From Methanococcoides vulcani (GTDB taxonomy: Archaea > Halobacteriota > Methanosarcinia > Methanosarcinales > Methanosarcinaceae), in contig NZ_FOHQ01000005.1 in the NCBI RefSeq assembly GCF_900111645.1, forward strand, positions 1 through 64,000: a stretch of DNA of 64,000 bases, given 5' to 3'. Below the pieces are notes generated by a model. The model ran no database searches. It was not told where the DNA came from and saw nothing but the letters and a program-made list of their open reading frames with translations. Numbering within the stretch: position 1 is the stretch's first letter; each line of letters begins with the position of its first letter. Positions 1-64,000 of this stretch are shown here, piece by piece. The translations under genes and the position numbers were made by a program.

Positions 1-364
1 GTATGCTGGCATGCATTTGACCTCCGGGTGTGTGCATGATAATATCTATGGGCCGGTCACCGGTCTCCCTGATGGCTCGAAGTACCTGTTCAGCATCCTC
101 AACATCTATGTACTGGTAGACAGGAACACCTAACATGGAAACTGCTTCTTTCCTGTGTATCATGGTAAGAACCTTTGTGCCCCACATGCGCTCCATCCGT
201 TTGATCATGGAAAGCCTTTGCATCTTAATCTTCTTGAGCTGGGACTGGGGATAGACAAAAGCGTACAAGAAGAAGATCAGAGATAAGATTATCAGAATTT
301 CTGTGACGGTGATTTCGGAAATCGAGACCAGAATGATACCCCCTAAACCAATTTGTACTCCCAT
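1..364 (-). CDS. SDH-family Clp-fold serine proteinase (DUF114-like), N-terminal part
   Basis: The gene starts at the ATG whose complement is 362-364 and runs off the left edge, so only about 121 residues are visible. They hold one N-terminal membrane span (about residues 8-35, rich in I, L, F and V), a basic stretch, and then a motif HTPGG followed by QMHAS, which matches the oxyanion-loop region of Clp/SppA-fold membrane serine proteases of the archaeal DUF114 type. The family is thought to be membrane anchored with a cytoplasmic protease domain. The catalytic Ser lies beyond the window. Family assignment rests on the anchor plus the HTPGG motif; the precise substrate is unknown. Confidence 0.75.
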   Translation of the reverse strand, partial: MGVQIGLGGIILVSISEITVTEILIILSLIFFLYAFVYPQSQLKKIKMQRLSMIKRMERMWGTKVLTMIHRKEAVSMLGVPVYQYIDVEDAEQVLRAIRETGDRPIDIIMHTPGGQMHASI

Positions 365-558
365 TTATACGCACAAATTATGCATTATAATTTGACAATG
401 TATAGTAAACATATTACATTTGGTAAATTAAATACGTAATCGTACTTGCTGTTAGTAGGTGACTTGATGGTAAGTGACAAAAAAGAAAAAACGTAGCTTT
501 TTTATTTCCATCTTCAAAACTATAAAAAATGGTTGTGTGAAAATTTTACAAAAGCGTA

Positions 559-837
559 GTGTTTTTTGCTATTACATATATCCCCGAAATACTGTGCGGA
601 GTACAAAATTCGAACCCTGTGTGTTTAGGAAATGATGTCTGTTTGATGGGCAACATCAATCCAAACGTATTTGGGGACGGGTCATTTGCTGATATTGAGA
701 ACGAAGTGAAAAACTGTATGGATGCAGCTCCAGAAAAAGGATTCATCCTCTCGACAAGATGTGAGATTCCGCTTCTGAGCCAGGGCGATTATAAAATCAG
801 AAGCATTGATAATAAATCATCAAATACTAAATGTTGA
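559..837 (+). pseudogene. Relic of a methylcobamide:CoM methyltransferase (MtaA/MtbA, uroporphyrinogen decarboxylase fold), C-terminal part
   Basis: A 92-codon open frame from a GTG resembles only the last quarter of the MtaA/MtbA/UroD family: a short IPEILCG segment (family: HxCG), then CLMGNINP, a spacer with ENEVKNC, then GFILSTRCEIP, matching the family order CLMGN.NP ... GFIL..GC..P. Full-length members have about 340 residues and the zinc and corrinoid-binding N-terminal parts are absent, with no coding trace in the 190 bases upstream. A Cys-containing GC(D/E)IP-type motif remains but the preceding Gly is changed to Arg. I read it as a decayed copy of a methyl transfer enzyme of methylotrophic methanogenesis; expression as a protein is unlikely. 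Confidence 0.7.
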
Positions 838-924
838 TTAATGAAACATATCCATAACAAAAGTTCGACTTCAAAAAAGTAAAAAGTAGCCATATCAAAA
901 TAGGACTATCTAAAGAAATTTAAT

Positions 925-996
925 AGTCCCGCCCGGATTTGAACCGGGGTCCCAGGCTCCAAAGGCCTGAAGGATTGACCGCTACCCTACGGGACT
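925..996 (-). tRNA. tRNA-Gln (UUG anticodon)
   Basis: Read on the minus strand, the acceptor AGTCCCG pairs with CGGGACT at the 3' end, the anticodon stem is CAGGC/GCCTG with loop CTTTGGA (anticodon TTG), and the T arm is CCCGG-TTCAAAT-CCGGG. Total 72 bases, no intron, CCA not encoded. It lies alone between the methyltransferase relic and the Drg GTPase gene. Confidence 0.95.
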
Positions 997-1048
997 TCAC
1001 ATCCTGCATATTGCACAATAATACTTATTTGTTGTGGAAAAATTCAGA

Positions 1049-2140
1049 TCATTTCTGGATGATAAGGGTCAGCACATCGCCATCTTCCAGCATGTGGTCA
1101 AGACCGGCTCGCTGGCCGGGGTGTTTGGCTGATGGGCCCCATATCTGGGAATACCTGAACTTATCACGGAAATCGCGGTGCAGGCGATCACAGATATCGC
1201 CTACTGTCACGCCGTTGGTCACGATCATTGGCTCGTCCATGTCTGCGGGGCCGCCCTGTGGTTTCATGTATATCCTGATGAAGTCCAGGGTATCGTAGAT
1301 CAGGTCCTTGACGGCTTCAAGGTTCTTCTCCTCGTTGGCGGAAATTAATGTGGCATCCGGGAACTTTGCCTTGCAGAATTCCAGGATCTCCTCGTCGGCC
1401 ATGTCCACCTTGTTGATGACGATCACAGCAGGGATGTACACCCTGTTGGCCATCACCCCGTCGATAAGCTGGTCCATGTTGATGTTTTCCCTGAGAAGGA
1501 CATGGGCATTGTGTATCTTGTACTCACCCAGGATAGCCTTGATCAGGTCGTCGGACATCTCAAGCTCCATGGTCGTACTGATGATCACGCCACCCCTGTC
1601 CATCCTTTTGATGGTAACATCAGGAGATGACATATTGATCCTGATACCTGCATCGTAGAGTTCCTGCATCAGCACCTTATGGTGCTCGGTCTGGAACACG
1701 TCCAGCAGGAAAAGCACAAGATTAGAGTTCCTCACCACGGAGATGACCTCCCTTCCACGGCCACGGCCGCTGGCGGCACCTCTTACAAGACCCGGCACAT
1801 CAAGGATCTGGATGGTCGCGCCCTTATAATCCAGCACACCCGGGATCACATCAAGGGTCGTGAACTCATACGCACCCACCTCTGAATTAGCACCGGTCAG
1901 CTTGTTCAGGAGAGTGGACTTACCCACGGAAGGGAATCCCACAAGTGCAACAGTAGCATCTCCTGACTTCCTTACAGAATAGCCCTCGCCGCCGGACTTA
2001 GCAGAAGCTCTCTTCTGCACATCTTCCCTCAGGCGTGCAAGTTTCGCCTTCAACTTACCGATGTGATGGGATGTTGCCTTGTTATAGGGAGTCTTACGGA
2101 TCTCGTCCTCGACTGCCTGGATATCTTCGTGTAAACTCAT
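1049..2140 (-). CDS. Drg-family (Obg-like) GTP-binding protein with TGS domain
   Basis: 363 residues, the usual length for archaeal Drg. After a helical N-terminus the G domain shows G1 GFPSVGKS (about 68-75), the switch region with EFTTLD, G3 DVPGL (about 114-118), a Drg-specific helical insert, and G4 NKVD near residue 245. The last 75 residues form a TGS domain (PQGGPAD ... VTVGDICDRLH ... SAKHPGQRAG). Drg GTPases associate with ribosomes and are thought to aid translation under stress; the exact archaeal role is not settled. The gene lies downstream of moeA on the same strand with a 55-base gap and may be cotranscribed. Confidence 0.95.
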   Translation of the reverse strand: MSLHEDIQAVEDEIRKTPYNKATSHHIGKLKAKLARLREDVQKRASAKSGGEGYSVRKSGDATVALVGFPSVGKSTLLNKLTGANSEVGAYEFTTLDVIPGVLDYKGATIQILDVPGLVRGAASGRGRGREVISVVRNSNLVLFLLDVFQTEHHKVLMQELYDAGIRINMSSPDVTIKRMDRGGVIISTTMELEMSDDLIKAILGEYKIHNAHVLLRENINMDQLIDGVMANRVYIPAVIVINKVDMADEEILEFCKAKFPDATLISANEEKNLEAVKDLIYDTLDFIRIYMKPQGGPADMDEPMIVTNGVTVGDICDRLHRDFRDKFRYSQIWGPSAKHPGQRAGLDHMLEDGDVLTLIIQK

Positions 2141-2195
2141 CTGCTCCCTACCATAACTTCAATATAAAAAAGATTTTCCTTAGGAGACCCGGAAA

Positions 2196-3413
2196 TTACC
2201 TGCATACCCCGTCAAAAAGGATGACCTCTACCTCAGTTCCTTCCCTTACCATCAGCTCACCCGCAGGGATCTCAATGAACCCGTCCGCAGCCGCAAGAGT
2301 GGTGATCGAAGCCGAAGACTTATTGACAGAATATACCATGTCCCCCTCCAGCCGTACAGCATGAAGCTCATGCCTGGTCTCGGAAATGACATCCTCCCCG
2401 AGGACTGCCGTAGTCCTCTGTTTCACCGGTTCCGAAGCGCCCAGGCATCTCCTGACAAGCGGCAACAGGAACTCATAGAACACCGTGAGCGAAGCCGTCG
2501 GATGACCCGGCAAGGCCACGATCGGAATCTCATCTATGATCCCAATGATCACAGGCTTTCCCGGCTTGAAGTTAAGGCCGTGTGCCAGTAGCTCGCCCTT
2601 TTCCTCAATGATATTGTACATGAAATCATCAGGTCCGGCTGACGTACTGCCGGATGTCAGTACCAGGTCACATTCAGCAATTGCCCTGTCCACCGCCTCC
2701 CTGACCGCTGCCCTGTCATCCCTCACAATGCCATAGGGAACAGCATCTGCCCCGGAGTCCGTAACACTTGCATAGAGCGAATAGGAATTGCAGTCGTAGA
2801 TCATACCGGGATCAAGAGGTCCTCCCGGAACTGTCAGCTCATTCCCGGTGGAGATTATCCCCACCTTCATGGACCTGACATCCACATTCCTCTTCCCGAT
2901 GGATGCAAACACACCGACCTCACGCGCTCCGATCCGGGTGCCTTTGCGAAGCACACGCTCGCCCTTTGCAACGTCCATGCCTGCATGAATCAGATTCTGG
3001 TCTGCACTCGCTGTCACTTTTACGAGAACATTGTCGCCTTTAAGCTCAGTGTCCTCCACCATTACAACGGCATCGGCACCTTCAGGAATAGGACCGCCTG
3101 TTGCGATCTCCGCGGCCTCCATCTCATTCACACGATACTGCGGAAGCTGTCCCACCGGGGAGAATCCCACCAGCCTTAGGGCTACAGGTCCTTCCTTTGC
3201 TGAAAGCAAGTCCTCTGAACGCACAGCATACCCGTCCTTCAGGGATTTATCAAAATCCGGGACAGCTATGGCTGAAATAATGTCCTCTGCAAGCACACGA
3301 CCTGTTGCAGTCTCAATGGGCATTGACCTTACATGGGATAGGACATCGAGTCCTCCAAAAAGGCGTCTGGCATCCTCGATGGAGAGCAGGTCCCGCAATA
3401 TTTTCCGTGGCAT
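2196..3413 (-). CDS. moeA: Molybdopterin molybdenumtransferase MoeA
   Basis: 405 residues with the full MoeA domain order: N-terminal MoeA domains I/II (KDGYAVRS near residue 61, ATGGPIPEGADAVV near 105), central MogA-like domain with ISTGNEL and TSGSTSAGPDDF, and a C-terminal domain after ALPGHP. MoeA inserts molybdate (or tungstate) into adenylylated molybdopterin, making the cofactor for formylmethanofuran and other oxidoreductases. The central motif has S and A where many bacterial MoeA proteins have SGG.S.G. A hairpin terminator precedes it on the transcribed strand, so it probably begins its own transcript, possibly continuing into the Drg gene. Confidence 0.95.
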   Translation of the reverse strand: MPRKILRDLLSIEDARRLFGGLDVLSHVRSMPIETATGRVLAEDIISAIAVPDFDKSLKDGYAVRSEDLLSAKEGPVALRLVGFSPVGQLPQYRVNEMEAAEIATGGPIPEGADAVVMVEDTELKGDNVLVKVTASADQNLIHAGMDVAKGERVLRKGTRIGAREVGVFASIGKRNVDVRSMKVGIISTGNELTVPGGPLDPGMIYDCNSYSLYASVTDSGADAVPYGIVRDDRAAVREAVDRAIAECDLVLTSGSTSAGPDDFMYNIIEEKGELLAHGLNFKPGKPVIIGIIDEIPIVALPGHPTASLTVFYEFLLPLVRRCLGASEPVKQRTTAVLGEDVISETRHELHAVRLEGDMVYSVNKSSASITTLAAADGFIEIPAGELMVREGTEVEVILFDGVCR

Positions 3414-3426
3414 TGTTAGTTCAACT

Positions 3427-3463
3427 TAAGAAAGAAAAAAGAATGATCACAAGAGGATCATTC
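3427..3463 (-). terminator. Hairpin terminator after ilvE
   Basis: On the minus strand an 8-bp perfect stem GAATGATC / GATCATTC with a 7-base loop (3441-3463) overlaps the ilvE stop codon and is followed by a run TTTTTTCTTTC (3430-3440). It separates ilvE from moeA. Confidence 0.75.
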
Positions 3464-4336
3464 GTAGATCGGAGTACCTGTGCTGCCGGTAACCTCTTCA
3501 AAAGCAGCGACTGCTGCCTTGGTGATAGGACCAACAGAACCATCGCCGATAGGACGTCCGTCAAGCTTTGTGATAGGTGCAGCCTCTGCTGCGGTACCTG
3601 TGACGAATATCTCATCTGCGGTGTACATGTCGAACAGGCCGAGGTTCCCGACAATGACCTCATAGCCGCGCTCCTCGAGAAGCTCAATGGCAGTAGCCCT
3701 TGTGATACCCTTGAGGTTGTTGATGGTTGGCGGGGTGTAGATCTTACCGTTCTTGATGACGAAGATGTTGTCTCCGGAACCTTCAGAAACGAAACCGTTC
3801 TGGTCAAGGAAGATAGCCTCATCGCCGCCCTTCTCGTTTGCCTCGATCTTGGCAAGGATGTTGTTCAGGTAGTTCAGTGACTTGATGTTAGGGGACAGTG
3901 CATCCGGTGCATTACGCCTGATACCGACCGTAATTGCTTTGAGACCGACCTCATAGAGATCGCCGTACATTGCAGCCCATTCCTGTGAAACGATGTAGAT
4001 GCTTGGTTTTGGGCACTTGCGTGGGTCAAGACCGAGGTCACCAACACCACGTGAAACAATAGGACGGATGTATGCATCTCTGAGATCGTTCTTCCTCAGT
4101 GTCTCAAGGATAGCCTCGCTCATCTCTTCCTTTGAGATAGGGACCTCAAGAGCAATAGCCTTTGCAGAATCATACAGCCTGTCAACATGCTCCTGCAACT
4201 TGAAGACACGACCGTTGTATGCCCTGATCCCCTCAAAGACACCATCACCGTACAGGAAACCGTGGTCATAGATAGAAACCGTTGCATTTTCCTTTGTGAC
4301 AAACTCACCGTTGTAATAGATCAGTAATTCGCTCAT
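3458..4336 (-). CDS. ilvE: Branched-chain amino acid aminotransferase (class IV PLP enzyme)
   Basis: 292 residues, typical for archaeal and bacterial IlvE. The fold-type IV signature is complete: [13 protein letters not shown] near residue 24, the PLP lysine in [12 protein letters not shown] (K152), EGSGDNIF near 187 and GTAAE near 247. It transfers the amino group from glutamate to the keto acids of Val, Leu and Ile. The ATG is preceded by GAGGA with good spacing and by a TATA element about 70 bases upstream. It is followed by a terminator that overlaps its stop codon, so it appears to be monocistronic. Confidence 0.95.
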
Positions 4337-4405
4337 ATGAATCCTCTTTAATAATACCGGTTAAAGGTACGTTTTGTAAATATTGTATCCTTGATGTTAT
4401 CTATC

Positions 4406-4413
4406 TTATATAT
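4406..4413 (-). promoter_or_regulatory. TATA box for ilvE
   Basis: On the minus strand the sequence TATATAAG lies about 70 bases upstream of the ilvE ATG, placing transcription start roughly 45 bases before the start codon. Called by sequence only. Confidence 0.5.
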
Positions 4414-4503
4414 GAATATTTGTATCAGCTGAGATCCGGCAACAGTGAAAGATGACACTAAAGCAACAGATAACGGAAAATGAGAATTATCGTAAAAGCT
4501 GAT

Positions 4504-5059
4504 TCATGCGTTTTCCTGCTCAGTTGAACTTTCCATATCCTGCTGTTCAGAATATTTCCTGAATATCACTTCATACTCACGCCATCCCACTACAAATATG
4601 ACAATTATGAAAGGCACCAGAAAAGTCATACCCAGGGAAAAATCAGAGAACAACGCCATCACTCCAAAAAAGAAGACCATAAAACCGGTCTGGAATAAGA
4701 TAGCCGATAGCCGCCTTTCTTGGGCCCTCTTTCAGTGCATAGACCCCCCAGAACCTTAAGCTAAAGATATCCTTTAAAGCAGGAGAGGAAATGTCCTCTA
4801 TGCCCTCCATTCCTTTCAGGAATTGCCCCATCCTTATGTCAGAGATCGTTTTAGAGTAAAACAGAGACAGAAGAAAAACAATAACCAGTGCAAACCCACC
4901 GATCAGGACCTGGTCAAACATGATAAGCAGAGTTGAGATGAACATGAGGAAACCAAAGATTGCCGGTAGGTAAGTGGTCTTCTCTTTGAGTGCTTTTGCC
5001 AGATTGTAAAGTGTCATTACTGCAAAGAAAAGAAGACCTAGAATAAGGATTGTTGACAT
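4504..5059 (-). pseudogene. Multi-spanning membrane protein with a +1 frameshift
   Basis: The first frame encodes about five hydrophobic spans and a conserved-looking segment ISSPALKDIFSLRFWG, then ends in junk at 4643. Near 4720-4727 (GGGCCC) the neighbouring frame takes over as AQERRLSAILFQTGF, two further hydrophobic spans and a hydrophilic tail, ending at TGA 4504-4506. Removing one base in the GGG/CCC run restores a single protein of about 184 residues. I chose the ATG at 5059 because AAGGTG lies 10 bases before it, while an earlier ATG at 5131 lies directly on a TATA-like element (AAATAAATTTATA) and would be outside the transcript. I do not recognise the family. The shift may be a real mutation or a sequencing error. 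Confidence 0.7.
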
Positions 5060-5276
5060 GATTGGCGACACCTTTGTTATTTTAAGTACTGAGACCATGT
5101 GGACAGATACATTAAACAAAACTAACTCCATTGTATAAATTTATTTTTACAACTGCGGATGTACTAAAAATAACACCTCTAATTTTTGCCGCACAATTTA
5201 CCTGAAAAACTCTCCTGTACAAAAGACTTTTATGTATAAACACCCATGTCGTATCTCATCCGCCCAAATTCATTTT

Positions 5277-5351
5277 GGGCCCGTGGCTTAGCCAGGATAT
5301 AGCACCGGGCTTCTAACCCGGGGGTCGTGGGTTCAACTCCCACCGGGTCCG
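5277..5351 (+). tRNA. tRNA-Arg (UCU anticodon)
   Basis: Acceptor GGGCCCG (5277-5283) pairs with CGGGTCC (5344-5350, one G-U pair), followed by discriminator G. The anticodon stem CCGGG/CCCGG encloses CTTCTAA, giving anticodon TCT. The T arm is GTGGG-TTCAACT-CCCAC. 75 bases, no intron, CCA not encoded. Confidence 0.95.
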
Positions 5352-5365
5352 TTAGAACACTTTGG

Positions 5366-5393
5366 AAAGTCCTGATCTGACAGGACTTTTTTA
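5366..5393 (+). terminator. Hairpin terminator after tRNA-Arg
   Basis: A perfect 9-bp stem AAAGTCCTG / CAGGACTTT (5366-5374 and 5381-5389) with a 6-base loop is followed by T-rich sequence. It sits 15 bases after the tRNA. Confidence 0.75.
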
Positions 5394-5680
5394 ACTTTTT
5401 TGAGATCGAACTTTTGCTATGAATAGATCCCATCATTCAACATTTGGATTTTGACCATTGCATGCAGGTGCACGACCATATTTATTCTCAAAATGCACTA
5501 TTATATTACTTTTCCATCTTCAAGATTTGAACCTAGAGATTACTTGTGCCTAATGTTCCAGCCGGTTACAACTAAGACAGCGGGTTTTGCGAAAATACCG
5601 AATTGTTCATAAATACAATGTCTCCGGACCCGGCTGTAAAATATCCTCGGAGTAATTATTCAGATAGCTCCAAATGATAA
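5394..5680 (+). other. Intergenic stretch, no gene seen
   Basis: I see no coding trace, RNA or clear structure here apart from the short word ATGAATAGATCCCA near 5419 that recurs near 10487. The sequence is AT-rich leading into the promoter of the following glycosyltransferase gene. Confidence 0.5.
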
Positions 5681-5689
5681 ATTTAAATA
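5681..5689 (+). promoter_or_regulatory. TATA box for the GT4 glycosyltransferase gene
   Basis: ATTTAAATA lies about 50 bases before the ATG at 5738, giving a short leader of roughly 25 bases. No good Shine-Dalgarno sequence precedes the ATG. Confidence 0.5.
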
Positions 5690-5737
5690 CGTGTAGAAAT
5701 ACTTATTTAAGCACATAAAAAATTGGGTTTGAAAAAA

Positions 5738-7372
5738 ATGGGGAAAAATTTAAAGATCGGGATGTTCTCCTGGGAGAGCTTACACTCGATAAAAGTAGGC
5801 GGTATAGCACCGCATGTTTCCGAACTTGCAGAAGCTCTTGCTGAGAAAGGACATTCAGTTCATATATTTACAAGAAATCATGAACTTGAACCATATGAGA
5901 AAGTGAATGGAGTTCATTACCATCGGGTGGACCATTCTCTTGACGGAGGCATTGTCCAGCAAATGGATAGCATGTGTGATTCAATGTACTCGAGATTCCT
6001 TGATGTTACCAGGGAATATGGCAAGTTCGATATGTTGCATGTCCATGACTGGCATCCTTTCAATGTGGTCTCAAGGATAAAACATGAATTTGGGATACCC
6101 TTCATGGTCACATATCACAGTACCGAATGGGGAAGGAACGGTAACGTACATGGGGACTGGTGGGAAGCCAGGGAAATATCCCACAGGGAATGGAAAGCTG
6201 GCTATGAATCTATAAAGGTCATATCCACTTCACAACAACTTACAGATGAGATCAAGTTCCTGTACCAGATACCCGATGAGAAGATATCCATCGTTCCAAA
6301 CGGTATCTTTCATGGGAAAATTAAAAAGGACGTAGATCCCGGAGAAGTGAAAAAAAGATTAGGGATACATCCTCTTGCACCGGTTGTTCTGTTCATAGGA
6401 CGTATGAGCTACCAGAAAGGACCTGATCTGCTTGTTGAAGCGATCCCTAAAGTGTTGGATCATCGCTGGGATACTCAGTTTGTCTTCATTGGAGAAGGTG
6501 AAATGCGCCCTCACTGTGAATATCTTGCAAATGCACAAAATGTTTCAGATCGTTGCCATTTCCTGGGGTATGCAGATGATGAAACAGCAAGGGACTGGTT
6601 TAATGCATGCGATATTCTCTGTATTCCAAGCAGGAACGAACCTTTTGGCATAGTTGTTCTTGAAGGCTGGGATGCTGAAAGGACCATCGTTGCAACAGAT
6701 GCGGTCCAGATAATCGATAATTTCGTTGATGGTATCCTTGTCTACAAAGATCCGGAGTCTATTTCATGGGGTCTGAATTACGTGCTTGATGACCTCTCCA
6801 ATGACACCCTGAGACAAGCCGGTAAAGAACTTATCGAGACCAAATTCAACTGGCATAAGATCGCAGAAGAGACAGTTGAAGCGTACAATTTGGATGAAGA
6901 AAATGTTTGGATACATGGGACGACACTTGGAAGAACAAAACAATTTTGGTGGAAAATTGATAGTGATCTCAACCTTTCCATAAGCAGAGAATTTAATTCG
7001 TCAAATGGTAATCTCAAGGTTGATAAACTCATCATGAAGGACGAATTGAGTAAATTGGATGATTATATGGCAGATGACCAGTGGAAAGGTCTGTCAAATA
7101 ACGTAGAAAAATTAAGAAATGGGACCGAAAAAGAAGGAATTGGGAAATTCCTTTATAATGAACTCCATTGGATCAATAAAGAAGCTCAGTTATCAAGTCA
7201 CATTGGATCAATATTCCATCAGGCCGGTGTGTGGGAATACAATGGAAAAAAGAGAGGGATTCAATTTAGAAAAGTAACAGACGATTGGCACATGTTGATG
7301 AAAAGCTACTATGGAGAATGCATTAAAGAACTTGATGAAACAGAGCAATATAATAGCGTTGATCTTAAGTGA
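5738..7372 (+). CDS. GT4-family glycosyltransferase, starch/glycogen-synthase-like, with extra C-terminal domain
   Basis: About 544 residues. The N-terminal Rossmann domain carries the KVGGIAPHV loop and LHVHDWH typical of glycogen/starch-synthase-like GT4 enzymes; the C-terminal Rossmann domain has LFIGRMSYQKGPDLL, a Gly-Glu-Gly turn, and the nucleotide-sugar motif PSRNEPFGIVVLE. The fold should end near residue 395; a further roughly 145 residues with WIHGTTLG, FWWKID and a Trp-rich end (HWINKEAQ, VWEYNG) are not standard for GT4 and I cannot name them. I prefer the ATG at 5738 over an upstream TTG at 5723. Its substrate could be ADP- or UDP-glucose; a role in glycogen or glycoside synthesis is inference. 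It stands alone between two terminators. Confidence 0.85.
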   Translation: MGKNLKIGMFSWESLHSIKVGGIAPHVSELAEALAEKGHSVHIFTRNHELEPYEKVNGVHYHRVDHSLDGGIVQQMDSMCDSMYSRFLDVTREYGKFDMLHVHDWHPFNVVSRIKHEFGIPFMVTYHSTEWGRNGNVHGDWWEAREISHREWKAGYESIKVISTSQQLTDEIKFLYQIPDEKISIVPNGIFHGKIKKDVDPGEVKKRLGIHPLAPVVLFIGRMSYQKGPDLLVEAIPKVLDHRWDTQFVFIGEGEMRPHCEYLANAQNVSDRCHFLGYADDETARDWFNACDILCIPSRNEPFGIVVLEGWDAERTIVATDAVQIIDNFVDGILVYKDPESISWGLNYVLDDLSNDTLRQAGKELIETKFNWHKIAEETVEAYNLDEENVWIHGTTLGRTKQFWWKIDSDLNLSISREFNSSNGNLKVDKLIMKDELSKLDDYMADDQWKGLSNNVEKLRNGTEKEGIGKFLYNELHWINKEAQLSSHIGSIFHQAGVWEYNGKKRGIQFRKVTDDWHMLMKSYYGECIKELDETEQYNSVDLK

Positions 7373-7395
7373 TCAACGCTTAAAGCTTCTACCTC
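7355..7395 (+). terminator. Hairpin terminator overlapping the GT4 stop codon
   Basis: A perfect 10-bp stem AGCGTTGATC / GATCAACGCT (7355-7364 and 7371-7380) with loop TTAAGT contains the stop codon TGA at 7370-7372 and is followed by a T-rich tail. Confidence 0.65.
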
Positions 7396-7462
7396 ATTAT
7401 TTTATTATTAATTAGACGCATTACCCTTTTCATCCCTTCAAACATTGCTTATTCATCAATTT

Positions 7463-7652
7463 ACTTCCCTATCCTTTCCTGCATCCCTCTTGCTGCTTTT
7501 TCCGAGAAGGTCAATGTCAATATTTTTCAGGAAACAGACCTTTTTAGATGAGGTCGCCCACTTTCCCTGTAATGGTGAATGTCTTTCCTGAACCCGGGGC
7601 TGCCAGGATCAGACGAGGAAAATTGGTTATGTCCAAGTTAGTGTTGAGCTTT
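7463..7652 (-). pseudogene. Relic of a UvrD/PcrA-type (superfamily 1) DNA helicase, N-terminal part
   Basis: On the minus strand one frame gives RLILAAPGSGKTFTITGKV and then DLI, a stop (7544-7546), and KGLFPE. The neighbouring frame then gives ILTLTFSEKAARGMQERIG. Joined, this is the canonical UvrD/PcrA start: motif I (AxPGSGKT) followed by motif Ia (ILALTFTNKAAxEMxERI). One in-frame stop and one frameshift separate the motifs and nothing of the remaining 500 or more residues follows, so it is a dead fragment. The GCCCCGGGTTCAGGAAAGAC Walker A stretch is complementary to about 7581-7600. Confidence 0.8.
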
Positions 7653-7689
7653 TATTTTACTTTGTGTTAGCGTCACCTTTTGATGAAAA

Positions 7690-7716
7690 TAAAAAAAACA
7701 TCAGGTCGACCTGATG
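7690..7716 (-). terminator. 18-bp perfect palindrome with T-run
   Basis: CATCAGGTCGACCTGATG (7699-7716) is a perfect palindrome and on the minus strand is followed directly by TTTTTTTTATTTTC. It overlaps the stop codon (7701-7703) of the unidentified relic upstream and looks like that gene's surviving terminator. Confidence 0.7.
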
Positions 7717-7935
7717 CTTGTACTCACTTTCTCAAGGGTATCGACCTCAGGCAAATAATGCTTATTTCCCCCCAGCCTGACCCTTTTTGAGATCTTAATT
7801 TCCATGCCTGCCAATTCCGTAAACAATATAAAATGGAACAAATCCTCCTTGACCAATCCTTTTATTTCGCTGGCAGTAGAGCGGAGGACACCCTTTCGGG
7901 TGTCCGGGAGCGGAACGCTTCAGCTTAGCGCGTAG
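7701..7935 (-). pseudogene. Unidentified gene 3' end (relic)
   Basis: A stop-free frame of about 75 codons lacks an ATG in a sensible place; its last 62 residues have protein-like composition, with LVKEDLFHFILFTELAG, MEIKISKRVRLGG and NKHYLPEVDTLEKV. It ends at TGA 7701-7703 inside a terminator palindrome. At its upstream side it runs into a GC-rich hairpin (7886-7905), where the original gene seems to have been cut. I do not recognise the family. Together with the UvrD relic downstream on the same strand it suggests remains of one accessory module, but linkage in function is speculation. Confidence 0.4.
7886..7905. repeat. GC-rich hairpin GGACACCC-TTTC-GGGTGTCC
   Basis: A perfect 8-bp stem with a 4-base loop lies at 7886-7905 in otherwise AT-rich DNA, followed by GC-rich words GGAGCGGAACGCTTCAG and TTAGCGCGTAGCG up to about 7940. 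It has no T-run. It marks the upstream border of the relic at 7701-7935 and may be part of a dispersed repeat or the edge of a lost element. Confidence 0.5.
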
Positions 7936-7940
7936 CGTAC

Positions 7941-8207
7941 TAATGAATAACTAAATAGATATCATTTCAGTGAATCTCTGAAACTAGAAGGGCGGCAAAC
8001 TGATAAAACTACGAAGATACCCACACAAATCAGCGATGAGCCTTGTCATATTACTCATCACTTCAATTCACGACCAGTTTTCTTCCGGAAGGTTTATGTT
8101 GGATTTTTACAATGTTGTATGACATAATAAAAGTTTTGCAGTGGGGGAGAAAATTGTTATAGAGAGGGACCTCATTTCAGAATTCAGAGTAACAGAGAGG
8201 TCGGATC
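7941..8207. other. Intergenic stretch before the 122-residue membrane protein
   Basis: No coding trace on either strand that I can support. The last 70 bases contain AT-rich sequence (GACATAATAAAAG near 8120) that may be the promoter of the gene at 8208, and ACAGAGAGGTCGGATC supplies its ribosome binding site. Confidence 0.4.
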
Positions 8208-8576
8208 ATGCAAAGAAAAGCAGGAAAAGTATTAGGGATCACAGGTGGTCTGTTAGCGATCATCGCAGGCGCATCTATGTATGCAGTTACTGTAGGCGGT
8301 CTCAGAATAGGTGGAGGAGCTATGCTTTACGGAGTATCTTCTGTATTTGGAATCTCCAATCCCGAACTAGTCATGTCCGTTTTTTGCTTCCTGATAATAG
8401 TCTTCGGAGCGATGGGGATTGCAGGAGGAATATATGCCGAAAAGAATCATCAGCTTGCAGGCATATTGATGATCATACCGGCCATCGCCGGATTTGCATT
8501 ACTTAGCGTGATGTGGGCACCTATCGGTGCCATGCTTATTATGGGAGGAGTCCTGACCCTAAGGTCGGGCAAATGA
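8208..8576 (+). CDS. Small four-span membrane protein, function unknown
   Basis: 122 residues, almost entirely hydrophobic, forming about four membrane spans (roughly residues 8-30, 36-48 weaker, 52-76, 82-112) rich in Gly, Ala and Ile, with basic residues at both ends. The pattern resembles DUF4064-type small membrane proteins, but I have no diagnostic motif. GAGAGG precedes the ATG with 6-7 bases spacing. It converges with the CoA-binding protein gene. No function can be assigned. Confidence 0.75.
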   Translation: MQRKAGKVLGITGGLLAIIAGASMYAVTVGGLRIGGGAMLYGVSSVFGISNPELVMSVFCFLIIVFGAMGIAGGIYAEKNHQLAGILMIIPAIAGFALLSVMWAPIGAMLIMGGVLTLRSGK

Positions 8577-8593
8577 ACCTTGCCGGATATACC

Positions 8594-9016
8594 TCAGTAA
8601 TTCCCCATCAGTTTGGCAATACCCCTGTGTACACCATGAATGCTCAGATCACTGCCTAAGTACATCATTGGGCACCTGCCCGTAAAACAGCGATGGTCAG
8701 CACATAGATCCCGTACAGCAGGCGTGTCGGTCCTCCAGTGGATCCAGGTATTGACAACACCCTTTTCAAAAAGCTGTTTCATGACATCGGCAGGTTCCAT
8801 GGTTGTCAGCCCTATCACTGCATTCTCAACACCATCAGGGACTTCTCCTACGGACTTGATGGCATCCAGTTTCGGCCTGTTGGAAAGATCAACATAATAG
8901 ACGGTTTTACCACGCGTTTTCAGCTCATTGGCTGCCCACTTGATTGCAGGTTTTGTTTTATCATCTACCACGACATATTCATCTGCATCCCAGAACTCCG
9001 AATAATCGATTCCCAT
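8594..9016 (-). CDS. CoA-binding (Rossmann) domain protein
   Basis: 140 residues from the ATG at 9016, chosen because GGGAG lies 7-8 bases before it; a longer frame reaches 9058 without such a site. The sequence follows the CoA_binding_2/YccU-like pattern: VVVDDKTKPAIKWAANEL, KTVYYVDL, VIGLTTMEPADVMKQLFEKGV and WIHWRTDTPAVRDLC. After this it has a short tail with DHRCFTGRCPMMYL, whose two Cys plus an earlier Cys could bind a metal or form a disulfide. Family members bind CoA or related nucleotides; the biological role is unknown. Confidence 0.75.
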   Translation of the reverse strand: MGIDYSEFWDADEYVVVDDKTKPAIKWAANELKTRGKTVYYVDLSNRPKLDAIKSVGEVPDGVENAVIGLTTMEPADVMKQLFEKGVVNTWIHWRTDTPAVRDLCADHRCFTGRCPMMYLGSDLSIHGVHRGIAKLMGNY

Positions 9017-9386
9017 ATTAATAGCTCCCTGCAAAACGAAAAATAATTTCACAATCATAAAATGTAATTAACTACTTAAAATAATCTTAGACTCCGTCCT
9101 TTAAAATACCTTCTATTTACCGTTTTGCCAGGTTCACACCCCTGAACTTGCCTAATAATACACAGATATATCCGAAAAGTGCAAAATATCTTATTCCAAA
9201 TTACAACCTCCAGTGGAAATTGAGGGGTTTATGCGGACGTACCTTCGTGTTCTCATTAATGGATAGTGCTTTCCTAAATGTGTATTCGTTTTTACTAAGA
9301 TATGAAACTCTTATAAGTAAAGATAGAAACCAAAATATAGCATACAAGCAACTTACATCCTGTTAAAGCAAAAAGAGGAGAGGAAA
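9017..9386. other. Divergent intergenic region, no gene seen
   Basis: No supported coding sequence. A frame at 9148-9366 on the plus strand has no ribosome binding site and no recognisable composition. CTTATAAG near 9310 is a plausible TATA box for the TTG-started thioesterase gene at 9387. Confidence 0.45.
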
Positions 9387-9800
9387 TTGGACCAGATAAA
9401 AGAGTTCTTCAAAAGGGACAGATTTGCAGAATATATCAACGCTGAACTTCTGGAAGTCTCAGAAGGATACGCGAAAGCAAAGATGGACATCCATGAGCAC
9501 CACCTCAACGGCGTAGGCATCGTACAGGGAGGAGCAACATTTACCCTTGCAGACTTCACTTTTGCAGCTGCTGCCAACTCCCATGGTACAGTTGCAGTTG
9601 CCATAAATGCAACGATCTCCTTTGTGACCGCAGCAACATCAGGAACCCTGATAGCCGAAGCACGGGAAACCTCAAGGAATCAAAAGATAGCAACCTATAC
9701 CATCGAAGTTACCGACGACAACAGCAACACCATTGCCATCTTCCAGGGAATGGTATACAGAAAAAAACAGACCTTAGAATCATTTATGGATCAAGCGTAA
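9387..9800 (+). CDS. PaaI-type hotdog-fold thioesterase
   Basis: 137 residues starting at TTG 9387, supported by AGAGGAGAGG directly upstream and by alignment of the first residues (DQIKEFFKRDRFAEYINAEL) with PaaI/YbgC-like enzymes. The hotdog signature is present: HLNGVGIVQGGATFTLADFTFA (the family has HxNxxGxxHGGxxxxLxD), with Gln in place of the His of HGG. The C-terminal strand order (ISFVTAATSGTLIAEA, YTIEVTDD, IAIFQGMVYR) is complete. Substrates of this family are acyl- or aryl-CoA esters; the real one is unknown. The 3' end overlaps the convergent HAD gene by 21 bases. Confidence 0.85.
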   Translation: MDQIKEFFKRDRFAEYINAELLEVSEGYAKAKMDIHEHHLNGVGIVQGGATFTLADFTFAAAANSHGTVAVAINATISFVTAATSGTLIAEARETSRNQKIATYTIEVTDDNSNTIAIFQGMVYRKKQTLESFMDQA

Positions 9801-10466
9801 GGATTCGACCTCTTCCTTTTCCGGGTGCTCAAGTCCAAGCAGGAATTCCTTTAGCATCCGGTGATCGTCCACCAGTTTGTCGGCTTTCATAATACTCTCT
9901 TTACTGACATAAGTAGGCACACCCACACAGAACATACCAGCCCTGTTCGCAGCCTCCACGCCCATTGGTGCATTCTCCACCACAAGGCACTCACTTATGC
10001 CAACGTCGAGCATCTCAGCAACCTTCAGGAAAGGATCGGGTGCAGGTTTCCCCTTTTCTACATCCTCGCCACTAAGAACAATATCGAAAATATCGTCGAA
10101 CAATCTGCCAATAACATCATGCACGATATTCCTGTCAGCACCCGAGACCACTGAAAGCATGAAACGCTCCCTCAATATCGGAAGGCATTCATCAATTTCC
10201 CTGAACGACTTAAGTACAAGGATCCTTGCAAACTCTGTCCGGTATCGTTTTATCAGCCCATCTACATCAAAATCAAGGGGGTCGATCCCTTCCTTCTCAA
10301 GCAGGAAACTGACGATCTCTACGGTCTTCGAACCTTCCTTGTCGTAGATGTCCTGTTTATCCATATTGATGCCCAGTTCATCAAAGATATGCTGCATAGC
10401 CTCGGTATGGTAGGACATCGAATCCACCAGCACACCGTCCATGTCGAATATCAGAACTTTTAGCAC
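9780..10466 (-). CDS. HAD-superfamily hydrolase (subfamily IA, beta-phosphoglucomutase-like)
   Basis: 228 residues with all HAD motifs: FDMDGVLVDS near residue 7 (nucleophile and acid Asp), SVVSGA near 105, the lysine of GKPAPDPFL near 139 and VVENAPMGVEAANRAGM near 163. A four-helix cap lies between motifs I and II, as in beta-phosphoglucomutase and phosphoglycolate phosphatase. The substrate is probably a phosphorylated sugar, but motif sets do not decide it. The C-terminal 25 residues are extra and charged. The 3' end overlaps the thioesterase gene on the other strand. Confidence 0.85.
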   Translation of the reverse strand: MLKVLIFDMDGVLVDSMSYHTEAMQHIFDELGINMDKQDIYDKEGSKTVEIVSFLLEKEGIDPLDFDVDGLIKRYRTEFARILVLKSFREIDECLPILRERFMLSVVSGADRNIVHDVIGRLFDDIFDIVLSGEDVEKGKPAPDPFLKVAEMLDVGISECLVVENAPMGVEAANRAGMFCVGVPTYVSKESIMKADKLVDDHRMLKEFLLGLEHPEKEEVESLRLIHK

Positions 10467-10558
10467 AAATTACACCCTTTAAAATGAATAGATCCCAAAG
10501 CTCAACATACAGGGTCTGAACCAGAATCTGAACGGAGCATATACCACAGGTTATTGAT

Positions 10559-10580
10559 ATAGCTTCTTAAAAGAAGCTAT
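10559..10580. repeat. Inverted repeat ATAGCTTCTT-AA-AAGAAGCTAT
   Basis: A perfect 10-bp inverted repeat with a 2-base centre lies 93 bases upstream of the HAD gene and 77 bases after the response-regulator stop, all on the minus strand. There is no T-run, so it is either an operator-like site or a weak transcript end. Confidence 0.45.
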
Positions 10581-10656
10581 TTCCGTAATGGGTAACAAAA
10601 AATGTACATTAGGAATGCAAAAATCTGCAACACATGCAGATATATGATCCATTCGA

Positions 10657-11049
10657 TTATTTTAACCTGATCTCGTTCTCATGCTTGTGGAGAGCCATCT
10701 CTATATTGGATTTGAGGTCCTGTTCCTTGAACGGCTTTGAGATATAACCATATGGCTCGGCGATCTTTGCCCTCTCAAGGGTATTATCATCGGTATATGC
10801 TGTAAGGAAGATCACCGGGATATCGAACTTTTCCCTGATCTTTTCAGCCGCCTCAATACCATCCATCTCGCCTCTGAGCATGACGTCCATTAGCACAAGA
10901 TCAGGATAGAACAGGTCCGCTTTTACAACAGCGTCCTCTCCTGAAGAAGCCGTATCGACTACTGAATATCCCATCATTTCAAGCTTGTTCTTTATGCTTA
11001 AAGCGACGATATTCTCATCCTCTACGACTAAAATATTTGCCCCTTTCAT
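10657..11049 (-). CDS. Single-domain response regulator (CheY-like receiver)
   Basis: 130 residues, only a receiver domain: acidic pair near residues 10-12 (VVEDEN), phospho-acceptor Asp in LVLMDVML (about residue 53), T/S in IFLTAYTDD and Lys in [12 protein letters not shown] start at ATG 11049, after the kinase stop, because GAAGGT lies 8 bases before it; an ATG at 11079 inside the kinase gene has no such site. It follows the histidine kinase by about 10 bases and is surely its partner. No output domain is attached, which is common in methanogens, so the downstream target is unknown. Confidence 0.9.
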
Positions 11050-11059
11050 CTTGTGACCT

Positions 11060-13381
11060 TCATATCCTGCTATTTTCATTGAATATTATTGTAAAAGCTG
11101 TTCCGGAAGTACGGTCCATAACAATGGTACCACCGATCTGGTCGACCAGAGTTTTCAACAGCTGTAAGCCCAATGAAGTGCTTTTCCTATAGTCAATTTC
11201 CTCCGGGAAACCTATACCATTATCAGTCACGATTAGTATAAATCTATTTTCATCCCCATGCTTTAGATCAATAGAGATCTTACCTGGCATTCCCTGAAAA
11301 GCATGTTTCAAAGAATTGGTGACCAGCTCGTTTATGATGATCCCAAGAGGGATCGCTGTATCCATGCTCAAAAAAATATCCTCGACGTTAAGCTCCAGTT
11401 CAATGTCCTTATCGAGAGAATATGAACTGATAAGTTCAGCTGCGAGCTTCTGGATATAATCAGCAAAATTGATGCTTTCCATATCCGTTGACTGGTAAAG
11501 TTCCTCATGGATCAATGACATCGACATAACGCGGGTCCTGCTCTCCATAAAAGCCTGGACCACGGACGTATCCTCAAACTCCATGGAACAAAGGTCGAGC
11601 AAACTGCAGATTATCTGGAGGTTGTTCTTGATACGATGATGGATCTCCTTTTTGCGCATCACTTCGACCTCCATCAACGCCTTTTCTGCGTTCTTGCGCT
11701 CAGTGAGATCATGTATTGTGATAATTATGCGCTCCTTACCTCCGATCATAGCCGATCTTGCCATGACCTCGGTCCAGAATAGTTCGCCATTCTTTTTCCG
11801 GGCCTGCCATTCAGCACTCACAAAACCATTTTCAGACGCTGAATCGATCAGCCACATGATATTTTCCAATGAGTAGAGAGCCTTGCCCCCCTTAATATCC
11901 TCAGCAGTCCTGCCCAGCACTTCTTCCCTGGAATAACCGGACATATCACAGCCCCTGTCATTGATATCAAGCAATCTGTAATTGTCCCTTTCATGAATAG
12001 TGATCCCATCAAGCGAACCATTGAAAACAACACGATATTTTTCCTCAGAGCTTTTAAGGGCTGCCTCTGCATTCCGAAACTCGGTCACATCCTCCCCGGA
12101 ACATAGCAACCCTGTGATAACGCCTTCAACCGACCTCAGAACTACAGTATGCCATGCAATGATCCGTGCATCACCCACACCTGTTACTATGCTACTCTCT
12201 GAATATTCCAGAATGTTCTTGTCGCCACCCATTAGTTTCGGGAAAGCTTTGCGACCCTGGAAACTGAACTCTTCTGAAAAACCAAGATCATACCATTTTT
12301 TCCCAATAATATCGGATTCGGAAAGACCGAACATCCTGCAACCTTTCCTGTTGATGCTGATCACATTCTGATCACGATCAACTACAAAGATGATCACGCC
12401 AATGATATCCAGATAGTTCTGGAGCTTGTCCTTTTCCTTTTTGAGCATGTATTCGGCATGTTCCCTATCAGAAATATCCCTGCATATGCCAAAATAGACA
12501 TCTTTTCCATCCCATTTTCCCGGGGTCACTTTCACTTCAGCAGGAATAGAAAGCCCATCTTTTGTGATAAAGGAAAGAGAAAATGAAGCATGCTTCTTCT
12601 CACGGACCTCCCTGATGGCTTTCATGACCACATCACGATCATTCTCAGAATGCAAACCTAACAAACCTATAGCGCGCAACTCATCCAGAGTGTATCCAAG
12701 ACGTTCACTTGTCTTTTTGGTGGCATCGATAATATGACCAGTTAGATCTATCACAAAAAAAAGATCTTCAATACTATCGAACAGGTTCTGCAGGTCTTTT
12801 TGCCTTTTTTCCAGATTCAGTTCGGATCTGATCCTTGCAATGAAACCGCCTATCTGTACAGCAATAGCTTCCAGAGAATCCTGAATTTCAGAGGGAAGGA
12901 TATCATGGCTATGCGAAGCAACGTTCAAACTGCCTACAACTTTACCACCATATGTTATCGGAATAATGCCACATCCAAGCAAACCATTTGTAAAAGGATC
13001 AACAGGAATGTTATCCGTAAAATCAAAACACGCCCCATAAAATGGCAAGCCTTTTTCGAGGATCTCATGTTGAAGAGAATCTGAACTATAATGGGAATTT
13101 CTGCGAATGAACTCATCTGAAAGGTTCTTCTGCATTACAAGATAGATCTCATCGGTATTCTCATCTACAAAATATATGCCACCACAATCAACAACCCCAA
13201 TATTAAGGGTCGTTTCCAGCAACCGTTCAAGGCTTGTGAGCAGATTGCTACTGGAACACAAGGCAATGCCTATGTCTCGCTGGATACGCAGCAACCTATC
13301 AGATACAGGAGCATTGATACCACCAACTCCCTTCAGCTCATATTCAGACCTGCCCATACTATTTCTCAAAGAAAAGAACAC
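11060..13381 (-). CDS. Soluble GAF-PAS-PAS-PAS histidine kinase (HisKA_2 type)
   Basis: 773 residues without membrane spans. A GAF domain (about 25-185), three PAS domains (about 195-310, 315-435 and 440-560, each ending with the PAC-type pattern such as [38 protein letters not shown]), then a HisKA_2 phosphoacceptor region ([13 protein letters not shown], His near 578) and an ATPase domain with [19 protein letters not shown] and [14 protein letters not shown]. It should sense a small molecule or redox state in the cytoplasm and phosphorylate the adjacent receiver protein. Start ATG 13381 or the internal ATG at 13357 are both possible. A palindromic AT-rich site lies between it and the divergent carbonic anhydrase gene. 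Confidence 0.92.
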
Positions 13382-13414
13382 AGAGATTGAATATTAAGTT
13401 ACCTAAGGGTCTAT

Positions 13415-13430
13415 AAATAAAGCTTTATTT
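13415..13430. promoter_or_regulatory. 16-bp palindrome AAATAAAGCTTTATTT in a divergent promoter region
   Basis: The palindrome is perfect and contains TATA-like words on both strands. It lies between the start of the kinase gene (minus) and the carbonic anhydrase gene (plus, 55 bases further). It could serve as paired TATA elements or a repressor site; sequence alone does not decide. Confidence 0.4.
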
Positions 13431-13484
13431 CTCCGGAGGGAAATGAATTATTAATAGAAAACCATTATAATTCTCTGTGATACT

Positions 13485-14108
13485 ATGCCAGAAAACGTTG
13501 AAGCAAATCCTATAACTTCATGGAATCCGGAAAGCAAGCATCCGAATATTTCTAAGACCGCATACATACACCCTCAGGCAACGGTCATCGGTGCAGTTTC
13601 CATCGGCGAAAGAGTTATGGTCGCACCCTATGCCTCCGTAAGGGGAGATGAGGGACAGGATATCAGGATCGATGACCACAGCAATGTACAGGACGCAGTT
13701 GTCCTTCACGGGCGCCAGACCATTGATCAGAATGGCAATCCAATAAAAGAGAATCAGGTAGAAGTTGACGGGGAGAACTATTCGATCTACATAGGAAAGC
13801 GTGTATCTCTTGCCCATCAGGCACAGGTACATGGTCCTGCCGTTGTTTTCGACGATGTTTTCATAGGGATGCAGACATTCGTGTACAAGGCAACGATCGG
13901 AAAGAACTCAGTACTTGAACCAAAAGCTTGCGTGATCGGTGCGAATGTCCCCGAGAACAGATACGTCCCTGCAGGAGTTACCATCACATCCCAGGAAGAT
14001 GCAGACAAACTGCCTGAGATATACGAAGGATACACATTTAAGCACACCAACGCAGAGGTTGTTGAAGTAAACGTAGAGCTGGCAGATGGATACAACCAGA
14101 GGAAATAA
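13485..14108 (+). CDS. cam: Gamma-class carbonic anhydrase (Cam-like), cytoplasmic form
   Basis: 207 residues of left-handed beta-helix repeats, closely following the Cam of Methanosarcina: zinc/iron ligands H75, H111 and H116, R53-x-D55-E56, Q69 in NVQDAVVLH, and N196 near the end. Relative to Cam numbering (recalled, constant offset of 6), the proton-shuttle residue Glu84 is Gln78 here and Glu89 is Asn83, although the loop that carries them is present. There is no signal peptide, so it should act in the cytoplasm, unlike the exported Cam. It hydrates CO2 to bicarbonate or the reverse; the changed shuttle may slow proton transfer. The gene is monocistronic, divergent from the kinase. Confidence 0.9.
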   Translation: MPENVEANPITSWNPESKHPNISKTAYIHPQATVIGAVSIGERVMVAPYASVRGDEGQDIRIDDHSNVQDAVVLHGRQTIDQNGNPIKENQVEVDGENYSIYIGKRVSLAHQAQVHGPAVVFDDVFIGMQTFVYKATIGKNSVLEPKACVIGANVPENRYVPAGVTITSQEDADKLPEIYEGYTFKHTNAEVVEVNVELADGYNQRK

Positions 14109-14125
14109 GATTAATCGGGGTAAGG

Positions 14126-14563
14126 TCAGGGTCCGCTCACGTACGGGTAACCCTCTGCTTTCCATTGGTTGATGCCACCCAGCATGTTATACACATCATT
14201 GTAACCAGCATCAACAAGAATATTGCTTGCTGTGACACTTCTTGCACCTGAACGGCAGTAAACTAATATAGTTCCATCCCGGGCCACCTCGTCCAGCCTT
14301 GAGCTAAGTTCGTTCACATTGATGTTCACAGCACCTTCGATGTGCTCAGTTTCGAACTCATTGACCGTACGAACATCCAGCAGGAAAACTTCCCTGGAAT
14401 CCATCATATTTTTTGCTTCCTGTACAGACACATCCGTGTATCCTGTGGAAGTATCATCCTCATCTACAGGATCCGATATACCAGGATTAGCACAGCCTAA
14501 AATGAGACAGGACACTACCAATATTGCAAAAACCAGTACAATTTTCTCAGAGACCATATTCAT
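14126..14563 (-). CDS. Rhodanese-domain lipoprotein
   Basis: About 145 residues from ATG 14563, which has GGAGGGGG immediately upstream. An N-terminal hydrophobic segment ends in a lipobox-like VSCLILGC, followed by an acidic spacer (DPVDEDDTSTG) and one rhodanese domain with LLDVRT, HIEGAVNI and the active-site loop YCRSGARS (Cys nucleophile). It should be lipid-anchored outside the membrane and may transfer sulfane sulfur. The start overlaps the stop of the DUF2769 gene as ATGA, so the two are translationally coupled and probably act together. Confidence 0.9.
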   Translation of the reverse strand: MNMVSEKIVLVFAILVVSCLILGCANPGISDPVDEDDTSTGYTDVSVQEAKNMMDSREVFLLDVRTVNEFETEHIEGAVNINVNELSSRLDEVARDGTILVYCRSGARSVTASNILVDAGYNDVYNMLGGINQWKAEGYPYVSGP

Positions 14564-14802
14564 GCCCCCTCCCCTCTGCAAAAATAATCACCTTCAAGAG
14601 CGAACTGGCTATAAACATAGCATTCCTTACAGAGACAGCCCGCTTTTTCAGGGACAGGTAACTTGTTCCCCCTTGCACAGAACATATACCCTTCTCCCGG
14701 GGATGATGGACAATGTTTGCAATTACAGGCTTTGGAATGATGGAAGGAAGGGCATATCCCGAAATATTTCCCGCCGATCTTTTCCTCACCACTATCAGAC
14801 AT
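14560..14802 (-). CDS. DUF2769-type small cysteine-rich protein
   Basis: 80 residues with eleven-odd Cys in a regular layout: CPSF, KACNCKHCPSSP, MFCARGN, CLCKECYVY and YFCRGEGA. This matches DUF2769 proteins of methanogens, which carry conserved Cys pairs and end in YFC.xG.A. They probably bind metal or Fe-S clusters; no function is established that I know. The stop codon overlaps the ATG of the rhodanese lipoprotein, pointing to a joint role, perhaps in sulfur handling (inference). Confidence 0.85.
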   Translation of the reverse strand: MSDSGEEKIGGKYFGICPSFHHSKACNCKHCPSSPGEGYMFCARGNKLPVPEKAGCLCKECYVYSQFALEGDYFCRGEGA

Positions 14803-14845
14803 TATTGATCCCCCATAAAATATAGGAAATCGCTTCCCTTTAGCT

Positions 14846-15532
14846 TTATCTGAGGAGCTTTTGTGCGATCAAACCGAGGTGATCATCATGGAACGGTGCA
14901 AGGTCCTGCTTTTTTAGGATCTGGAACTTGGTATCAAATTCCTTTTCCAGCTTCTTTACCTCTTCCTTGAACACCTTTCCCGGATTTGCCACAGTATCAA
15001 TGCTCCTTGCCTTGATAGACAAAAGGAGGTGACCATCACCTTTAAGGAACTGTTCGCAGTTCACTGCCGCGATCTGTGCCTGGTTGGGCTGTGCCACATC
15101 CTGGAAGACCACATCGACCTGTTCAACGATGTGTGCATAGGAAGCAGGATGGTTAGCATCTGCAAGAATAGGAATTATGTTCAATCTTGTATCACATAAC
15201 TGTATCAGTTCCCTCATGGTTCGCGGGGAAAATTCCACAGCATATACCAGGCCATCGGTGAGAATATCTGAAACATGGCTCACAGTAGTACCGGATGCTG
15301 CACCCAGATACAGGACATTGGAATCACTCTTGATCGGGATATTCATCTTCTTCAGAACCATGGCAGCAAGCTTGCTCCTGCGGGCATCCCATATACGATA
15401 CTCGTCCCCTTCCGCCTCTACGAGCCTTTCCCCATAGACGGCTGAACCGGGTACTGCGTTCTTTGTGCCGATGAACCTCTTTCCACTTTTCTGTACTTCG
15501 AAAATGCCATCTGAAAGTTCTTTTACAGCCAT
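14846..15532 (-). CDS. flpA: Fibrillarin-like rRNA/tRNA 2'-O-methyltransferase
   Basis: 228 residues, the normal size of archaeal fibrillarin. Characteristic segments: VYGERLV and YRIWDARRSKLAA in the N-terminal part, the SAM motif VLYLGAASGTTVSHVSDI, VYAVEFSPRTMREL and VDVVFQDVAQPNQA. It is the catalytic subunit of box C/D RNPs, methylating ribose 2'-OH guided by sRNAs. The ATG abuts the stop of the Nop5 gene (no gap), as in most archaea. Confidence 0.97.
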   Translation of the reverse strand: MAVKELSDGIFEVQKSGKRFIGTKNAVPGSAVYGERLVEAEGDEYRIWDARRSKLAAMVLKKMNIPIKSDSNVLYLGAASGTTVSHVSDILTDGLVYAVEFSPRTMRELIQLCDTRLNIIPILADANHPASYAHIVEQVDVVFQDVAQPNQAQIAAVNCEQFLKGDGHLLLSIKARSIDTVANPGKVFKEEVKKLEKEFDTKFQILKKQDLAPFHDDHLGLIAQKLLR

Positions 15533-16555
15533 TTAACGCCTACCCCCTGAATTCTTATTCCCCTTGCCCCGGCCTTTCCCGGAAGGTTTCTCCCTTGCAG
15601 GAGGCTTTGGGTTGGAACTTTTTATTGAATTTACCTTCTTCTCAAGACCGGTCTTTATAGCAGGACTCAGTTCTCCTGAATAGACATCTGTGCGGCAGGC
15701 AAGACTGATCTTTGCAGCCAGTGCACGTGCGATCTTACCCCTCTGCCACCAGGGAGAGTTCTTGATGAGTGGATGATTGAAAATCAAACCGTGCTTCGGT
15801 GAGGGAGCACGGGACCTTAGATGCTTGAAGAGTGCCCGACTGGCACCCATTACCTGGACCGTGCTGGAAGGCAGTTGTGCAAGCCTCTCAAGACCGCCTG
15901 TCATACTGATCAGGCGTGCACCAATGAGGGGACCTGCAATATTGGATAGGTTGGGAGCGATCTCCCCCATATTCCGGACGATGCTTTCCTCGATGCTGTG
16001 CCGGTTATCATACAGGTCGCATATGTTCGAAGCAAACTGCTTCACAAGTTCCTCATCAGCAGGAGGAAGTTCGGCACCCATGGATGATGAAGCCTTTTCG
16101 AAAATCGGATCGTCAGCAGGTATGTTGGAACGTGCACCATGCTCTTTTACGAATCTTGCAAGCTGCTCTGAACTGAATCCCAGTTCCGGGAAATGCAATC
16201 CATACCACTCTGACAGGCGCTCAGACAGGGCATTTGCTGCATCATCGATGTCATCCAGTGCTTCAACTGCCTGAATGATACGCATGTCCGGTGTGTTGGT
16301 GCGGGAAATACGCAATTTTCCTGCACGTATGCTCACATCCCGAAGCAGGGAATCGTATTCCCGGTCATTTTCCACAAAACCGAAGGAAATCGCCGGAGCA
16401 CGGATGTCAAACCCTGCTTCAGGTGCCCGTGCACCTGCTGCATTCTGGTGGAGTAAGCCTTCTGCAAGCTCATCGACATCCTTATTGAAAAGTTCACAAT
16501 CAGCAACACCATTTTCCTCAAGGGTCAGGATCCCATACCATGTAATGATCTTCAA
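15533..16555 (-). CDS. Nop5 (Nop56/58-like) C/D box RNP scaffold protein
   Basis: About 340 residues from a TTG at 16555, chosen because GGAAGGA lies 7 bases upstream and because Nop5 proteins begin near the ITWYGILTL segment. The central coiled-coil (about 110-240) is followed by the Nop RNA-binding domain with IAGPLIGARLISMTGGLERLA, PSSTVQVMGASRALFKHL and the PKHGLIFNHPLI segment, and ends in a Lys/Gly-rich tail (KPSGKGRGKGNK). It bridges L7Ae and fibrillarin. The start lies one base beyond the stop of the beta-RFAP synthase gene, and its stop abuts flpA. Confidence 0.95.
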   Translation of the reverse strand: MKIITWYGILTLEENGVADCELFNKDVDELAEGLLHQNAAGARAPEAGFDIRAPAISFGFVENDREYDSLLRDVSIRAGKLRISRTNTPDMRIIQAVEALDDIDDAANALSERLSEWYGLHFPELGFSSEQLARFVKEHGARSNIPADDPIFEKASSSMGAELPPADEELVKQFASNICDLYDNRHSIEESIVRNMGEIAPNLSNIAGPLIGARLISMTGGLERLAQLPSSTVQVMGASRALFKHLRSRAPSPKHGLIFNHPLIKNSPWWQRGKIARALAAKISLACRTDVYSGELSPAIKTGLEKKVNSIKSSNPKPPAREKPSGKGRGKGNKNSGGRR

Positions 16556-16556
16556 A

Positions 16557-17516
16557 TTAATCCTTCCATATTTTTGCACCGGAGTTGTTCGCACGTGTCA
16601 GGACAACGTTACCGCCAACGGTCTCATCCAGGAAAAGCTGTGCTTCCTTTCTTATCTGCTCACCTATACGCCTGTGATCCACAACACCAAACACCACAGG
16701 TCCAAAAGAGCTCATACCTGCACCTGCTGCTCCAAGGTCCTGCATGAACTCGATAAGGTCCCGCACAGCCGGTGACTGCAAAGCAACCTCTCGCTTCTTG
16801 AAACCGACCGTTTGCAAATGGTTCAGGGCCATCCCGAAGTTCTCAATATCGCCCTCTATAATTGCAGGCATCATTTGCATCAGCACAACATGACAGACTT
16901 CCTGCACTTCCTGAAGAGGAATAGGGCACTCTTTTTTGAATATATCCACTTCCTGGGCATCGTGTGCTCCTTTGGAATCCGGAAGTGCCAGTATAATATC
17001 CCAGTCAGGAAGATCATGCCTGAAAATTACCGGGGCAGGATCCGCCCTGCTGGCAGATGAAGGGGAAAATGATCCCTTCTCACTGAACTTATGCCCGCAA
17101 TCAACAAGGAAACCACCCTTCTCAAAGGAAGCAACACCTATACCGGAAGTTCCACCCCTGCCGACCCTGATCGCAAGCTCGTTAACGCTCATTCCAAGCC
17201 CGTAAAGTTCATTCACTGCCGCTGCAGCGCTCAGGGCTATCTGGGTACCAGATCCCAGACCGACATGAGGAGGCATGTCCTCTTTCACATGGACCTTTAT
17301 TCCTTCACCTTCGGGAAGCAAAGCTTCTACAGCTGCATACACCCGGTCTGAAAGACTTGATCCACCCGTTATTTCGATCCCATCATGCTTTTCAGCGCTC
17401 AGTGTGATGTTAGGCGAATCAAGGGTGATCCCTACACCGCCATCCACCCGTCCGATCTCTGCATTCATGTCTATCAAAGACAGATGCAATCTGGATGGTG
17501 ATCTTATTTTTATCAT
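16557..17516 (-). CDS. mptG: Beta-ribofuranosylaminobenzene 5'-phosphate synthase (methanopterin pathway)
   Basis: 319 residues with a GHMP-kinase-like fold. Recognised by SRLHLSLIDMN at the start, the GHMP loop GLGSGTQIALSAA, GRGGTSGIGVASFEKGGFLVDCGH and the C-terminal GAAGAGMSSFGPVVF. The enzyme condenses 4-aminobenzoate (or 4-hydroxybenzoate-derived precursor) with PRPP, releasing CO2, the step that commits carbon to tetrahydromethanopterin. It is the first gene of a tight cluster with nop5 and flpA, which is an unusual functional mix but probably reflects compact operon packing. Confidence 0.95.
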   Translation of the reverse strand: MIKIRSPSRLHLSLIDMNAEIGRVDGGVGITLDSPNITLSAEKHDGIEITGGSSLSDRVYAAVEALLPEGEGIKVHVKEDMPPHVGLGSGTQIALSAAAAVNELYGLGMSVNELAIRVGRGGTSGIGVASFEKGGFLVDCGHKFSEKGSFSPSSASRADPAPVIFRHDLPDWDIILALPDSKGAHDAQEVDIFKKECPIPLQEVQEVCHVVLMQMMPAIIEGDIENFGMALNHLQTVGFKKREVALQSPAVRDLIEFMQDLGAAGAGMSSFGPVVFGVVDHRRIGEQIRKEAQLFLDETVGGNVVLTRANNSGAKIWKD

Positions 17517-17540
17517 GCTCGTTTATCAGTGTTCATAATA

Positions 17541-18221
17541 TTAAACACTAACACCCGAACGGGAAGAGCGTTTGTTTTTCACAAACCACCAGCCTGTCCT
17601 CAGCACTTCCCTGCTGAATATGAACATCAGCAGAGGGGGAATAAAAGAAGCTATCCTGAACCGGATATCGCCTGTCATTCTCACATCCAGCTGCTCGTCG
17701 AAGAACTGCGGAGTAATAGAATAATGGAACTGCCTGCAACCACTGTGAACGACAGAGGCCAGAGTGTGAAGATATCCGCAAAGCATCCCTGTATATGCAG
17801 GGTCAGGCAGTCCATAAGCCAGATCACAGGACAACTCACGGATATGTATACTGGAAAAAATGCTTTTCAGCAGACGAAAGATGTGATAGCTGATACCGTA
17901 GACCATTCGGCCCTTTGAGCGAATATCATCGAAAGACTCACGTAGGCTGGGTCCAGCCTCGTTTCCGTCCTCATCACCTTCCCTGCTACCATCTTCACTA
18001 ACCTCATCCAATGGCTTGCTTGTTGGGACAGATGCTTTTTCCGGACCTTTCTTTCGTGGGAAACGCATCGACAAAAAGCTCCACTTCACATCTACGATAC
18101 TATGAACACCATTCAGGTTTCCCTTTACATTGAAAACAACGTCTATCGGGGCGAACAGGATAAGCCCCAGTAAAAAAATAATGCAAAGGCTAAGCGAGTA
18201 GATGAGAAGTGACATATTCAA
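17541..18221 (-). CDS. DUF2953 membrane-anchored protein
   Basis: 226 residues: an N-terminal membrane span (about 4-28), a beta-rich segment with DVVFNVKGN and VDVKWSFLSMRF, a charged linker (DEVSEDGSREGDEDGNEAG), then SYHIFRLLKSIFSSI, ELSCDLAYGLPDPAYTGMLCGY and a second hydrophobic region near the end (FIPPLLMFIFSREV). These are the marks of DUF2953. Its neighbour is a GerW/YtfJ protein; the same pair (ytfI-ytfJ) is adjacent in Bacillus, so a conserved partnership is likely. The function in archaea is not known. Confidence 0.85.
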   Translation of the reverse strand: MNMSLLIYSLSLCIIFLLGLILFAPIDVVFNVKGNLNGVHSIVDVKWSFLSMRFPRKKGPEKASVPTSKPLDEVSEDGSREGDEDGNEAGPSLRESFDDIRSKGRMVYGISYHIFRLLKSIFSSIHIRELSCDLAYGLPDPAYTGMLCGYLHTLASVVHSGCRQFHYSITPQFFDEQLDVRMTGDIRFRIASFIPPLLMFIFSREVLRTGWWFVKNKRSSRSGVSV

Positions 18222-18257
18222 CTGCTTACGGCATTTGTCAAAAGAGAGATGACAGGA

Positions 18258-18671
18258 TCACTCTTTATCAACATCTTCCGGAACATCGACTTTGCTGCCA
18301 TGTTCCTTGCCTTCACTTTTTTTCATCTTCCCTTTTGCGGATTTTATCTTTTCGAACACTTCCGGAACCGCTTCGATCAATTTCCCGATGTCGCTCTTTC
18401 CGGAAAGGGTCAGCAGACGCACACCCTCTTCTTCGATCACTATGAAGGCAACTGGCTCGATCTTAGCACCGCCACCGCCTCCACCACCGAATCCGGTTTC
18501 AGCTCCTTCTTTAGTACCTTCTCCGCCACCACTCCCAAAACCAAAGGAAACCTTGGTAACAGGGATAATGGTCTTGTCCCCGGCAACTACCGCATCTCCG
18601 ACTACTGTCTTTGTACTGACCAGACGCTCAAGCTCACTGCTCACTTCTTTTATGACATCTTCCACACCCAT
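18258..18671 (-). CDS. GerW (YtfJ) family protein
   Basis: About 137 residues from ATG 18671, chosen for GGGGAGGT 7 bases upstream; a longer frame to 18719 has no such site. The core is typical: TVVGDAVVAGDKTIIPVTKVSFGFGSGGG, a Gly-rich loop, then AKIEPVAFIVIEEEGVRLL. The C-terminal tail is Lys/Glu-rich. GerW/YtfJ is best known from Bacillus spore germination but is widespread in non-spore-formers, including methanogens. It is paired here with the DUF2953 gene 36 bases downstream, the same neighbourhood as in bacteria. Confidence 0.9.
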   Translation of the reverse strand: MGVEDVIKEVSSELERLVSTKTVVGDAVVAGDKTIIPVTKVSFGFGSGGGEGTKEGAETGFGGGGGGGAKIEPVAFIVIEEEGVRLLTLSGKSDIGKLIEAVPEVFEKIKSAKGKMKKSEGKEHGSKVDVPEDVDKE

Positions 18672-18812
18672 ATCGATAACCTCCCCATTATCCTGAAGCC
18701 GAACCACAGGCACGACCACAGCCCACGGATATTTAATCTATTAAAGAAATTATGGGGGACAACAGTATAAATGTATTCCCATGGGAACTCCTGTCAAAAG
18801 TCAAAAGTGGCT

Positions 18813-20993
18813 TTACTGCCCCTCATTGTCCATAAAGAAGTTCATCAGCGAATACTTCACCTTCTCAGGGTCCACATCCACGAACTCGTTCCTTTCTGCA
18901 GGCGGGAACACATCGAAGACCGCGAACTTGCCAAATCTCTCCTTTGAATCGGTCAGGAACCTGCCATCAAGAAGTATGCGTGCACCGTAATCCTCAGGGG
19001 AGCGGACAACCCTGCCCATGGCCTGCCGGATCTTGCGTATCGTTGGCACCTGTATGGCAAACTCCCATCCTGCACCGTAACCAAAGACATGATCATATGC
19101 AGACTCTACTGCATTCATCCGGTCATTGAGAGCCGGATAGCCCACACCTACGATCACAACAGTGCGACCCCTGCCATCACGGTAATCGATACCCTCGCTT
19201 AAGGTCCCCCAAAGATAGGACATCAGCACGGCTTTGCCACCGGACTCACCTATAGCAAAGAAATCCGTCCTCACTTCCTGGGAAGACACACCGACCTCAT
19301 CGAGGAAGATGGGCACATCTATTCTGGGTTCCAGTTTTGAATAGAACCTCTTTGCCTCAAAGGAGCTCTGGAAAAAGATGATCACATTGCCCTTTGAATG
19401 CTCAATAGAATCCAGAAGGACCTGTTCCAGCAACCCGACCGTATGCGGATCATCCCGGTTCTTGGCAAAGAGAGGAGGAATGGATACTGCAATTGAAAGG
19501 CGTTTTTCTTCCGGGAAGGATGTACCGTAGGATATCTCGCAGGTGTCCCGTGTGATCCCCAGCGTTTTCTTCACCATATCGAACGGATGAAGTGTCGCTG
19601 ACATCAGTACACCTGAGAACAGGGAATTAAAGAGCGGCTCTGTAACGTTCTTAGGAATACATGTGAACAGTTCCACACGCCCGTATATCTCATCGTTCAT
19701 ATCCCTGCGGACATTCAGTATCGGGTAATAGTTAGGATTATGGGACAGCTCCAGATAAGCTGACAGGAAATCTGCAACATAGCGGATGTGGGAGCGCTTC
19801 ATCACACCAGTTAACCCTTTCTTGTACTGATCACGATAGGTCTCATCGAGTTTCGCCCCGATCTCGCTTGCCTCTGAAAGAAGTATCTGTATCTCATCCT
19901 TGTCGCCGAAATCCTCCTTTGCGTTGCGAAGGAACCTTGCGCGTACGATGTCGTTGCGGTCATAGGGATCACTGATACGCATGTCATACCAGTTCTTCCT
20001 GACACGCTCACGCTCACCGAACTTGAACCTGGAATTGTAGGTTTCCGTAATAACATCCTGAAAGACCTTGAACAAGTTATGGATATTGTCATCTGCCAGA
20101 AGGTCGATGTTGGCTTCAAGTTCTGCTCTTGCTTTCTCTATCGAATGCTCGGTCAGGGAAATAGAGGAATGTGAACGTGCTGCAGATTCGATATTATGCG
20201 CTTCATCAAAGATAGCGATGACATCCTGCGGCTCCTTTTCAAGCCAGCCTAATACCGTTGAGAAGATATCCGCATTCAGCACATGGTGATAATTACAGAT
20301 CAAAAGGTCCGCATGCTTAAGCTCACGTTTTAGCAGCTCATATCCGCACATGCCGTTCTGGAGAGCATGGTCATTGACCTCTTCGGGAGTGCGTACTTCT
20401 TTAAAGAGCCAGTCCCGGAACTTCTCACTATCGGACCTTAGCACCTCATAGAGGTTATTACAGGATCGATCACGCAGGCCTTTGGCCTTCTCTTCCAAAG
20501 CATCAAGCTCCTTTGACAGTTCATCACGAAGCGCTACAAAAGCCTGATCACGGGATTTCTTGTAGCTTTCCCTGGCAGACCTGAGCTCCTGCCTTTTAAG
20601 ATGCATCTCACGCTCGGTCTCCATAAGCTCAAAGGTGTTCTCCCTTTTGACAGAACACTCCTCATAATCCGCTTCAAGGGGACACATTGTTGTCTTCCCT
20701 TTCACGATTGCAACCTTGACATCGTGTGTCTTCTTAATGTCACGAGCTTCATTGATGAACTGGACCATCTGCTGATGTACATTCGTAGCTATAATGACAG
20801 TCTTGTCAAGCTGTTTTCCCACATGGAGTGATGGTGACAGAGCGCTCAGCGTCTTGCCGGTCCCGCATGCCCCCTCGAATAGCACGAACTGCTTCTGCAG
20901 AAGGGCAGAGTGTATTCTATCCATTGCCTCCTGCTGGTTATTATAACATGAACTTTTTGGGAAATATTTCATATACGCGGGATTGTCACTCAT
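18813..20993 (-). CDS. XPD/Rad3-like superfamily 2 DNA helicase with Fe-S cluster cysteines
   Basis: 726 residues. Walker A GACGTGKT at 41-48, Walker B/DEAH in IAIFDEAHNIE, and C-terminal motifs VLMSYLWGTLSEGIDY and QAMGRVVRSPEDYG. Four Cys between motifs I and II (C104 in TTMCPL, C113 in EECSV, one in RSCNN and one in NGMCGYE) can hold the 4Fe-4S cluster of the XPD/DinG group. A helical insert of about 90 residues rich in Lys, Glu and Arg lies between the second and third Cys and is larger than in Sulfolobus or Thermoplasma XPD. It should be a 5'-3' DNA helicase for repair. It stands alone between the GerW pair and the pilin gene. Confidence 0.9.
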   Translation of the reverse strand: MSDNPAYMKYFPKSSCYNNQQEAMDRIHSALLQKQFVLFEGACGTGKTLSALSPSLHVGKQLDKTVIIATNVHQQMVQFINEARDIKKTHDVKVAIVKGKTTMCPLEADYEECSVKRENTFELMETEREMHLKRQELRSARESYKKSRDQAFVALRDELSKELDALEEKAKGLRDRSCNNLYEVLRSDSEKFRDWLFKEVRTPEEVNDHALQNGMCGYELLKRELKHADLLICNYHHVLNADIFSTVLGWLEKEPQDVIAIFDEAHNIESAARSHSSISLTEHSIEKARAELEANIDLLADDNIHNLFKVFQDVITETYNSRFKFGERERVRKNWYDMRISDPYDRNDIVRARFLRNAKEDFGDKDEIQILLSEASEIGAKLDETYRDQYKKGLTGVMKRSHIRYVADFLSAYLELSHNPNYYPILNVRRDMNDEIYGRVELFTCIPKNVTEPLFNSLFSGVLMSATLHPFDMVKKTLGITRDTCEISYGTSFPEEKRLSIAVSIPPLFAKNRDDPHTVGLLEQVLLDSIEHSKGNVIIFFQSSFEAKRFYSKLEPRIDVPIFLDEVGVSSQEVRTDFFAIGESGGKAVLMSYLWGTLSEGIDYRDGRGRTVVIVGVGYPALNDRMNAVESAYDHVFGYGAGWEFAIQVPTIRKIRQAMGRVVRSPEDYGARILLDGRFLTDSKERFGKFAVFDVFPPAERNEFVDVDPEKVKYSLMNFFMDNEGQ

Positions 20994-21039
20994 CGCACAC
21001 CCTATGCATTCACCCTACTTTAATGGTAGTGATGGATCA

Positions 21040-21672
21040 TCACCCCAGAGGTCTTACCGACACAATATCCTCTGCAATAACGCGATCTGTAGTACTATCA
21101 AACACCTTAACAGTGATCTGACTGCCTTCCCTGAACCCGTAATTATTAGAAGTATCCGAGTAACCTCCGACACTGACACGAACCGTAGAAGCATCCGTAC
21201 CATTGATACTGTCATCACCATTAAGCACCAGGAACTCCCCGGCAGACCACAGACCATCGTCGATACATGGGTTGTTGCTCTTGTAGGTTGCACATGTACC
21301 GGAAGGTGTCAGATCGTAATATTTAGCAGTTACCTGCCCGTACACCTTGAACCCGCCATGTCCCACTTTACCGACATAGCTGCTGCCATCTCCGCTGAGG
21401 ACCACAAAAGTGGAGTCAAGGTCCAGCGGATCTCCGCCTTTATGTTCGAGTATCACGAAGTTCTCTTTATACTGCACTGCATTCGGAACGCCACCAACAG
21501 CATCTTTGACCTCTATCATCGCCATGGGCGTAGAAGAGGAAATGCTTCCAAAGACACCATTATCCATTACTGCTGCTGCCACCACACCTGCAAGAAGCAC
21601 GGTCAGCAGGACCAGCAGAAGCGCTCCGATTATCGGTGCTACCGCACCATCGTTTTTTAGGATCGCTACCAT
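21040..21672 (-). CDS. Archaeal type IV pilin (DUF1628 / Pilin_N)
   Basis: 210 residues. The class III signal peptide is short: a charged start MVAILKNDG, then AVAPIIGALLLVLLTVLLAGVVAAAV, the hydrophobic assembly helix of archaeal pilins with the usual AVSPIIG-type start (here AVAPIIG). The mature domain is beta-rich, with two Cys (CATYKSNNPC) able to form a disulfide and an N-linked glycosylation sequon NGT. Prepilin peptidase should cut after the Gly of KNDG. It probably forms adhesion pili; no assembly genes are adjacent, though the arl operon follows 1.6 kb later on the other strand. Confidence 0.88.
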   Translation of the reverse strand: MVAILKNDGAVAPIIGALLLVLLTVLLAGVVAAAVMDNGVFGSISSSTPMAMIEVKDAVGGVPNAVQYKENFVILEHKGGDPLDLDSTFVVLSGDGSSYVGKVGHGGFKVYGQVTAKYYDLTPSGTCATYKSNNPCIDDGLWSAGEFLVLNGDDSINGTDASTVRVSVGGYSDTSNNYGFREGSQITVKVFDSTTDRVIAEDIVSVRPLG

Positions 21673-21730
21673 AATTTCAACCGAGTGGTAGACAGCAGAG
21701 GGATATTAAATTATTTTGTCAGACAATTGC

Positions 21731-21740
21731 TATATATAAA
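21731..21740 (-). promoter_or_regulatory. TATA box for the pilin gene
   Basis: TTTATATATA on the minus strand lies about 60 bases upstream of the pilin ATG at 21672. Confidence 0.5.
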
Positions 21741-21901
21741 ACAAGAACTTGAATTTAACTCATTTTTTGAAAATATGAGAACATAATTATTGAAAAATAG
21801 ATAATTAAATGACTATGTATAGCCGGAAATTAGCATTATCGAATTTAATAATTTCCTAGAAGTGAAAACCATGTTTTGAGAATCGATACCTTTTTATCTA
21901 A

Positions 21902-21910
21902 CTTATTTAA
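21902..21910 (+). promoter_or_regulatory. TATA box for the ferredoxin gene
   Basis: CTTATTTAA lies 64 bases before the ferredoxin ATG; a purine-rich site AGGAGAAA precedes the ATG with suitable spacing. Confidence 0.45.
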
Positions 21911-21973
21911 TGGGTATATTGCAAAATTTGCAACTAATACAAGTTTAACCAACTTGAATAGGAGAAAATAATA

Positions 21974-22150
21974 ATGGTAGCAGTAATTAACAGAGACGAA
22001 TGTGTAGGATGCGGAACATGTGTAGATGACTGCCCATCCGAAGCAATTTCAATGGACGGCGACAACATCGCTGTAGTAAATGCTGACGAATGTATTGACT
22101 GTGGTGCATGTGTGGACTCCTGTCCAACAGATGCAATCACAATGGAATAA
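21974..22150 (+). CDS. 2[4Fe-4S] ferredoxin
   Basis: 58 residues with two perfect cluster motifs, [12 protein letters not shown] and [12 protein letters not shown], in a symmetrical repeat (PSEAISMD ... PTDAITME), the standard clostridial-type ferredoxin of methanogens. AGGAGA lies 7-8 bases before the ATG. It should carry low-potential electrons for CO2 reduction to formylmethanofuran, the CODH/ACS complex or biosynthetic reductases. It is a single-gene transcript with its own promoter. Confidence 0.95.
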
Positions 22151-22382
22151 GCCTGCTTATTCCATTTATCTTTCTATTTTTCATATCGCTTCTTTTGTAT
22201 TGTTTTTTCATACTGTTTATTACCAGACGAGTTACGTTTCACGTCTGATCACACATTAAATAGCTGAAATGGTTGAGTGAACACTAACTTATTTAGACCC
22301 GAACCTCAAAAGAAAGCCAGAGTGTGTTGGCTATCGTGGTGATAGATATATAGCATTGACAACATTATGAGTAAAGATCATC

Positions 22383-23087
22383 ATGTTAGTTGTATTATCA
22401 GTAGGTGGATCCATACTCGCAAAGGACCTGGATCCTGAGCATTTTGTTGCCTATGCTTCCGCACTCCGGGAACTGGGACGTGAACACAAGTTAGTGATCG
22501 TTACCGGTGGCGGTGTTGCAGCAAGGAATTACATAGACGTTGCAAGGACCGTCGGAGCAAACGAAGTTGTGTGCGATTTTATCGGAATTGACATAACAAG
22601 ACTGAACGCCCAGCTCCTGATTGCAGCACTTGGAAAAGATGCGTATCCTGAACCCCCTACCAGCTACAAGGAAGCTGAATCTGCCCTTGCATCAGGGAAG
22701 ATAGTGGTAATGGGAGGAGTAATTCCGGGACAGACCACAGATGCGGTTTCCGCAGTTCTTGCCGAATATCTCAATGCAGACATGATGGTTATCGCAACAT
22801 CCGTTGACGGCGTATATTCAAGTGATCCAAGAGAAGACCCGGATGCTAAGAAGTATGATGTCATGACAGCAAAAGAACTTGTCAGCGTTGTAATTTCAAC
22901 AGAAATGAAAGCCGGATCCAAATCACCTGTCGACCCTCTTGCTTCCAAGATCATCGAGCGCTGCAACATCGATACTATAGTAATGGATGGAACTGATCCG
23001 GAGGATGTACTTCAGGTCGTACTTCAGGAATGCTCAAAAGTAGGCGAGATAACCGGAGTGCGCCTTGGCACACGTATAATCGGCTGA
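22383..23087 (+). CDS. pyrH: UMP kinase (archaeal PyrH)
   Basis: 234 residues of the amino-acid-kinase fold: VVLSVGGSIL at the start, VIVTGGGVAARNYIDVAR, GIDITRLNAQLLIAAL, VVMGGVIPGQTTDAVSAVLAEYL, IATSVDGVYSSDPREDPDA and PVDPLASKIIERCNI. Archaeal UMP kinases have this length and the same motif set. It makes UDP from UMP for pyrimidine and, here, nucleotide-sugar metabolism. A TATA-like ATTAAATA lies near 22254. A terminator hairpin follows. Confidence 0.95.
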   Translation: MLVVLSVGGSILAKDLDPEHFVAYASALRELGREHKLVIVTGGGVAARNYIDVARTVGANEVVCDFIGIDITRLNAQLLIAALGKDAYPEPPTSYKEAESALASGKIVVMGGVIPGQTTDAVSAVLAEYLNADMMVIATSVDGVYSSDPREDPDAKKYDVMTAKELVSVVISTEMKAGSKSPVDPLASKIIERCNIDTIVMDGTDPEDVLQVVLQECSKVGEITGVRLGTRIIG

Positions 23088-23145
23088 TCTAAAAAGTAAA
23101 TGTTGATCTGATGATCGATACCTTTTATTGATTTCAAAATGAACT

Positions 23146-23192
23146 TGTGATGGAGAAAGGATAAAATCCATCACAGGGAAGCATCTTTTTTT
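23146..23192 (+). terminator. Hairpin and T-run after pyrH
   Basis: Perfect 9-bp stem TGTGATGGA / TCCATCACA (23146-23154 and 23167-23175) with a 12-base loop, followed ten bases later by TTTTTTT (23186-23192). It separates pyrH from the archaellum operon. Confidence 0.65.
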
Positions 23193-23200
23193 GGAATATT

Positions 23201-23208
23201 TTTATATA
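23201..23208 (+). promoter_or_regulatory. TATA box for the archaellum operon
   Basis: TTTATATA about 78 bases before the arlCE ATG; a second AT-rich candidate (TATATTAATACATATA) lies near 23225-23240. Confidence 0.45.
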
Positions 23209-23285
23209 ATAGCATGATACATCTATATTAATACATATATGTTTGAGGTTAAATCTACAGTCTAATTACAGCAGTCCGTGAAAAT

Positions 23286-24599
23286 ATGGCTGGATTCAGT
23301 AATAAATTGAAGAATCTTACAAAGGGAATTCTTCGAAAAAATGGGAGCAGCGGACAGAAAGGTTCACCTTTCGATCCACAAGCGTCTCCATTTGATTCGC
23401 CGCAATCCCCTTTTGCAGCAGGCCCCCCTGATTTTGGTGATGCCACTAATTTTCCCGGAGGGACACCTTCGGGACCACCGGGAGGTTTGCCTTTTGGAGC
23501 TGCATCCTCATATCCTTCACCACCAGGACCGGGAGGAGATCACACTCTGCAACCCGAACCTGTTGACAATAAGCAGATCAACGAAAATGCCGAAAAGATC
23601 AAAGCACTTGAAAACAAACTCTCAAAAGTCGATACAGCCATTTCTACAGTGCAGAGGGAAAGCCAGAGTGTGAAAACAACAGTCGATAAGATCGACCAGA
23701 GCGTACTGGAACTCCTTTCGCTTTACGAATTGGTTTCGAACCAGGTAAATCCTTTTGTTGGAGATGAGCTTGGAGGTCGTGCCACTATTGAGCGTTTTGA
23801 CAAGGCTGAAAAAAGGATAGCTGAAGTTGCCGATTTTGTAATGATGCTCCAGAACGAGGTAGAAGGACTTAACCAGAGCATGCAGATGCCAGGGCTTCCT
23901 GCTGAAGCAGAATCAAAAATAGAGAATATAACTACAAAAATGGACGTTTTTGCAGATTCACTCGTTACACTTCAGGAAAGCGTTACGGAGATCTCCTATC
24001 AGGTCAAGGATGCATACGAAAGGCAAAAGCAACTTGACATGGACATTGTGGATATTGCACAAACAACAAGCACCTTTGCCGGCAGGATAGGTGAACTTGA
24101 GAAGATCGACCTTTCCGAACTACAGGAAAAAGTGGAACAGTCAATCCTTAAAAGATCACAGGCAACCAATGGTGAGCTTTCAAACCAGACCGATGAATAC
24201 GGGGAACCTATAAGTGAAGGAAAGCAAGCAGGTGAGAGATCACCTATAGTGCGCCTGGAGTCCATTAAGAAGAACCCTATGAGTGTCGTGGTCCTGCTGA
24301 ACTGGATAGAGTTCCTGATGGAACGCGTCGGCAGAAACAACCTCATGGATGCTCTTGATTATTATGTTGATATCGGCTGGATAAGTGAAGAGGTCAGATC
24401 AGAGATCATGGCCTATGCAAGAGGAATAGACTACTATGTGGAAAAACCCACATGGAGGCTTTTACCGGAAGATCACACAAAGTCACTCCTTTTCATCGAA
24501 AGGCTTTGCGGACGCAAGATCGACAGGAACATGCTCAGCATGATCGACAGGGAAATGGCGAAAGTGAAGCATGGCCTGGAGGAGCTTTATGGGATTTGA
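23286..24599 (+). CDS. Archaellum accessory protein, fused ArlC-ArlE type (FlaC/FlaE)
   Basis: 437 residues. A Pro/Gly/Ser-rich N-terminus (about 20-90, many PF, PP and GP) is followed by a long coiled coil, then an ArlC (FlaC) segment with LLSLYELVSNQVNPFVG near 145, more coiled coil, and a C-terminal ArlD/E domain with VVLLNWIEFLMERVGRNNL and YYVDIGWISEEV. This fused form is found in Methanomicrobia. ArlC/D/E link the motor to chemotaxis through CheF and form the cytosolic ring. The stop overlaps the arlF gene by 11 bases. No archaellin gene precedes it. Confidence 0.9.
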   Translation: MAGFSNKLKNLTKGILRKNGSSGQKGSPFDPQASPFDSPQSPFAAGPPDFGDATNFPGGTPSGPPGGLPFGAASSYPSPPGPGGDHTLQPEPVDNKQINENAEKIKALENKLSKVDTAISTVQRESQSVKTTVDKIDQSVLELLSLYELVSNQVNPFVGDELGGRATIERFDKAEKRIAEVADFVMMLQNEVEGLNQSMQMPGLPAEAESKIENITTKMDVFADSLVTLQESVTEISYQVKDAYERQKQLDMDIVDIAQTTSTFAGRIGELEKIDLSELQEKVEQSILKRSQATNGELSNQTDEYGEPISEGKQAGERSPIVRLESIKKNPMSVVVLLNWIEFLMERVGRNNLMDALDYYVDIGWISEEVRSEIMAYARGIDYYVEKPTWRLLPEDHTKSLLFIERLCGRKIDRNMLSMIDREMAKVKHGLEELYGI

Positions 24600-25359
24600 G
24601 ACCACTGTTGTCATTTCCATATTCTTTGTCTCGGTCCTTGTCCTCGGCACAAACTCCTACGCTGTGATGAGCAGTTCAAATGATGTCATCAGCGATGCTG
24701 AAGACATAAGGTATGAAATGCAATATAACAAGCTCAACAGTGCAGTATCCCCTGGGTCGATGACGTTGGACAATGAAAGTTCCATATTGATGATCGAGGT
24801 GACCAACAGCGGAAGTGTTGTCCTTGATTCTGATGAGATCAGTATGCTGATGGATGGATATCTCCTTAATTACGACTACTATCCAGAAACTGCAAAATGG
24901 TATCCCGGGGAAACAAAAATATTTGCAGTTGAAGATATTTCCGGATCAGCCAGTAAAAGAGTGAAGATCGTTACAGACAGTGGTGTAGCCGGCTATATAG
25001 GCGGTGTTCCGGGCAGTGGAGATGGGACCATTCCGGAGATCGATTGGGAAATCGATTCCCCTGAAGGAAATACCGATGAGATCATTACGATCGATTCAAT
25101 GAAGAGCGACAAACCAAACTCAATATTGATAGTAGAGGCAACTAATCACGGAGATGAGGTACTCTATGCAGATGAACTAAGCATACTGGTAGACGGAAAA
25201 GTCAAGCTCTATAGTTACTCACCAGACACGAGAACCTGGTATTCGGGAGAAACGAAGACCTTTGCAATAGAGGGTGTTTCAGGATCTGCATATATGAAAG
25301 TTGAGATCATTACCGATAGCGGCATATCCGCATCTTTCAGCGGAATCCCGGAAAAATAA
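24589..25359 (+). CDS. arlF: Archaellum stator protein ArlF (FlaF) with a duplicated beta-sandwich domain
   Basis: 256 residues from ATG 24589, which has GGAGGAG at correct distance; the longer frame from 24571 has none. An N-terminal span (VVISIFFVSVLVLGTNSYAV) is followed by two similar beta domains: the first with SSILMIEVTNSG, WYPGETKIFAVEDISGSA and VKIVTDSGV, the second with NSILIVEATNHG, WYSGETKTFAIEGVSGSA and VEIITDSGI. ArlF normally has one such domain (about 130-170 residues); here it is tandemly duplicated. ArlF and ArlG form the stator that binds the S-layer in the pseudoperiplasm. Confidence 0.88.
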   Translation: MGFETTVVISIFFVSVLVLGTNSYAVMSSSNDVISDAEDIRYEMQYNKLNSAVSPGSMTLDNESSILMIEVTNSGSVVLDSDEISMLMDGYLLNYDYYPETAKWYPGETKIFAVEDISGSASKRVKIVTDSGVAGYIGGVPGSGDGTIPEIDWEIDSPEGNTDEIITIDSMKSDKPNSILIVEATNHGDEVLYADELSILVDGKVKLYSYSPDTRTWYSGETKTFAIEGVSGSAYMKVEIITDSGISASFSGIPEK

Positions 25360-25428
25360 CTAAGGGTAAATAAAGAATAAATAATTGAAAAGAGATTCTA
25401 AATTACCGGATCATAAAAAGGTGTACAG

Positions 25429-25932
25429 ATGGCATTCCTAAAAAGATCAGATCACTCCAGCTTTATCAAAGACAGGAACGCGGAGACTGCAATTACACAT
25501 ATGATATTTTTCATAGCTGCCATCCTTATAGCTATGACAGTCATCGTAGTCATGACTTCCAATGTCCAGTCACTTACAGGTGCTACTGCATCAAGCAGCA
25601 AGGTTCTGTCTGAACAGATAAAGACCGATATAACCATCATCAGCGATCCGGAGATCATACCATACAACAGCACCTTAAAAGAATATACATTCTATGCCAA
25701 GAACACCGGCAGGACCGATCTGGATACCGAATACCTTGATGTATTTATAGATGGGCTATATGTCGAGCCGGGAAACCTTGAAATGGAATTTTTTGACCAG
25801 GATGTGCTCTGGCGACCCGGGGATACCCTTGAGATCAATATGAAAGTCACAACAGAGATGACAGAAGGCGATCACAGGATATTGATAGCTGCAGAAAACG
25901 GGAAGTCCGACTCAATGGATTTCAGGATATAA
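25429..25932 (+). CDS. arlG: Archaellum protein ArlG (FlaG)
   Basis: 167 residues. An N-terminal span (THMIFFIAAILIAMTVIVVMTS) is followed by a beta-sandwich domain with EYTFYAKNTGRTDLD, VFIDGLYVEPG and WRPGDTLEINMKV. ArlG forms filaments capped by ArlF and anchors the motor to the cell envelope. It sits between arlF and arlH in the canonical order, 8 bases before arlH. Confidence 0.9.
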   Translation: MAFLKRSDHSSFIKDRNAETAITHMIFFIAAILIAMTVIVVMTSNVQSLTGATASSSKVLSEQIKTDITIISDPEIIPYNSTLKEYTFYAKNTGRTDLDTEYLDVFIDGLYVEPGNLEMEFFDQDVLWRPGDTLEINMKVTTEMTEGDHRILIAAENGKSDSMDFRI

Positions 25933-25940
25933 GAGGAAAT

Positions 25941-26636
25941 ATGTCATCGATCCGTTCTTTTGAAATTCCCAGAGATGAGTTCAATGGAAAACTTGGAGGA
26001 GGATTCCCAAAGGGCTCCCTCATCGTGATCGAAGGAGGTAGCGGCGGAGGCAAAAGCACCATATGCCAGCGAATCACCTATGGTATGATCGAGGGAGACA
26101 CAAGTGTTACCTTCATCTCCACACAACTCACAACAAAGGGGTATATCAACCAGATGTACTCGCTGGACTATCCGATCGCACCACATCTACTGAAAGGAAG
26201 ACTGCTCTATATTCCGGTAATACCACTCATGCAATCTGCAAAGTCAAGGATCGATTTCATTGAAAGGTTGATGGGTGCAGAAGAATTGTTCGAGAAGGAT
26301 GTCATAGTAATAGACACCATATCGGCCCTCATAAAGTACAGTGCAAACGCTGAAAAGAGCCTGGACCTGATCTCATTCTTCAAGAAACTTAACGGAATGG
26401 GAAAAGTAATAATACTGACCATCGAACCCAGTGAACTGGGAGAGGAGCTCGCATCGATGTTCCGCTCATCCTGTGACATTTATATGACACTTCGTTCAAA
26501 AGCAATGGGTGCTGAAGTGAAACGTACAGTTATAGTGAACAAGTTCACCGGAGCAAAAGGTCCTGTGGGACAGATGATAGGCTTCAGGATCGAACCAAAA
26601 GTAGGACTTGTCGTAGAAATTGCATCCGTTGCGTAA
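25941..26636 (+). CDS. arlH: Archaellum regulatory ATP-binding protein ArlH (FlaH)
   Basis: 231 residues of RecA/KaiC-like fold with Walker A GGSGGGKST near residue 31, VTFISTQLT, and the Walker B region DVIVIDTISALI. ArlH lacks strong ATPase activity and binds ATP as a switch controlling assembly with ArlI and ArlJ. GAGGAAAT precedes the ATG. It continues the arl operon with short spacings. Confidence 0.95.
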   Translation: MSSIRSFEIPRDEFNGKLGGGFPKGSLIVIEGGSGGGKSTICQRITYGMIEGDTSVTFISTQLTTKGYINQMYSLDYPIAPHLLKGRLLYIPVIPLMQSAKSRIDFIERLMGAEELFEKDVIVIDTISALIKYSANAEKSLDLISFFKKLNGMGKVIILTIEPSELGEELASMFRSSCDIYMTLRSKAMGAEVKRTVIVNKFTGAKGPVGQMIGFRIEPKVGLVVEIASVA

Positions 26637-26659
26637 AAAGATAAGCTGAGGTATATTAA

Positions 26660-28312
26660 GTGGAAGCTGAGTATCAAAAGGCATTACAAAGAAACCCCCA
26701 TCTGGGAGTATATATCCAGGACTTTGTAAAAAGAACAGGAAATAACCCTGAATTCGTAACCAGCCTCTCAAAAGATATACAGGACGATGAGTACATCAAC
26801 CTGATACTCGCTGTGGGAGATCCCGTTTTCATTCACCTGTACGGGACACACGAAATGGGGGAGATCGGATACTATACAATAGAACCTCTGCTTAATGATC
26901 TCGAAAAGGCGAAGTACGATGCCATAATGGACCTGATCCTTGAAAGGTCTGCAAACGAACCTGTGCCGAAGAACGAAGATAAATTAAAGGAACTTATTGC
27001 AAAGCTTTTGAACGAAGCAGTGGATATTGGTGCTGGCGGGCAGATCTCCGCTGATGAAAAGGTAAGTATAATCGAGAAACTGATCCCGAAACAGAAGAAA
27101 GTTCCGGTTACCCAGCAGGAATTCAACAATCTGCAGTATCACATTGAGAGAAATATCATTGGTTCCGGACCTATAGAACCAATCATCAGGGACCCACACC
27201 TTGAGGATATACACAGTATCGGCGTAGCCGGGGTCTTTATCGTTCACAAGATACTGGGCATGATGAGGACAGATATTTCATTTGGTAATGAGGAGGGTCT
27301 TGACCACTGGCTCAGAAGCATGAGTGAAAGGATCGGAAGACCTGTAAGTGATGCCAGACCTATCGCCGATGGTGCACTTCCTGACGGGTCACGTATCAAT
27401 ATCATTTACAGTCTTGATGTCAGTAAGCGTGGAAGCAGTTTTACCATGCGTAAGTTCAGCGAGATTCCGGTAAGTATCATCGAACTGATCATGTGGGGAG
27501 CTATCAGTTGTGAGATGGCCGCATACATGTGGATGTGCCTTGAAAATGGCATGAGCATATTCTTCAGTGGCGAAACTGCCAGTGGAAAGACCACCATGCT
27601 TAACGCATGCCTGGCTTTTGTTAACCCGAAGTCCAAGATATTCACCTCAGAAGATACCGCAGAGGTGCAGCCACCCCAGCCGGTCTGGCAGCAGTTGATC
27701 ACCCGTGAGGACGGACCACCTGACTCAAGGGTCGACACTTTCGCACTCCTGAAAGCAGCTCTAAGGTCTAGGCCGAACTACATCATCGTGGGTGAAATAC
27801 GTGGTGCAGAAGGAGCTGTAGCTTTTCAGGGTATGCAGACCGGTCACCCGGTAATGGCAACTTTCCACGCATCTGCTGTCACAAAGATGATCCAGCGTCT
27901 TACTGGTGACCCGATCAACGTTCCGGTCACTTTCATTGATAACCTCAATGTTGCAATGATATTGCAGGCAGTATATCGAAAAGGAAAGTTCCTCAGGCGT
28001 TGCATTGCTATTGAAGAGATAGAAGGATACTACGAAGATGCAGGCGGTGTCGTTACAAGAGCCGTCTTCCAGTGGGACCCGGATACCGACACCCATAATT
28101 TCAGGGGTCTTAATAATAGTTTCATCCTTGAGAACAAGATAGCGACCAAGCTCGGATATGAGGACAAGAGACAGATATACAAGGACCTGATGTTGCGGGC
28201 AAGGATACTGGAAGAGATGAAAGAAAGAGGTATCAAGGACTACTATGACGTTCTTGAGATCATTATCAACTTCTACAAGTATGGTGTTGAAGGGCTGCCT
28301 TTCGCAATATGA
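26660..28312 (+). CDS. arlI: Archaellum motor ATPase ArlI (FlaI)
   Basis: 550 residues starting at GTG 26660 (GCTGAGGTATATTAA upstream). The N-terminal domain ends near residue 250; the type II/IV secretion ATPase core has Walker A GETASGKTTML near 296, the Asp box SEDTAEVQ, Walker B YIIVGEIRGAEG and the His box FQGMQTGHPVMATFHAS. It powers both archaellum assembly and rotation. Adjacent arlH and arlJ confirm the identity over a pilus ATPase. Confidence 0.96.
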   Translation: MEAEYQKALQRNPHLGVYIQDFVKRTGNNPEFVTSLSKDIQDDEYINLILAVGDPVFIHLYGTHEMGEIGYYTIEPLLNDLEKAKYDAIMDLILERSANEPVPKNEDKLKELIAKLLNEAVDIGAGGQISADEKVSIIEKLIPKQKKVPVTQQEFNNLQYHIERNIIGSGPIEPIIRDPHLEDIHSIGVAGVFIVHKILGMMRTDISFGNEEGLDHWLRSMSERIGRPVSDARPIADGALPDGSRINIIYSLDVSKRGSSFTMRKFSEIPVSIIELIMWGAISCEMAAYMWMCLENGMSIFFSGETASGKTTMLNACLAFVNPKSKIFTSEDTAEVQPPQPVWQQLITREDGPPDSRVDTFALLKAALRSRPNYIIVGEIRGAEGAVAFQGMQTGHPVMATFHASAVTKMIQRLTGDPINVPVTFIDNLNVAMILQAVYRKGKFLRRCIAIEEIEGYYEDAGGVVTRAVFQWDPDTDTHNFRGLNNSFILENKIATKLGYEDKRQIYKDLMLRARILEEMKERGIKDYYDVLEIIINFYKYGVEGLPFAI

Positions 28313-28322
28313 GGAGAGATAA

Positions 28323-29978
28323 ATGGACTTTCAAAAGGCATTCAACGCACTGGAAATGGAACCAAAAGCCTATGCGAAAAAGATAGCTTTGCCAATTGTG
28401 TCTTTTGGATTTATCTTCTCGATCCTTGTCTATGTGTTGTTGCCGGACCTCTTCACCGGAAATACACAGATCATACCTGCACTCATACCAGTGATATGTA
28501 TCTTTTTTGCATTCTACTACCCTTTCACGGCACTTGGAAGCAAAGCTGCACAGATCGACAACAACATGCACTACTACATCACACAGATGGGTGCAATATC
28601 TACAGCAGAGACCCCAAGGCTGGATATCATAAAGATCGTTTCCAAGAATGATAGCTACAAGTTCCTTGCAAAGGAAAGTGAAAAGATATACAACCTTGTC
28701 ACCGTATGGAACATGAGCCTTTCCGATGCATGCCGATTCGTATCAAAGAGGACACCCTCTATCCTTTATGAGGATTTCCTGGACAGGTTTGCACACGGCC
28801 TCCAGTCCGGAGAGGACATCAAGTCATTCCTTGCAGCAGAACAGAATGTCGTGATGAACGAATATGAATCAATGTACAACGGTGCACTCTATGCAATAGA
28901 GGTCATCAAGGAACTGTTCGTTTCCCTTATTATGGCATTGATCTTCCTTGCTTCTTTTGCAGTGATCATGCCTATCCTAACCGGAATGGATGCGATCCTG
29001 CTGATGTCCATCGTTGTTGTTGTTTTCGTGGTAACTGATATAGTAATGATCACTTTTACAAGATCAAAGGTCCCGAAGGACCCTATCTGGCAGCAGACAA
29101 AAATAACGACAAAAGCCAAGATAAAATTATACCAGTCCATCCCGATCTCATTGGCAGGTTGTATTATTGTCGCTATAGCTGTCATGTTATACGGCAAACT
29201 GGAGTTACCTATTGCTGTTGCAGCAGTAATGACACCACTGGTCTATACCGGCCATGTTGCAAAGAAAATTGAGAAGGATATCAAACGTAAGGATGAGAAC
29301 TATCCCTCATTTATCCGATCCCTTGGAAGTTCTGCAGGTGCAAGAGGCGGACTTATTGATGAAGCACTTAGATCATTGCGCATACATGACTTTGGCCCGC
29401 TTACTAAAGATGTCAATGCCCTTTTCAAGAGAATAAACACCCGTGTGGACAAAACCAGATCATGGGACTTCTTTTCAGCCAACACCGGAAGCAATCTCAT
29501 ACAGCGCTTTAGCGCCATGTTCGTTGAAGCCACCAATCTCGGCGGACAGCCGGAAGTGATCGGTGATATGATCGCCACGAACTTCCACCGCATCGTAAAC
29601 CTGAGAAAGAAGAGATACCAGTCCGCTTCCAGCCTTGTAGGAGTGCTATACGGACTTACAGCTGGCATCGGTTTTACCCTTTATATAGCACTCGGGGTTG
29701 TTGGTCTGATGCAGGACATGTTCACGACAATCTCAATGCCTGAAGGAATGGGTATGGGAATGATCCTGAGCACAGAAATAGGGAATCTAGAACTTCTGTC
29801 TGCCATGGTATTGTTCATCATGATATCACATTCGCTTATGTCAGCCCTGCTCATACGATTCGTTGACGGAGGGCATATCCTATGTTCAACGACGGATTTT
29901 GTGATAATGTCATGGATATCAGCCTTCAGCGCAGTGTTCACAACATCTGGGGTAGCCTCACTCCTTGGAACCACATGA
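28323..29978 (+). CDS. arlJ: Archaellum membrane platform protein ArlJ (FlaJ)
   Basis: 551 residues with two T2SF domains and about nine membrane spans (for example around residues 20-70, 195-240, 270-310 and the last 120 residues). Conserved cytosolic segments include DSYKFLAKESEKIYNLV, FLDRFAHGLQSGEDI and the second-domain GSSAGARGGLIDEALRSL and NLGGQPEVIGDMI. It is the central membrane anchor for the filament and ArlI. It ends the operon; an arlK prepilin peptidase gene is not nearby. Confidence 0.95.
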   Translation: MDFQKAFNALEMEPKAYAKKIALPIVSFGFIFSILVYVLLPDLFTGNTQIIPALIPVICIFFAFYYPFTALGSKAAQIDNNMHYYITQMGAISTAETPRLDIIKIVSKNDSYKFLAKESEKIYNLVTVWNMSLSDACRFVSKRTPSILYEDFLDRFAHGLQSGEDIKSFLAAEQNVVMNEYESMYNGALYAIEVIKELFVSLIMALIFLASFAVIMPILTGMDAILLMSIVVVVFVVTDIVMITFTRSKVPKDPIWQQTKITTKAKIKLYQSIPISLAGCIIVAIAVMLYGKLELPIAVAAVMTPLVYTGHVAKKIEKDIKRKDENYPSFIRSLGSSAGARGGLIDEALRSLRIHDFGPLTKDVNALFKRINTRVDKTRSWDFFSANTGSNLIQRFSAMFVEATNLGGQPEVIGDMIATNFHRIVNLRKKRYQSASSLVGVLYGLTAGIGFTLYIALGVVGLMQDMFTTISMPEGMGMGMILSTEIGNLELLSAMVLFIMISHSLMSALLIRFVDGGHILCSTTDFVIMSWISAFSAVFTTSGVASLLGTT

Positions 29979-30107
29979 CAAAAATAAAAGGTTATATGCA
30001 AAAATCAGATAAATGCATCATTATGTAGCCGGAACCGAAGGCCTGTAGCTTCAAAATGATAGGATAAGACCGGTCAACGAACAAAAAATAAGGTCAACCG
30101 GACGGCA

Positions 30108-31121
30108 TCATCCATCCAGCATGTTGCGAACATAATCCGCTATTGCCCTGCCAACCTCAAGGGTACTGGCAGTCCCACCAAGGTCCGGTGTCGTTATCTT
30201 TTCAAGTATGCTCTTACCTACAGCCTCTTCAACGAGCTCTGCTTCCCTCTGGTAGCCCATCCATTCCAGCATCATCTTCATACTCAGGATAGCTGCGATC
30301 GGGTTTGCAATCCCTTTTCCTGCAATGTCAGGACCACTTCCATGTACCGGCTCAAAGAAAGCATACATGTCACCAATATTTGCACTGGGAGCAAGCCCCA
30401 GGCTGCCTATAAGTGCTGCTGACATGTCGCTCAGTATGTCACCAAAAAGATTGGTTGTGACCACAACATCATACCTCTCAGGATAGGTCATCAGGCTATA
30501 TGCCATGGCATCCACCAGCATATCACTGTACTCCACACCTTCTGACCTTGCGGTCTCACGGCAGACATTCAGGAATAAAGTATCTGACTTCAGTACATTG
30601 GACTTATGAACGATCGTAAGATCATTTCGACGCTCTTTAGCCAGCCGACAGGCACTTTTTGCGATACGCTCTGAACCTTTCCGGGAGACCACCCTTTTCG
30701 TATATGCCACATCATCATGCAGCTCCTCGATGGATGAATACATACCTTCGGTATTTTCCCTCACGATCACAAAATCGAAATCACTTTTCCCGGTCACTCC
30801 TGTAACACCGGGAAGAGGTTTGATCGGACGTATATTCGCATACATATCAAGCTCTTTGCGTATTGTCAGGAGCACACTCTTGTAATTGGGATCCGCTGGT
30901 GTGGTGATCGCGCCAAAAAGAACACAATCACAGCTTTTCAACACATCAAGGTCATTATCATCGATGGCTACCCCGCATTTCTCCCACTTGCCATATCCCA
31001 GCTCAAGCGGAACCTTTTCAATTGGAAGACCAAATGCATCAAGAACCTCTACAGCTGCAGGAATGACCTCCCTGCCGATGCCATCACCTTCGACCACTGC
31101 AACTCTCATTTTTTCAGACAT
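30108..31121 (-). CDS. aksF: Homoisocitrate dehydrogenase-type (AksF) or 3-isopropylmalate dehydrogenase
   Basis: 337 residues of the beta-decarboxylating dehydrogenase family: VVEGDGIGREVIPAA, ANIRPIKPLPGV, VIVRENTEGMYSS, the catalytic Lys in THIVHKSNVL-like TIVHKSNVLKSD, VDAMAYSL, TTNLFGDILSDMSAA and EPVHGSGPDIAGKGIANP. I favour AksF, which decarboxylates homoisocitrate and its longer homologues on the way to 2-oxosuberate and coenzyme B, because the hacB gene two genes upstream has the YLRT loop of homoaconitase. LeuB activity remains possible. The ATG is 3 bases beyond the stop of the unknown gene upstream. Confidence 0.75.
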   Translation of the reverse strand: MSEKMRVAVVEGDGIGREVIPAAVEVLDAFGLPIEKVPLELGYGKWEKCGVAIDDNDLDVLKSCDCVLFGAITTPADPNYKSVLLTIRKELDMYANIRPIKPLPGVTGVTGKSDFDFVIVRENTEGMYSSIEELHDDVAYTKRVVSRKGSERIAKSACRLAKERRNDLTIVHKSNVLKSDTLFLNVCRETARSEGVEYSDMLVDAMAYSLMTYPERYDVVVTTNLFGDILSDMSAALIGSLGLAPSANIGDMYAFFEPVHGSGPDIAGKGIANPIAAILSMKMMLEWMGYQREAELVEEAVGKSILEKITTPDLGGTASTLEVGRAIADYVRNMLDG

Positions 31122-31124
31122 AAC

Positions 31125-31985
31125 TCACTTCCTTTTCCCTGCAAGGTCCAATGCCAGGTCCCTGACAGCTTCTGCCACAAAGAACTCAGATGCGCCCCAG
31201 TGAACTACAACCCCTTCTATACCGTCAATGGTAACTCGCCCTGATTTCTCGGAGCGACAGCACCTGGTGATGAAAGGCTTTGTCGGTTTGAAGATATCGG
31301 ACTTGAAAGGACATATGTTCACAAGTGAATACTCAACATCCGGGAATCTGGTCTCAAAAAGCTTTTTCGAGATCTCACATCCTACAAGCAAAGTACCATC
31401 CTCTGTTATGATATCAGAATCAAGGAACTTGCCCTTAAGCCCGGAACAGGAACATGGGAACACCGTTATGGGTCCCTCGAACTGGGAAAGATCGATAACA
31501 TTCTCAGTGAAACGCACGCTGAAATCCCCGAATATGCCGCTTGCCTCAAGCCTTCTTATCACCTGGGAAAGCCATGACGGTTCCGGAGGCACTACATCAA
31601 CGATCTCGATCTCTATAATCTCAGACAATGATGGTTCATGCACGAACGTTACGTGATTGTCCACGCCTGTGAAGATGACAGTATTGACACCATCTTTGCA
31701 GAGGTCCAGTGCTGTTTCAATAAGAAGGGCACGGTCCTTTATGTTCAGTTTTTGGTCATACTTTATGACCTGCTCCTTTGATGCAACGAGGTCAAGCTTT
31801 TCCACCTCACGCAAAAGGTCATCGCCCTGCTTTGTTACATGATAAAGAGAATATTCAACATCCTCCTCTCCAACACGATCTTCAACGACCATGTATTCGG
31901 AAAGGAAATAGATGATGTTCTCCTCTGCATCGTCCGGATGTATCCCGGTTACCCCGACATACTTGTATTCATCTGGAAATATCAT
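31125..31985 (-). CDS. Conserved Cys-containing protein of unknown function in the coenzyme B cluster
   Basis: About 287 residues from ATG 31985, just after the hacB stop (7-base gap). No membrane spans or signal peptide. Features: an N-terminal segment YLSEYMVVEDRVGEEDVEYSLYHVT-like with a possible winged-helix feel, DIVPPEPSWLSQVIRRLEASGIF, then a Cys-bearing region: FPCSCSGLKGKFLDSD, GCEISKKLFETRFPDV, VNICPFKSDIF and TRCCRSEKSGR, and a final HWGASEFFVAEAVRDLA. The eight-odd Cys could bind a metal or cluster. I do not recognise the family. Its place between aksF and hacB, with almost no spacing, suggests a role in coenzyme B synthesis or its control. Confidence 0.8.
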   Translation of the reverse strand: MIFPDEYKYVGVTGIHPDDAEENIIYFLSEYMVVEDRVGEEDVEYSLYHVTKQGDDLLREVEKLDLVASKEQVIKYDQKLNIKDRALLIETALDLCKDGVNTVIFTGVDNHVTFVHEPSLSEIIEIEIVDVVPPEPSWLSQVIRRLEASGIFGDFSVRFTENVIDLSQFEGPITVFPCSCSGLKGKFLDSDIITEDGTLLVGCEISKKLFETRFPDVEYSLVNICPFKSDIFKPTKPFITRCCRSEKSGRVTIDGIEGVVVHWGASEFFVAEAVRDLALDLAGKRK

Positions 31986-31992
31986 GGTTGCT

Positions 31993-32484
31993 TTATTTGT
32001 CCTGTTCTTGTAAAGCCTTACGATGCTCCACAAGGCCACCGTCTGTGAGGATCTCAAGAAGGAAATCCGGAAGTTTGTTGCCCTTGAAATCTTTCCCGTT
32101 CACCCGGACAGTTCCTTCAAGCAGGTCAACTTCCACGATGTCACCATCCTTGCATTCAATATCAGCTTCCATTAAAGGAAGTCCGACATTGATAGCATTG
32201 CGGAAAAAGATGCGCCCGAAAAACTTTGCGACGACACAGGAAACCCCTGCATACTTAAGGGCAAGAGCTGCCTGCTCCCTTGAGGAACCACAGCCGAAAT
32301 TGTTCCCGCCGACCACAACGTCCCCCTTCTCAACCTTTCTGGAAAAATCAGGGTCGATACCTTCCATTGCATGATCAGCAAATACCTGCATATCAGTGGT
32401 CCTGAGATATTTTCCCGGAATGATAACATCCGTGTCAATATCATCGCCAAAAATCCATGCCTTTCCTTTGATCTTACTTTCCAA
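31993..32484 (-). CDS. hacB: Homoaconitase small subunit (HacB/AksE-associated), isopropylmalate isomerase family
   Basis: About 163 residues starting at TTG 32484, chosen because AGGTGA lies 5-6 bases upstream; an in-frame GTG at 32493 is the alternative. Key motifs: [37 protein letters not shown] and [17 protein letters not shown]. The specificity loop reads YLRT, as in Methanocaldococcus HacB (homoaconitase), whereas isopropylmalate isomerase small subunits have YLV(Y/M), as does the second homologue at 63766. It therefore probably hydrates cis-homoaconitate and its longer analogues in coenzyme B synthesis. It pairs with a large subunit encoded elsewhere. Confidence 0.85.
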
Positions 32485-32705
32485 TGTTGTCACCTGTGAT
32501 GTAGGTTTTACATGATAATATTTGTAAGTAGCGGAAAAAAAGAATATGTGACCAGAATCTGAGAACGAGTACGAATCATAAACCAAGTCAAAGGAACTGG
32601 AGCTTAAATTACAGCTTTTTACACCCCGTTACAAAATTTATAAAGATGGTCGCAGAACCCGATCGCTCCTTAAGCACACATCATTATCAAACCAAAAGAG
32701 GTCAG

Positions 32706-32739
32706 CCCCACCAAAGCATTAGAAAATGCATTGATGGGG
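32706..32739 (-). terminator. Imperfect hairpin after aglB
   Basis: A 15-bp stem with two mismatches (CCCCACCAAAGCATT / AATGCATTGATGGGG) and loop AGAA lies 22 bases after the aglB stop, followed on the minus strand by a modest T-rich tail. Termination is likely but not certain. Confidence 0.5.
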
Positions 32740-32760
32740 AGGATACACAAAGCTTGTGCA

Positions 32761-35223
32761 TCAGACCTCTATTACATTTCCATCCAGTACGTCCCTTTCA
32801 CTGACATCTATATCCTCCACAACATTACCATAGATGATCTTGTAAGGTCCGACAGGCATGGTATCGAACTGTGTCTCCCCTTCAATTGGACCTTGTGTGG
32901 AATATGGTACCGTAAAGGAGTAAGTTCCGTCCGAAACGGCTGACTGGGAGTATACGAAGGTCCTTCCAATGTTGGTCAGTATGGTTACCGAAATGGTTAC
33001 ATCCTCACCTTCCGGCGCTTCACCAACGATCTGTGCACCCTCGACATACTCGAAGATCTTGACATATCCGGTATTTTCCAGAGCGATATTTCCTTCAAAG
33101 AGCGCGTTGTAGATATTCTTGTAGCCTGTCTCGGCGGAATTACCAACAGGGGATTCGTGCACCATACGATACTGTTTCAATCCCCTCGCATCGAATATGT
33201 GGAGACGGGATTCCATGGAATTGAAATACCTTGGTCCAGGCACCGTCTGTGTTCCCATGTCTGTCTGTACCGGAATGTAATAGTCAGCCGTATCAAGGGT
33301 CCATGCACTCATGGCATAGAACTTCCCGGTTGCCATCTCCACATCAGAGACGATGTATCGTGCACCGGCCTTCTCAGGATCAGGATGTACTGCCTCAAGA
33401 ACTTCTGTGGCCTCTTCTTCGGACTGTGCAGTGAAGAATGTGGACGCACCAGGTTTGTTCTCTTCCTCGATGCTATTCCTGCGCCCTCCGATTCCCTGCT
33501 GGAACGGATTGGCATTTGGAATACGATGCCCTATGACTTCTATCCAGTGACCATAATCCCACCATGACATCACACCATATGCAGTATCAGGGTACTGGTA
33601 GCTCTCGCCTTCTGCCGGAACCTCATAGCTTTCGTAGTAATCCAGTCCCGGATCGGGGGTGTTAGAGTTCAACCACATGGTAGCTTCGATCCAGTAGCCA
33701 TTGGGGCCGCCTGTGTACTGGGACTGCTGCATTGACATGTTGTAACTTGGATACATGAAGGCCAGTATGATGACCAGAACTGAGACTACATGCCATATCT
33801 TGATGTTTTTAATGTCGAATTTGTCCTTAAATTTGATGTCCTCGAGCAGGTCTTTCCAGCCGGCAAGCTCCAGAACTTTGATTCCGACATAAGCAGACAG
33901 GATCGCAGCGTTCACTGAATAATAGTATGCAAAACGGTTCTGCTGGAGCATTGCCCAGATGATCATGAGGGTCCAGACTAACAGGAACGTTCTTTCCGGA
34001 GTGTTGTTTTTCTTGAATGCTTCATAACCCAAGAAGACTATTGCTAAAAGTGATATGTATCCAAGGGTTGTGAAATTTCCCCAGAAGGGAGCGAGGGAAA
34101 ACTGGCCACCAACGGAAAGGAGGGGAGATGCTTCTGCGATGGTGAGACCGCCGCCTGTTCGCATGAAGAAGCTGAAGACGCTGGTTACCAGTGCATAAAG
34201 TGATGGGGACACCAATTTTGCAATTGTGACCCCACCGATAAATAAAACTGCTATCGTAGCAGGATAATAATATGCTTTAAGATTTCTTCTCTTCAATTCA
34301 ATGGAAATAAATGTGAGAGCAGGGAATGCAACAATGCCTGCAAGCAGGCCTTTAATAGCAAGCGGTTTTGTGCTACCAATGTATGGAGTCAGTAAAACCA
34401 TAATTAAGGCAATGGAAAACATAACCATGCCACCAATTGCAAGATAATCGGTAGACTTGCCATGCATGTGGTCTATTATGTGTTGGACAGTAATATAAAC
34501 TCCAATGACAAAACTGAAAAAAACTGCACCGATCCAAGAAAGTGAATATGCACCAAGTGCTATTCCAGCAAGTATGAAATAAAAAAGTACGGGTTTTAAA
34601 TATACAAATTTTTTGTTTTTAATAGATTCAAATTTTATTTCATGCTCTCCTGCGGTTTTTAGTGCCATTATTAAAAACATTGCAATTACAGTTGTAAGCA
34701 ACGCTTCTGCGATGTGATGATCATTAAAACCAAGTATTGATCTTGAAAAAAACTGGCCGGGAGCTATCGCTATAAGCAATGCTGAAAGTAGCCCAACCCT
34801 ACGATCAAATAACCATTTTGCTGTAAAATAGGTTGGAACTACGACGAGGGATCCCAATATGGTAGGGTAATAAGCACATATTGTATAGATCTGGTCAAGA
34901 GTTGGGCTACCTAAACCAATGATCCATATTACTGTAGCAAGAACCATGTCAAATAAAGGAGCAAATACCTGATGAGTTCCATTTGGATACTGGGTATATG
35001 CATCAAACCAAATCATATGCGGGAAATTATTTAGAATTGATTCCACATTTCGGAGATGATACCAGGGATCATTGCCTCCAAAGCGGACAAATCCATTCGA
35101 GAGGAATACTCCTGCTTTGGGGATCGTCCTCAGGTACAATGCTATTAAAAAAGAAATGGTTATCCCTATAAAATAAGGGAGAACGCTCATAAAATCAAAA
35201 CGCTTATTATCCTCTGTGCTCAT
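32761..35223 (-). CDS. aglB: Oligosaccharyltransferase AglB (STT3 family)
   Basis: 820 residues: about 13 membrane spans in the first 500 residues, then a soluble beta-rich C-terminal domain. The first acidic catalytic motif is GGNDPWYHLR (Asp52), the second is the GFNDHH segment near 170, and the signature MSWWDYGHW (WWDYG) lies near 560. It transfers the lipid-linked glycan to Asn-X-Ser/Thr in S-layer proteins, pilins and archaellins at the outer membrane face. GAGGG precedes the ATG. It is the last gene of the glycan cluster on this strand, with the GT2 gene 130 bases upstream. Confidence 0.96.
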   Translation of the reverse strand: MSTEDNKRFDFMSVLPYFIGITISFLIALYLRTIPKAGVFLSNGFVRFGGNDPWYHLRNVESILNNFPHMIWFDAYTQYPNGTHQVFAPLFDMVLATVIWIIGLGSPTLDQIYTICAYYPTILGSLVVVPTYFTAKWLFDRRVGLLSALLIAIAPGQFFSRSILGFNDHHIAEALLTTVIAMFLIMALKTAGEHEIKFESIKNKKFVYLKPVLFYFILAGIALGAYSLSWIGAVFFSFVIGVYITVQHIIDHMHGKSTDYLAIGGMVMFSIALIMVLLTPYIGSTKPLAIKGLLAGIVAFPALTFISIELKRRNLKAYYYPATIAVLFIGGVTIAKLVSPSLYALVTSVFSFFMRTGGGLTIAEASPLLSVGGQFSLAPFWGNFTTLGYISLLAIVFLGYEAFKKNNTPERTFLLVWTLMIIWAMLQQNRFAYYYSVNAAILSAYVGIKVLELAGWKDLLEDIKFKDKFDIKNIKIWHVVSVLVIILAFMYPSYNMSMQQSQYTGGPNGYWIEATMWLNSNTPDPGLDYYESYEVPAEGESYQYPDTAYGVMSWWDYGHWIEVIGHRIPNANPFQQGIGGRRNSIEEENKPGASTFFTAQSEEEATEVLEAVHPDPEKAGARYIVSDVEMATGKFYAMSAWTLDTADYYIPVQTDMGTQTVPGPRYFNSMESRLHIFDARGLKQYRMVHESPVGNSAETGYKNIYNALFEGNIALENTGYVKIFEYVEGAQIVGEAPEGEDVTISVTILTNIGRTFVYSQSAVSDGTYSFTVPYSTQGPIEGETQFDTMPVGPYKIIYGNVVEDIDVSERDVLDGNVIEV

Positions 35224-35353
35224 ATCATACCCTCTAATCTTCCAAAGAGTCTTCTCTATAATTAATTTTTCATAATTATTTATTGCTGTCGTCAGCTATG
35301 ACAATCGGCATCAATAAATATTTTATTTGTGTTACAAATTTCATACTTTATAA

Positions 35354-36493
35354 TTAAACATTGTCGTTTGAATCCAGACTGTACCTTGCATCTTCAACTG
35401 CCTCCCATGATCCAGATGTCGGAACAAGGAATGAGAAATTCATGATGAACTGAGTTACCATGAAGGAAACTAAGATTCCCCCTAATTTTGGTAGAATAAA
35501 GAATAACAAGAAAAACCCGTATAGAGGTTCACTAAAAACAACAGCAGGATAAAGAAATACCAATCCTAGAACTGCAATCGGGGAAATGATGTGAGTTAGA
35601 AGTGCATATGGATATATTACTTTACCAAAGCCACCCTTTCCAATCAGCCGATAGTTGTTCAGGTATACTTTTCTTAAACCGTTTATACGTTTCATTTTCT
35701 GGATAGTACGTCCTTTAAAACTTAAGGGTACTCTCTCATATACAATCGCTTTTTGTTCGTAGATGACACGATAGCCGAGTCCAATTATTTTAAACAACAT
35801 ATCTGAATCATCTGCATATGCATTAGGATCGATCTTTATTTTCTTTAGAATAGATGTCCTAAAGCTCATCAAAGGACCATTGCAAACTGAGACGGAGTCT
35901 ATGTTACTTTCACCCTGCCTCCAGATATCAAAGTAAAAACGATATGAATCTTCATGTGATTTTGACATCCTTGTTTTATCAGAGAGGATGATAATTTTCC
36001 CTGTAACTCCGCCTATTTCAGGATCAACATAATTTTTTGTGATCTCCAACAATGAATCTTCTTTCAATAATGCATCTGCATCAGATATTACAGTTATTCC
36101 ACTATTGATACTGGAAAATATCCAGTTTAAACCTCTTGCTTTTCCTTTGCCACCCTCGTTCTTTACAACCGTAGCATTCAAAGAAGTTTGACCTATTGTA
36201 TCCAAAGACACTTTTTCAGATTTATCTGTGGAATAATCATCCAACAATACTACCTGTAATTTTTCATGAGGATAATCCAGTTGAGCAGTATTTTCTATTT
36301 TTTCTTTGATTACTTTTTCTTCGTTATACATTGGTATGATCAATGTAACTGTTGGTAAATTGTCAATATCAGGCAGTTCTTCTTTTTTCTTGGAAGACAT
36401 GTACATAATTAAAGTATATGAGGAAAAAAGAACGATTTCAAATACAAGAAGGAACTGCCAGATTGATAACAGATTAATCATATCGATTAACAT
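35354..36493 (-). CDS. GT2-family membrane glycosyltransferase
   Basis: 379 residues: an N-terminal membrane span, a GT-A domain with TLIIPMYNEEKVI, VVLLDDYSTDKSE, VISDADALL (DxD) and YADDSDMLFKIIGLGY (ED/DSD) with the acceptor motif KMKRINGLRKV where processive enzymes have QxxRW, and three or four C-terminal spans. This is the layout of cellulose/hyaluronan-synthase-like and AglJ-like enzymes. It probably adds a sugar to a lipid carrier (dolichyl phosphate) or extends the glycan for AglB. The substrate sugar is not readable from sequence. Confidence 0.85.
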   Translation of the reverse strand: MLIDMINLLSIWQFLLVFEIVLFSSYTLIMYMSSKKKEELPDIDNLPTVTLIIPMYNEEKVIKEKIENTAQLDYPHEKLQVVLLDDYSTDKSEKVSLDTIGQTSLNATVVKNEGGKGKARGLNWIFSSINSGITVISDADALLKEDSLLEITKNYVDPEIGGVTGKIIILSDKTRMSKSHEDSYRFYFDIWRQGESNIDSVSVCNGPLMSFRTSILKKIKIDPNAYADDSDMLFKIIGLGYRVIYEQKAIVYERVPLSFKGRTIQKMKRINGLRKVYLNNYRLIGKGGFGKVIYPYALLTHIISPIAVLGLVFLYPAVVFSEPLYGFFLLFFILPKLGGILVSFMVTQFIMNFSFLVPTSGSWEAVEDARYSLDSNDNV

Positions 36494-36582
36494 TGTTTAT
36501 AACCATTTATAATTTATCGAGATATGAAAAAGATTATTTTTACAAATATTCTCGCCTTTGAGAAGTCATTCATTCGAAACAA

Positions 36583-38055
36583 TCAGAATCGTTGACGGAC
36601 TTTCCATGTCATTTTCCTTATTAAGTAAGCAGAGTTGAATATAAATTGTGAAAGCCAATTTACTGATAAGATTTTTGCCTTAATTTTTTCAGATATCGGA
36701 TTTTTCAGATATTCACCCATAAATTTGCCGCCTCTGACTGTTTCTGGACTATAATATATGTATGGGTGGCCGTTAACAGCTTGCCAATGGGCATATTTTA
36801 AAGCTCCTGTTTTATTGGCAGGATCTAAATGTTGGTTGATTAAATCAATTAGTTCATTACGGTCTTTTGGAATATGGCATCCTTCAACACCTTCATAAAG
36901 TGCTCTGCCAACAAGAATTGAAGGTTTACCCCAAAAAACACTTTCAATCCCCATGGTTGAGCCAAAAGTTATGATTTTTTCACATGCATCCATTAATTGA
37001 TAAGAATCAATTTTGGAATCTGCAGGAATGACATTCAAGTTTGGTGCTTTCAATTCAGATAATTCTTGCGTTTGAGTATTTTTTAAGCCTCTTAGATTTG
37101 GATGAATTCTAAGATGGAAAATAATATCATCATCGAGAGCAGCATTTATTATGTCATCAATTGCATCCGTCTGGTTCTTGTAAATTAGATTTTGCCAACC
37201 TGATATTGCTTCAAACTCATCCTGTGATGAAATAAAGATTGCAATGTTTCTCTTCGATAAATCAAATCCTTCTGGCAAGTTTCCTTTTATCTGGGATTTG
37301 GTAAATGAAAACCAGCTTTGATCCTTTCCGCCTCTGCGCTCTTCAAACCACCGTGTTGCTATTTCATCTTTCTCGGTATCAGAGAATTCGTTATTCCAGT
37401 ATTCTTCAATCTGACCTTTTTGATATTCGATATCATGAGGATAACTATCTTCAGTTAGGGAGTACTTCTCCAAAACGCCGGCTCTTTCGTGAACAAATGT
37501 TTTGATACCAAGATCCTGAGCAGCTCGCAGAGCGGGCCTTAACGGTGCGAATCTTCCATTAAACAGGTAAAAAATGTCGGGCTTGATTTCTTCAAGATTA
37601 TATTTTATTGCATCGTAGACAGCGATTGACATTAACAGATTTTTATTGATAAAACTTTTATATTGATCTATATCCGGATCAGGCTCACGAACCATACTGA
37701 TCAATGTGGATGCAACCGCCATTCCAATGTCAACATTATCTATTTTAAAGCCCTTCAACTCTTGCATGGATGAAAAATCAGGCAAATTCATATCTCTCAT
37801 GAAACTGTCTAAAGAAAGCTCATGTCGATTTTGTTTTGGCATATTTATAATATCCAATCCCTTATTTCGCCTTGATCTACATAAAATACATCTTAATTTG
37901 AGATGGTTTGGATTTGGTTCACAGGATGGCAGATCTCCCGAACACTGAATGATGTGGACTTCATCATCATCGTTCATATGCTTGGCAGCAATCTCTAGGT
38001 CGGTTGCAAGATGTGGGACCCAATCAGCAAAAGGCATGTAGATTAGAATTTTCAT
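36583..38055 (-). CDS. Capsule-polysaccharide-type glycosyltransferase, tandem copy A
   Basis: 490 residues, no membrane span. N-terminal MKILIYMPFADWVPHLATDLEIA with a Cys pair in LRCILCRSRRNKGLD, central DIFYLFNGRFAPLRPALRAA and TFVHERAG, and the C-terminal donor-binding part with HLRIHPNLRGL, ACEKIITFGSTMGIESVFWGKPSIL and EGCHIPKD. The His-Pro and STMGIE features match KpsC/KpsS-like and related GT-B capsule enzymes. It is a close paralogue of the next gene (about two thirds identical over the first 100 residues by eye, higher later). It lies downstream of the legionaminic acid genes, suggesting a role in transferring that or a neighbouring sugar. Confidence 0.8.
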   Translation of the reverse strand: MKILIYMPFADWVPHLATDLEIAAKHMNDDDEVHIIQCSGDLPSCEPNPNHLKLRCILCRSRRNKGLDIINMPKQNRHELSLDSFMRDMNLPDFSSMQELKGFKIDNVDIGMAVASTLISMVREPDPDIDQYKSFINKNLLMSIAVYDAIKYNLEEIKPDIFYLFNGRFAPLRPALRAAQDLGIKTFVHERAGVLEKYSLTEDSYPHDIEYQKGQIEEYWNNEFSDTEKDEIATRWFEERRGGKDQSWFSFTKSQIKGNLPEGFDLSKRNIAIFISSQDEFEAISGWQNLIYKNQTDAIDDIINAALDDDIIFHLRIHPNLRGLKNTQTQELSELKAPNLNVIPADSKIDSYQLMDACEKIITFGSTMGIESVFWGKPSILVGRALYEGVEGCHIPKDRNELIDLINQHLDPANKTGALKYAHWQAVNGHPYIYYSPETVRGGKFMGEYLKNPISEKIKAKILSVNWLSQFIFNSAYLIRKMTWKVRQRF

Positions 38056-38196
38056 TTCGACCTCAGATTATTAATTTTCCTATGAAGGTTGTGATGTCAA
38101 AAGCATTATTCTCCACGTTGAAATTTTCGATTGATTTTGGTAGTTATCTGATTATCAATCTTTATAAAAACATTCTCTCTGCAGCTTCATTTTTTA

Positions 38197-39642
38197 TTAA
38201 ATGTGTTGCATAAAATGTAGCAATGATTTGACAGTTGGTTTTTTTGCTACTGCTAAGCTTTTTCTTTCAATTTGTTCCAGCACGGGTTTTTTGAGGTATT
38301 TCCCCATAAATTTGCCGCAGCTGACTGATTCTGGACTATAATATATGTATGGTTGACCACGGACTGCTTGCCAATAGGCATACTTTAAAGCTCCTATTTT
38401 GTTGGCAGGATTTAAATGCCCATTGATCAAATCAATAAATTCATTGTGATTTTTTGGAATATAACATCCTTCAACACCTTCATGGAGAGCTCTGCCAACA
38501 AGAATGGAAGGTTTGTCCCAAAAAGCACATTCAATTCCCATGGTCGATCCAAATGTAATTATTTTTTCACATGCATCCATTAATTGATACGAGTCAACTT
38601 TAGAATCTGCAGGAATGACATTTAAATTTGGAGCATTTAATTGAGATAACTCTTGTGTTTGAGTGTTTTTTAAACCTCTCAGATTAGGGTGAATTCTAAG
38701 ATGGAATACTATATCATCGTCGATATCGGAATTTATTATGTTATAAATTGCATCGGTCTGGTTTTTGTAAATTGGGTTTTTCCATCCTGCTATCGCTTCA
38801 AATTCATCTTCTGATGAAATAAAGATTGCAATGTTTCTTTTCAATGGTTCAAACCCTTCTGGCAAGGCTCCTTTGATCTGAGATTTGGTAAAAGAAAACC
38901 AACTTTGATCAATTCCACCTCGCCGTTCTTCAAACCATTGCTTTGAAATTTTGTATTTATCATTGATGCATTGTTCGCTATTCCAATAGTTTTCAATCTG
39001 CTTTTTTTGGTATTCGATGTCATGCGGATAGGTGTCTTCGGTCAGTGAGTATTTATTCAAAACACCGGCTCTTTCATGAACAAATGTTTTGATACCAAGA
39101 GCCTGGGCAGCCCGTAGAGCGGGTCTTAATGATGCGAATCTTCCATTAAACAGGTAAAAAATGTCTGGATTGAGTTCTTCAAGATGAGATTTTATTGCGT
39201 CATAGACAGCGATTGACATTGACAGATTTTTATTGATAAAACTTTTATATTGATTAATATCCGGATTAGGCTCACGAACCATACTGATCAATGTGGAAGC
39301 AACCGCCATTCCAATATCAGCATTATCTATTTTAAAGCTCTTCAGCTCTTTCATGGATGAAAATTCAGGCAAATTTATATCGCTCATGAAACTGTTTAAA
39401 GCAAGTTCATGTCGATTTTGTTTTGGTAAATTTATGAGATTCAACCCTCTATTACGTGTTGATTTGCATAGAAGACATTTTAATTTAAAATGATGTGCAT
39501 TAAGAATACAGGATGGCAAATCGCCTGAACATTGAATTACGTGGACTTCATCACCATTATTAATATGTTTGGCAGCAATCTCTAGATCGGTTGAAAAATG
39601 TGGGACCCAATCGCTAAAAGGCATATATATTAAAACTCTCAT
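38197..39642 (-). CDS. Capsule-polysaccharide-type glycosyltransferase, tandem copy B
   Basis: 481 residues, co-linear with copy A: MRVLIYMPFSDWVPHFSTDLEIA, KCLLCKSTRNRGLN, DIFYLFNGRFASLRPALRAAQ, FHLRIHPNLRGLKN, GSTMGIECAFWDKPSIL and EGCYIPKN. The copies diverge mainly in the first 70 residues, in the segment after YWNS/NNE (about 230-245) and at the C-terminus, where copy B lacks the longer basic tail of copy A. The 140-base gap between them is AT-rich and holds no gene. A tandem duplication with partial divergence implies either two related linkages or dosage. Confidence 0.8.
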   Translation of the reverse strand: MRVLIYMPFSDWVPHFSTDLEIAAKHINNGDEVHVIQCSGDLPSCILNAHHFKLKCLLCKSTRNRGLNLINLPKQNRHELALNSFMSDINLPEFSSMKELKSFKIDNADIGMAVASTLISMVREPNPDINQYKSFINKNLSMSIAVYDAIKSHLEELNPDIFYLFNGRFASLRPALRAAQALGIKTFVHERAGVLNKYSLTEDTYPHDIEYQKKQIENYWNSEQCINDKYKISKQWFEERRGGIDQSWFSFTKSQIKGALPEGFEPLKRNIAIFISSEDEFEAIAGWKNPIYKNQTDAIYNIINSDIDDDIVFHLRIHPNLRGLKNTQTQELSQLNAPNLNVIPADSKVDSYQLMDACEKIITFGSTMGIECAFWDKPSILVGRALHEGVEGCYIPKNHNEFIDLINGHLNPANKIGALKYAYWQAVRGQPYIYYSPESVSCGKFMGKYLKKPVLEQIERKSLAVAKKPTVKSLLHFMQHI

Positions 39643-39867
39643 ATTCGCCTCTATTTATTTTATAATAGCTATATCTACATAATAAGTGCTTAACTTTTTT
39701 GTATTCAATATTTCATCATGGGTTGAAATTATAGCTTAAATTCCTAAGTTTTCCTGATATATTCTTGCAATTTTAAGCTTATAATTGATAAATATTGTTT
39801 TGGATTCTTATATATCACTTTTCAATATGCAATATTGAGCAAATTGGTGTAATTAAAAATTTAGTTA

Positions 39868-40905
39868 TTATACTTCTGAAAATAAATGCAATAACTCCTT
39901 AATCTCTTCCTTTTTCAACAAATATGAATCCTTGTAACTAGATGAATAAAGTTTTCTATTTGTTTTTTTAAAATTATTTGGCAATAGAACTTCTAAATTG
40001 CAGATTTCACTAAATTTTACAGGTACGATTACAAACATTTCTTCATTTTCATACGCATATTCGGCTTCATATTCTGTCACCAATTCTTCATATAACTTCT
40101 CACCAGGCCTTTTCCCGATATTTTTGATTTCAATATTTTCGGGCCTGTGTCCATATTTTAATGCCAGTTCCTCAACCATGACCTCAGCCAAATCCCCAAT
40201 TTTCACAACAGGCATTTTGAGGATGAAAATTTCTCCTGCTGCTGCAATCTCGGTTGCTTTCAATACAAGGTTGACGGCTTTTGGGATTGTCATCATAAAG
40301 CGGGTCATATTTGGATCTGTAACAGTAACAGGACCGCCTTGTATGATTTGATTTTTGAACAATGGAATGACGGAACCACGTGTATTCATTACATTTCCAA
40401 ATCTAACACAAGAGAATACGGTATTTCTACTTCCCCTATAGTTGTTCATCGATACTGTAAGCCTCTCCGCCAAAAGTTTTGTAGCGCCCATGACATTTGT
40501 AGGATTTGCTGCTTTGTCGGTGCTTATTAGAATTACTTTCTCTACCCCTTGATCAAGTGCAGCATCCATTATGTTCTGGGTTCCTATAATATTTGTTTTC
40601 ACGGCATCAAATGGATTATACTCACACAAAGGAACATGTTTGAGTGCGGCGGCATGGAATACAATATCAATCTCCTCCATAGCTCTTTTTATTCGCTCTT
40701 TATCTCTAACATCACCCACCAGAGGTCTTATTTTTTCTGACCGAAGATCGTGATAAAGATTAAATAAAGCTGTTTCATTGTTATCCAGAACACGGACTAC
40801 ATGTGGGTCATGTTTCAGAAGTTCTTTGACAATCACACTACCAATAGATCCAGTACCGCCTGTTACTAGAATTGATTTATTTTTGAAGAAATTAATTTCT
40901 TGCAT
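39868..40905 (-). CDS. legB: UDP-N-acetylglucosamine 4,6-dehydratase (LegB/CapD/FlaA1-like short form)
   Basis: About 345 residues from ATG 40905 (GAAGGA upstream and starting just after the aminotransferase stop); an ATG at 40920 lies inside that gene. Extended SDR with SILVTGGTGSIGS, AAALKHVPLCEYNP (family YK/LKH loop), the STDKAANPTNVMGATK segment in place of YxxxK and PVTVTDPNMTRFMM. It makes the UDP-4-keto-6-deoxy sugar that the adjacent DegT aminotransferase uses. It is soluble, without the FlaA1/WbpM membrane domain. It opens the legionaminic acid pathway. Confidence 0.85.
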   Translation of the reverse strand: MQEINFFKNKSILVTGGTGSIGSVIVKELLKHDPHVVRVLDNNETALFNLYHDLRSEKIRPLVGDVRDKERIKRAMEEIDIVFHAAALKHVPLCEYNPFDAVKTNIIGTQNIMDAALDQGVEKVILISTDKAANPTNVMGATKLLAERLTVSMNNYRGSRNTVFSCVRFGNVMNTRGSVIPLFKNQIIQGGPVTVTDPNMTRFMMTIPKAVNLVLKATEIAAAGEIFILKMPVVKIGDLAEVMVEELALKYGHRPENIEIKNIGKRPGEKLYEELVTEYEAEYAYENEEMFVIVPVKFSEICNLEVLLPNNFKKTNRKLYSSSYKDSYLLKKEEIKELLHLFSEV

Positions 40906-40906
40906 T

Positions 40907-42037
40907 TTATCTTCCTTCATAAAAGTTTGTTATTTCCCTTACAATAGTGTCAATTTCATCAGATGTGAGATAGGGGTGCATGGGTAACGTCAAAACCTTT
41001 TTCGCCAATTCTTCTGTTAATGGAAGTTTGCAGTCGTACCCTAGCACATGACCATAAAAATGTGTAAGATGTACAGGTTCAAAATAAACTTTTGTCATTA
41101 TTCCCTTATCAGCTAAATAGTCTTTCAGCTCATCCCTATTATCTGCAAGTATTGTATACAACTGGTAGACATGCTCATAGGAATCAGGAGCATTTGGAGT
41201 AATTACTTTATCTTTTAGTTCTTGTTTCAATCTTGCTGTCAGGTAGGCAGCATTCTTTTTTCTTTTCTCTATAATGATATCTATCTTGTTAATCTGGGAT
41301 ATTCCAAGTGAGGCAGTAATACTGGACATCCTGAAGTTGTATCCCAGACTTACATAATCCATGGAAGCCGTTGACGAGAAATATTGTGAATTATCCGCTC
41401 TTCCATGCGATCTAATCAACTTTAATTTCTGGCAAATTTCCTCAGAATCCGTTACCAATGCACCGCCTTCACCTGTTGTTATAATCTTGTTCTGGCAGAA
41501 ACTCAGCATTGCGGTATCGCCAAATGTTCCAACCTTTTTGTTTTCGATGGATGCACCTAAAGCCTCTGCTGCATCTTCGATCAAAATCAAACCATGATCC
41601 TCGGCAATTTCTCTAAGTTCCTTTATCTTGCAAGGGCATCCGCCATAGTGTATCGGCATAATTGCTTTTGTTTTGCTGGAAATATTTTCCAGAACAGAAT
41701 CCGGATCCAAACCAAACGTTCTATCTTCAATGTCTGCAAAAACAGGCTTTGCGCCTACAAAAAAAGGGGTATTTGCTGTTGAAATAAATGTAAATGAAGG
41801 AACAATTACCTCATCCCCTTCCTTTATCCCATATGCCAGCATTGCTGCATGCTGGGCAGATGTGCCGGAATTGAATGTGACGCAGTGCTTTGTTCCGATG
41901 TAATCTGCTATTAATGATTCAAATTCCTGGATACTTGGACCTTCCGCCCAGTACATCCCGGCTTTAATAGATTCGGTTACGTTTTCCACATCGGAATCGT
42001 CCCAGTATATTTTGAAAAGAGGAATTTTCCATTTCAA
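40907..42037 (-). CDS. legC: PLP aminotransferase of the DegT/DnrJ/EryC1 family (LegC-like)
   Basis: 376 residues: NSGTSAQHAAMLAYGI, EVIVPSFTFISTANT, ILIEDAAEALG, the PLP Lys in FCQNKIITTGEGGALV and GYNFRMSSITASLGISQ. It should aminate C4 of the UDP-4-keto-6-deoxy-GlcNAc product of LegB. It overlaps the usual start region of legB and is spaced 16 bases from the acyltransferase gene upstream, so the genes are cotranscribed. Identity as LegC rests on neighbours; PseC- or PglE-type specificity cannot be excluded from sequence. Confidence 0.85.
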   Translation of the reverse strand: MKWKIPLFKIYWDDSDVENVTESIKAGMYWAEGPSIQEFESLIADYIGTKHCVTFNSGTSAQHAAMLAYGIKEGDEVIVPSFTFISTANTPFFVGAKPVFADIEDRTFGLDPDSVLENISSKTKAIMPIHYGGCPCKIKELREIAEDHGLILIEDAAEALGASIENKKVGTFGDTAMLSFCQNKIITTGEGGALVTDSEEICQKLKLIRSHGRADNSQYFSSTASMDYVSLGYNFRMSSITASLGISQINKIDIIIEKRKKNAAYLTARLKQELKDKVITPNAPDSYEHVYQLYTILADNRDELKDYLADKGIMTKVYFEPVHLTHFYGHVLGYDCKLPLTEELAKKVLTLPMHPYLTSDEIDTIVREITNFYEGR

Positions 42038-42053
42038 TTAATTAGACTCCTGT

Positions 42054-42473
42054 TTAAATTTTAGACTCTGATGATTCAGGGAGATTTATCTTTTTCACAA
42101 TCATTGCAGGAACTCCGAAAGCAATAACATTGTCAGGTATATCCTTGTTAACAAAACTGAAAGCTCCAACTATAGAATTTTTACCTATTGTTACTCCAGG
42201 CATAATAACTGAGTGGCTTCCAATCCTGGAATTTGATTTCAGATGAACCCGCCCTTCTTTATTATCAATTGTAGATATTGAATAGATGGAACAATGGGAT
42301 CCTATTTGTACATGGTCTTCGATTATAACGCCAGTTTTAGCATTGATGTAACTGAATGCCCCAATATCAGTTTTATACCCTAATTTGAGGTTTTCTTTAT
42401 GCTGGACAAGCCAGTTATATTTTGTTAATTCTCCCTCTTTGATTTCGGGCATTTTCCAATCTTTGAATCTCAT
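42054..42473 (-). CDS. Hexapeptide-repeat acyltransferase (LegH/PglD-like role)
   Basis: 139 residues of left-handed beta-helix repeats: LGYKTDIGAFSYINAKTGVIIEDHVQIGSHCSIYS-type turns split by SISTIDN, then IGSHSVIMPGVTIGKNSIVGAFSFV and VIAFGVPAMIVKK, the standard xylose/maltose-acetyltransferase ending. It lacks the N-terminal Rossmann domain of PglD. It likely N-acetylates the C4 amine made by the neighbouring aminotransferase. It begins one base after the stop of the epimerase gene, indicating one transcript. Confidence 0.8.
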   Translation of the reverse strand: MRFKDWKMPEIKEGELTKYNWLVQHKENLKLGYKTDIGAFSYINAKTGVIIEDHVQIGSHCSIYSISTIDNKEGRVHLKSNSRIGSHSVIMPGVTIGKNSIVGAFSFVNKDIPDNVIAFGVPAMIVKKINLPESSESKI

Positions 42474-42474
42474 G

Positions 42475-43617
42475 TTAATAGTTCGCCCTCTTTTGCAATA
42501 GATTTTGATCTATGGGTATCTTGCTTAAAATATCTACGACTTTGGTTCCCGCAGTTCCTTCACCATACGGATTTTTACAGTATTTAACTTTATTTTTGAA
42601 CTCTTCATCAGAAAGGCAATAAAGTATTTTTGCCCTAATGTTTTCTTTTTTGTATGTAGCATCTATAACGTTTTCTGCTCGATCCCTTCCATTTTGACGG
42701 GTGCCAATGTTTACTACTGGTAACTTGAATGAAGCAGCTTCTATGATACCACTACTGGAGTTTCCTACAAGAACACTCGCTATATTCAACAAACTGAGAT
42801 AATCTCTTCGAGGAAGGCTTTTAAACGTTTTTAAGTATGCATTATTCTCATATTTTTGAATTGTATTTATCATACTCCTCCCTCCCGCATCGGCATTGGG
42901 GTATACAAGAATTGTTTGGATTTTTAGATCAAGAGCTGCTTCCAAGGTTTCACGAATCTGAAAAGGAGCGTCCTCTACTTCAAGGGTTACAGGGTGCTGT
43001 AATACCAAAATGATTGGTTGAGACAAATCTAAATCATATATTTCTGCTATTTTTTCAGGTTCTATTAATTTTTCACATAAAACTGAGTCCAACCCAGGAG
43101 CACCAACAACAAAAACCAATTCAGGATCTTCCCCCATTTTGATAATTCTTTTAGCACTCTCTAAATTTGCGGGTAAATGAATATTTGAAAGTTTTGTGAT
43201 TGCATGGCGAGCTAGATCATCTACGGTTGAGCTTATTTCTCCTCCATGTAGGTGGGCCACTGGTATGCTTAGGTATGCTCCTGCAATGGCCCCAGCTAGC
43301 ATTTCCCCCCTGTCTCCCAAAAGCAAAATGATATCTGGTTCTATTTTTTCAATTACATCTGGCATTTTTTGAATTAAAGTCCCAATAAAGTTTAACATAG
43401 ATTCTTTGTCATCTTTGTCATAGGTTGAATCTATTATATGGTATTTGAATCCATCTTTTTTTATTTCATTTATGGTGTTTCCGAATTCATCCATTAAGTG
43501 CATGCCAGTTGCTATTATTTCCAATTGAAGTTCGGGGTGGTTTTGAATTTTATTAAAAGTATATTTCATAAGGCCATAGTCAGCCCTTGTACCTGAAATA
43601 TAGAGAATTTTCCTCAT
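42475..43617 (-). CDS. legG: Hydrolysing UDP-N-acetylhexosamine 2-epimerase (NeuC/LegG)
   Basis: About 380 residues from ATG 43617, whose ATGA overlaps the stop of the synthase gene; a start at 43632 is less likely. GT-B-like epimerase with RKILYISGTRADYGLMK, LLLGDRGEMLAGAIAG, VAHLHGGEISSTVDDLARHAITKLS, VLQHPVT and VLVGNSSSGIIEAASF. NeuC/LegG members release UDP and invert C2, giving the free ManNAc-type sugar for condensation. The presence of this enzyme, not PseG, argues for a legionaminic- or sialic-type product and not pseudaminic acid. Confidence 0.88.
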   Translation of the reverse strand: MRKILYISGTRADYGLMKYTFNKIQNHPELQLEIIATGMHLMDEFGNTINEIKKDGFKYHIIDSTYDKDDKESMLNFIGTLIQKMPDVIEKIEPDIILLLGDRGEMLAGAIAGAYLSIPVAHLHGGEISSTVDDLARHAITKLSNIHLPANLESAKRIIKMGEDPELVFVVGAPGLDSVLCEKLIEPEKIAEIYDLDLSQPIILVLQHPVTLEVEDAPFQIRETLEAALDLKIQTILVYPNADAGGRSMINTIQKYENNAYLKTFKSLPRRDYLSLLNIASVLVGNSSSGIIEAASFKLPVVNIGTRQNGRDRAENVIDATYKKENIRAKILYCLSDEEFKNKVKYCKNPYGEGTAGTKVVDILSKIPIDQNLLQKRANY

Positions 43618-44669
43618 TCTATCATGTTCCACTTAATGGGTTGATCTTTATTTAGATCAACTTTTGTTTTACTTCCTATAATATAATCCCAATGTTTCGG
43701 CTCAATTCCTTTATCTTCCCCGGTTCTTTTGATATCCAACATATATTCTGTGATAACGGTATCGGTTTGGACATCTGCACTTGCGACTATGCTTTTGCGT
43801 ACAAATTTTTTTATTTTTTGCTCTGCAGATGTTGGCTTTTTTCGACCGTCTCCCATTGCATTTTCTATATCTCTTATCCCTTGTACTAAATCCTTTAATT
43901 CAGTTGGATTTAGTGATGCAGAATGATCTGGTCCGGGTAAGTTTTTATCGATTGTAAAATGTTTTTCTACCACACAACTTCCCATTGCAGTAGCTGCTAA
44001 AGATGCAACTATTCCAGGAGTATGGTCTGAAAAACCCACGGGTAATTTATAACAGCACCTTAATGTTTTAATTACGTTTAAATTAACTTCTTCCATCTTT
44101 GCCGGATAGTTAGTAACACAATGGAGCAGTATTATTCCCTCAGAGCCTTCTTTTGCCAATGTAGATAATACTTCATCTATTTCTCCAACTGTAGCCATAC
44201 CAGTAGAAAGAATGATAGGTTTCTTTTTTCTTGCTATATGTTTAAGCAAAGGAATATTTGTAAGCTCCCCAGAAGATATTTTGAAAATAGGGACACTTAC
44301 ACTATCAAGAAAATCGGCACTCTCTTTATCAAATGGACTTGACAAAAAAATTAGATCATGCTCTCTAGCATAACTTGAAAGCTCCATAAACTCGTGTTCT
44401 GTAAGTTCAAGTTTTTTGAGCATCTGGTATTGAGAATCTTCTTCTACTGCTGTGTTTTTCTGATAGTCTGCTTTTTCAGCATCTGGAACCACTAGTTTGT
44501 CTGCTTTAAATGTTTGAAACTTTACAGCATCGACACCAGCATCGACTGCTACATCAATTAATTTTTTTGCTAATTCGAGGCTGCCATTATGATTCACACC
44601 AGCTTCTGCAATGATAAAGCAAGGCGTTCCATTGCCTATAATACGATTCCCTATTTTTATTTTTTCCAT
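43614..44669 (-). CDS. legI: N-acetylneuraminate/legionaminate synthase (NeuB/LegI)
   Basis: About 351 residues from ATG 44669, preceded by GGGGAAA; a TTG 18 bases earlier is less likely. NeuB TIM barrel with CFIIAEAGVNHNGSLELAK, VDAVKFQTFKAD, LSSPFDKESADFL, IFKISSGELTN, ILSTGMATVGEID and VGFSDHTPG, then a C-terminal SAF (antifreeze-like) domain with KKFVRKSIVASADVQ. It condenses the 6-carbon N-acyl sugar with phosphoenolpyruvate into a nonulosonic acid. Overlap with the epimerase gene confirms coupling. Confidence 0.92.
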   Translation of the reverse strand: MEKIKIGNRIIGNGTPCFIIAEAGVNHNGSLELAKKLIDVAVDAGVDAVKFQTFKADKLVVPDAEKADYQKNTAVEEDSQYQMLKKLELTEHEFMELSSYAREHDLIFLSSPFDKESADFLDSVSVPIFKISSGELTNIPLLKHIARKKKPIILSTGMATVGEIDEVLSTLAKEGSEGIILLHCVTNYPAKMEEVNLNVIKTLRCCYKLPVGFSDHTPGIVASLAATAMGSCVVEKHFTIDKNLPGPDHSASLNPTELKDLVQGIRDIENAMGDGRKKPTSAEQKIKKFVRKSIVASADVQTDTVITEYMLDIKRTGEDKGIEPKHWDYIIGSKTKVDLNKDQPIKWNMIE

Positions 44670-44755
44670 AAGTTTCCCCAAAGACAATCTAATAATGCAT
44701 GAATAATTCCTTATATATAAATAAATATCTAAATTTTATTTGGAATCGATTGTAA

Positions 44756-45460
44756 TTATTCATCTATGTACAAATCATTACTTTTCAATAGGATTTCAGC
44801 GGTGATGAAATCAATTTCAGTATCAATGTCAATGCTTCTTTGTATTGGCATTATATATGGAATCGTTTTTGGACAATAGAAACTTCTATATTTTTTCAGA
44901 TTTTTAGGTGTTGAAAGGTATATTGCTCCGTTTGGAAGATAGGTTTTGGGTAGATCTTGACGTCTCATATTCAGATATTTTTCATCGAATATGGGTTTTA
45001 GATAGCCTTCCTCGATTTTAGAATGCCAAAAAGGAGGGTGTCCTGCTTCACAAACACTGATCAAAGATTCACATTCGCTTTTTAGAAATAATTCGATGGC
45101 ATCATCGATATCATCTGCAGTGCGCAATGGGGATGTTGGCTGTAAGAGTGCCACGACATCTACACTGTTGTTTTGGATTTCAAGGGAATTTATAACATGA
45201 AAGATCGTATCAATTGTAGGTGAACTATCTTGTGCCAGTTCTTCTGGTCTTTTTATTATATCTGCCCCGTATTCTCTTGAGACGTCTACAATTTCCTGAT
45301 CTTCTGTGGATACAAGTACTTGTTCCACATATTTGGAATTGAGTGCAGCTTCGATAGAGTGAGCAATCAGAGGTTTTTCTGCAAGTAACCTTACGTTTTT
45401 TCTTGGTATACCTTTACTTCCACCTCTTGCTGGAATTATTGCAATTGTTTTAGGCTTCAT
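44756..45460 (-). CDS. legF: CMP-N-acylneuraminate (legionaminate) cytidylyltransferase
   Basis: 234 residues: IAIIPARGGSKGIPRKNVR (the nucleotide-binding start), PLIAHSIEAAL, VVALLQPTSPLRTADDIDDAI, PNGAIYLSTPKNL and the end IDIDTEIDFITAEILL. It activates the nonulosonic acid as CMP-sugar for the glycosyltransferases. It is the first gene of the legionaminic acid set on this strand; the 5' neighbour is the IS-disrupted acyltransferase relic in the opposite orientation. Confidence 0.9.
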   Translation of the reverse strand: MKPKTIAIIPARGGSKGIPRKNVRLLAEKPLIAHSIEAALNSKYVEQVLVSTEDQEIVDVSREYGADIIKRPEELAQDSSPTIDTIFHVINSLEIQNNSVDVVALLQPTSPLRTADDIDDAIELFLKSECESLISVCEAGHPPFWHSKIEEGYLKPIFDEKYLNMRRQDLPKTYLPNGAIYLSTPKNLKKYRSFYCPKTIPYIMPIQRSIDIDTEIDFITAEILLKSNDLYIDE

Positions 45461-45540
45461 ATTTATCTACTTACTTTACATTCGTTTGATATATATCCAT
45501 TAAGCATTTGTAGAAATTCTTTATAGTAACTAACACAAAT

Positions 45541-45769
45541 TTGTTCTTTATAGGTTTGTTGATGCTATTTGGACATGATTGTTGCATTCCATATCAAGCC
45601 CCTGCATATTTCTACACCGCATTGCTTTTTTTAGGTGGACTGTATATCTTACCTTCTGAAATTGGAAAATATAGCTACTATGTTGCTGAATTGGGAAAAG
45701 CATCATGGCATATATTTTTGTTCCAGATGTTGTACTTTTGGCTATTGCCAGTCGAATATAATGAGGATA
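45541..45769 (+). pseudogene. Relic of a membrane acyltransferase (acyltransferase family 3), C-terminal part, interrupted by the IS
   Basis: About 75 codons of the C-terminal part of an acyltransferase_3 (OafA/NolL-like) remain: FIGLLMLFG, FYTALLFLGGLYIL, then SYYVAELGKASWHIFLFQMLYFW, a membrane-span pair typical of the family end. The frame runs to the IS border at 45768. If the IS and one copy of TA are removed, the frame continues from 47035 as SLIILFIHLFLIW and stops at 47073-47075, so the IS inserted into this remnant. The 5' half of the gene is missing. Confidence 0.65.
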
Positions 45770-47034
45770 TCAAATTAGCTCATAAATTCTCCCATTCTAA
45801 TTTGATGACATTACCTCACACATAATTTGCAAATGAGTTAGTTTCTTTAACTCCATTTTGCAAATTTGTGGTTATAAGTAATTGATACGCTACAAAATTC
45901 ATGATTGAATACAGTTTCTTACTGCTATTTTTCATTCCTCTGATGGCAAAATTTACAGCCCACTTAATATGATTGTGTACTCGTTCACATTCACCCCTAT
46001 GCGAATAATCTTCATCGAATCCATCATCTTCGATGTTCTTGTTTCGCAAGTGCATCCCTACCTGTTTTCCCTTCCATTTTCATAGAGGAAACGTAGTTTC
46101 TCTTCATATTTCATGTGAATAGATCCACCAAGTTTCCACATCTTATTGACCCAGTGATCAATTCGTCCCATCGTCCCTTCATATTGAATTTTAGAATCAG
46201 AGGAGTATGCAATCACTGGTTTTGCATTCAATTTATACCAGATATCTGCATGATTCCTGAACGAATCATAACCTCCATCCAATGCATAAGTATCAATATC
46301 AACTCCCATTTCTACCAATGCATCAATATGTGTCTTCAATTCAGGTGAATCATGTGCAGTACCTCTTGTATGTGTCATGTAGATTGGAAGCGTTCCTATC
46401 ATAGTGATGTGAGCTTTGTCCATCTTACAATTGTAATGCGGATTATAATCCGCATACTTGTCATATCTTGATGCTTCAAGAGGAGTAGAATCTGTTTTTG
46501 CATCTCTTATCGTTGTAGTTTTGGAGATTTTCTTTCCAATTTTGAACATTACTTCATCAAGTCCAGCTTCTCCAAGTCTGTATTTTACAAAATGATGAAG
46601 TGTTGCAGGGGATGGAATATTCATAATGCCGTTATTGTCTTCAAAAGAAAGAAGCTGCGCTTCTTCTTTTGTTAAGGTAGATATTGTTTTCTCAAAGGAG
46701 AGATTCCTAAAACATTTCACAATGATGAGCTTTATCATTGACGAAATCTTATACCTAAAGTGCCAGTCCTTATCGGCATAATAGCTACTTTCAACATAAG
46801 AAGCAATGTCATCAATATCCAGGAAATGCAAAAATTGGCATATTGATACGTTATCTGTGTTCAGATAGTTAGCAATTGAATCTCTGGTACAGATTCCGCC
46901 CGAAACATCGTAATAATATTTCATGGACTGGCCCATTTTCTGCCATATAAATGTAATGCATAAGCTATGCTCAGAGTGGTGCCAGTAGTCTTGAAAAAAG
47001 AGTTACGCTTTTAAAGCGAAAAGCTAATTTGATA
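45768..47034 (-). mobile_element. Insertion sequence, 1267 bp, IS4/IS5-type DDE transposase, with 13-bp terminal inverted repeats
   Basis: The ends are perfect inverted repeats, TATCAAATTAGCT at 45768-45780 and its complement at 47022-47034. Because both outermost bases are TA and excision leaving one TA restores the acyltransferase frame, the element proper may be 45770-47032 with a TA target duplication. One transposase gene in two frames fills it on the minus strand. I cannot assign the IS subfamily with certainty. Confidence 0.85.
45816..46936 (-). pseudogene. Transposase in two frames (DDE, IS4/IS5 type)
   Basis: Frame 1 (46936-46058) encodes 292 residues with the first two catalytic Asp in the contexts DAKTDSTP and ALDGGYDSF, then stops at 46058-46060. 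Frame 2 (from about 46080 to 45816) supplies KQVGMHLRNKNIEDDGF and the third acidic residue in HRGECERVHNHIKW, followed by WAVNFAIRGMKN. The switch lies in GGAAGGGAAAACAGG (about 46060-46075) and needs a minus-one shift. One missing base or a minus-one ribosomal frameshift would both give a protein of about 370 residues; no canonical X-XXY-YYZ slippery site is in register, so mutation is more likely. Confidence 0.75.
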
Positions 47035-47210
47035 GTCTCATAATACTATTTATTCACTTGTTTTTAATTTGGTAATCTGTTTAACGGTTGGTTATCAATT
47101 TTATAAATTAAATATCTAATATACGTATGGTTAGTATAGTTACCGTTTTCTCTTTTAAGATTATAGAGCCTATTGTCCATTATGAAAGTTATATGATTTT
47201 AGGTACAAAT

Positions 47211-48488
47211 TTAAATATCTTCTAGCATCATCTTCATTGTCTGTTTGAACATACTCATATCTATTGTGAAGTTTTTCCATTCAGGATGGGTATTCCCAGG
47301 CTCATCTTCCCCTAATAGATAGTAATATTCGTTCCCAACATTATTTGAAATCATCCAATACATTGTAGGGACATAAGATGGAGAAAAAATTTCGAGGATC
47401 TTCGCATTCTGACAAAATACTATGTTTGTTAGGCCTGCTCCATGAGGACCAACAACAACTCGAGCTTCTGCAAAAATTCTAATCTGTTCCATGAAAGATA
47501 GTTTGGACATTTGAATAATTTCAAATCCAAGGCTTATCAGATAATTTTCTACTTTTTCTTCATTAGTTATTCTTCGAAAAAAAGCATCTTTTCTGGAGAT
47601 ATAAATAAATCTATACGGTTTTTCTGTATTTTTTGGAATAAATGATTCCCTCAAGAACTCACATGCCCATTTTGAGACATGTCCTTTTTTTCTAGGAAAA
47701 GATGCAGCAAACAGTTTTTCACACTGTAAATGAGTACCGTTTTTTAATTTGAGTAAATTACTCTCAGAAAGTCCTAAATGGGTCAGAGAATCCAGTTGAA
47801 ATTTACTTAATTTATCAGGAACAATTAAATAATCAATATCATCAAGTATATTTTCAAACAACTTTAAACGGGGTAAGACATCAAAAGTCCAATGAAAAGT
47901 ATTAGAATATGCATTTGAAGCTATTGATGCTAAACATTCTTTTTTGAATTCTGGCTTATTAATATAAGACTTAAAAACATCACTTTTTTTTGCAAAATCA
48001 TCATTTTCGAAATTAAATTCAGTATATACTTTTTCATCATAAGAAATTATTATCCCTTTTTCGTCCACAATACTTGCGTTTTTCAATAAGCAGAGATAGG
48101 ATTTTGTAAGCAGGGAGGATTTCATACAGTCAATGAAATTGGGATGAACTTCATTATTTATGTGATTTGGTTTTTTTAGATAAGATGAATGCTCTGGAAT
48201 AATCTTCTTAATACAACTTCCTTCCATCTGAGGTGGTATGGAATCTTCTAACCAGCTTTCAAAAGAAGATATTATTCCTTTGGGACGGTATGGAGATAGG
48301 CGATAGAAACCAATAATCTGAGTTATCCTCTTTATAACTATTATTCTATATCTGCCCCCCATAACTATTTGTTCCAAGCCTGAAAGCATTTTCCATACCA
48401 GTGGATTTTTTATTCTATGGCGGATTATTTTGATATATTGTAATATGTGAGGTTTAACGTATTTCTGGATCATTTTCATAAGTTCCAT
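47211..48488 (-). CDS. GT61-family glycosyltransferase (DUF563)
   Basis: 425 residues with SNTFHWTFDVLPRLKLFENIL (the family HW...E/D motif), LIVPDKLSKFQLDSL, FPRKKGHVSKWACEFLRE, RFIYISRKDAFFRRITNEEKV, EARVVVGPHGAGLTNIVFC and EIFSPSYVPTMYW. These are the hallmarks of GT61 (EOGT/xylosyltransferase-like), used for O- or surface glycans. N-terminal 80 residues have no clear domain. A TATA-like site lies about 70 bases upstream. Acceptor and donor are unknown; UDP-xylose is possible since a UXS-like gene follows in this cluster. Confidence 0.85.
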   Translation of the reverse strand: MELMKMIQKYVKPHILQYIKIIRHRIKNPLVWKMLSGLEQIVMGGRYRIIVIKRITQIIGFYRLSPYRPKGIISSFESWLEDSIPPQMEGSCIKKIIPEHSSYLKKPNHINNEVHPNFIDCMKSSLLTKSYLCLLKNASIVDEKGIIISYDEKVYTEFNFENDDFAKKSDVFKSYINKPEFKKECLASIASNAYSNTFHWTFDVLPRLKLFENILDDIDYLIVPDKLSKFQLDSLTHLGLSESNLLKLKNGTHLQCEKLFAASFPRKKGHVSKWACEFLRESFIPKNTEKPYRFIYISRKDAFFRRITNEEKVENYLISLGFEIIQMSKLSFMEQIRIFAEARVVVGPHGAGLTNIVFCQNAKILEIFSPSYVPTMYWMISNNVGNEYYYLLGEDEPGNTHPEWKNFTIDMSMFKQTMKMMLEDI

Positions 48489-48554
48489 CGTATGTTTATT
48501 TTTTGATTGTTTTATTTATATTTCTGTTGACGGTGCATACATTTGTTAGTTTTA

Positions 48555-48565
48555 CTATATATATG
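48555..48565 (-). promoter_or_regulatory. TATA box for the GT61 gene
   Basis: CATATATATAG on the minus strand about 70 bases upstream of the ATG at 48488. Confidence 0.4.
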
Positions 48566-48610
48566 ATTTTTTTATGCCGTCTTTTTAATAGTATTGATGA
48601 TTATTGTAAA

Positions 48611-50101
48611 TTACAATAAACTCGACCATGGTATTTTCATTTTCGTTGCTATTTCTTTAAATTGATCATGCATTTTTACATCAAATTTCAATATCAAAAT
48701 TCCATATATCAATGCTCCTAATAAAACAGGAATTAATGTCAGCAAAACATTTGATAAGGGAATTAATAGCCGATAGCATCCCACAATTATTGACATAAAA
48801 AAAACTGCTTTTAATATATTGAATATGCTGCCATTGTCTATTTTGATATTTATGATTTGTGACAGAATATTTCTTGCTAAAATAGCACTTAATCCCATAG
48901 TTACTAAAGTTGCACAGGCAGCCCCTTCAATACCAATTATTGGTATTAATATTAAATTCAACGCAATGTTTGCTGCAGTTGACACTGCTGTTACTTTAAA
49001 TGAATCTTTTTGGTGATTTAATGCACCAAGATACATTGTGAAAAAATAATGGAATATGTTTACAATTTGGACAAAGAGTAATATAACCAGTGTTAGATAC
49101 CCTCTTTCAAAATCTGCACCATAAAAAAAGTACAATAGTTTGTCTCCAAATAAAATTCCCCCAACAAATACTGGTATGGCCAAAGTTAGTGAGTAAGTGA
49201 ATGCCCTAGAAAGTGACTCTTCTATAAATTCTATCTCTTCGAGTTTACCCCATCTACTAACCTTTGGCCATAATGTCGTACGGATTGCAACTGTCGCAAG
49301 AGTTGCCAAAGAAGCAAATTGAAATACTACCCTATAGATACCCACATCAGAGTTACTGAGATAATAATCTATCATGATAGTATCTACATAAGAATAAAGA
49401 ATCACTCCAGCTGATGTCAAAAAAAGCCAGAATGAAAATGATGATAGACTTTTTACATGCCACCACTCAAAACGTACAAAATGTAAATCAAAAAAACGCA
49501 ACTCTATTATGGCAGCAATAAACAAACCTGCGACAAAGCCTCCAGCCAAGCCTGCAACACCAAATCCCAAAAATACTGCAGCAACCTGAATAACAATTCG
49601 TGAAATGTTATTTACAAGGTGTCCTGCAGCATGTACACCCATTTTTCCGGTGCCTGCAACACCACTGGTCACCGAACCATGAAAAAGCGATGCTATCAAA
49701 GCCAGTAAAAGCCAGCTGAATATTCCTGCATCGTCAAATTCAATAAAATAGTTCCGGAAACCAATTAAGGTGGATACAACCACAACTACAAACAAAGAGC
49801 GTAGAACAAAAAACGCACTGAAATATGCATCCTGCTCTTCTCCCTCGCTGATACGCTTGATTGCAGCGCCTCCAAACCCTCCATCGGTTATCATATTGAT
49901 AATGCCATAATATGCAGTAAAGAGGAAATAAGCACCAAGAATACTTGCACCTACGGTATGTGCAAAGTACATCGTGCTCAGAAAGCCAATAAAAGTAAAT
50001 GAGATCTGACCTACGAAAGACGCTATACTCTGCCGTTGCACCTCTCCTATGCTCATTATGCGTGAGAATATTCGATTTAAAAACATATTTAGTGTGATCA
50101 A
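48611..50101 (-). CDS. Polysaccharide flippase (Wzx/AglR-like, MATE/MOP superfamily)
   Basis: 496 residues with about 14 membrane spans. The N-terminal region SIASFVGQISFTFIGFLSTMYFAHTVGASILGAYF is typical for RfbX/Wzx-like proteins; later FGGAAIKRISEGEE, VAGTGKMGVHAAGHLVNN and IGIEGAACATLVTMGL fit the same family. It should flip the lipid-linked glycan across the membrane so that AglB can use it. It is positioned between the GT61 and UXS-like genes in the glycan cluster. Confidence 0.88.
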   Translation of the reverse strand: MITLNMFLNRIFSRIMSIGEVQRQSIASFVGQISFTFIGFLSTMYFAHTVGASILGAYFLFTAYYGIINMITDGGFGGAAIKRISEGEEQDAYFSAFFVLRSLFVVVVVSTLIGFRNYFIEFDDAGIFSWLLLALIASLFHGSVTSGVAGTGKMGVHAAGHLVNNISRIVIQVAAVFLGFGVAGLAGGFVAGLFIAAIIELRFFDLHFVRFEWWHVKSLSSFSFWLFLTSAGVILYSYVDTIMIDYYLSNSDVGIYRVVFQFASLATLATVAIRTTLWPKVSRWGKLEEIEFIEESLSRAFTYSLTLAIPVFVGGILFGDKLLYFFYGADFERGYLTLVILLFVQIVNIFHYFFTMYLGALNHQKDSFKVTAVSTAANIALNLILIPIIGIEGAACATLVTMGLSAILARNILSQIINIKIDNGSIFNILKAVFFMSIIVGCYRLLIPLSNVLLTLIPVLLGALIYGILILKFDVKMHDQFKEIATKMKIPWSSLL

Positions 50102-50236
50102 TATTGATTTGTAGTATCAAATTCGTGGTATTGTTTCAATTGGGATGAGGTTTTTTGGTGTAACTTAGTTAAATATTCATTTTCACACATTTAAAATTGA
50201 AACATAATTTTAGTAAAGTGATAAAAATATGATCTT

Positions 50237-51169
50237 TTATTTGATTAATTTCTCTTTGAAATAGGCAACTGTTCCTTCTAATCCTTCTTTCAAGCTGACT
50301 TTTGGCTCCCATCCCAGTACATCTCTTGCCCTGCTGATATCTGGCCTTCTGACCTTTGGATCATCAACTGGCAGATCTTCGAACACGATCTTTGAATCGC
50401 TTTCTATTATCTCAAGAACTTCTTCTGCAAACTTCAGCACGGACATCTCTGCCGGATTGCCTATGTTCACGGGCTCTGTGAAATCAGACATCATCAACCT
50501 GTATATCCCGTCTACCAGGTCGGAAACATAGCAGAAAGAGCGTGTCTGGGAACCATCACCATATACGGTTATGTCCTCACCTTTTAGAGCTTGGTTTATG
50601 AAGTTTGGAACAACCCTTCCATCATGCACACGCATACGTGGTCCGTATGTATTGAATATTCGCACGATACGAGTATCGATTCCATGATACCTGTGGTATG
50701 CCATAGTAATGGCTTCAGCGTAGCGCTTTGCCTCGTCATATACTCCCCTGGGCCCTATGGGGTTTACGTTACCCCAGTAACTTTCAGGTTGCGGATTCAC
50801 CAGTGGGTCACCATATACTTCAGATGTGGATGCAATCAATAACCGAGCTCCATGTTCTTTTGCAAGCCCAAGCATGTTGTATGTACCAAGGGCTCCAACC
50901 TTCAGGGTCTGTATCGGTAACTCAAGATAATCAACAGGTGATGCGGGACTTGCAAGATGGAATATGTAATCGATCTTGTCACCGAAATAGATGGGTTTTG
51001 TTATATCATGTTTCAAATATGTGAATCTCTCTGAATTGATGTGATCGATATTCTTTGCATTACCTGTCACAAGATTATCTATGCAAATAATCTCATGTCC
51101 TTTCTCAAGCAGAAGATCACACAGATGCGATCCCAAAAAACCTGCGCCACCGGTTACTATTGACTTCAT
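50237..51169 (-). CDS. UDP-glucuronate decarboxylase-like extended SDR (UXS family)
   Basis: 310 residues: [60 protein letters not shown] (the UXS signature, with SPASP), [17 protein letters not shown] (the YxxxK site as YDEAK), [22 protein letters not shown] and [21 protein letters not shown] makes UDP-xylose from UDP-glucuronate; close relatives are 4-epimerases. The next gene upstream makes a nucleotide sugar. Spacing to it is 11 bases. Confidence 0.88.
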
Positions 51170-51180
51170 GTTATCACTTT

Positions 51181-52191
51181 TTAAAACTCTATTGAAGAAG
51201 AGTCACCTATATTTAAAGAGTTGTGCTTGCCCACAACGTTTGCATCATCTCCAACAATGGATGATTGAAGGTTCACATTTGATATATTTGTGCGTGAGCC
51301 AATCACGCTGTCTGATATTATTGAGCTCTCCACAAAAGTACCTTCTGCTATCGATGCATGGGGCCCAATGACGGAATTTGTAATCTTCACATTTTTCCCG
51401 ATCGCTACTGGGTGTATTATCACAGAATCCACACTTTCATAATCACAGCTTATGTTCTCTTTTTCGTTCAACAACACTTGATTTGTTTCAAGGAGCGATT
51501 CTGCATGACCACAGTCATACCAGCTTGAGACCTCAAACGTCTTTAGCCTGCTTCCCAGTTGTATCATTTTCTGAAGTGCATCTGTCAGCTGGTATTCCCC
51601 ACGGGACCTTGTATCGTTCTTTATCATCTGTTCCAGGACTTCAAACAGCATTTGTGTATCCTTTATGAAATATACTCCTGCTATTCCAAGGTTGGATGCC
51701 GGGGATTCAGGCTTTTCTTCGAGTTTTTTTATGCATGATGAGACCTTCTCAAGCTCAACAATTCCGTATTTTCTGGGATCTTCAACTTCCCTTACCCCTA
51801 TTGAACCTGAACATTTTTCATTCCCAGCATGCTTCTTATAGAAATCAAGATATCCCGCTTTAAATATCATATCTCCAAGAGCTATCATGACATCCGAATC
51901 TTTCACATATTCGCGTGTCATATATATGGAATGCCCCAAGCCAAGCCTATTTGCCTGCTCCACATATTTGATGTTAAATATTCCTTGATAATTTTCGTTC
52001 ACGTATGAAATCAACTGCTCCTTGCGATACCCTACAATAAGTATTATCTCCTCTGGCTCAAGATTTATCATCCTATCAAGGATATGACCTATGATCGGTT
52101 TGCCTGCAATATAGACCATAGCTTTTGGTTTGGTGTGGGTGTGTGGGAACAGGCGCGTTCCGGTGCCTGCAGCGGGAATAATTACTTTCAT
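51181..52191 (-). CDS. Sugar-1-phosphate nucleotidyltransferase with beta-helix C-terminal domain
   Basis: 336 residues: [30 protein letters not shown] (pyrophosphorylase start, GxGTRL...KP), [67 protein letters not shown] and a C-terminal left-handed helix region with [25 protein letters not shown]. It joins UTP or dTTP to a hexose-1-phosphate. AglF in haloarchaea is similar. It has its own promoter and is probably the first gene of the flippase/UXS transcript. Confidence 0.88.
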
Positions 52192-52246
52192 CAGTATTCT
52201 CCAAGTAAACTAGTTAATAAGTCATATTTGACTGGGAAAGGGGCAC

Positions 52247-52255
52247 TATATTTAG
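52247..52255 (-). promoter_or_regulatory. TATA box for the nucleotidyltransferase-UXS genes
   Basis: CTAAATATA on the minus strand 56-64 bases upstream of the ATG at 52191; TTGGAGAA provides the ribosome binding site. Confidence 0.55.
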
Positions 52256-52342
52256 ATTTTTAATTAAATTCAGAGAGTATTTGTCCAGTTGAATGGTACA
52301 TACTCTTGAATGAATATTATTGTTTTAATTTGATCAAACTTT

Positions 52343-52401
52343 TTTTGGCTTAAGCACCAGAGGTGTGCTCTAGAGCCGCCTGCGAAGATGATGGATCTTA
52401 T
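52343..52401 (-). pseudogene. Relic of a mannose-1-phosphate guanylyltransferase (ManC), first 20 codons
   Basis: On the minus strand the frame reads IRSIIFAGGSRAHLWCLSQKK, matching the ManC/GMP start MKSIILAGGSGTRLWPLSR with the initiator ATG changed to ATA and several substitutions (G to R, T to A, R to H, P to C). Nothing recognisable of the other 450 residues follows. It marks loss of a GDP-mannose gene beside the surviving nucleotidyltransferase. Confidence 0.7.
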
Positions 52402-52505
52402 GTTCTCAACTCCGTAATTGAACCATATGTAATTGAATAGATTGAATTAAAATAACAATAAATATCTAAATATTAGTGTTAATTAATAGAATAACACATA
52501 TTAAG

Positions 52506-52541
52506 TTCTTTTGTGCTAATGCTCAGTTGAGAACAAAAGAA
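52506..52541. repeat. Inverted repeats in the intergenic region
   Basis: TTCTTTTGT (52506-52514) and ACAAAAGAA (52533-52541) form a 9-bp stem with an 18-base loop, and GTTCTCAACT near 52402 recurs inverted as AGTTGAGAAC near 52525. No T-run; function unknown. The rest of 52256-52634 has no gene beyond the manC relic. Confidence 0.4.
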
Positions 52542-52634
52542 TTCAGGCCAAAATAAGAAAAAACAGTTTAGACAACTGAATTAATAGGAATCCCAGAAAT
52601 CGAAAAGTAAGACTGGATTTCACAACAAACGTTG

Positions 52635-53030
52635 TTACAACGACCCAATCCCCAACAACTGCAGAATACCGAAGTTCCCCCAGATGACCATCAGATTGTT
52701 AACAACAAGGAACACGCCCACAAAAGTGATGACGCCCTTGACCATCGGCCACATCTCAGATACCTTTGAATCGGAAGAGGACATGAGATCCTTGTAGAAC
52801 CAGTATACTACCAAGACAAAAGCAAGCTTCAGGACAAAGAATGCCCACACTCCGAACTCTGCTATGACCAGGGCCAGGAACCCGTTCTCTTCAACACCAA
52901 TGCTCAGTGCCTGAACTGTTGTGATGAAATCACCGAGTACGTAGAATAGCAGAATGTACCTGATATCGTAAAGGAAGCTATTGAACTCCCTGAGAGAATA
53001 CCAGTTCTGTGTGGAAAACTCCGGCTGCAT
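52635..53030 (-). CDS. Small three-span membrane protein (DUF5658-like), function unknown
   Basis: 131 residues. After a short hydrophilic start it has three hydrophobic spans (about residues 24-48, 55-78 and 98-122) around YVLGDFITTVQAL, EENGFLALVIAEFGVWAFF and ITFVGVFLVVNNLMV. The D-x-x-T near the first span and VVNN near the last are reminiscent of DUF5658 proteins. It is a single gene, divergent from the peptidase at 53194. I can state location in the membrane but no function. Confidence 0.75.
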   Translation of the reverse strand: MQPEFSTQNWYSLREFNSFLYDIRYILLFYVLGDFITTVQALSIGVEENGFLALVIAEFGVWAFFVLKLAFVLVVYWFYKDLMSSSDSKVSEMWPMVKGVITFVGVFLVVNNLMVIWGNFGILQLLGIGSL

Positions 53031-53193
53031 AGATAGTAGTATCTGTGTACATTGTTATGTATGAAATGTCCACATAAATTTATCCCATGTACACACGTCG
53101 ACTCACATCGTCTGCTGGCAGCGATATACATGAACATCACTCGAAAAAGAATTACCATGTAAGCTTATGTAGTAGAATAACAAATCCAATTAC

Positions 53194-54369
53194 ATGGAAC
53201 AAAAAAAGAATACACTTGACATTACTCCATCCCTTGCCGACAACAACTGTGATGCATTCCTGATGATAGGGAACTCGAATAATGCAGACATATACTATTC
53301 AACATATTTTCTTGCAGGAGATCCTTTCTCATATATCCAGACAGAGCAAGGACAGGAAATCCTTATTGTTTCCACCATGGAGCTGAACCGTGCCAGGATG
53401 GAATCCCGGGTAGCCGATGTACATACCATGCAGGAATACGGCTATCTTGAAAAACTGAAAGAAAGGAAGGACGGGGAGCTTGCGTACTGTGACTGCCTTG
53501 CTGCACTTTTCCAGCAGAAGGGAGTCAGGCACATAATGGTACCACATGATTTCCCACTTTTCACTGCCCAGAAGTTGAAAGAATTGGGATTCTCTGTGAT
53601 CCCTGCGAAAAGCCCTTTCAAGGAAATGAGGAAAAAGAAGGCTTCGGAAGATATCGAGAAGATAAAGGCTTCCCAGTATGCCTGTGAGAAGGCAATGGAA
53701 ACTGCCATCGGGCTGATCGCTGATGCCAGTGTAAAGAACGGGATCCTATACTCCGGAGAGGAAGCACTTACATCGGAAGCCATCCGTGCTGCAATAGAGC
53801 ACACCCTTCTTGACCATGGATGCGAGGCTGAAAGCACGATCGTGGCATGCGGATTGAAGTCATCGAATCCTCACTGGGAGGGGGAAGGAGAAATAACCGT
53901 CAACCAGCCGATAGTCATCGACATATTCCCGCGCAGTAAGAGGAGCAGGTACTTTGCAGACATGACAAGGACAGTGCTCAAAGGGGAGGCTTCGAAGGAA
54001 CTGAAGGACATGTACGAGGCAGTCCATGCTGCACAGGAGGCGGCTTTTGCTGTACTGAAACCCGGAGCGCTCTATAGTGAGGTACATAATGCGGTCTGTG
54101 ATGAGTTCGAAAAGCGAGGTTATGCAACCATCAGGAACAGCTCTGAAGTGGGATTCATACACTCCACCGGGCATGGTGTGGGGCTGGACATCCATGAGCA
54201 GCCTGCTGTGTCCATGCAGGACGGGGAAGTTGAGGTAGGGCATGTGGTCACCATCGAACCGGGCCTTTACTATCCGGAACTTGGCGGGATACGTCTTGAG
54301 GACATGGTCGTGATCACAGAGGACGGATTTGAGAATTTAACAAAAATGGAAAAGGAATTTGTAGTTTAA
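53194..54369 (+). CDS. M24-family peptidase, Xaa-Pro aminopeptidase/dipeptidase type
   Basis: 391 residues: an N-terminal creatinase-like domain (about 1-150) and a pita-bread catalytic domain. Metal ligands are visible in IDIFPRSKRSRYFADMTRT (two Asp), HSTGHGVGLDIHE (His), TIEPGLY (Glu) and GGIRLEDMVVI (Glu). It removes residues next to proline. The next gene on the same strand is another M24 enzyme, methionine aminopeptidase, 42 bases later, so the two may be cotranscribed. Confidence 0.92.
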   Translation: MEQKKNTLDITPSLADNNCDAFLMIGNSNNADIYYSTYFLAGDPFSYIQTEQGQEILIVSTMELNRARMESRVADVHTMQEYGYLEKLKERKDGELAYCDCLAALFQQKGVRHIMVPHDFPLFTAQKLKELGFSVIPAKSPFKEMRKKKASEDIEKIKASQYACEKAMETAIGLIADASVKNGILYSGEEALTSEAIRAAIEHTLLDHGCEAESTIVACGLKSSNPHWEGEGEITVNQPIVIDIFPRSKRSRYFADMTRTVLKGEASKELKDMYEAVHAAQEAAFAVLKPGALYSEVHNAVCDEFEKRGYATIRNSSEVGFIHSTGHGVGLDIHEQPAVSMQDGEVEVGHVVTIEPGLYYPELGGIRLEDMVVITEDGFENLTKMEKEFVV

Positions 54370-54411
54370 GTCTACTAAAACCAATTATATATCAAAAGCT
54401 GGTGCAGACAT

Positions 54412-55305
54412 ATGGAAGATAAACTTCAGGAAATAGAGGAGATAATCGGTAAGTACAGGAAAGCTGGAGAGATCCTCTCAACAGTGAGAAACGAGGCAAA
54501 GGATAAGATAAAGGTCGGAGCAAGCCTTCTGGAAGTTGCAGACCATGTCGAGCAGAGGACCATCGAGCTTGGGGGCTTCCCTGCATTCCCGTGCAACATT
54601 TCGAGGAATGACGAAGCAGCACATGCAACACCCCTTGCAGGAGATGAAACGGTCTTCGGCGAAGATGTCGTAAAACTTGACCTTGGAGTTCATATTGACG
54701 GTTATATTGCAGATTCTGCCCTTACAGTAGATCTTACAAATGAGAATGCAGATCTTGTAAAGGCATCAGAGGCCGCATTATATGCAGCCATCGATACAGT
54801 CAGAAGTGGTGTGAACACAGCAGAACTTGGGGCGGTCATTGAAGACACGATCCATGAACATGGGTTCAAACCGATCGTCAATCTCACCGGTCATGGGGTC
54901 GGACAATACCTCGCACATGCACCCCCCAGTATTCCTAACAGGCATATCGACCACGGTGCAACACTTGAAACCGGGGACATCATTGCCATTGAGCCTTTCG
55001 CCACAGACGGGGCAGGCAGGATCGCTGACGGGGCACTGACGGAGATATTCTCAGTAGTCGGGAACAAGCCAATACGCTTACCTGCAGCGAGGAAAGTGCT
55101 GAAAGAAGTCGCCCCTTACAGGACACTTCCTTTCGCAAGAAGGTGGCTCACCTCAGACAAACTTGACTATTCACTTATGCAGCTTGAGAAGGCAGGCATC
55201 ATCACATCATACCCTGTGCTCAAGGAAGTTGAAGGAGGGCTGGTCTCCCAGGCAGAACACACCGTTATTGTTACCGATGACGGCTGTGAGATAACCACTA
55301 AATGA
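54412..55305 (+). CDS. map: Type II methionine aminopeptidase
   Basis: 297 residues, as usual for archaeal Map. The motifs are GFPAFPCNISRNDEAAHATP (with the substrate His), KLDLGVHIDGYIADSALTVDL (two Asp ligands), LTGHGVGQYLAH (His), IAIEPFATDGAG (Glu) and AEHTVIVTDDG (Glu). The 60-residue helical insert that defines type II lies around residues 200-260 (PFARRWL). It removes initiator Met. Its stop codon overlaps the ATG of the exported protein by 4 bases (ATGA). Confidence 0.96.
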   Translation: MEDKLQEIEEIIGKYRKAGEILSTVRNEAKDKIKVGASLLEVADHVEQRTIELGGFPAFPCNISRNDEAAHATPLAGDETVFGEDVVKLDLGVHIDGYIADSALTVDLTNENADLVKASEAALYAAIDTVRSGVNTAELGAVIEDTIHEHGFKPIVNLTGHGVGQYLAHAPPSIPNRHIDHGATLETGDIIAIEPFATDGAGRIADGALTEIFSVVGNKPIRLPAARKVLKEVAPYRTLPFARRWLTSDKLDYSLMQLEKAGIITSYPVLKEVEGGLVSQAEHTVIVTDDGCEITTK

Positions 55306-55976
55306 AGACTGTTACAATGAGATCTGCACTGATATTGACATTAGCCATTGTATTCATCATGTCCGTTGCAACTATCTCATCCGCATTTACATGGACCAAT
55401 AATATTGTCCTGGAAGAGGATGGGATGACATGGGATTATACCGAAGGCTACAACGGAGAGGTGGCCATATCATACAGAGGTTTTATCGATTCCGAGGTAG
55501 GGAATGACGATGACCATGTCAGTGCCTGGGAACTCATGAAAGTGGATTACTTTACAAGGAACCGGCTCAAGACAACGCTTATGGAAGAACTGGACGTCGC
55601 ATTTGATAGCAGCTCAGAGGACGTACATGTTACAGATGTGGATGCTGAGATCTCACTGGACGTCCTGGGAAGCACTTCCAAGACAGCCAACATCACCAAC
55701 ATGTATTTTGTGACCTACAGTTTTGACAGGAACTTCTTTGACATGGGTAACAGCATGACCTTTGAAGGACAGGCAGATACAGAGGTCAACATTACCATGC
55801 CTTCAGGTGCAAAACTGCTGTCATACGATGGTATCAAGATCAAAACAATTGATACAAAGGACAACCGAACAGCCATCAATGGTTTCTTTGAAGAGGAAGG
55901 AAAGATCACCATCGATTTTACCAGGGACGAAGCTCAAACCGAAGTTGAAACTGAAGCCGATGAAGTACCAGAGTGA
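55302..55976 (+). CDS. Exported protein of unknown function
   Basis: 224 residues with a Sec-type signal peptide (MKTVTMRSALILTLAIVFIMSVATISSAF, cut near Ala28). The mature part has beta-strand character (EEDGMTWDYTEGYNGEVAISYRG, TDVDAEISLDVLG, NMTFEGQADTEVNITMP), two or three N-glycosylation sequons (NIT, NIT), and an acidic C-terminal tail (EVETEADEVPE). No membrane anchor follows. I do not recognise a family. Coupling to map through ATGA is probably only packing. It may be a substrate of AglB. Confidence 0.75.
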   Translation: MKTVTMRSALILTLAIVFIMSVATISSAFTWTNNIVLEEDGMTWDYTEGYNGEVAISYRGFIDSEVGNDDDHVSAWELMKVDYFTRNRLKTTLMEELDVAFDSSSEDVHVTDVDAEISLDVLGSTSKTANITNMYFVTYSFDRNFFDMGNSMTFEGQADTEVNITMPSGAKLLSYDGIKIKTIDTKDNRTAINGFFEEEGKITIDFTRDEAQTEVETEADEVPE

Positions 55977-56022
55977 GAAAGTCCTGAAAACATTAATATA
56001 AAGTGAAAGATTCCTTTTGTTC

Positions 56023-56310
56023 ATGATAATAGAACAGATACCACTTGAAAATGGAACTGCTATTGGACTGAAGCTCGAGATGCAGAACGCCCCTCTTCTT
56101 GTCATAAGAGCAGACAAGGGTTTTGTTATGTGCGGATACATGGACACTGAGATGGCAAATAAGTTAGGCGATGTTGCAGCAAAGGTCAGAGGCGTGAACA
56201 ATTTCGAGGACGTGCTGCACGCCGAAGTGCTGGATGTTACAAACCACGCAAAGGCCCTTGGCATCAAGGCCGGCATGAAGGGACATGAAGCACTTGAAAT
56301 GATGTTCTGA
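56023..56310 (+). CDS. DUF1805 (YunC-like) protein
   Basis: About 95 residues from ATG 56023. It has IIEQIPLENGTAIGLKLEMQNAPLLVIRADKGFVMCGYMDTEMANKLGDVAAKVRGVNNFEDVL and DVTNHAKALGIKAGMKGHEAL in that order, matching the YunC/DUF1805 fold; family role is unknown. The TATA-like ATTAATATAAAG at about 55989-56000 lies 25 bases before the ATG, so the transcript is probably leaderless. Confidence 0.85.
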   Translation: MIIEQIPLENGTAIGLKLEMQNAPLLVIRADKGFVMCGYMDTEMANKLGDVAAKVRGVNNFEDVLHAEVLDVTNHAKALGIKAGMKGHEALEMMF

Positions 56311-56328
56311 GAACATCTCGTTTCTACC

Positions 56329-57369
56329 ATGTTATACGCATTTGAACTGTCAGGCGAGCATGAAGACCTGCCCCGAGCAGAGGTTCTTGCCTGCCTTGAC
56401 CTTGTTGAACTTGAATATGAAGAGAGGGATTACTTTGACCAGTGCCTTGTTGTGGACATTGAAGGCGACCCCCAGGAAGTGGAACGTAAGCTCAATTACG
56501 TCGCTGAACGTGTTGCAATGGCACATCACATACTGAAGGTCATTGAGATCTGTCCTGCAGATGTGGACACTATTCTTGAGATCGCTGAGAAAGCCGATGT
56601 ATCGGAGCACATCAACAAGGACCAGAAATATGTTGTGCGTGCAAAACGCATCAAGCATAATTCCACCATTGTCTGTGCAGACATGGAAAGGCGTGTTGGC
56701 GGTGCCATCTACAGGAAAGGTTTCAATGCGAACCTGAAAGAACCTGATGTCGAGTTCAGGCTGATCCTTTCCGAAAAATGCGTTTTTGGTTCCGTCATTG
56801 CATCTGTGGACCGCAGTGCCTATGAAGCACGTGCTCCCCACAAAAAGCCATTCTTCTATCCCGGTGTGCTCCGACCCCGTGTGGCGCGTGCACTTGTGAA
56901 CATGGCCATGGTCAAGGAAAAGGACATTGTGTTCGACCCGTTCTGTGGTACCGCAGGGATACTTGTGGAAGCAGGTCTTGTCGGTGCGAGAGTTATCGGA
57001 CTGGAGGTTCGCTATAAGATCGCTGTCGGTGCACATATGAACCTGCAGCACTTCAATGCCGACCACACCATGATGCTTGGAGATGCCTGCAGAGTACCTT
57101 TTGTGGACGCATCGGTTGATGCTGTCATCGCAGACCCGCCCTACGGACGTTCGGCAAGGATCGAGGCAGAATCACTTTACCACCTCTACGAGGCATCTTT
57201 TGCCGAGATGTACAGAGTGCTGAAACCAGGTGGTACGACCATAATCGTCTCAGAGATAGATATAGCTGAATTCGTAAAGGATGCAGGCTTCATCACTAAA
57301 GCTCAGTATTTACAACGGGTGCACAAGAGCCTGACACGGAAAATCACTGTACTTCAAAAACCCGAATGA
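56329..57369 (+). CDS. tRNA (guanine-10-N2) methyltransferase, Trm-G10 type (THUMP)
   Basis: 346 residues: an N-terminal THUMP domain (about 40-150, with VERKLNYVAERVAMAHH, DQKYVVRAKRIKHN) and a Rossmann methyltransferase with KPFFYPGVLRPRVARALVNMA, VFDPFCGTAGILVEAGLVGA and the catalytic ADPPYGRSA. This matches the archaeal TrmG10 group (PAB1283 type), which makes m2G/m22G at tRNA position 10. It lies 18 bases after the DUF1805 gene and may be cotranscribed. Confidence 0.93.
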   Translation: MLYAFELSGEHEDLPRAEVLACLDLVELEYEERDYFDQCLVVDIEGDPQEVERKLNYVAERVAMAHHILKVIEICPADVDTILEIAEKADVSEHINKDQKYVVRAKRIKHNSTIVCADMERRVGGAIYRKGFNANLKEPDVEFRLILSEKCVFGSVIASVDRSAYEARAPHKKPFFYPGVLRPRVARALVNMAMVKEKDIVFDPFCGTAGILVEAGLVGARVIGLEVRYKIAVGAHMNLQHFNADHTMMLGDACRVPFVDASVDAVIADPPYGRSARIEAESLYHLYEASFAEMYRVLKPGGTTIIVSEIDIAEFVKDAGFITKAQYLQRVHKSLTRKITVLQKPE

Positions 57370-57433
57370 CCAAATAGGCTCATTTCTGCACAGAATCCTG
57401 TATCAGGTACCAGTAAGCGGAAAGCTCACGATC

Positions 57434-57949
57434 CTAGTGGCTCCGGTCCTCGAACCTGGAATCGATCATCTGCCAGAACCGAGGGCTGTGCCTTAATTCT
57501 ATAAGATGTGCCATTTCGTGGAAGACTACATACTCGACAAGGTCTTCAGGCAGGTGCATCAAATGCCTGTTGAAGTTCAGCCGACCTGCGGAACTGCAAC
57601 TTCCCCATTTAGTCCTCATTTTCCGGAAGGTCACTTTATCAGGCATCACCCCAAGCTCATCGGCCATCTTATTGGTAAAAGAAAGGACAAGATCCCTGAA
57701 TTCACCATCGGACCTGCCCACTAGCTTTTTGGAAGCGGCATTCTCAATGGTAGCCAGTGAATCGGTGTAACGCCTGTACACCCACAGCTTGTGCCTCAGG
57801 ATAAGTTGTTCATGGTCCGGAAAGCTTTTGGGGACAACGACATTCAGCCTGCCAGCCCGGAACTCCAGTCGTGCTCGTTTCACCTTGCGATGGCTAAGAC
57901 TGTAAGGGATATCAATACCATTGATACCGATGCGATGGTCTGAGTTCAT
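57434..57949 (-). CDS. YgjP-like zinc metallopeptidase (DUF45)
   Basis: 171 residues with the SprT/WLM-type motif HEMAHLIELRHSPRFW (HExxH plus the third His seven residues later) and the DUF45 markers SHRKVKRARLEFRAGRLNVVVP near the start and RKMRTKWGSCSSAGRLNFNRHLMHLP before the site. Substrates are unknown. Its ATG overlaps the stop of truA by 4 bases. The family usually has about 230 residues in bacteria; this is a short archaeal form. Confidence 0.88.
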   Translation of the reverse strand: MNSDHRIGINGIDIPYSLSHRKVKRARLEFRAGRLNVVVPKSFPDHEQLILRHKLWVYRRYTDSLATIENAASKKLVGRSDGEFRDLVLSFTNKMADELGVMPDKVTFRKMRTKWGSCSSAGRLNFNRHLMHLPEDLVEYVVFHEMAHLIELRHSPRFWQMIDSRFEDRSH

Positions 57950-58773
57950 AGCTCATCTGAAGGCGGAACTATTGGGAGGAGATGCTCCAGCACATCGGCC
58001 ATGACCCTGTAACGTACAAGATGGTCGTGGACACGCTCATGCGCCCTGCGTATGGCATAACCGTCCTCGATCCATTCAATAGGTATTGGATAGCGTACAT
58101 CCATGAAAACAAGCCCGTATGCATGTGCAGGCTCCAGACCTTCCTCGTAGGAATCGGGGTCAAGCATCTGTTCCAGCCATTCTTCATCGCGAACTTCGCT
58201 TCCCACCATCATTAATGCAGTTACTATCTTGCGGACCATGTTCCACAGGAAACTGTTCGCCTCAACATCAATGCGCGTAAGGTTGCCACTGACCCTGACA
58301 TCTATACGTTCAACATTCCTGACAGTGCCCCTCCCTGCATCGGTCGTGCAGAAATTAGCAAAATCATGACTTCCGATCAGAAGCTTTGAAGCAGACCTTA
58401 TCTTGGATATGTCATATTGCTCCCCGCACATGATGTAACGGTAGCTTCGACCTACCGCATGCCTGCGAGGATCGAAATTGTCGGGGACTAGCGAATGTGC
58501 CCACGCCCAGATGGTTCCCGGGAGCTTTGAGTTGATCACACGGGGTATCGCCAGATTGGGCACATCGGTGTCAAAGGCAATTACCTGCCCCATGGCATGG
58601 ACTCCGGCGTCTGTGCGTCCTGAACTGATAAAATTAGCTGACCCTGGATCTTTTATAATCTCCAGCTCTTTCAATGCTTTGAAAAGCTCACCCTCTATGG
58701 TTGGAACCTGGGCCTGGACCTGAGATCCATGGTAGTTTGATCCGACATATGCAATTTTGAGTGCAACTCTCAT
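57946..58773 (-). CDS. truA: tRNA pseudouridine(38-40) synthase TruA
   Basis: 275 residues with the catalytic Asp in SSGRTDAGVHAMGQ (D55), YVGSNYHGSQVQ near the start, FDPRRHAVGRSYRYIM, and FLWNMVRKIVTALMMVG in the second half domain. It modifies uridines 38-40 in the anticodon stem-loop of many tRNAs. It is the first gene of a two-gene transcript with the YgjP-like peptidase. Confidence 0.95.
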   Translation of the reverse strand: MRVALKIAYVGSNYHGSQVQAQVPTIEGELFKALKELEIIKDPGSANFISSGRTDAGVHAMGQVIAFDTDVPNLAIPRVINSKLPGTIWAWAHSLVPDNFDPRRHAVGRSYRYIMCGEQYDISKIRSASKLLIGSHDFANFCTTDAGRGTVRNVERIDVRVSGNLTRIDVEANSFLWNMVRKIVTALMMVGSEVRDEEWLEQMLDPDSYEEGLEPAHAYGLVFMDVRYPIPIEWIEDGYAIRRAHERVHDHLVRYRVMADVLEHLLPIVPPSDEL

Positions 58774-58915
58774 TGAATCACTGATGCCACATATAGACCT
58801 CTATCTATAATATGATTACCATAATTCCACACACATTCGAGTACATAGAATAACATTGGGAATATATTTTTTATTTCTTTATGAAAAGTAATCAATCCTT
58901 ATTTCATGCCACAAA

Positions 58916-58923
58916 CTTAAATA
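58916..58923 (+). promoter_or_regulatory. TATA box for purP
   Basis: CTTAAATA lies 41-48 bases before the purP ATG; GAGGCG lies 7 bases before it. Confidence 0.5.
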
Positions 58924-58963
58924 CAAGATAATACAATCTAATTTAAATTTTTGAGGCGAAACT

Positions 58964-60031
58964 ATGATATCAAAACAACAGATCTCTGAGATAATAAGCA
59001 AGTACGATCTAGATGATCTTGCTATTGCAACCGTCTGCTCACACTCAAGCCTCCAGATCTTTGATGGAGCCCGTAAAGAGGGATTGAAGACAATAGGGAT
59101 CTGTGTAGGCCAGCCTCCGCGTTTTTATGATGCTTTCCCAAAAGCAAAACCTGACGAATATATCGTTGTTGAGAGCTATGCCGACATTCCAAAGATAGCA
59201 CAGGAACTTGTCGAAAAGAATGCGATCATAATACCTCACGGTTCTTTTGTAGAATACATGGGTGCTAAGAACTTCGCAGAACTTCCGGTCCCATCCTTTG
59301 GCAACCGCGCTGTCCTTGAATGGGAATCCGACAGGGACAAGGAAAGGGAATGGCTCGAAGGTGCTGGGATACACATGCCAAAAGTGGTCGACCCGGAAAA
59401 GATAGATGGCCCTGTCATGGTGAAATATCATGGAGCAAAAGGTGGCAGAGGATTCTTTGTTGCAAAGAACTATGATGAATTCAAGCAGAATATCGACCCA
59501 AACGAGAAGTTCACGATCCAGGAGTTCATTGTCGGCACCAGATATTACCTTCACTTCTTCTATTCCCCAATACGGGAGGAAGGCTACAAGTTGAGCAATG
59601 GTATACTTGAGATGCTAAGCATGGACCGCAGGGTTGAAGCCAATGCTGATGAGATATTCAGGCTCGGCTCCCCGCGTGAACTTGAAGATGCAGGCATTCT
59701 CCCTACCTATGTAGTTACCGGAAACGTTCCACTTGTTGCAAGGGAATCACTCCTGCCCCACATATTCTCCCTTGGAGAGAAGGTCGTTGAAGAGTCCCTT
59801 GACCTCTTTGGTGGCATGATAGGACCTTTCTGTCTTGAAACCGTGTTCACAGATAAACTTGAGATCAAGGTCTTTGAGATATCTGCACGTATCGTCGCCG
59901 GTACGAACATCTACACTTCAGGATCACCATATTCCGACCTCATTGAGCCGGACCTGTCCACAGGAAAGAGGATCTCCCAGGAGATCAAGCTTGCAGCGAA
60001 ATTGGGCAAACTTGAAATGATAGTGTCATGA
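58964..60031 (+). CDS. purP: FAICAR synthetase PurP (formate-dependent, ATP-grasp)
   Basis: 355 residues. Markers are ATVCSHSSLQIFDGARKEG, VVESYADIP, IIIPHGSFVEYMG, PVPSFGNRAVLEWESDRDKE and the ATP-grasp region VMVKYHGAKGGRGFFVAKN, IQEFIVGTRYYLHFFYSP, LEMLSMDRRVEANADE and FEISARIVAGTN. PurP replaces PurH-type transformylase in archaea, using formate and ATP to make FAICAR in purine synthesis. It has its own TATA box and Shine-Dalgarno site, as a monocistronic gene. Confidence 0.95.
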   Translation: MISKQQISEIISKYDLDDLAIATVCSHSSLQIFDGARKEGLKTIGICVGQPPRFYDAFPKAKPDEYIVVESYADIPKIAQELVEKNAIIIPHGSFVEYMGAKNFAELPVPSFGNRAVLEWESDRDKEREWLEGAGIHMPKVVDPEKIDGPVMVKYHGAKGGRGFFVAKNYDEFKQNIDPNEKFTIQEFIVGTRYYLHFFYSPIREEGYKLSNGILEMLSMDRRVEANADEIFRLGSPRELEDAGILPTYVVTGNVPLVARESLLPHIFSLGEKVVEESLDLFGGMIGPFCLETVFTDKLEIKVFEISARIVAGTNIYTSGSPYSDLIEPDLSTGKRISQEIKLAAKLGKLEMIVS

Positions 60032-60182
60032 GCGGGTTTCATGCCCCTCATTTTTAACAATCGTCACTCTTTTTGAAATTGAGGGGAAATCTATGGATCC
60101 CCCGTTTACTTTTGACAAAGCATCTGTGGGATACTTCCCGCCCACGTATTGCTACCAGTGATGTACGGATTTGGGAACCCAC

Positions 60183-60671
60183 TCAGGATTCCTGCTCCGC
60201 CATATAGGAGACATCATTGATCAGTTCAGATGTCTCGTTCATAAGCTCCATGGTCTTTTCAAGAGCTTCGAAATCAATTTCCTGAGAATTAGTTTCCACA
60301 AACTCACCAAATTCATACGAACGTTGGAGGAAATCTGCATATTCAGTAGCAATACCCTCGACCGAAGGTGACAACGAAAAACCCTCAAGCTCCTCAAGAT
60401 ATCTTTCGGAATCTTCCTTGAGCTTTATCCCGCCTTCCTCCAGCAGGACACTATCCCTTTCAGAAGCTGCGAACTTTATAGCTTCATAATCATCAAGCAG
60501 GACCTCAGCAGAATCCGCTGTCCAGCGCAGGAAATCAATATTTTCCATTGTCTGTGAGATCGAGCCTTCGATCTCATTTACACCGTTCTCAATATCTTCA
60601 CAGCCTGCGGCTGACAATGAGAGGAACACCATCAGCAATACAAGCAGATTTCGATAAAAGGTTAGTTTCAT
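60183..60671 (-). CDS. Small lipoprotein with helical domain, function unknown
   Basis: 162 residues: a signal peptide with lipobox LSAAGC (Cys about residue 24) followed by an acidic, helical domain with many Glu and Asp (ENGVNEIEGSISQTMENIDFL, SERYLEELEGF, FLQRSYEFGEFVETNSQEIDFEALEKTME). No recognisable enzyme motif. It resembles small helical lipoproteins common in Methanosarcinales. Its start region faces the polyprenol kinase gene on the same strand with a 60-base gap. Confidence 0.75.
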   Translation of the reverse strand: MKLTFYRNLLVLLMVFLSLSAAGCEDIENGVNEIEGSISQTMENIDFLRWTADSAEVLLDDYEAIKFAASERDSVLLEEGGIKLKEDSERYLEELEGFSLSPSVEGIATEYADFLQRSYEFGEFVETNSQEIDFEALEKTMELMNETSELINDVSYMAEQES

Positions 60672-60732
60672 GATCCAGTTCCTATCAATTCAATAAATAT
60701 ACACTATAAATAAGTAAATTTCAGCAATATAT

Positions 60733-61353
60733 TCAGGCAGTTATCGATATATAAGTATTGACCAGAAATTGCATAATAAGCATACCCAGAAGAGCTGCAA
60801 ATGGAACCGTCAGGTTGTCTGATCTTTCGGACCTTGCTTCCACATACATGCCTGCGATCCCGCCTGCAATAGACAGGGGACCTGCAAATGGAAAGCCACA
60901 AAGGATTGCCCCGAGGATGCCAGCAGCAGTTCCTTCAATCGTCTTCGATGAATCCCCATAGCACATCTTCCCGTGAATACCTATGATCGTAGCAAGGCCA
61001 TCCCCAACTGCAAGCACAACGATGGAAGCATAACATATGCCCTCATCCAGCCTGTAGGATAACAACAGAAGTGCCAGTATCGACACCAAATAAAGCAAAG
61101 GTGCTGAAGCAAATTTTTCGTACTCGTTCTTTCTCCAGAGGACCTTGAAAAGTGAATACGACCTTATTTTTGGTTTTATCAGCTCCATCCCCAGAAAGAG
61201 AAAAGTGAGGAACATGACAAGTCCTACTGCGATCTCCTTTCCGGAATAGACCGCTATCACCGGAAAAAGAGCTCCAAATAGGTGTACCACTTTTCTTAAT
61301 GGCAGATAGGAAAGGGAGCGCGGGACCGTACATGCAAAGTTTTTCAGCACCAT
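60733..61353 (-). CDS. Polyprenol/dolichol kinase-like or phosphatidate cytidylyltransferase-like membrane enzyme (SEC59/DGK1 type)
   Basis: 206 residues with about six membrane spans. The C-terminal signature VLAVGDGLATIIGIHGKMCYGDSSKTIEGTAAG matches the SEC59/DGK1 family of CTP-dependent kinases (motif DGxA...G...KTxEG). The N-terminal ALFPVIAVYSGKEI and LSYRLDEGICYASIV fit. It could phosphorylate dolichol, feeding lipid carrier to the AglB pathway elsewhere in this window, but a role in phospholipid metabolism is also possible. Substrate unknown. Confidence 0.8.
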   Translation of the reverse strand: MVLKNFACTVPRSLSYLPLRKVVHLFGALFPVIAVYSGKEIAVGLVMFLTFLFLGMELIKPKIRSYSLFKVLWRKNEYEKFASAPLLYLVSILALLLLSYRLDEGICYASIVVLAVGDGLATIIGIHGKMCYGDSSKTIEGTAAGILGAILCGFPFAGPLSIAGGIAGMYVEARSERSDNLTVPFAALLGMLIMQFLVNTYISITA

Positions 61354-61402
61354 TTGTTCACCGGTGAAAAATCATATATGCATAGTTATTGATTAGAACT
61401 AA

Positions 61403-62686
61403 ATGATAAAACTAAAGGATGATGTTCAAGCCGGCGTGGTCAAAAAGCGCTATATACTCGGCAGAAGGGACGAGAACGAAGAGGGAGTGCTTCATATTGG
61501 CAGATACCTCGCCCTTGACAGGTCTTCAGGATCACATGTCGCCATTGATGCATTAAAACCACACGCGATCCTGATATGCGGGAAAAGGGGCTATGGAAAA
61601 TCCTATACCATGGGGACCCTCATCGAGGAGATCGCACTTTTGCCCCAGGAGATCAGGCAGAATGTCGCATCCCTTGTTATCGACACAATGGGAATATTCT
61701 GGACACTTGGAAGAGGTAATAATCCCCAGGCAGAGCTGCTGCAGGAATGGAATATGGAACCGGCAGGATTCAATGCAGAGGTCTTTGTGCCTGCAGGTCA
61801 TGTGGATGAGTATAAGGAAAGGCATATCGAAGTGAAGCCGTTCTCGATCCCTGTGGCACATTTACATGGTTATGACTGGTGTGAACTTTTCAACATAGAA
61901 GTGACATCTCCGCTGGGAGTGCTTCTGGTCAGGATAATAGAGGAGATGCGGGAAAATGAAGGGAACTTTTCCTTCGGAGATATCATTAACAGGATCAACG
62001 CGGACGACAGGACGGATGATGTTACGAAAATGGCAGCTGAGAACTATTTGAGGACCGCTGCCTCATGGGGAGTTTTTGAAAAGGATGCCTGCGGAATTTC
62101 CGAACTTATCAAACGCGGATGCACATCAGTACTTGATGTGAGCGCTATCGAGAACAAGATCGTACGCTCTGCGGTAGTGGGGATCATTGCAAGAGATATC
62201 TATACCAGACGTTTGCAGGAAAGGCGTTCTTATGAGAGAATGATCATGGGCGATGAGGAGATCGAGCAGAAGATGCCCATGGTCTGGATGTTCATCGATG
62301 AAGCCCACCTGTTCGTGCCTTCAAAAGGAGAGACTTTAGCATCAGACGTCCTTATCAACGAGTGGGTGCGACAGGGAAGGCAACCGGGACTATCAATCAT
62401 CTTTGCAACCCAGCGACCTGCGGCACTGCATCCGGACATTATATCCCAGTCCGACATTGTGATATGCCACAGGCTCACTGCAAGAGATGATATTGAGGCA
62501 CTGGAAGCCATCCGTCCGACATACATGAAAGAGAACATAGGGGATGCCATCAGGAAGATGGGACTGGAGAGAGGCATAGCATTCGTTGTAGATGATACGT
62601 CAGAGAGCACACACCTTGTGAAGATCAGGCCAAGATACAGCTGGCATGGCGGGAACGAGCCAAGTGCATTGAATGAAAGGAGATGA
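61403..62686 (+). CDS. HerA-like hexameric ATPase (DUF87)
   Basis: 427 residues. Walker A is ICGKRGYGKSYTMGTL, Walker B is MVWMFIDEAHLFVP, with the sensor IFATQRPAALHPDI and the arginine-rich RLTARDDIEALEAIRPT. The N-terminal part (residues 1-50) looks like a short beta barrel (HAS type). It belongs to the HerA/FtsK-like DNA translocases of archaea; no NurA nuclease gene is adjacent, so the role could differ. ATGA overlap with an alternative start of the next gene shows tight packing. Confidence 0.88.
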   Translation: MIKLKDDVQAGVVKKRYILGRRDENEEGVLHIGRYLALDRSSGSHVAIDALKPHAILICGKRGYGKSYTMGTLIEEIALLPQEIRQNVASLVIDTMGIFWTLGRGNNPQAELLQEWNMEPAGFNAEVFVPAGHVDEYKERHIEVKPFSIPVAHLHGYDWCELFNIEVTSPLGVLLVRIIEEMRENEGNFSFGDIINRINADDRTDDVTKMAAENYLRTAASWGVFEKDACGISELIKRGCTSVLDVSAIENKIVRSAVVGIIARDIYTRRLQERRSYERMIMGDEEIEQKMPMVWMFIDEAHLFVPSKGETLASDVLINEWVRQGRQPGLSIIFATQRPAALHPDIISQSDIVICHRLTARDDIEALEAIRPTYMKENIGDAIRKMGLERGIAFVVDDTSESTHLVKIRPRYSWHGGNEPSALNERR

Positions 62687-62691
62687 GAATA

Positions 62692-63633
62692 ATGGATATT
62701 AAGAGAAGTGCGGACATGGTGATCAACACCTGCATGGGTGCGAAGAAAGGAGAAACTGTGCTTATCGTTACTGATACATGCACTGACGAGAAGATCACAA
62801 AGGCACTGTATACCTCTGCGGTCGAAGCGGGATGCGAGACCCTGATGCTGACAATGGAACCAAGGGAACAACACGGTTCAGAACCGCCTATGCTTGTTGA
62901 AGAGGCTATGAAGAGCTCTGATGTCCTGCTTGCTCCTGCATCAAAGTCACTTACACATACCCAGGCACGCAAACATGCATCCGAGAACGGTACGAGAACC
63001 GCCACAATGCCGGGAATTACCATCGGCATGATGAAGGAAGGCGGCTTGAACGCTGATTATGAGAAGATAAACAGCTTAGCAGAGGAATTGCTTGAAACTC
63101 TCAAGGGATCAAAGGAAGTACGCATCACCACTGAACTGGGAACTGACCTTGTCATTGATGTTGATGGTGGGGAATGGATGGCGGACACCGGCATGTGCCA
63201 CGAGAAAGGTACGACCACCAACCTTCCGGCAGGAGAGATGTACATAGCTCCGAAAAATGTGAACGGAAAAGCTGTGATCGACGGGTCCATGGGAGGTATA
63301 GGACTGCTTGAAGGGGCGCTGGTCATCGAGATCAAGGACAGGAAGGCGGTAAGCTTTGAAGGCGATGGTGCTGAAAAGCTTGAAAGGATGGTGAACGATG
63401 TCGGACCGGACGGGCGTAACATCGCAGAGCTGGGGATCGGCATCAATCCGGCTGCAATGCTTATCGGGGTCATTCTTGAGGATGAAAAGGTCGGCGGCAC
63501 GATCCATATTGCACTGGGAGACAATTCCACTTTTGGAGGGGATGTTACCGTTGACCTCCATCTGGATGGCATTATCACAAAGCCAAAGGTCCTTGTTGAC
63601 GGCATTGACCTGAAGGTCGAGCGTTTTGCCTGA
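62692..63633 (+). CDS. M29-like aminopeptidase
   Basis: About 313 residues from ATG 62692 (AAGGAG nine bases upstream; an ATG at 62683 would be too close). The protein has INTCMGAKKGETVLIVTD, LAPASKSLTHTQARKHA, PGITIGMMKEGGLNADYEKI, TELGTDLVIDVDGGEWMADTG, NLPAGEMYIAPKN and VGGTIHIALGDNSTFGG with TVDLHLDGII near the end, in the order of the thermophilic M29 aminopeptidases (AmpS/leucyl aminopeptidase type). Metal ligands of M29 are expected in the Glu/His/Asp-rich parts. It probably trims peptides in the cytoplasm. Confidence 0.85.
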   Translation: MDIKRSADMVINTCMGAKKGETVLIVTDTCTDEKITKALYTSAVEAGCETLMLTMEPREQHGSEPPMLVEEAMKSSDVLLAPASKSLTHTQARKHASENGTRTATMPGITIGMMKEGGLNADYEKINSLAEELLETLKGSKEVRITTELGTDLVIDVDGGEWMADTGMCHEKGTTTNLPAGEMYIAPKNVNGKAVIDGSMGGIGLLEGALVIEIKDRKAVSFEGDGAEKLERMVNDVGPDGRNIAELGIGINPAAMLIGVILEDEKVGGTIHIALGDNSTFGGDVTVDLHLDGIITKPKVLVDGIDLKVERFA

Positions 63634-63765
63634 GATCTTCTGATATTGTGCCAAAGTTATATGTTGACACGGAAATATTATGCCGGTAGAAAGTACTTAA
63701 ATAACTGAAAGATATAATCAGAGCATAGATTTCACACTTACTTGAAAATATCACCGGTGATTATA

Positions 63766-64000
63766 ATGAAAGGAAGAGTATGGAAGTTCGGAGATGATGT
63801 TGACACTGATGCCGTCATCCCTGGAAGATACCTCGTAATGAACACTCCCGAGGAACTGGCGCCGTATACTTTTATCGGAGTGCGCCCGGATTTTGCTGAG
63901 AACGTTAAGGAAAACGACATTGTTGTTGCAGGCAACAACTTCGGATGTGGCTCATCAAGAGAACATGCACCTATCGCCCTTAAAGGAACAAAGGTCGGAT
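63766..64000 (+). CDS. leuD: 3-isopropylmalate dehydratase small subunit LeuD, N-terminal part
   Basis: 78 residues are visible before the right edge: [59 protein letters not shown] lies 5-6 bases before the ATG. The substrate loop is YLVM, the form of isopropylmalate isomerase, unlike the YLRT homologue at 31993-32484, so this one should act in leucine synthesis (isomerising isopropylmalate) and the other in coenzyme B synthesis. Confidence 0.88.

Follow-up and report, generated by a model that had tools for sequence, protein, structure and literature searches.

The window analysed here, 64,000 nt from a contig of Methanococcoides vulcani, contains an open reading frame that runs from an ATG to a TAA and encodes a gamma carbonic anhydrase of the Cam clade (Table 1). 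The product matches NCBIfam NF040597, an equivalog family for carbonic anhydrase, at 381.2 bits, barely above the curated cut-off of 380, and with HMMER its residues 4–205 align to the PDB chains of Methanosarcina thermophila Cam with zero gaps (E about 4e-79). It shares 118 of 202 residues with the Cam protein in row L031 of our alignment, which, judged by eye, equals PDB chain 1qrf over the same 202 positions. The predicted fold matches the Cam crystal structures with a best Z of 28.4 (rmsd 2.3 over 181 residues). The model has a mean pLDDT of 72.8 and drops below 50 at residues 1–17, 30–32, 54–56 and 187–207, and is therefore uninformative on the placement of Glu56 and Glu194.

Table 1. Features of the carbonic anhydrase gene and its neighbours in the window. 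Subclades are named after the residue that occupies the Cam Glu84 column.
Feature	Position	Strand	Basis or distribution
PAS/GAF histidine kinase neighbour	11060..13381	-	beside the gene in 6/6 of the Gln subclade
Cam-clade gamma carbonic anhydrase, 207 aa, no signal peptide	13485..14108	+	profile, structure matches, alignment
His75 codon, metal ligand (Cam His81)	13707..13709	+	alignment
Formerly acidic loop (Cam 83-96), RQTIDQNGNPIKEN, net charge 0	13713..13754	+	charge count
CAG for Gln78, at Cam Glu84; five congeners have AAG (Lys)	13716..13718	+	alignment
CAG, Gln91 (Cam 97); in-frame TAG in 5/5 orthologues of the Lys84 subclade	13755..13757	+	
His111 to His116, metal ligands (Cam His117, His122)	13815..13832	+	alignment
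GAA, Glu194 in the Tyr200 column; Asn196 two codons further	14064..14066	+	alignment
Rhodanese-domain protein, convergent neighbour	14126..14581	-	beside the gene in 11/11 congeners, partial match in L011

We compared the active site with that of Cam residue by residue. The original prediction held that the metal ligands, Glu56, Gln69 and Asn196 match Cam at a constant offset, and this was borne out with an offset of 6: His75, His111 and His116 correspond to Cam His81, His117 and His122, and Arg53, Asp55, Glu56, Asn67, Gln69, Asn196 and Trp13 to identical Cam residues. Its second claim, that Cam Glu84 and Glu89 are replaced by Gln78 and Asn83 in a loop that is otherwise kept, also stands, since the loop aligns without gaps and no loop glutamate falls in the Glu84 position; in addition, Gln82 takes the place of Glu88. 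Misalignment of the loop was ruled out, as it was free of gaps under all six scoring settings used to align the protein with L031, and the whole alignment under five; the sixth placed gaps only near residue 190. Two differences had escaped the original prediction. Tyr200 of Cam is replaced by Glu194, and the net charge of the loop, with its limits of 83–96 taken from the accessible part of PMC4519908, changes from -6 in L031 to 0.

Of the features that define the Cam subclass, the protein has the three histidine ligands (81, 117 and 122 in Cam numbering), Glu62, Gln75, Asn73, Asn202, Arg59 and Asp61, as well as the long loop after strand beta10, whose length is kept but whose acidity is not. 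It lacks the proton-shuttle Glu84 and a signal peptide like that of the M. thermophila enzyme (the extension in L031). Absence of Glu84 agrees with CamH, presence of the loop does not. Judged by sequence, the protein is thus no canonical Cam by its shuttle and no CamH by its loop.

Next, we surveyed relatives of the gene, leaving bacterial Cam proteins aside. Matches at 1e-10 were found in 122 of 185 genomes of the order; by our count 62 of these fell below 1e-40, and the remainder were weaker and mostly short-loop relatives. In a sample of the phylum, 35 of 392 genomes matched at 1e-35. Plasmid records gave 10 matches, every one below 60% identity, and a scan of genome contigs found no close relative, with a single locus at 26%. 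Only tblastn matches with E < 1e-25 were aligned, so the row set excludes the weak homologues from the window's own genome and L034. After removal of rows with fewer than 160 aligned residues (L065, L066 and a degenerate copy in L042) and with identical sequences counted once, 76 rows remained, 68 loop-bearing and 8 short-loop, the latter a selection from the many matches in the order-wide search. Several rows were unusual in themselves. L052 (genome G022) has three tandem Cam domains in a single open frame of 729 aa and L054 (G011) two in a frame of 437 aa; the degenerate second copy in L042 has Lys for Gln75 and Asn for His117, and L058, with two in-frame TAG codons and Trp for Arg59, is perhaps a decaying gene. 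The short-loop rows L067–L070, which have no signal peptide, carry Glu in the Glu84 column together with Glu62, which departs from how CamH is usually described.

The gene is present in all 11 genomes of the genus that were examined, and Glu84 in none. The residue is Gln in six (L001, L005–L009) and Lys in five (L010–L014), so the replacement is fixed in the window protein's own subclade (6/6) and differs in the sister subclade (5/5), which rules out a sequencing error or a lone change. The metal ligands and Glu62, Gln75, Asn73 and Asn202 (Cam numbering) are unchanged in the alignment of all 11. Both subclades are under purifying selection: in both gene halves pN is below pS in every pair compared (15 of 15 in the Gln subclade, 10 of 10 in the Lys subclade).

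The protein was also predicted to lack a signal peptide, and this could be settled from the upstream DNA. In-frame TAA and TAG codons precede the ATG, with 9 codons between the stops and the ATG, and the same arrangement is found in the five nearest relatives. A missed upstream start is thereby ruled out and a signal peptide cannot be added, so the protein is probably cytoplasmic. Cam relatives outside the genus mostly carry an N-terminal extension with a hydrophobic stretch and, by eye, mostly a lipobox-like Cys. As a proxy, and not as a signal-peptide prediction, we scored a long N-terminal extension where at least 38 open codons lay upstream. By this measure Glu84 occurs in 52 of 52 rows with the extension (three of them inner tandem domains, two from L052 and one from L054) versus 3 of 16 loop-bearing rows without it, a contrast that comes down to one change of location, two changes of residue 84 and one independent pair, too few for a statistical link. 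The 16 comprise 3 Glu, 7 Gln, 5 Lys and 1 Met. The seventh Gln is in L062, from a different genus, and its two sister rows have Glu; the loop of L097, the Met row, is shorter, so its alignment at this column is unsure.

Variation in the Tyr200 column raises the question of a substitute shuttle. Tyr or His is found in 49 of the 52 extension rows (Asp in two, a gap in one), versus Glu in all six Gln-subclade rows, and excerpts of PMC4519908 describe Tyr200 and Trp19 as adjacent to the Cam active site and as fine-tuning catalysis. Another residue such as Glu194 could thus have taken over from Glu84. We regard this as improbable: the column holds Ser in all five Lys-subclade rows, so that a Glu194 shuttle cannot apply to the whole genus, and Glu, Lys or Arg in the 8 short-loop rows, so that a charge at this position may be ancestral.

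The loop itself suggests a second possibility. Its net charge lies between -1 and -7 in the 52 extension rows and is 0 in the Gln subclade and +2 in the Lys subclade, and outside the loop the proteins of both subclades are still acidic. A charge shift of the loop as a whole, together with a residue 84 fixed inside each subclade, would be expected if Gln or Lys at 84 and a neutral or basic loop had been selected for a cytoplasmic buffer, salt or reaction direction, in line with the suggestion in the original prediction that the protein may be tuned for a different buffer or rate. The two subclades differ in the residue, however, and one of them has a TAG codon directly after the loop; a weakened requirement for the shuttle explains the data just as well, and we hold such adaptive tuning to be rather unlikely.

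In phylogenetic trees the 11 congener rows form one clade (support 99/94, and 98 in a 73-row tree built without the long branches L097, L072 and L064), which splits into two well-supported halves. They belong to the Cam clade and are separate from the 8 short-loop rows included. Relative to the latter they branch early in Cam, with weak support (84/79; 49 and 51 in the 73-row tree). In the 73-row tree the rows without the extension are basal and the others form one clade, with support of 91 (not starred); monophyly of the rows without the extension was not rejected (p-AU 0.53). Parsimony on the 73-row tree, with Gln and Lys coded as one state and the Met row L097 excluded, gave two changes from Glu84 inside Cam and one change of location. 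The trait therefore looks derived, and the genus has probably lost Glu84, although the congeners may instead be an early Cam branch that never had it. The original prediction had described the protein as intermediate between Cam and CamH. The replacement of Glu84 agrees with that description; the full loop, the position in the Cam clade and the apparently derived state of the trait do not.

The surroundings of the gene, compared over 1.5-kb flanks, show that the carbonic anhydrase genes of the 11 congeners are orthologous and occupy one syntenic locus. Besides the rhodanese-domain gene, a fibrillarin-like gene lies on the 3’ side in all 11, and the shared locus makes horizontal transfer into one subclade unlikely. 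In all five members of the Lys subclade, response-regulator and HAD genes adjoin on the 5’ side; in the window they lie beyond the kinase. The histidine kinase is absent beside the Lys84 genes, with its response regulator left and a remnant match in L011 only (1/5). None of the 11 congeners has a match to beta-class carbonic anhydrase (9 of 14 control genomes do) or to the alpha class (1 of 14 does). Three weaker gamma-type matches, at two places, are present in the window's genome, so the gene need not be its sole carbonic anhydrase.

The five Lys84 genes (L010–L014) share a further peculiarity: all have an in-frame TAG at codon 91, directly after the loop, where the six Gln84 genes have CAG, one base from TAG. 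All 10 pairs of the Lys subclade show pN < pS on the 5’ as well as the 3’ side of the TAG, which makes a true stop and a truncated gene unlikely. A PylS match above the cut-off was found in all 11 congeners, compared with 1 of 14 controls, and tRNA-Pyl adjoins PylS in each of the 8 loci scanned out of 11, which cover all five Lys84 genomes. We also compared the window with 200 kb of genome G091, which contains matches for 50 window ORFs, 8 of them with stops. Five of these 8 were examined by codon and gave four TAG and one TAA, so at least 4 of the 50 matched ORFs, the carbonic anhydrase among them, carry an in-frame TAG in G091. The other three are a weakly HerA-like protein (window 61403–62686, match L107), a UDP-GlcNAc 2-epimerase (42475–43632, match L105) and an isopropylmalate/isohomocitrate dehydrogenase-like protein (30108–31121, match L104, TAG at residue 25); the TAG sites vary among these three. 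The TAA lies at residue 22 in the match of ORF 31993–32586, ahead of the family match at residue 41, and is thus perhaps 5’ of the true start. The remaining three stop-bearing matches (20983, 18249 and 14319) each overlap an ORF on the opposite strand. Among mechanically called ORFs, TAG is the terminator of 4 of 57 in the window and of 7 of 176 in the G091 stretch.

Taken with the constraint past the TAG, the presence of PylS and tRNA-Pyl and the few ORFs that end in TAG, this leads us to predict that TAG is at least partly a sense codon, with pyrrolysine as its simplest reading. In a report from 2025, some archaea are said to decode all TAG codons as pyrrolysine. Full reassignment in such archaea is countered by the accessible part of PMC2933860, where UAG apparently acts as both sense and stop, a reporter in M. 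acetivorans is apparently read through at 20–30%, and pylB of M. burtonii terminates with TAG. The column of codon 91 is variable among the aligned relatives, so the presence of pyrrolysine there may be neutral, as in the Thg1 example given in excerpts of the same paper. It is very improbable, in our estimate, that the sister subclade's predicted pyrrolysine, at Cam position 97, acts in catalysis or proton transfer as a 22nd amino acid near the active site.

Loss of three loop glutamates and Tyr200, together with an in-frame TAG in five orthologues, might also indicate that carbonic anhydrase activity is lost or waning and that the gene encodes a decaying or repurposed hexapeptide protein. We consider this quite unlikely in view of the ligands and first-step residues retained in all 11 congeners, the constraint on either side of the TAG and the presence of tRNA-Pyl.

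We suggest instead, with moderate confidence, that the gene encodes a Cam-clade gamma carbonic anhydrase that is active in the cytoplasm and releases protons to solvent or cytoplasmic buffers, or by way of Glu56 or a different residue. Hydration of CO2 at the metal site (His75, His111 and His116 with Glu56, Gln69, Asn67 and Asn196) should be intact, and attack of the metal-hydroxide on CO2 should be normal; with the surface relay of Glu84, Glu88 and Glu89 gone, protons would have to leave by one of these other routes. By analogy with the E84Q and E84K variants of Cam, we would expect a near-normal kcat/Km and a lower, buffer-dependent kcat. Tripp and Ferry reportedly found in 2000 that these variants lost much kcat and little kcat/Km and that imidazole rescued them. 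The enzyme would need an outside buffer, which the cytoplasm would supply. We infer from the sequences that the protein is probably active, cytoplasmic and dependent on buffer, and that life in the cytoplasm may have made the shuttle dispensable. Several observations count against this explanation: Glu84 is retained in three rows without the extension (L047, L048 and L049); Glu occupies the Glu84 column of the short-loop rows L067–L070, in which that column adjoins a long gap; and Glu62 and Glu84 serve rate-limiting proton transfer in Cam according to excerpts of PMC4519908. The strict conservation of Glu84 is debated, however, and Cam variants with Asp or His at 84 are active, as stated in the accessible part of PMC7199487.

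Comparison with known systems helps to place the protein. It resembles M. thermophila Cam (PDB 1THJ, 1QRG) in its fold, equal loop length and 58% identity, with identical metal ligands and first-step residues, but it is without Glu84, Glu88, Glu89, Tyr200 and the signal peptide. With CamH, as described in excerpts of PMC4519908, it shares the absence of Glu84, and with the 8 short-loop rows a charged residue in the Tyr200 column; unlike CamH, it has the loop, and in the tree it does not group with the short-loop rows. The two substitutions of the E84Q and E84K variants of Cam occur naturally in this genus, although the natural proteins have extra loop changes and no signal peptide. The sister genes recall the tRNA-His guanylyltransferase of M. 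acetivorans, an in-frame amber codon outside the methylamine methyltransferases (Heinemann 2009, as cited in the accessible part of PMC2933860), but here the gene is for a carbonic anhydrase, the TAG is found in all five species of the subclade and pyrrolysine is only predicted. Among the titles listed in a search of mainly non-subscription literature, none dealt with Cam of Methanococcoides or with a pyrrolysine-containing carbonic anhydrase.

Altogether, the protein is a genuine natural member of the Cam clade that is fixed in its lineage and lacks the shuttle glutamate. Gln or Lys at position 84 throughout a genus, with an unchanged active-site core, amounts to a natural experiment on the need for Glu84, and it provides ready-made proteins for asking when a carbonic anhydrase can dispense with an internal shuttle. 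It also bears on whether loss of the shuttle accompanies life in a buffered cytoplasm. Finally, the sister genes offer a testable prediction, pyrrolysine in a carbonic anhydrase, which is the part most likely to surprise.
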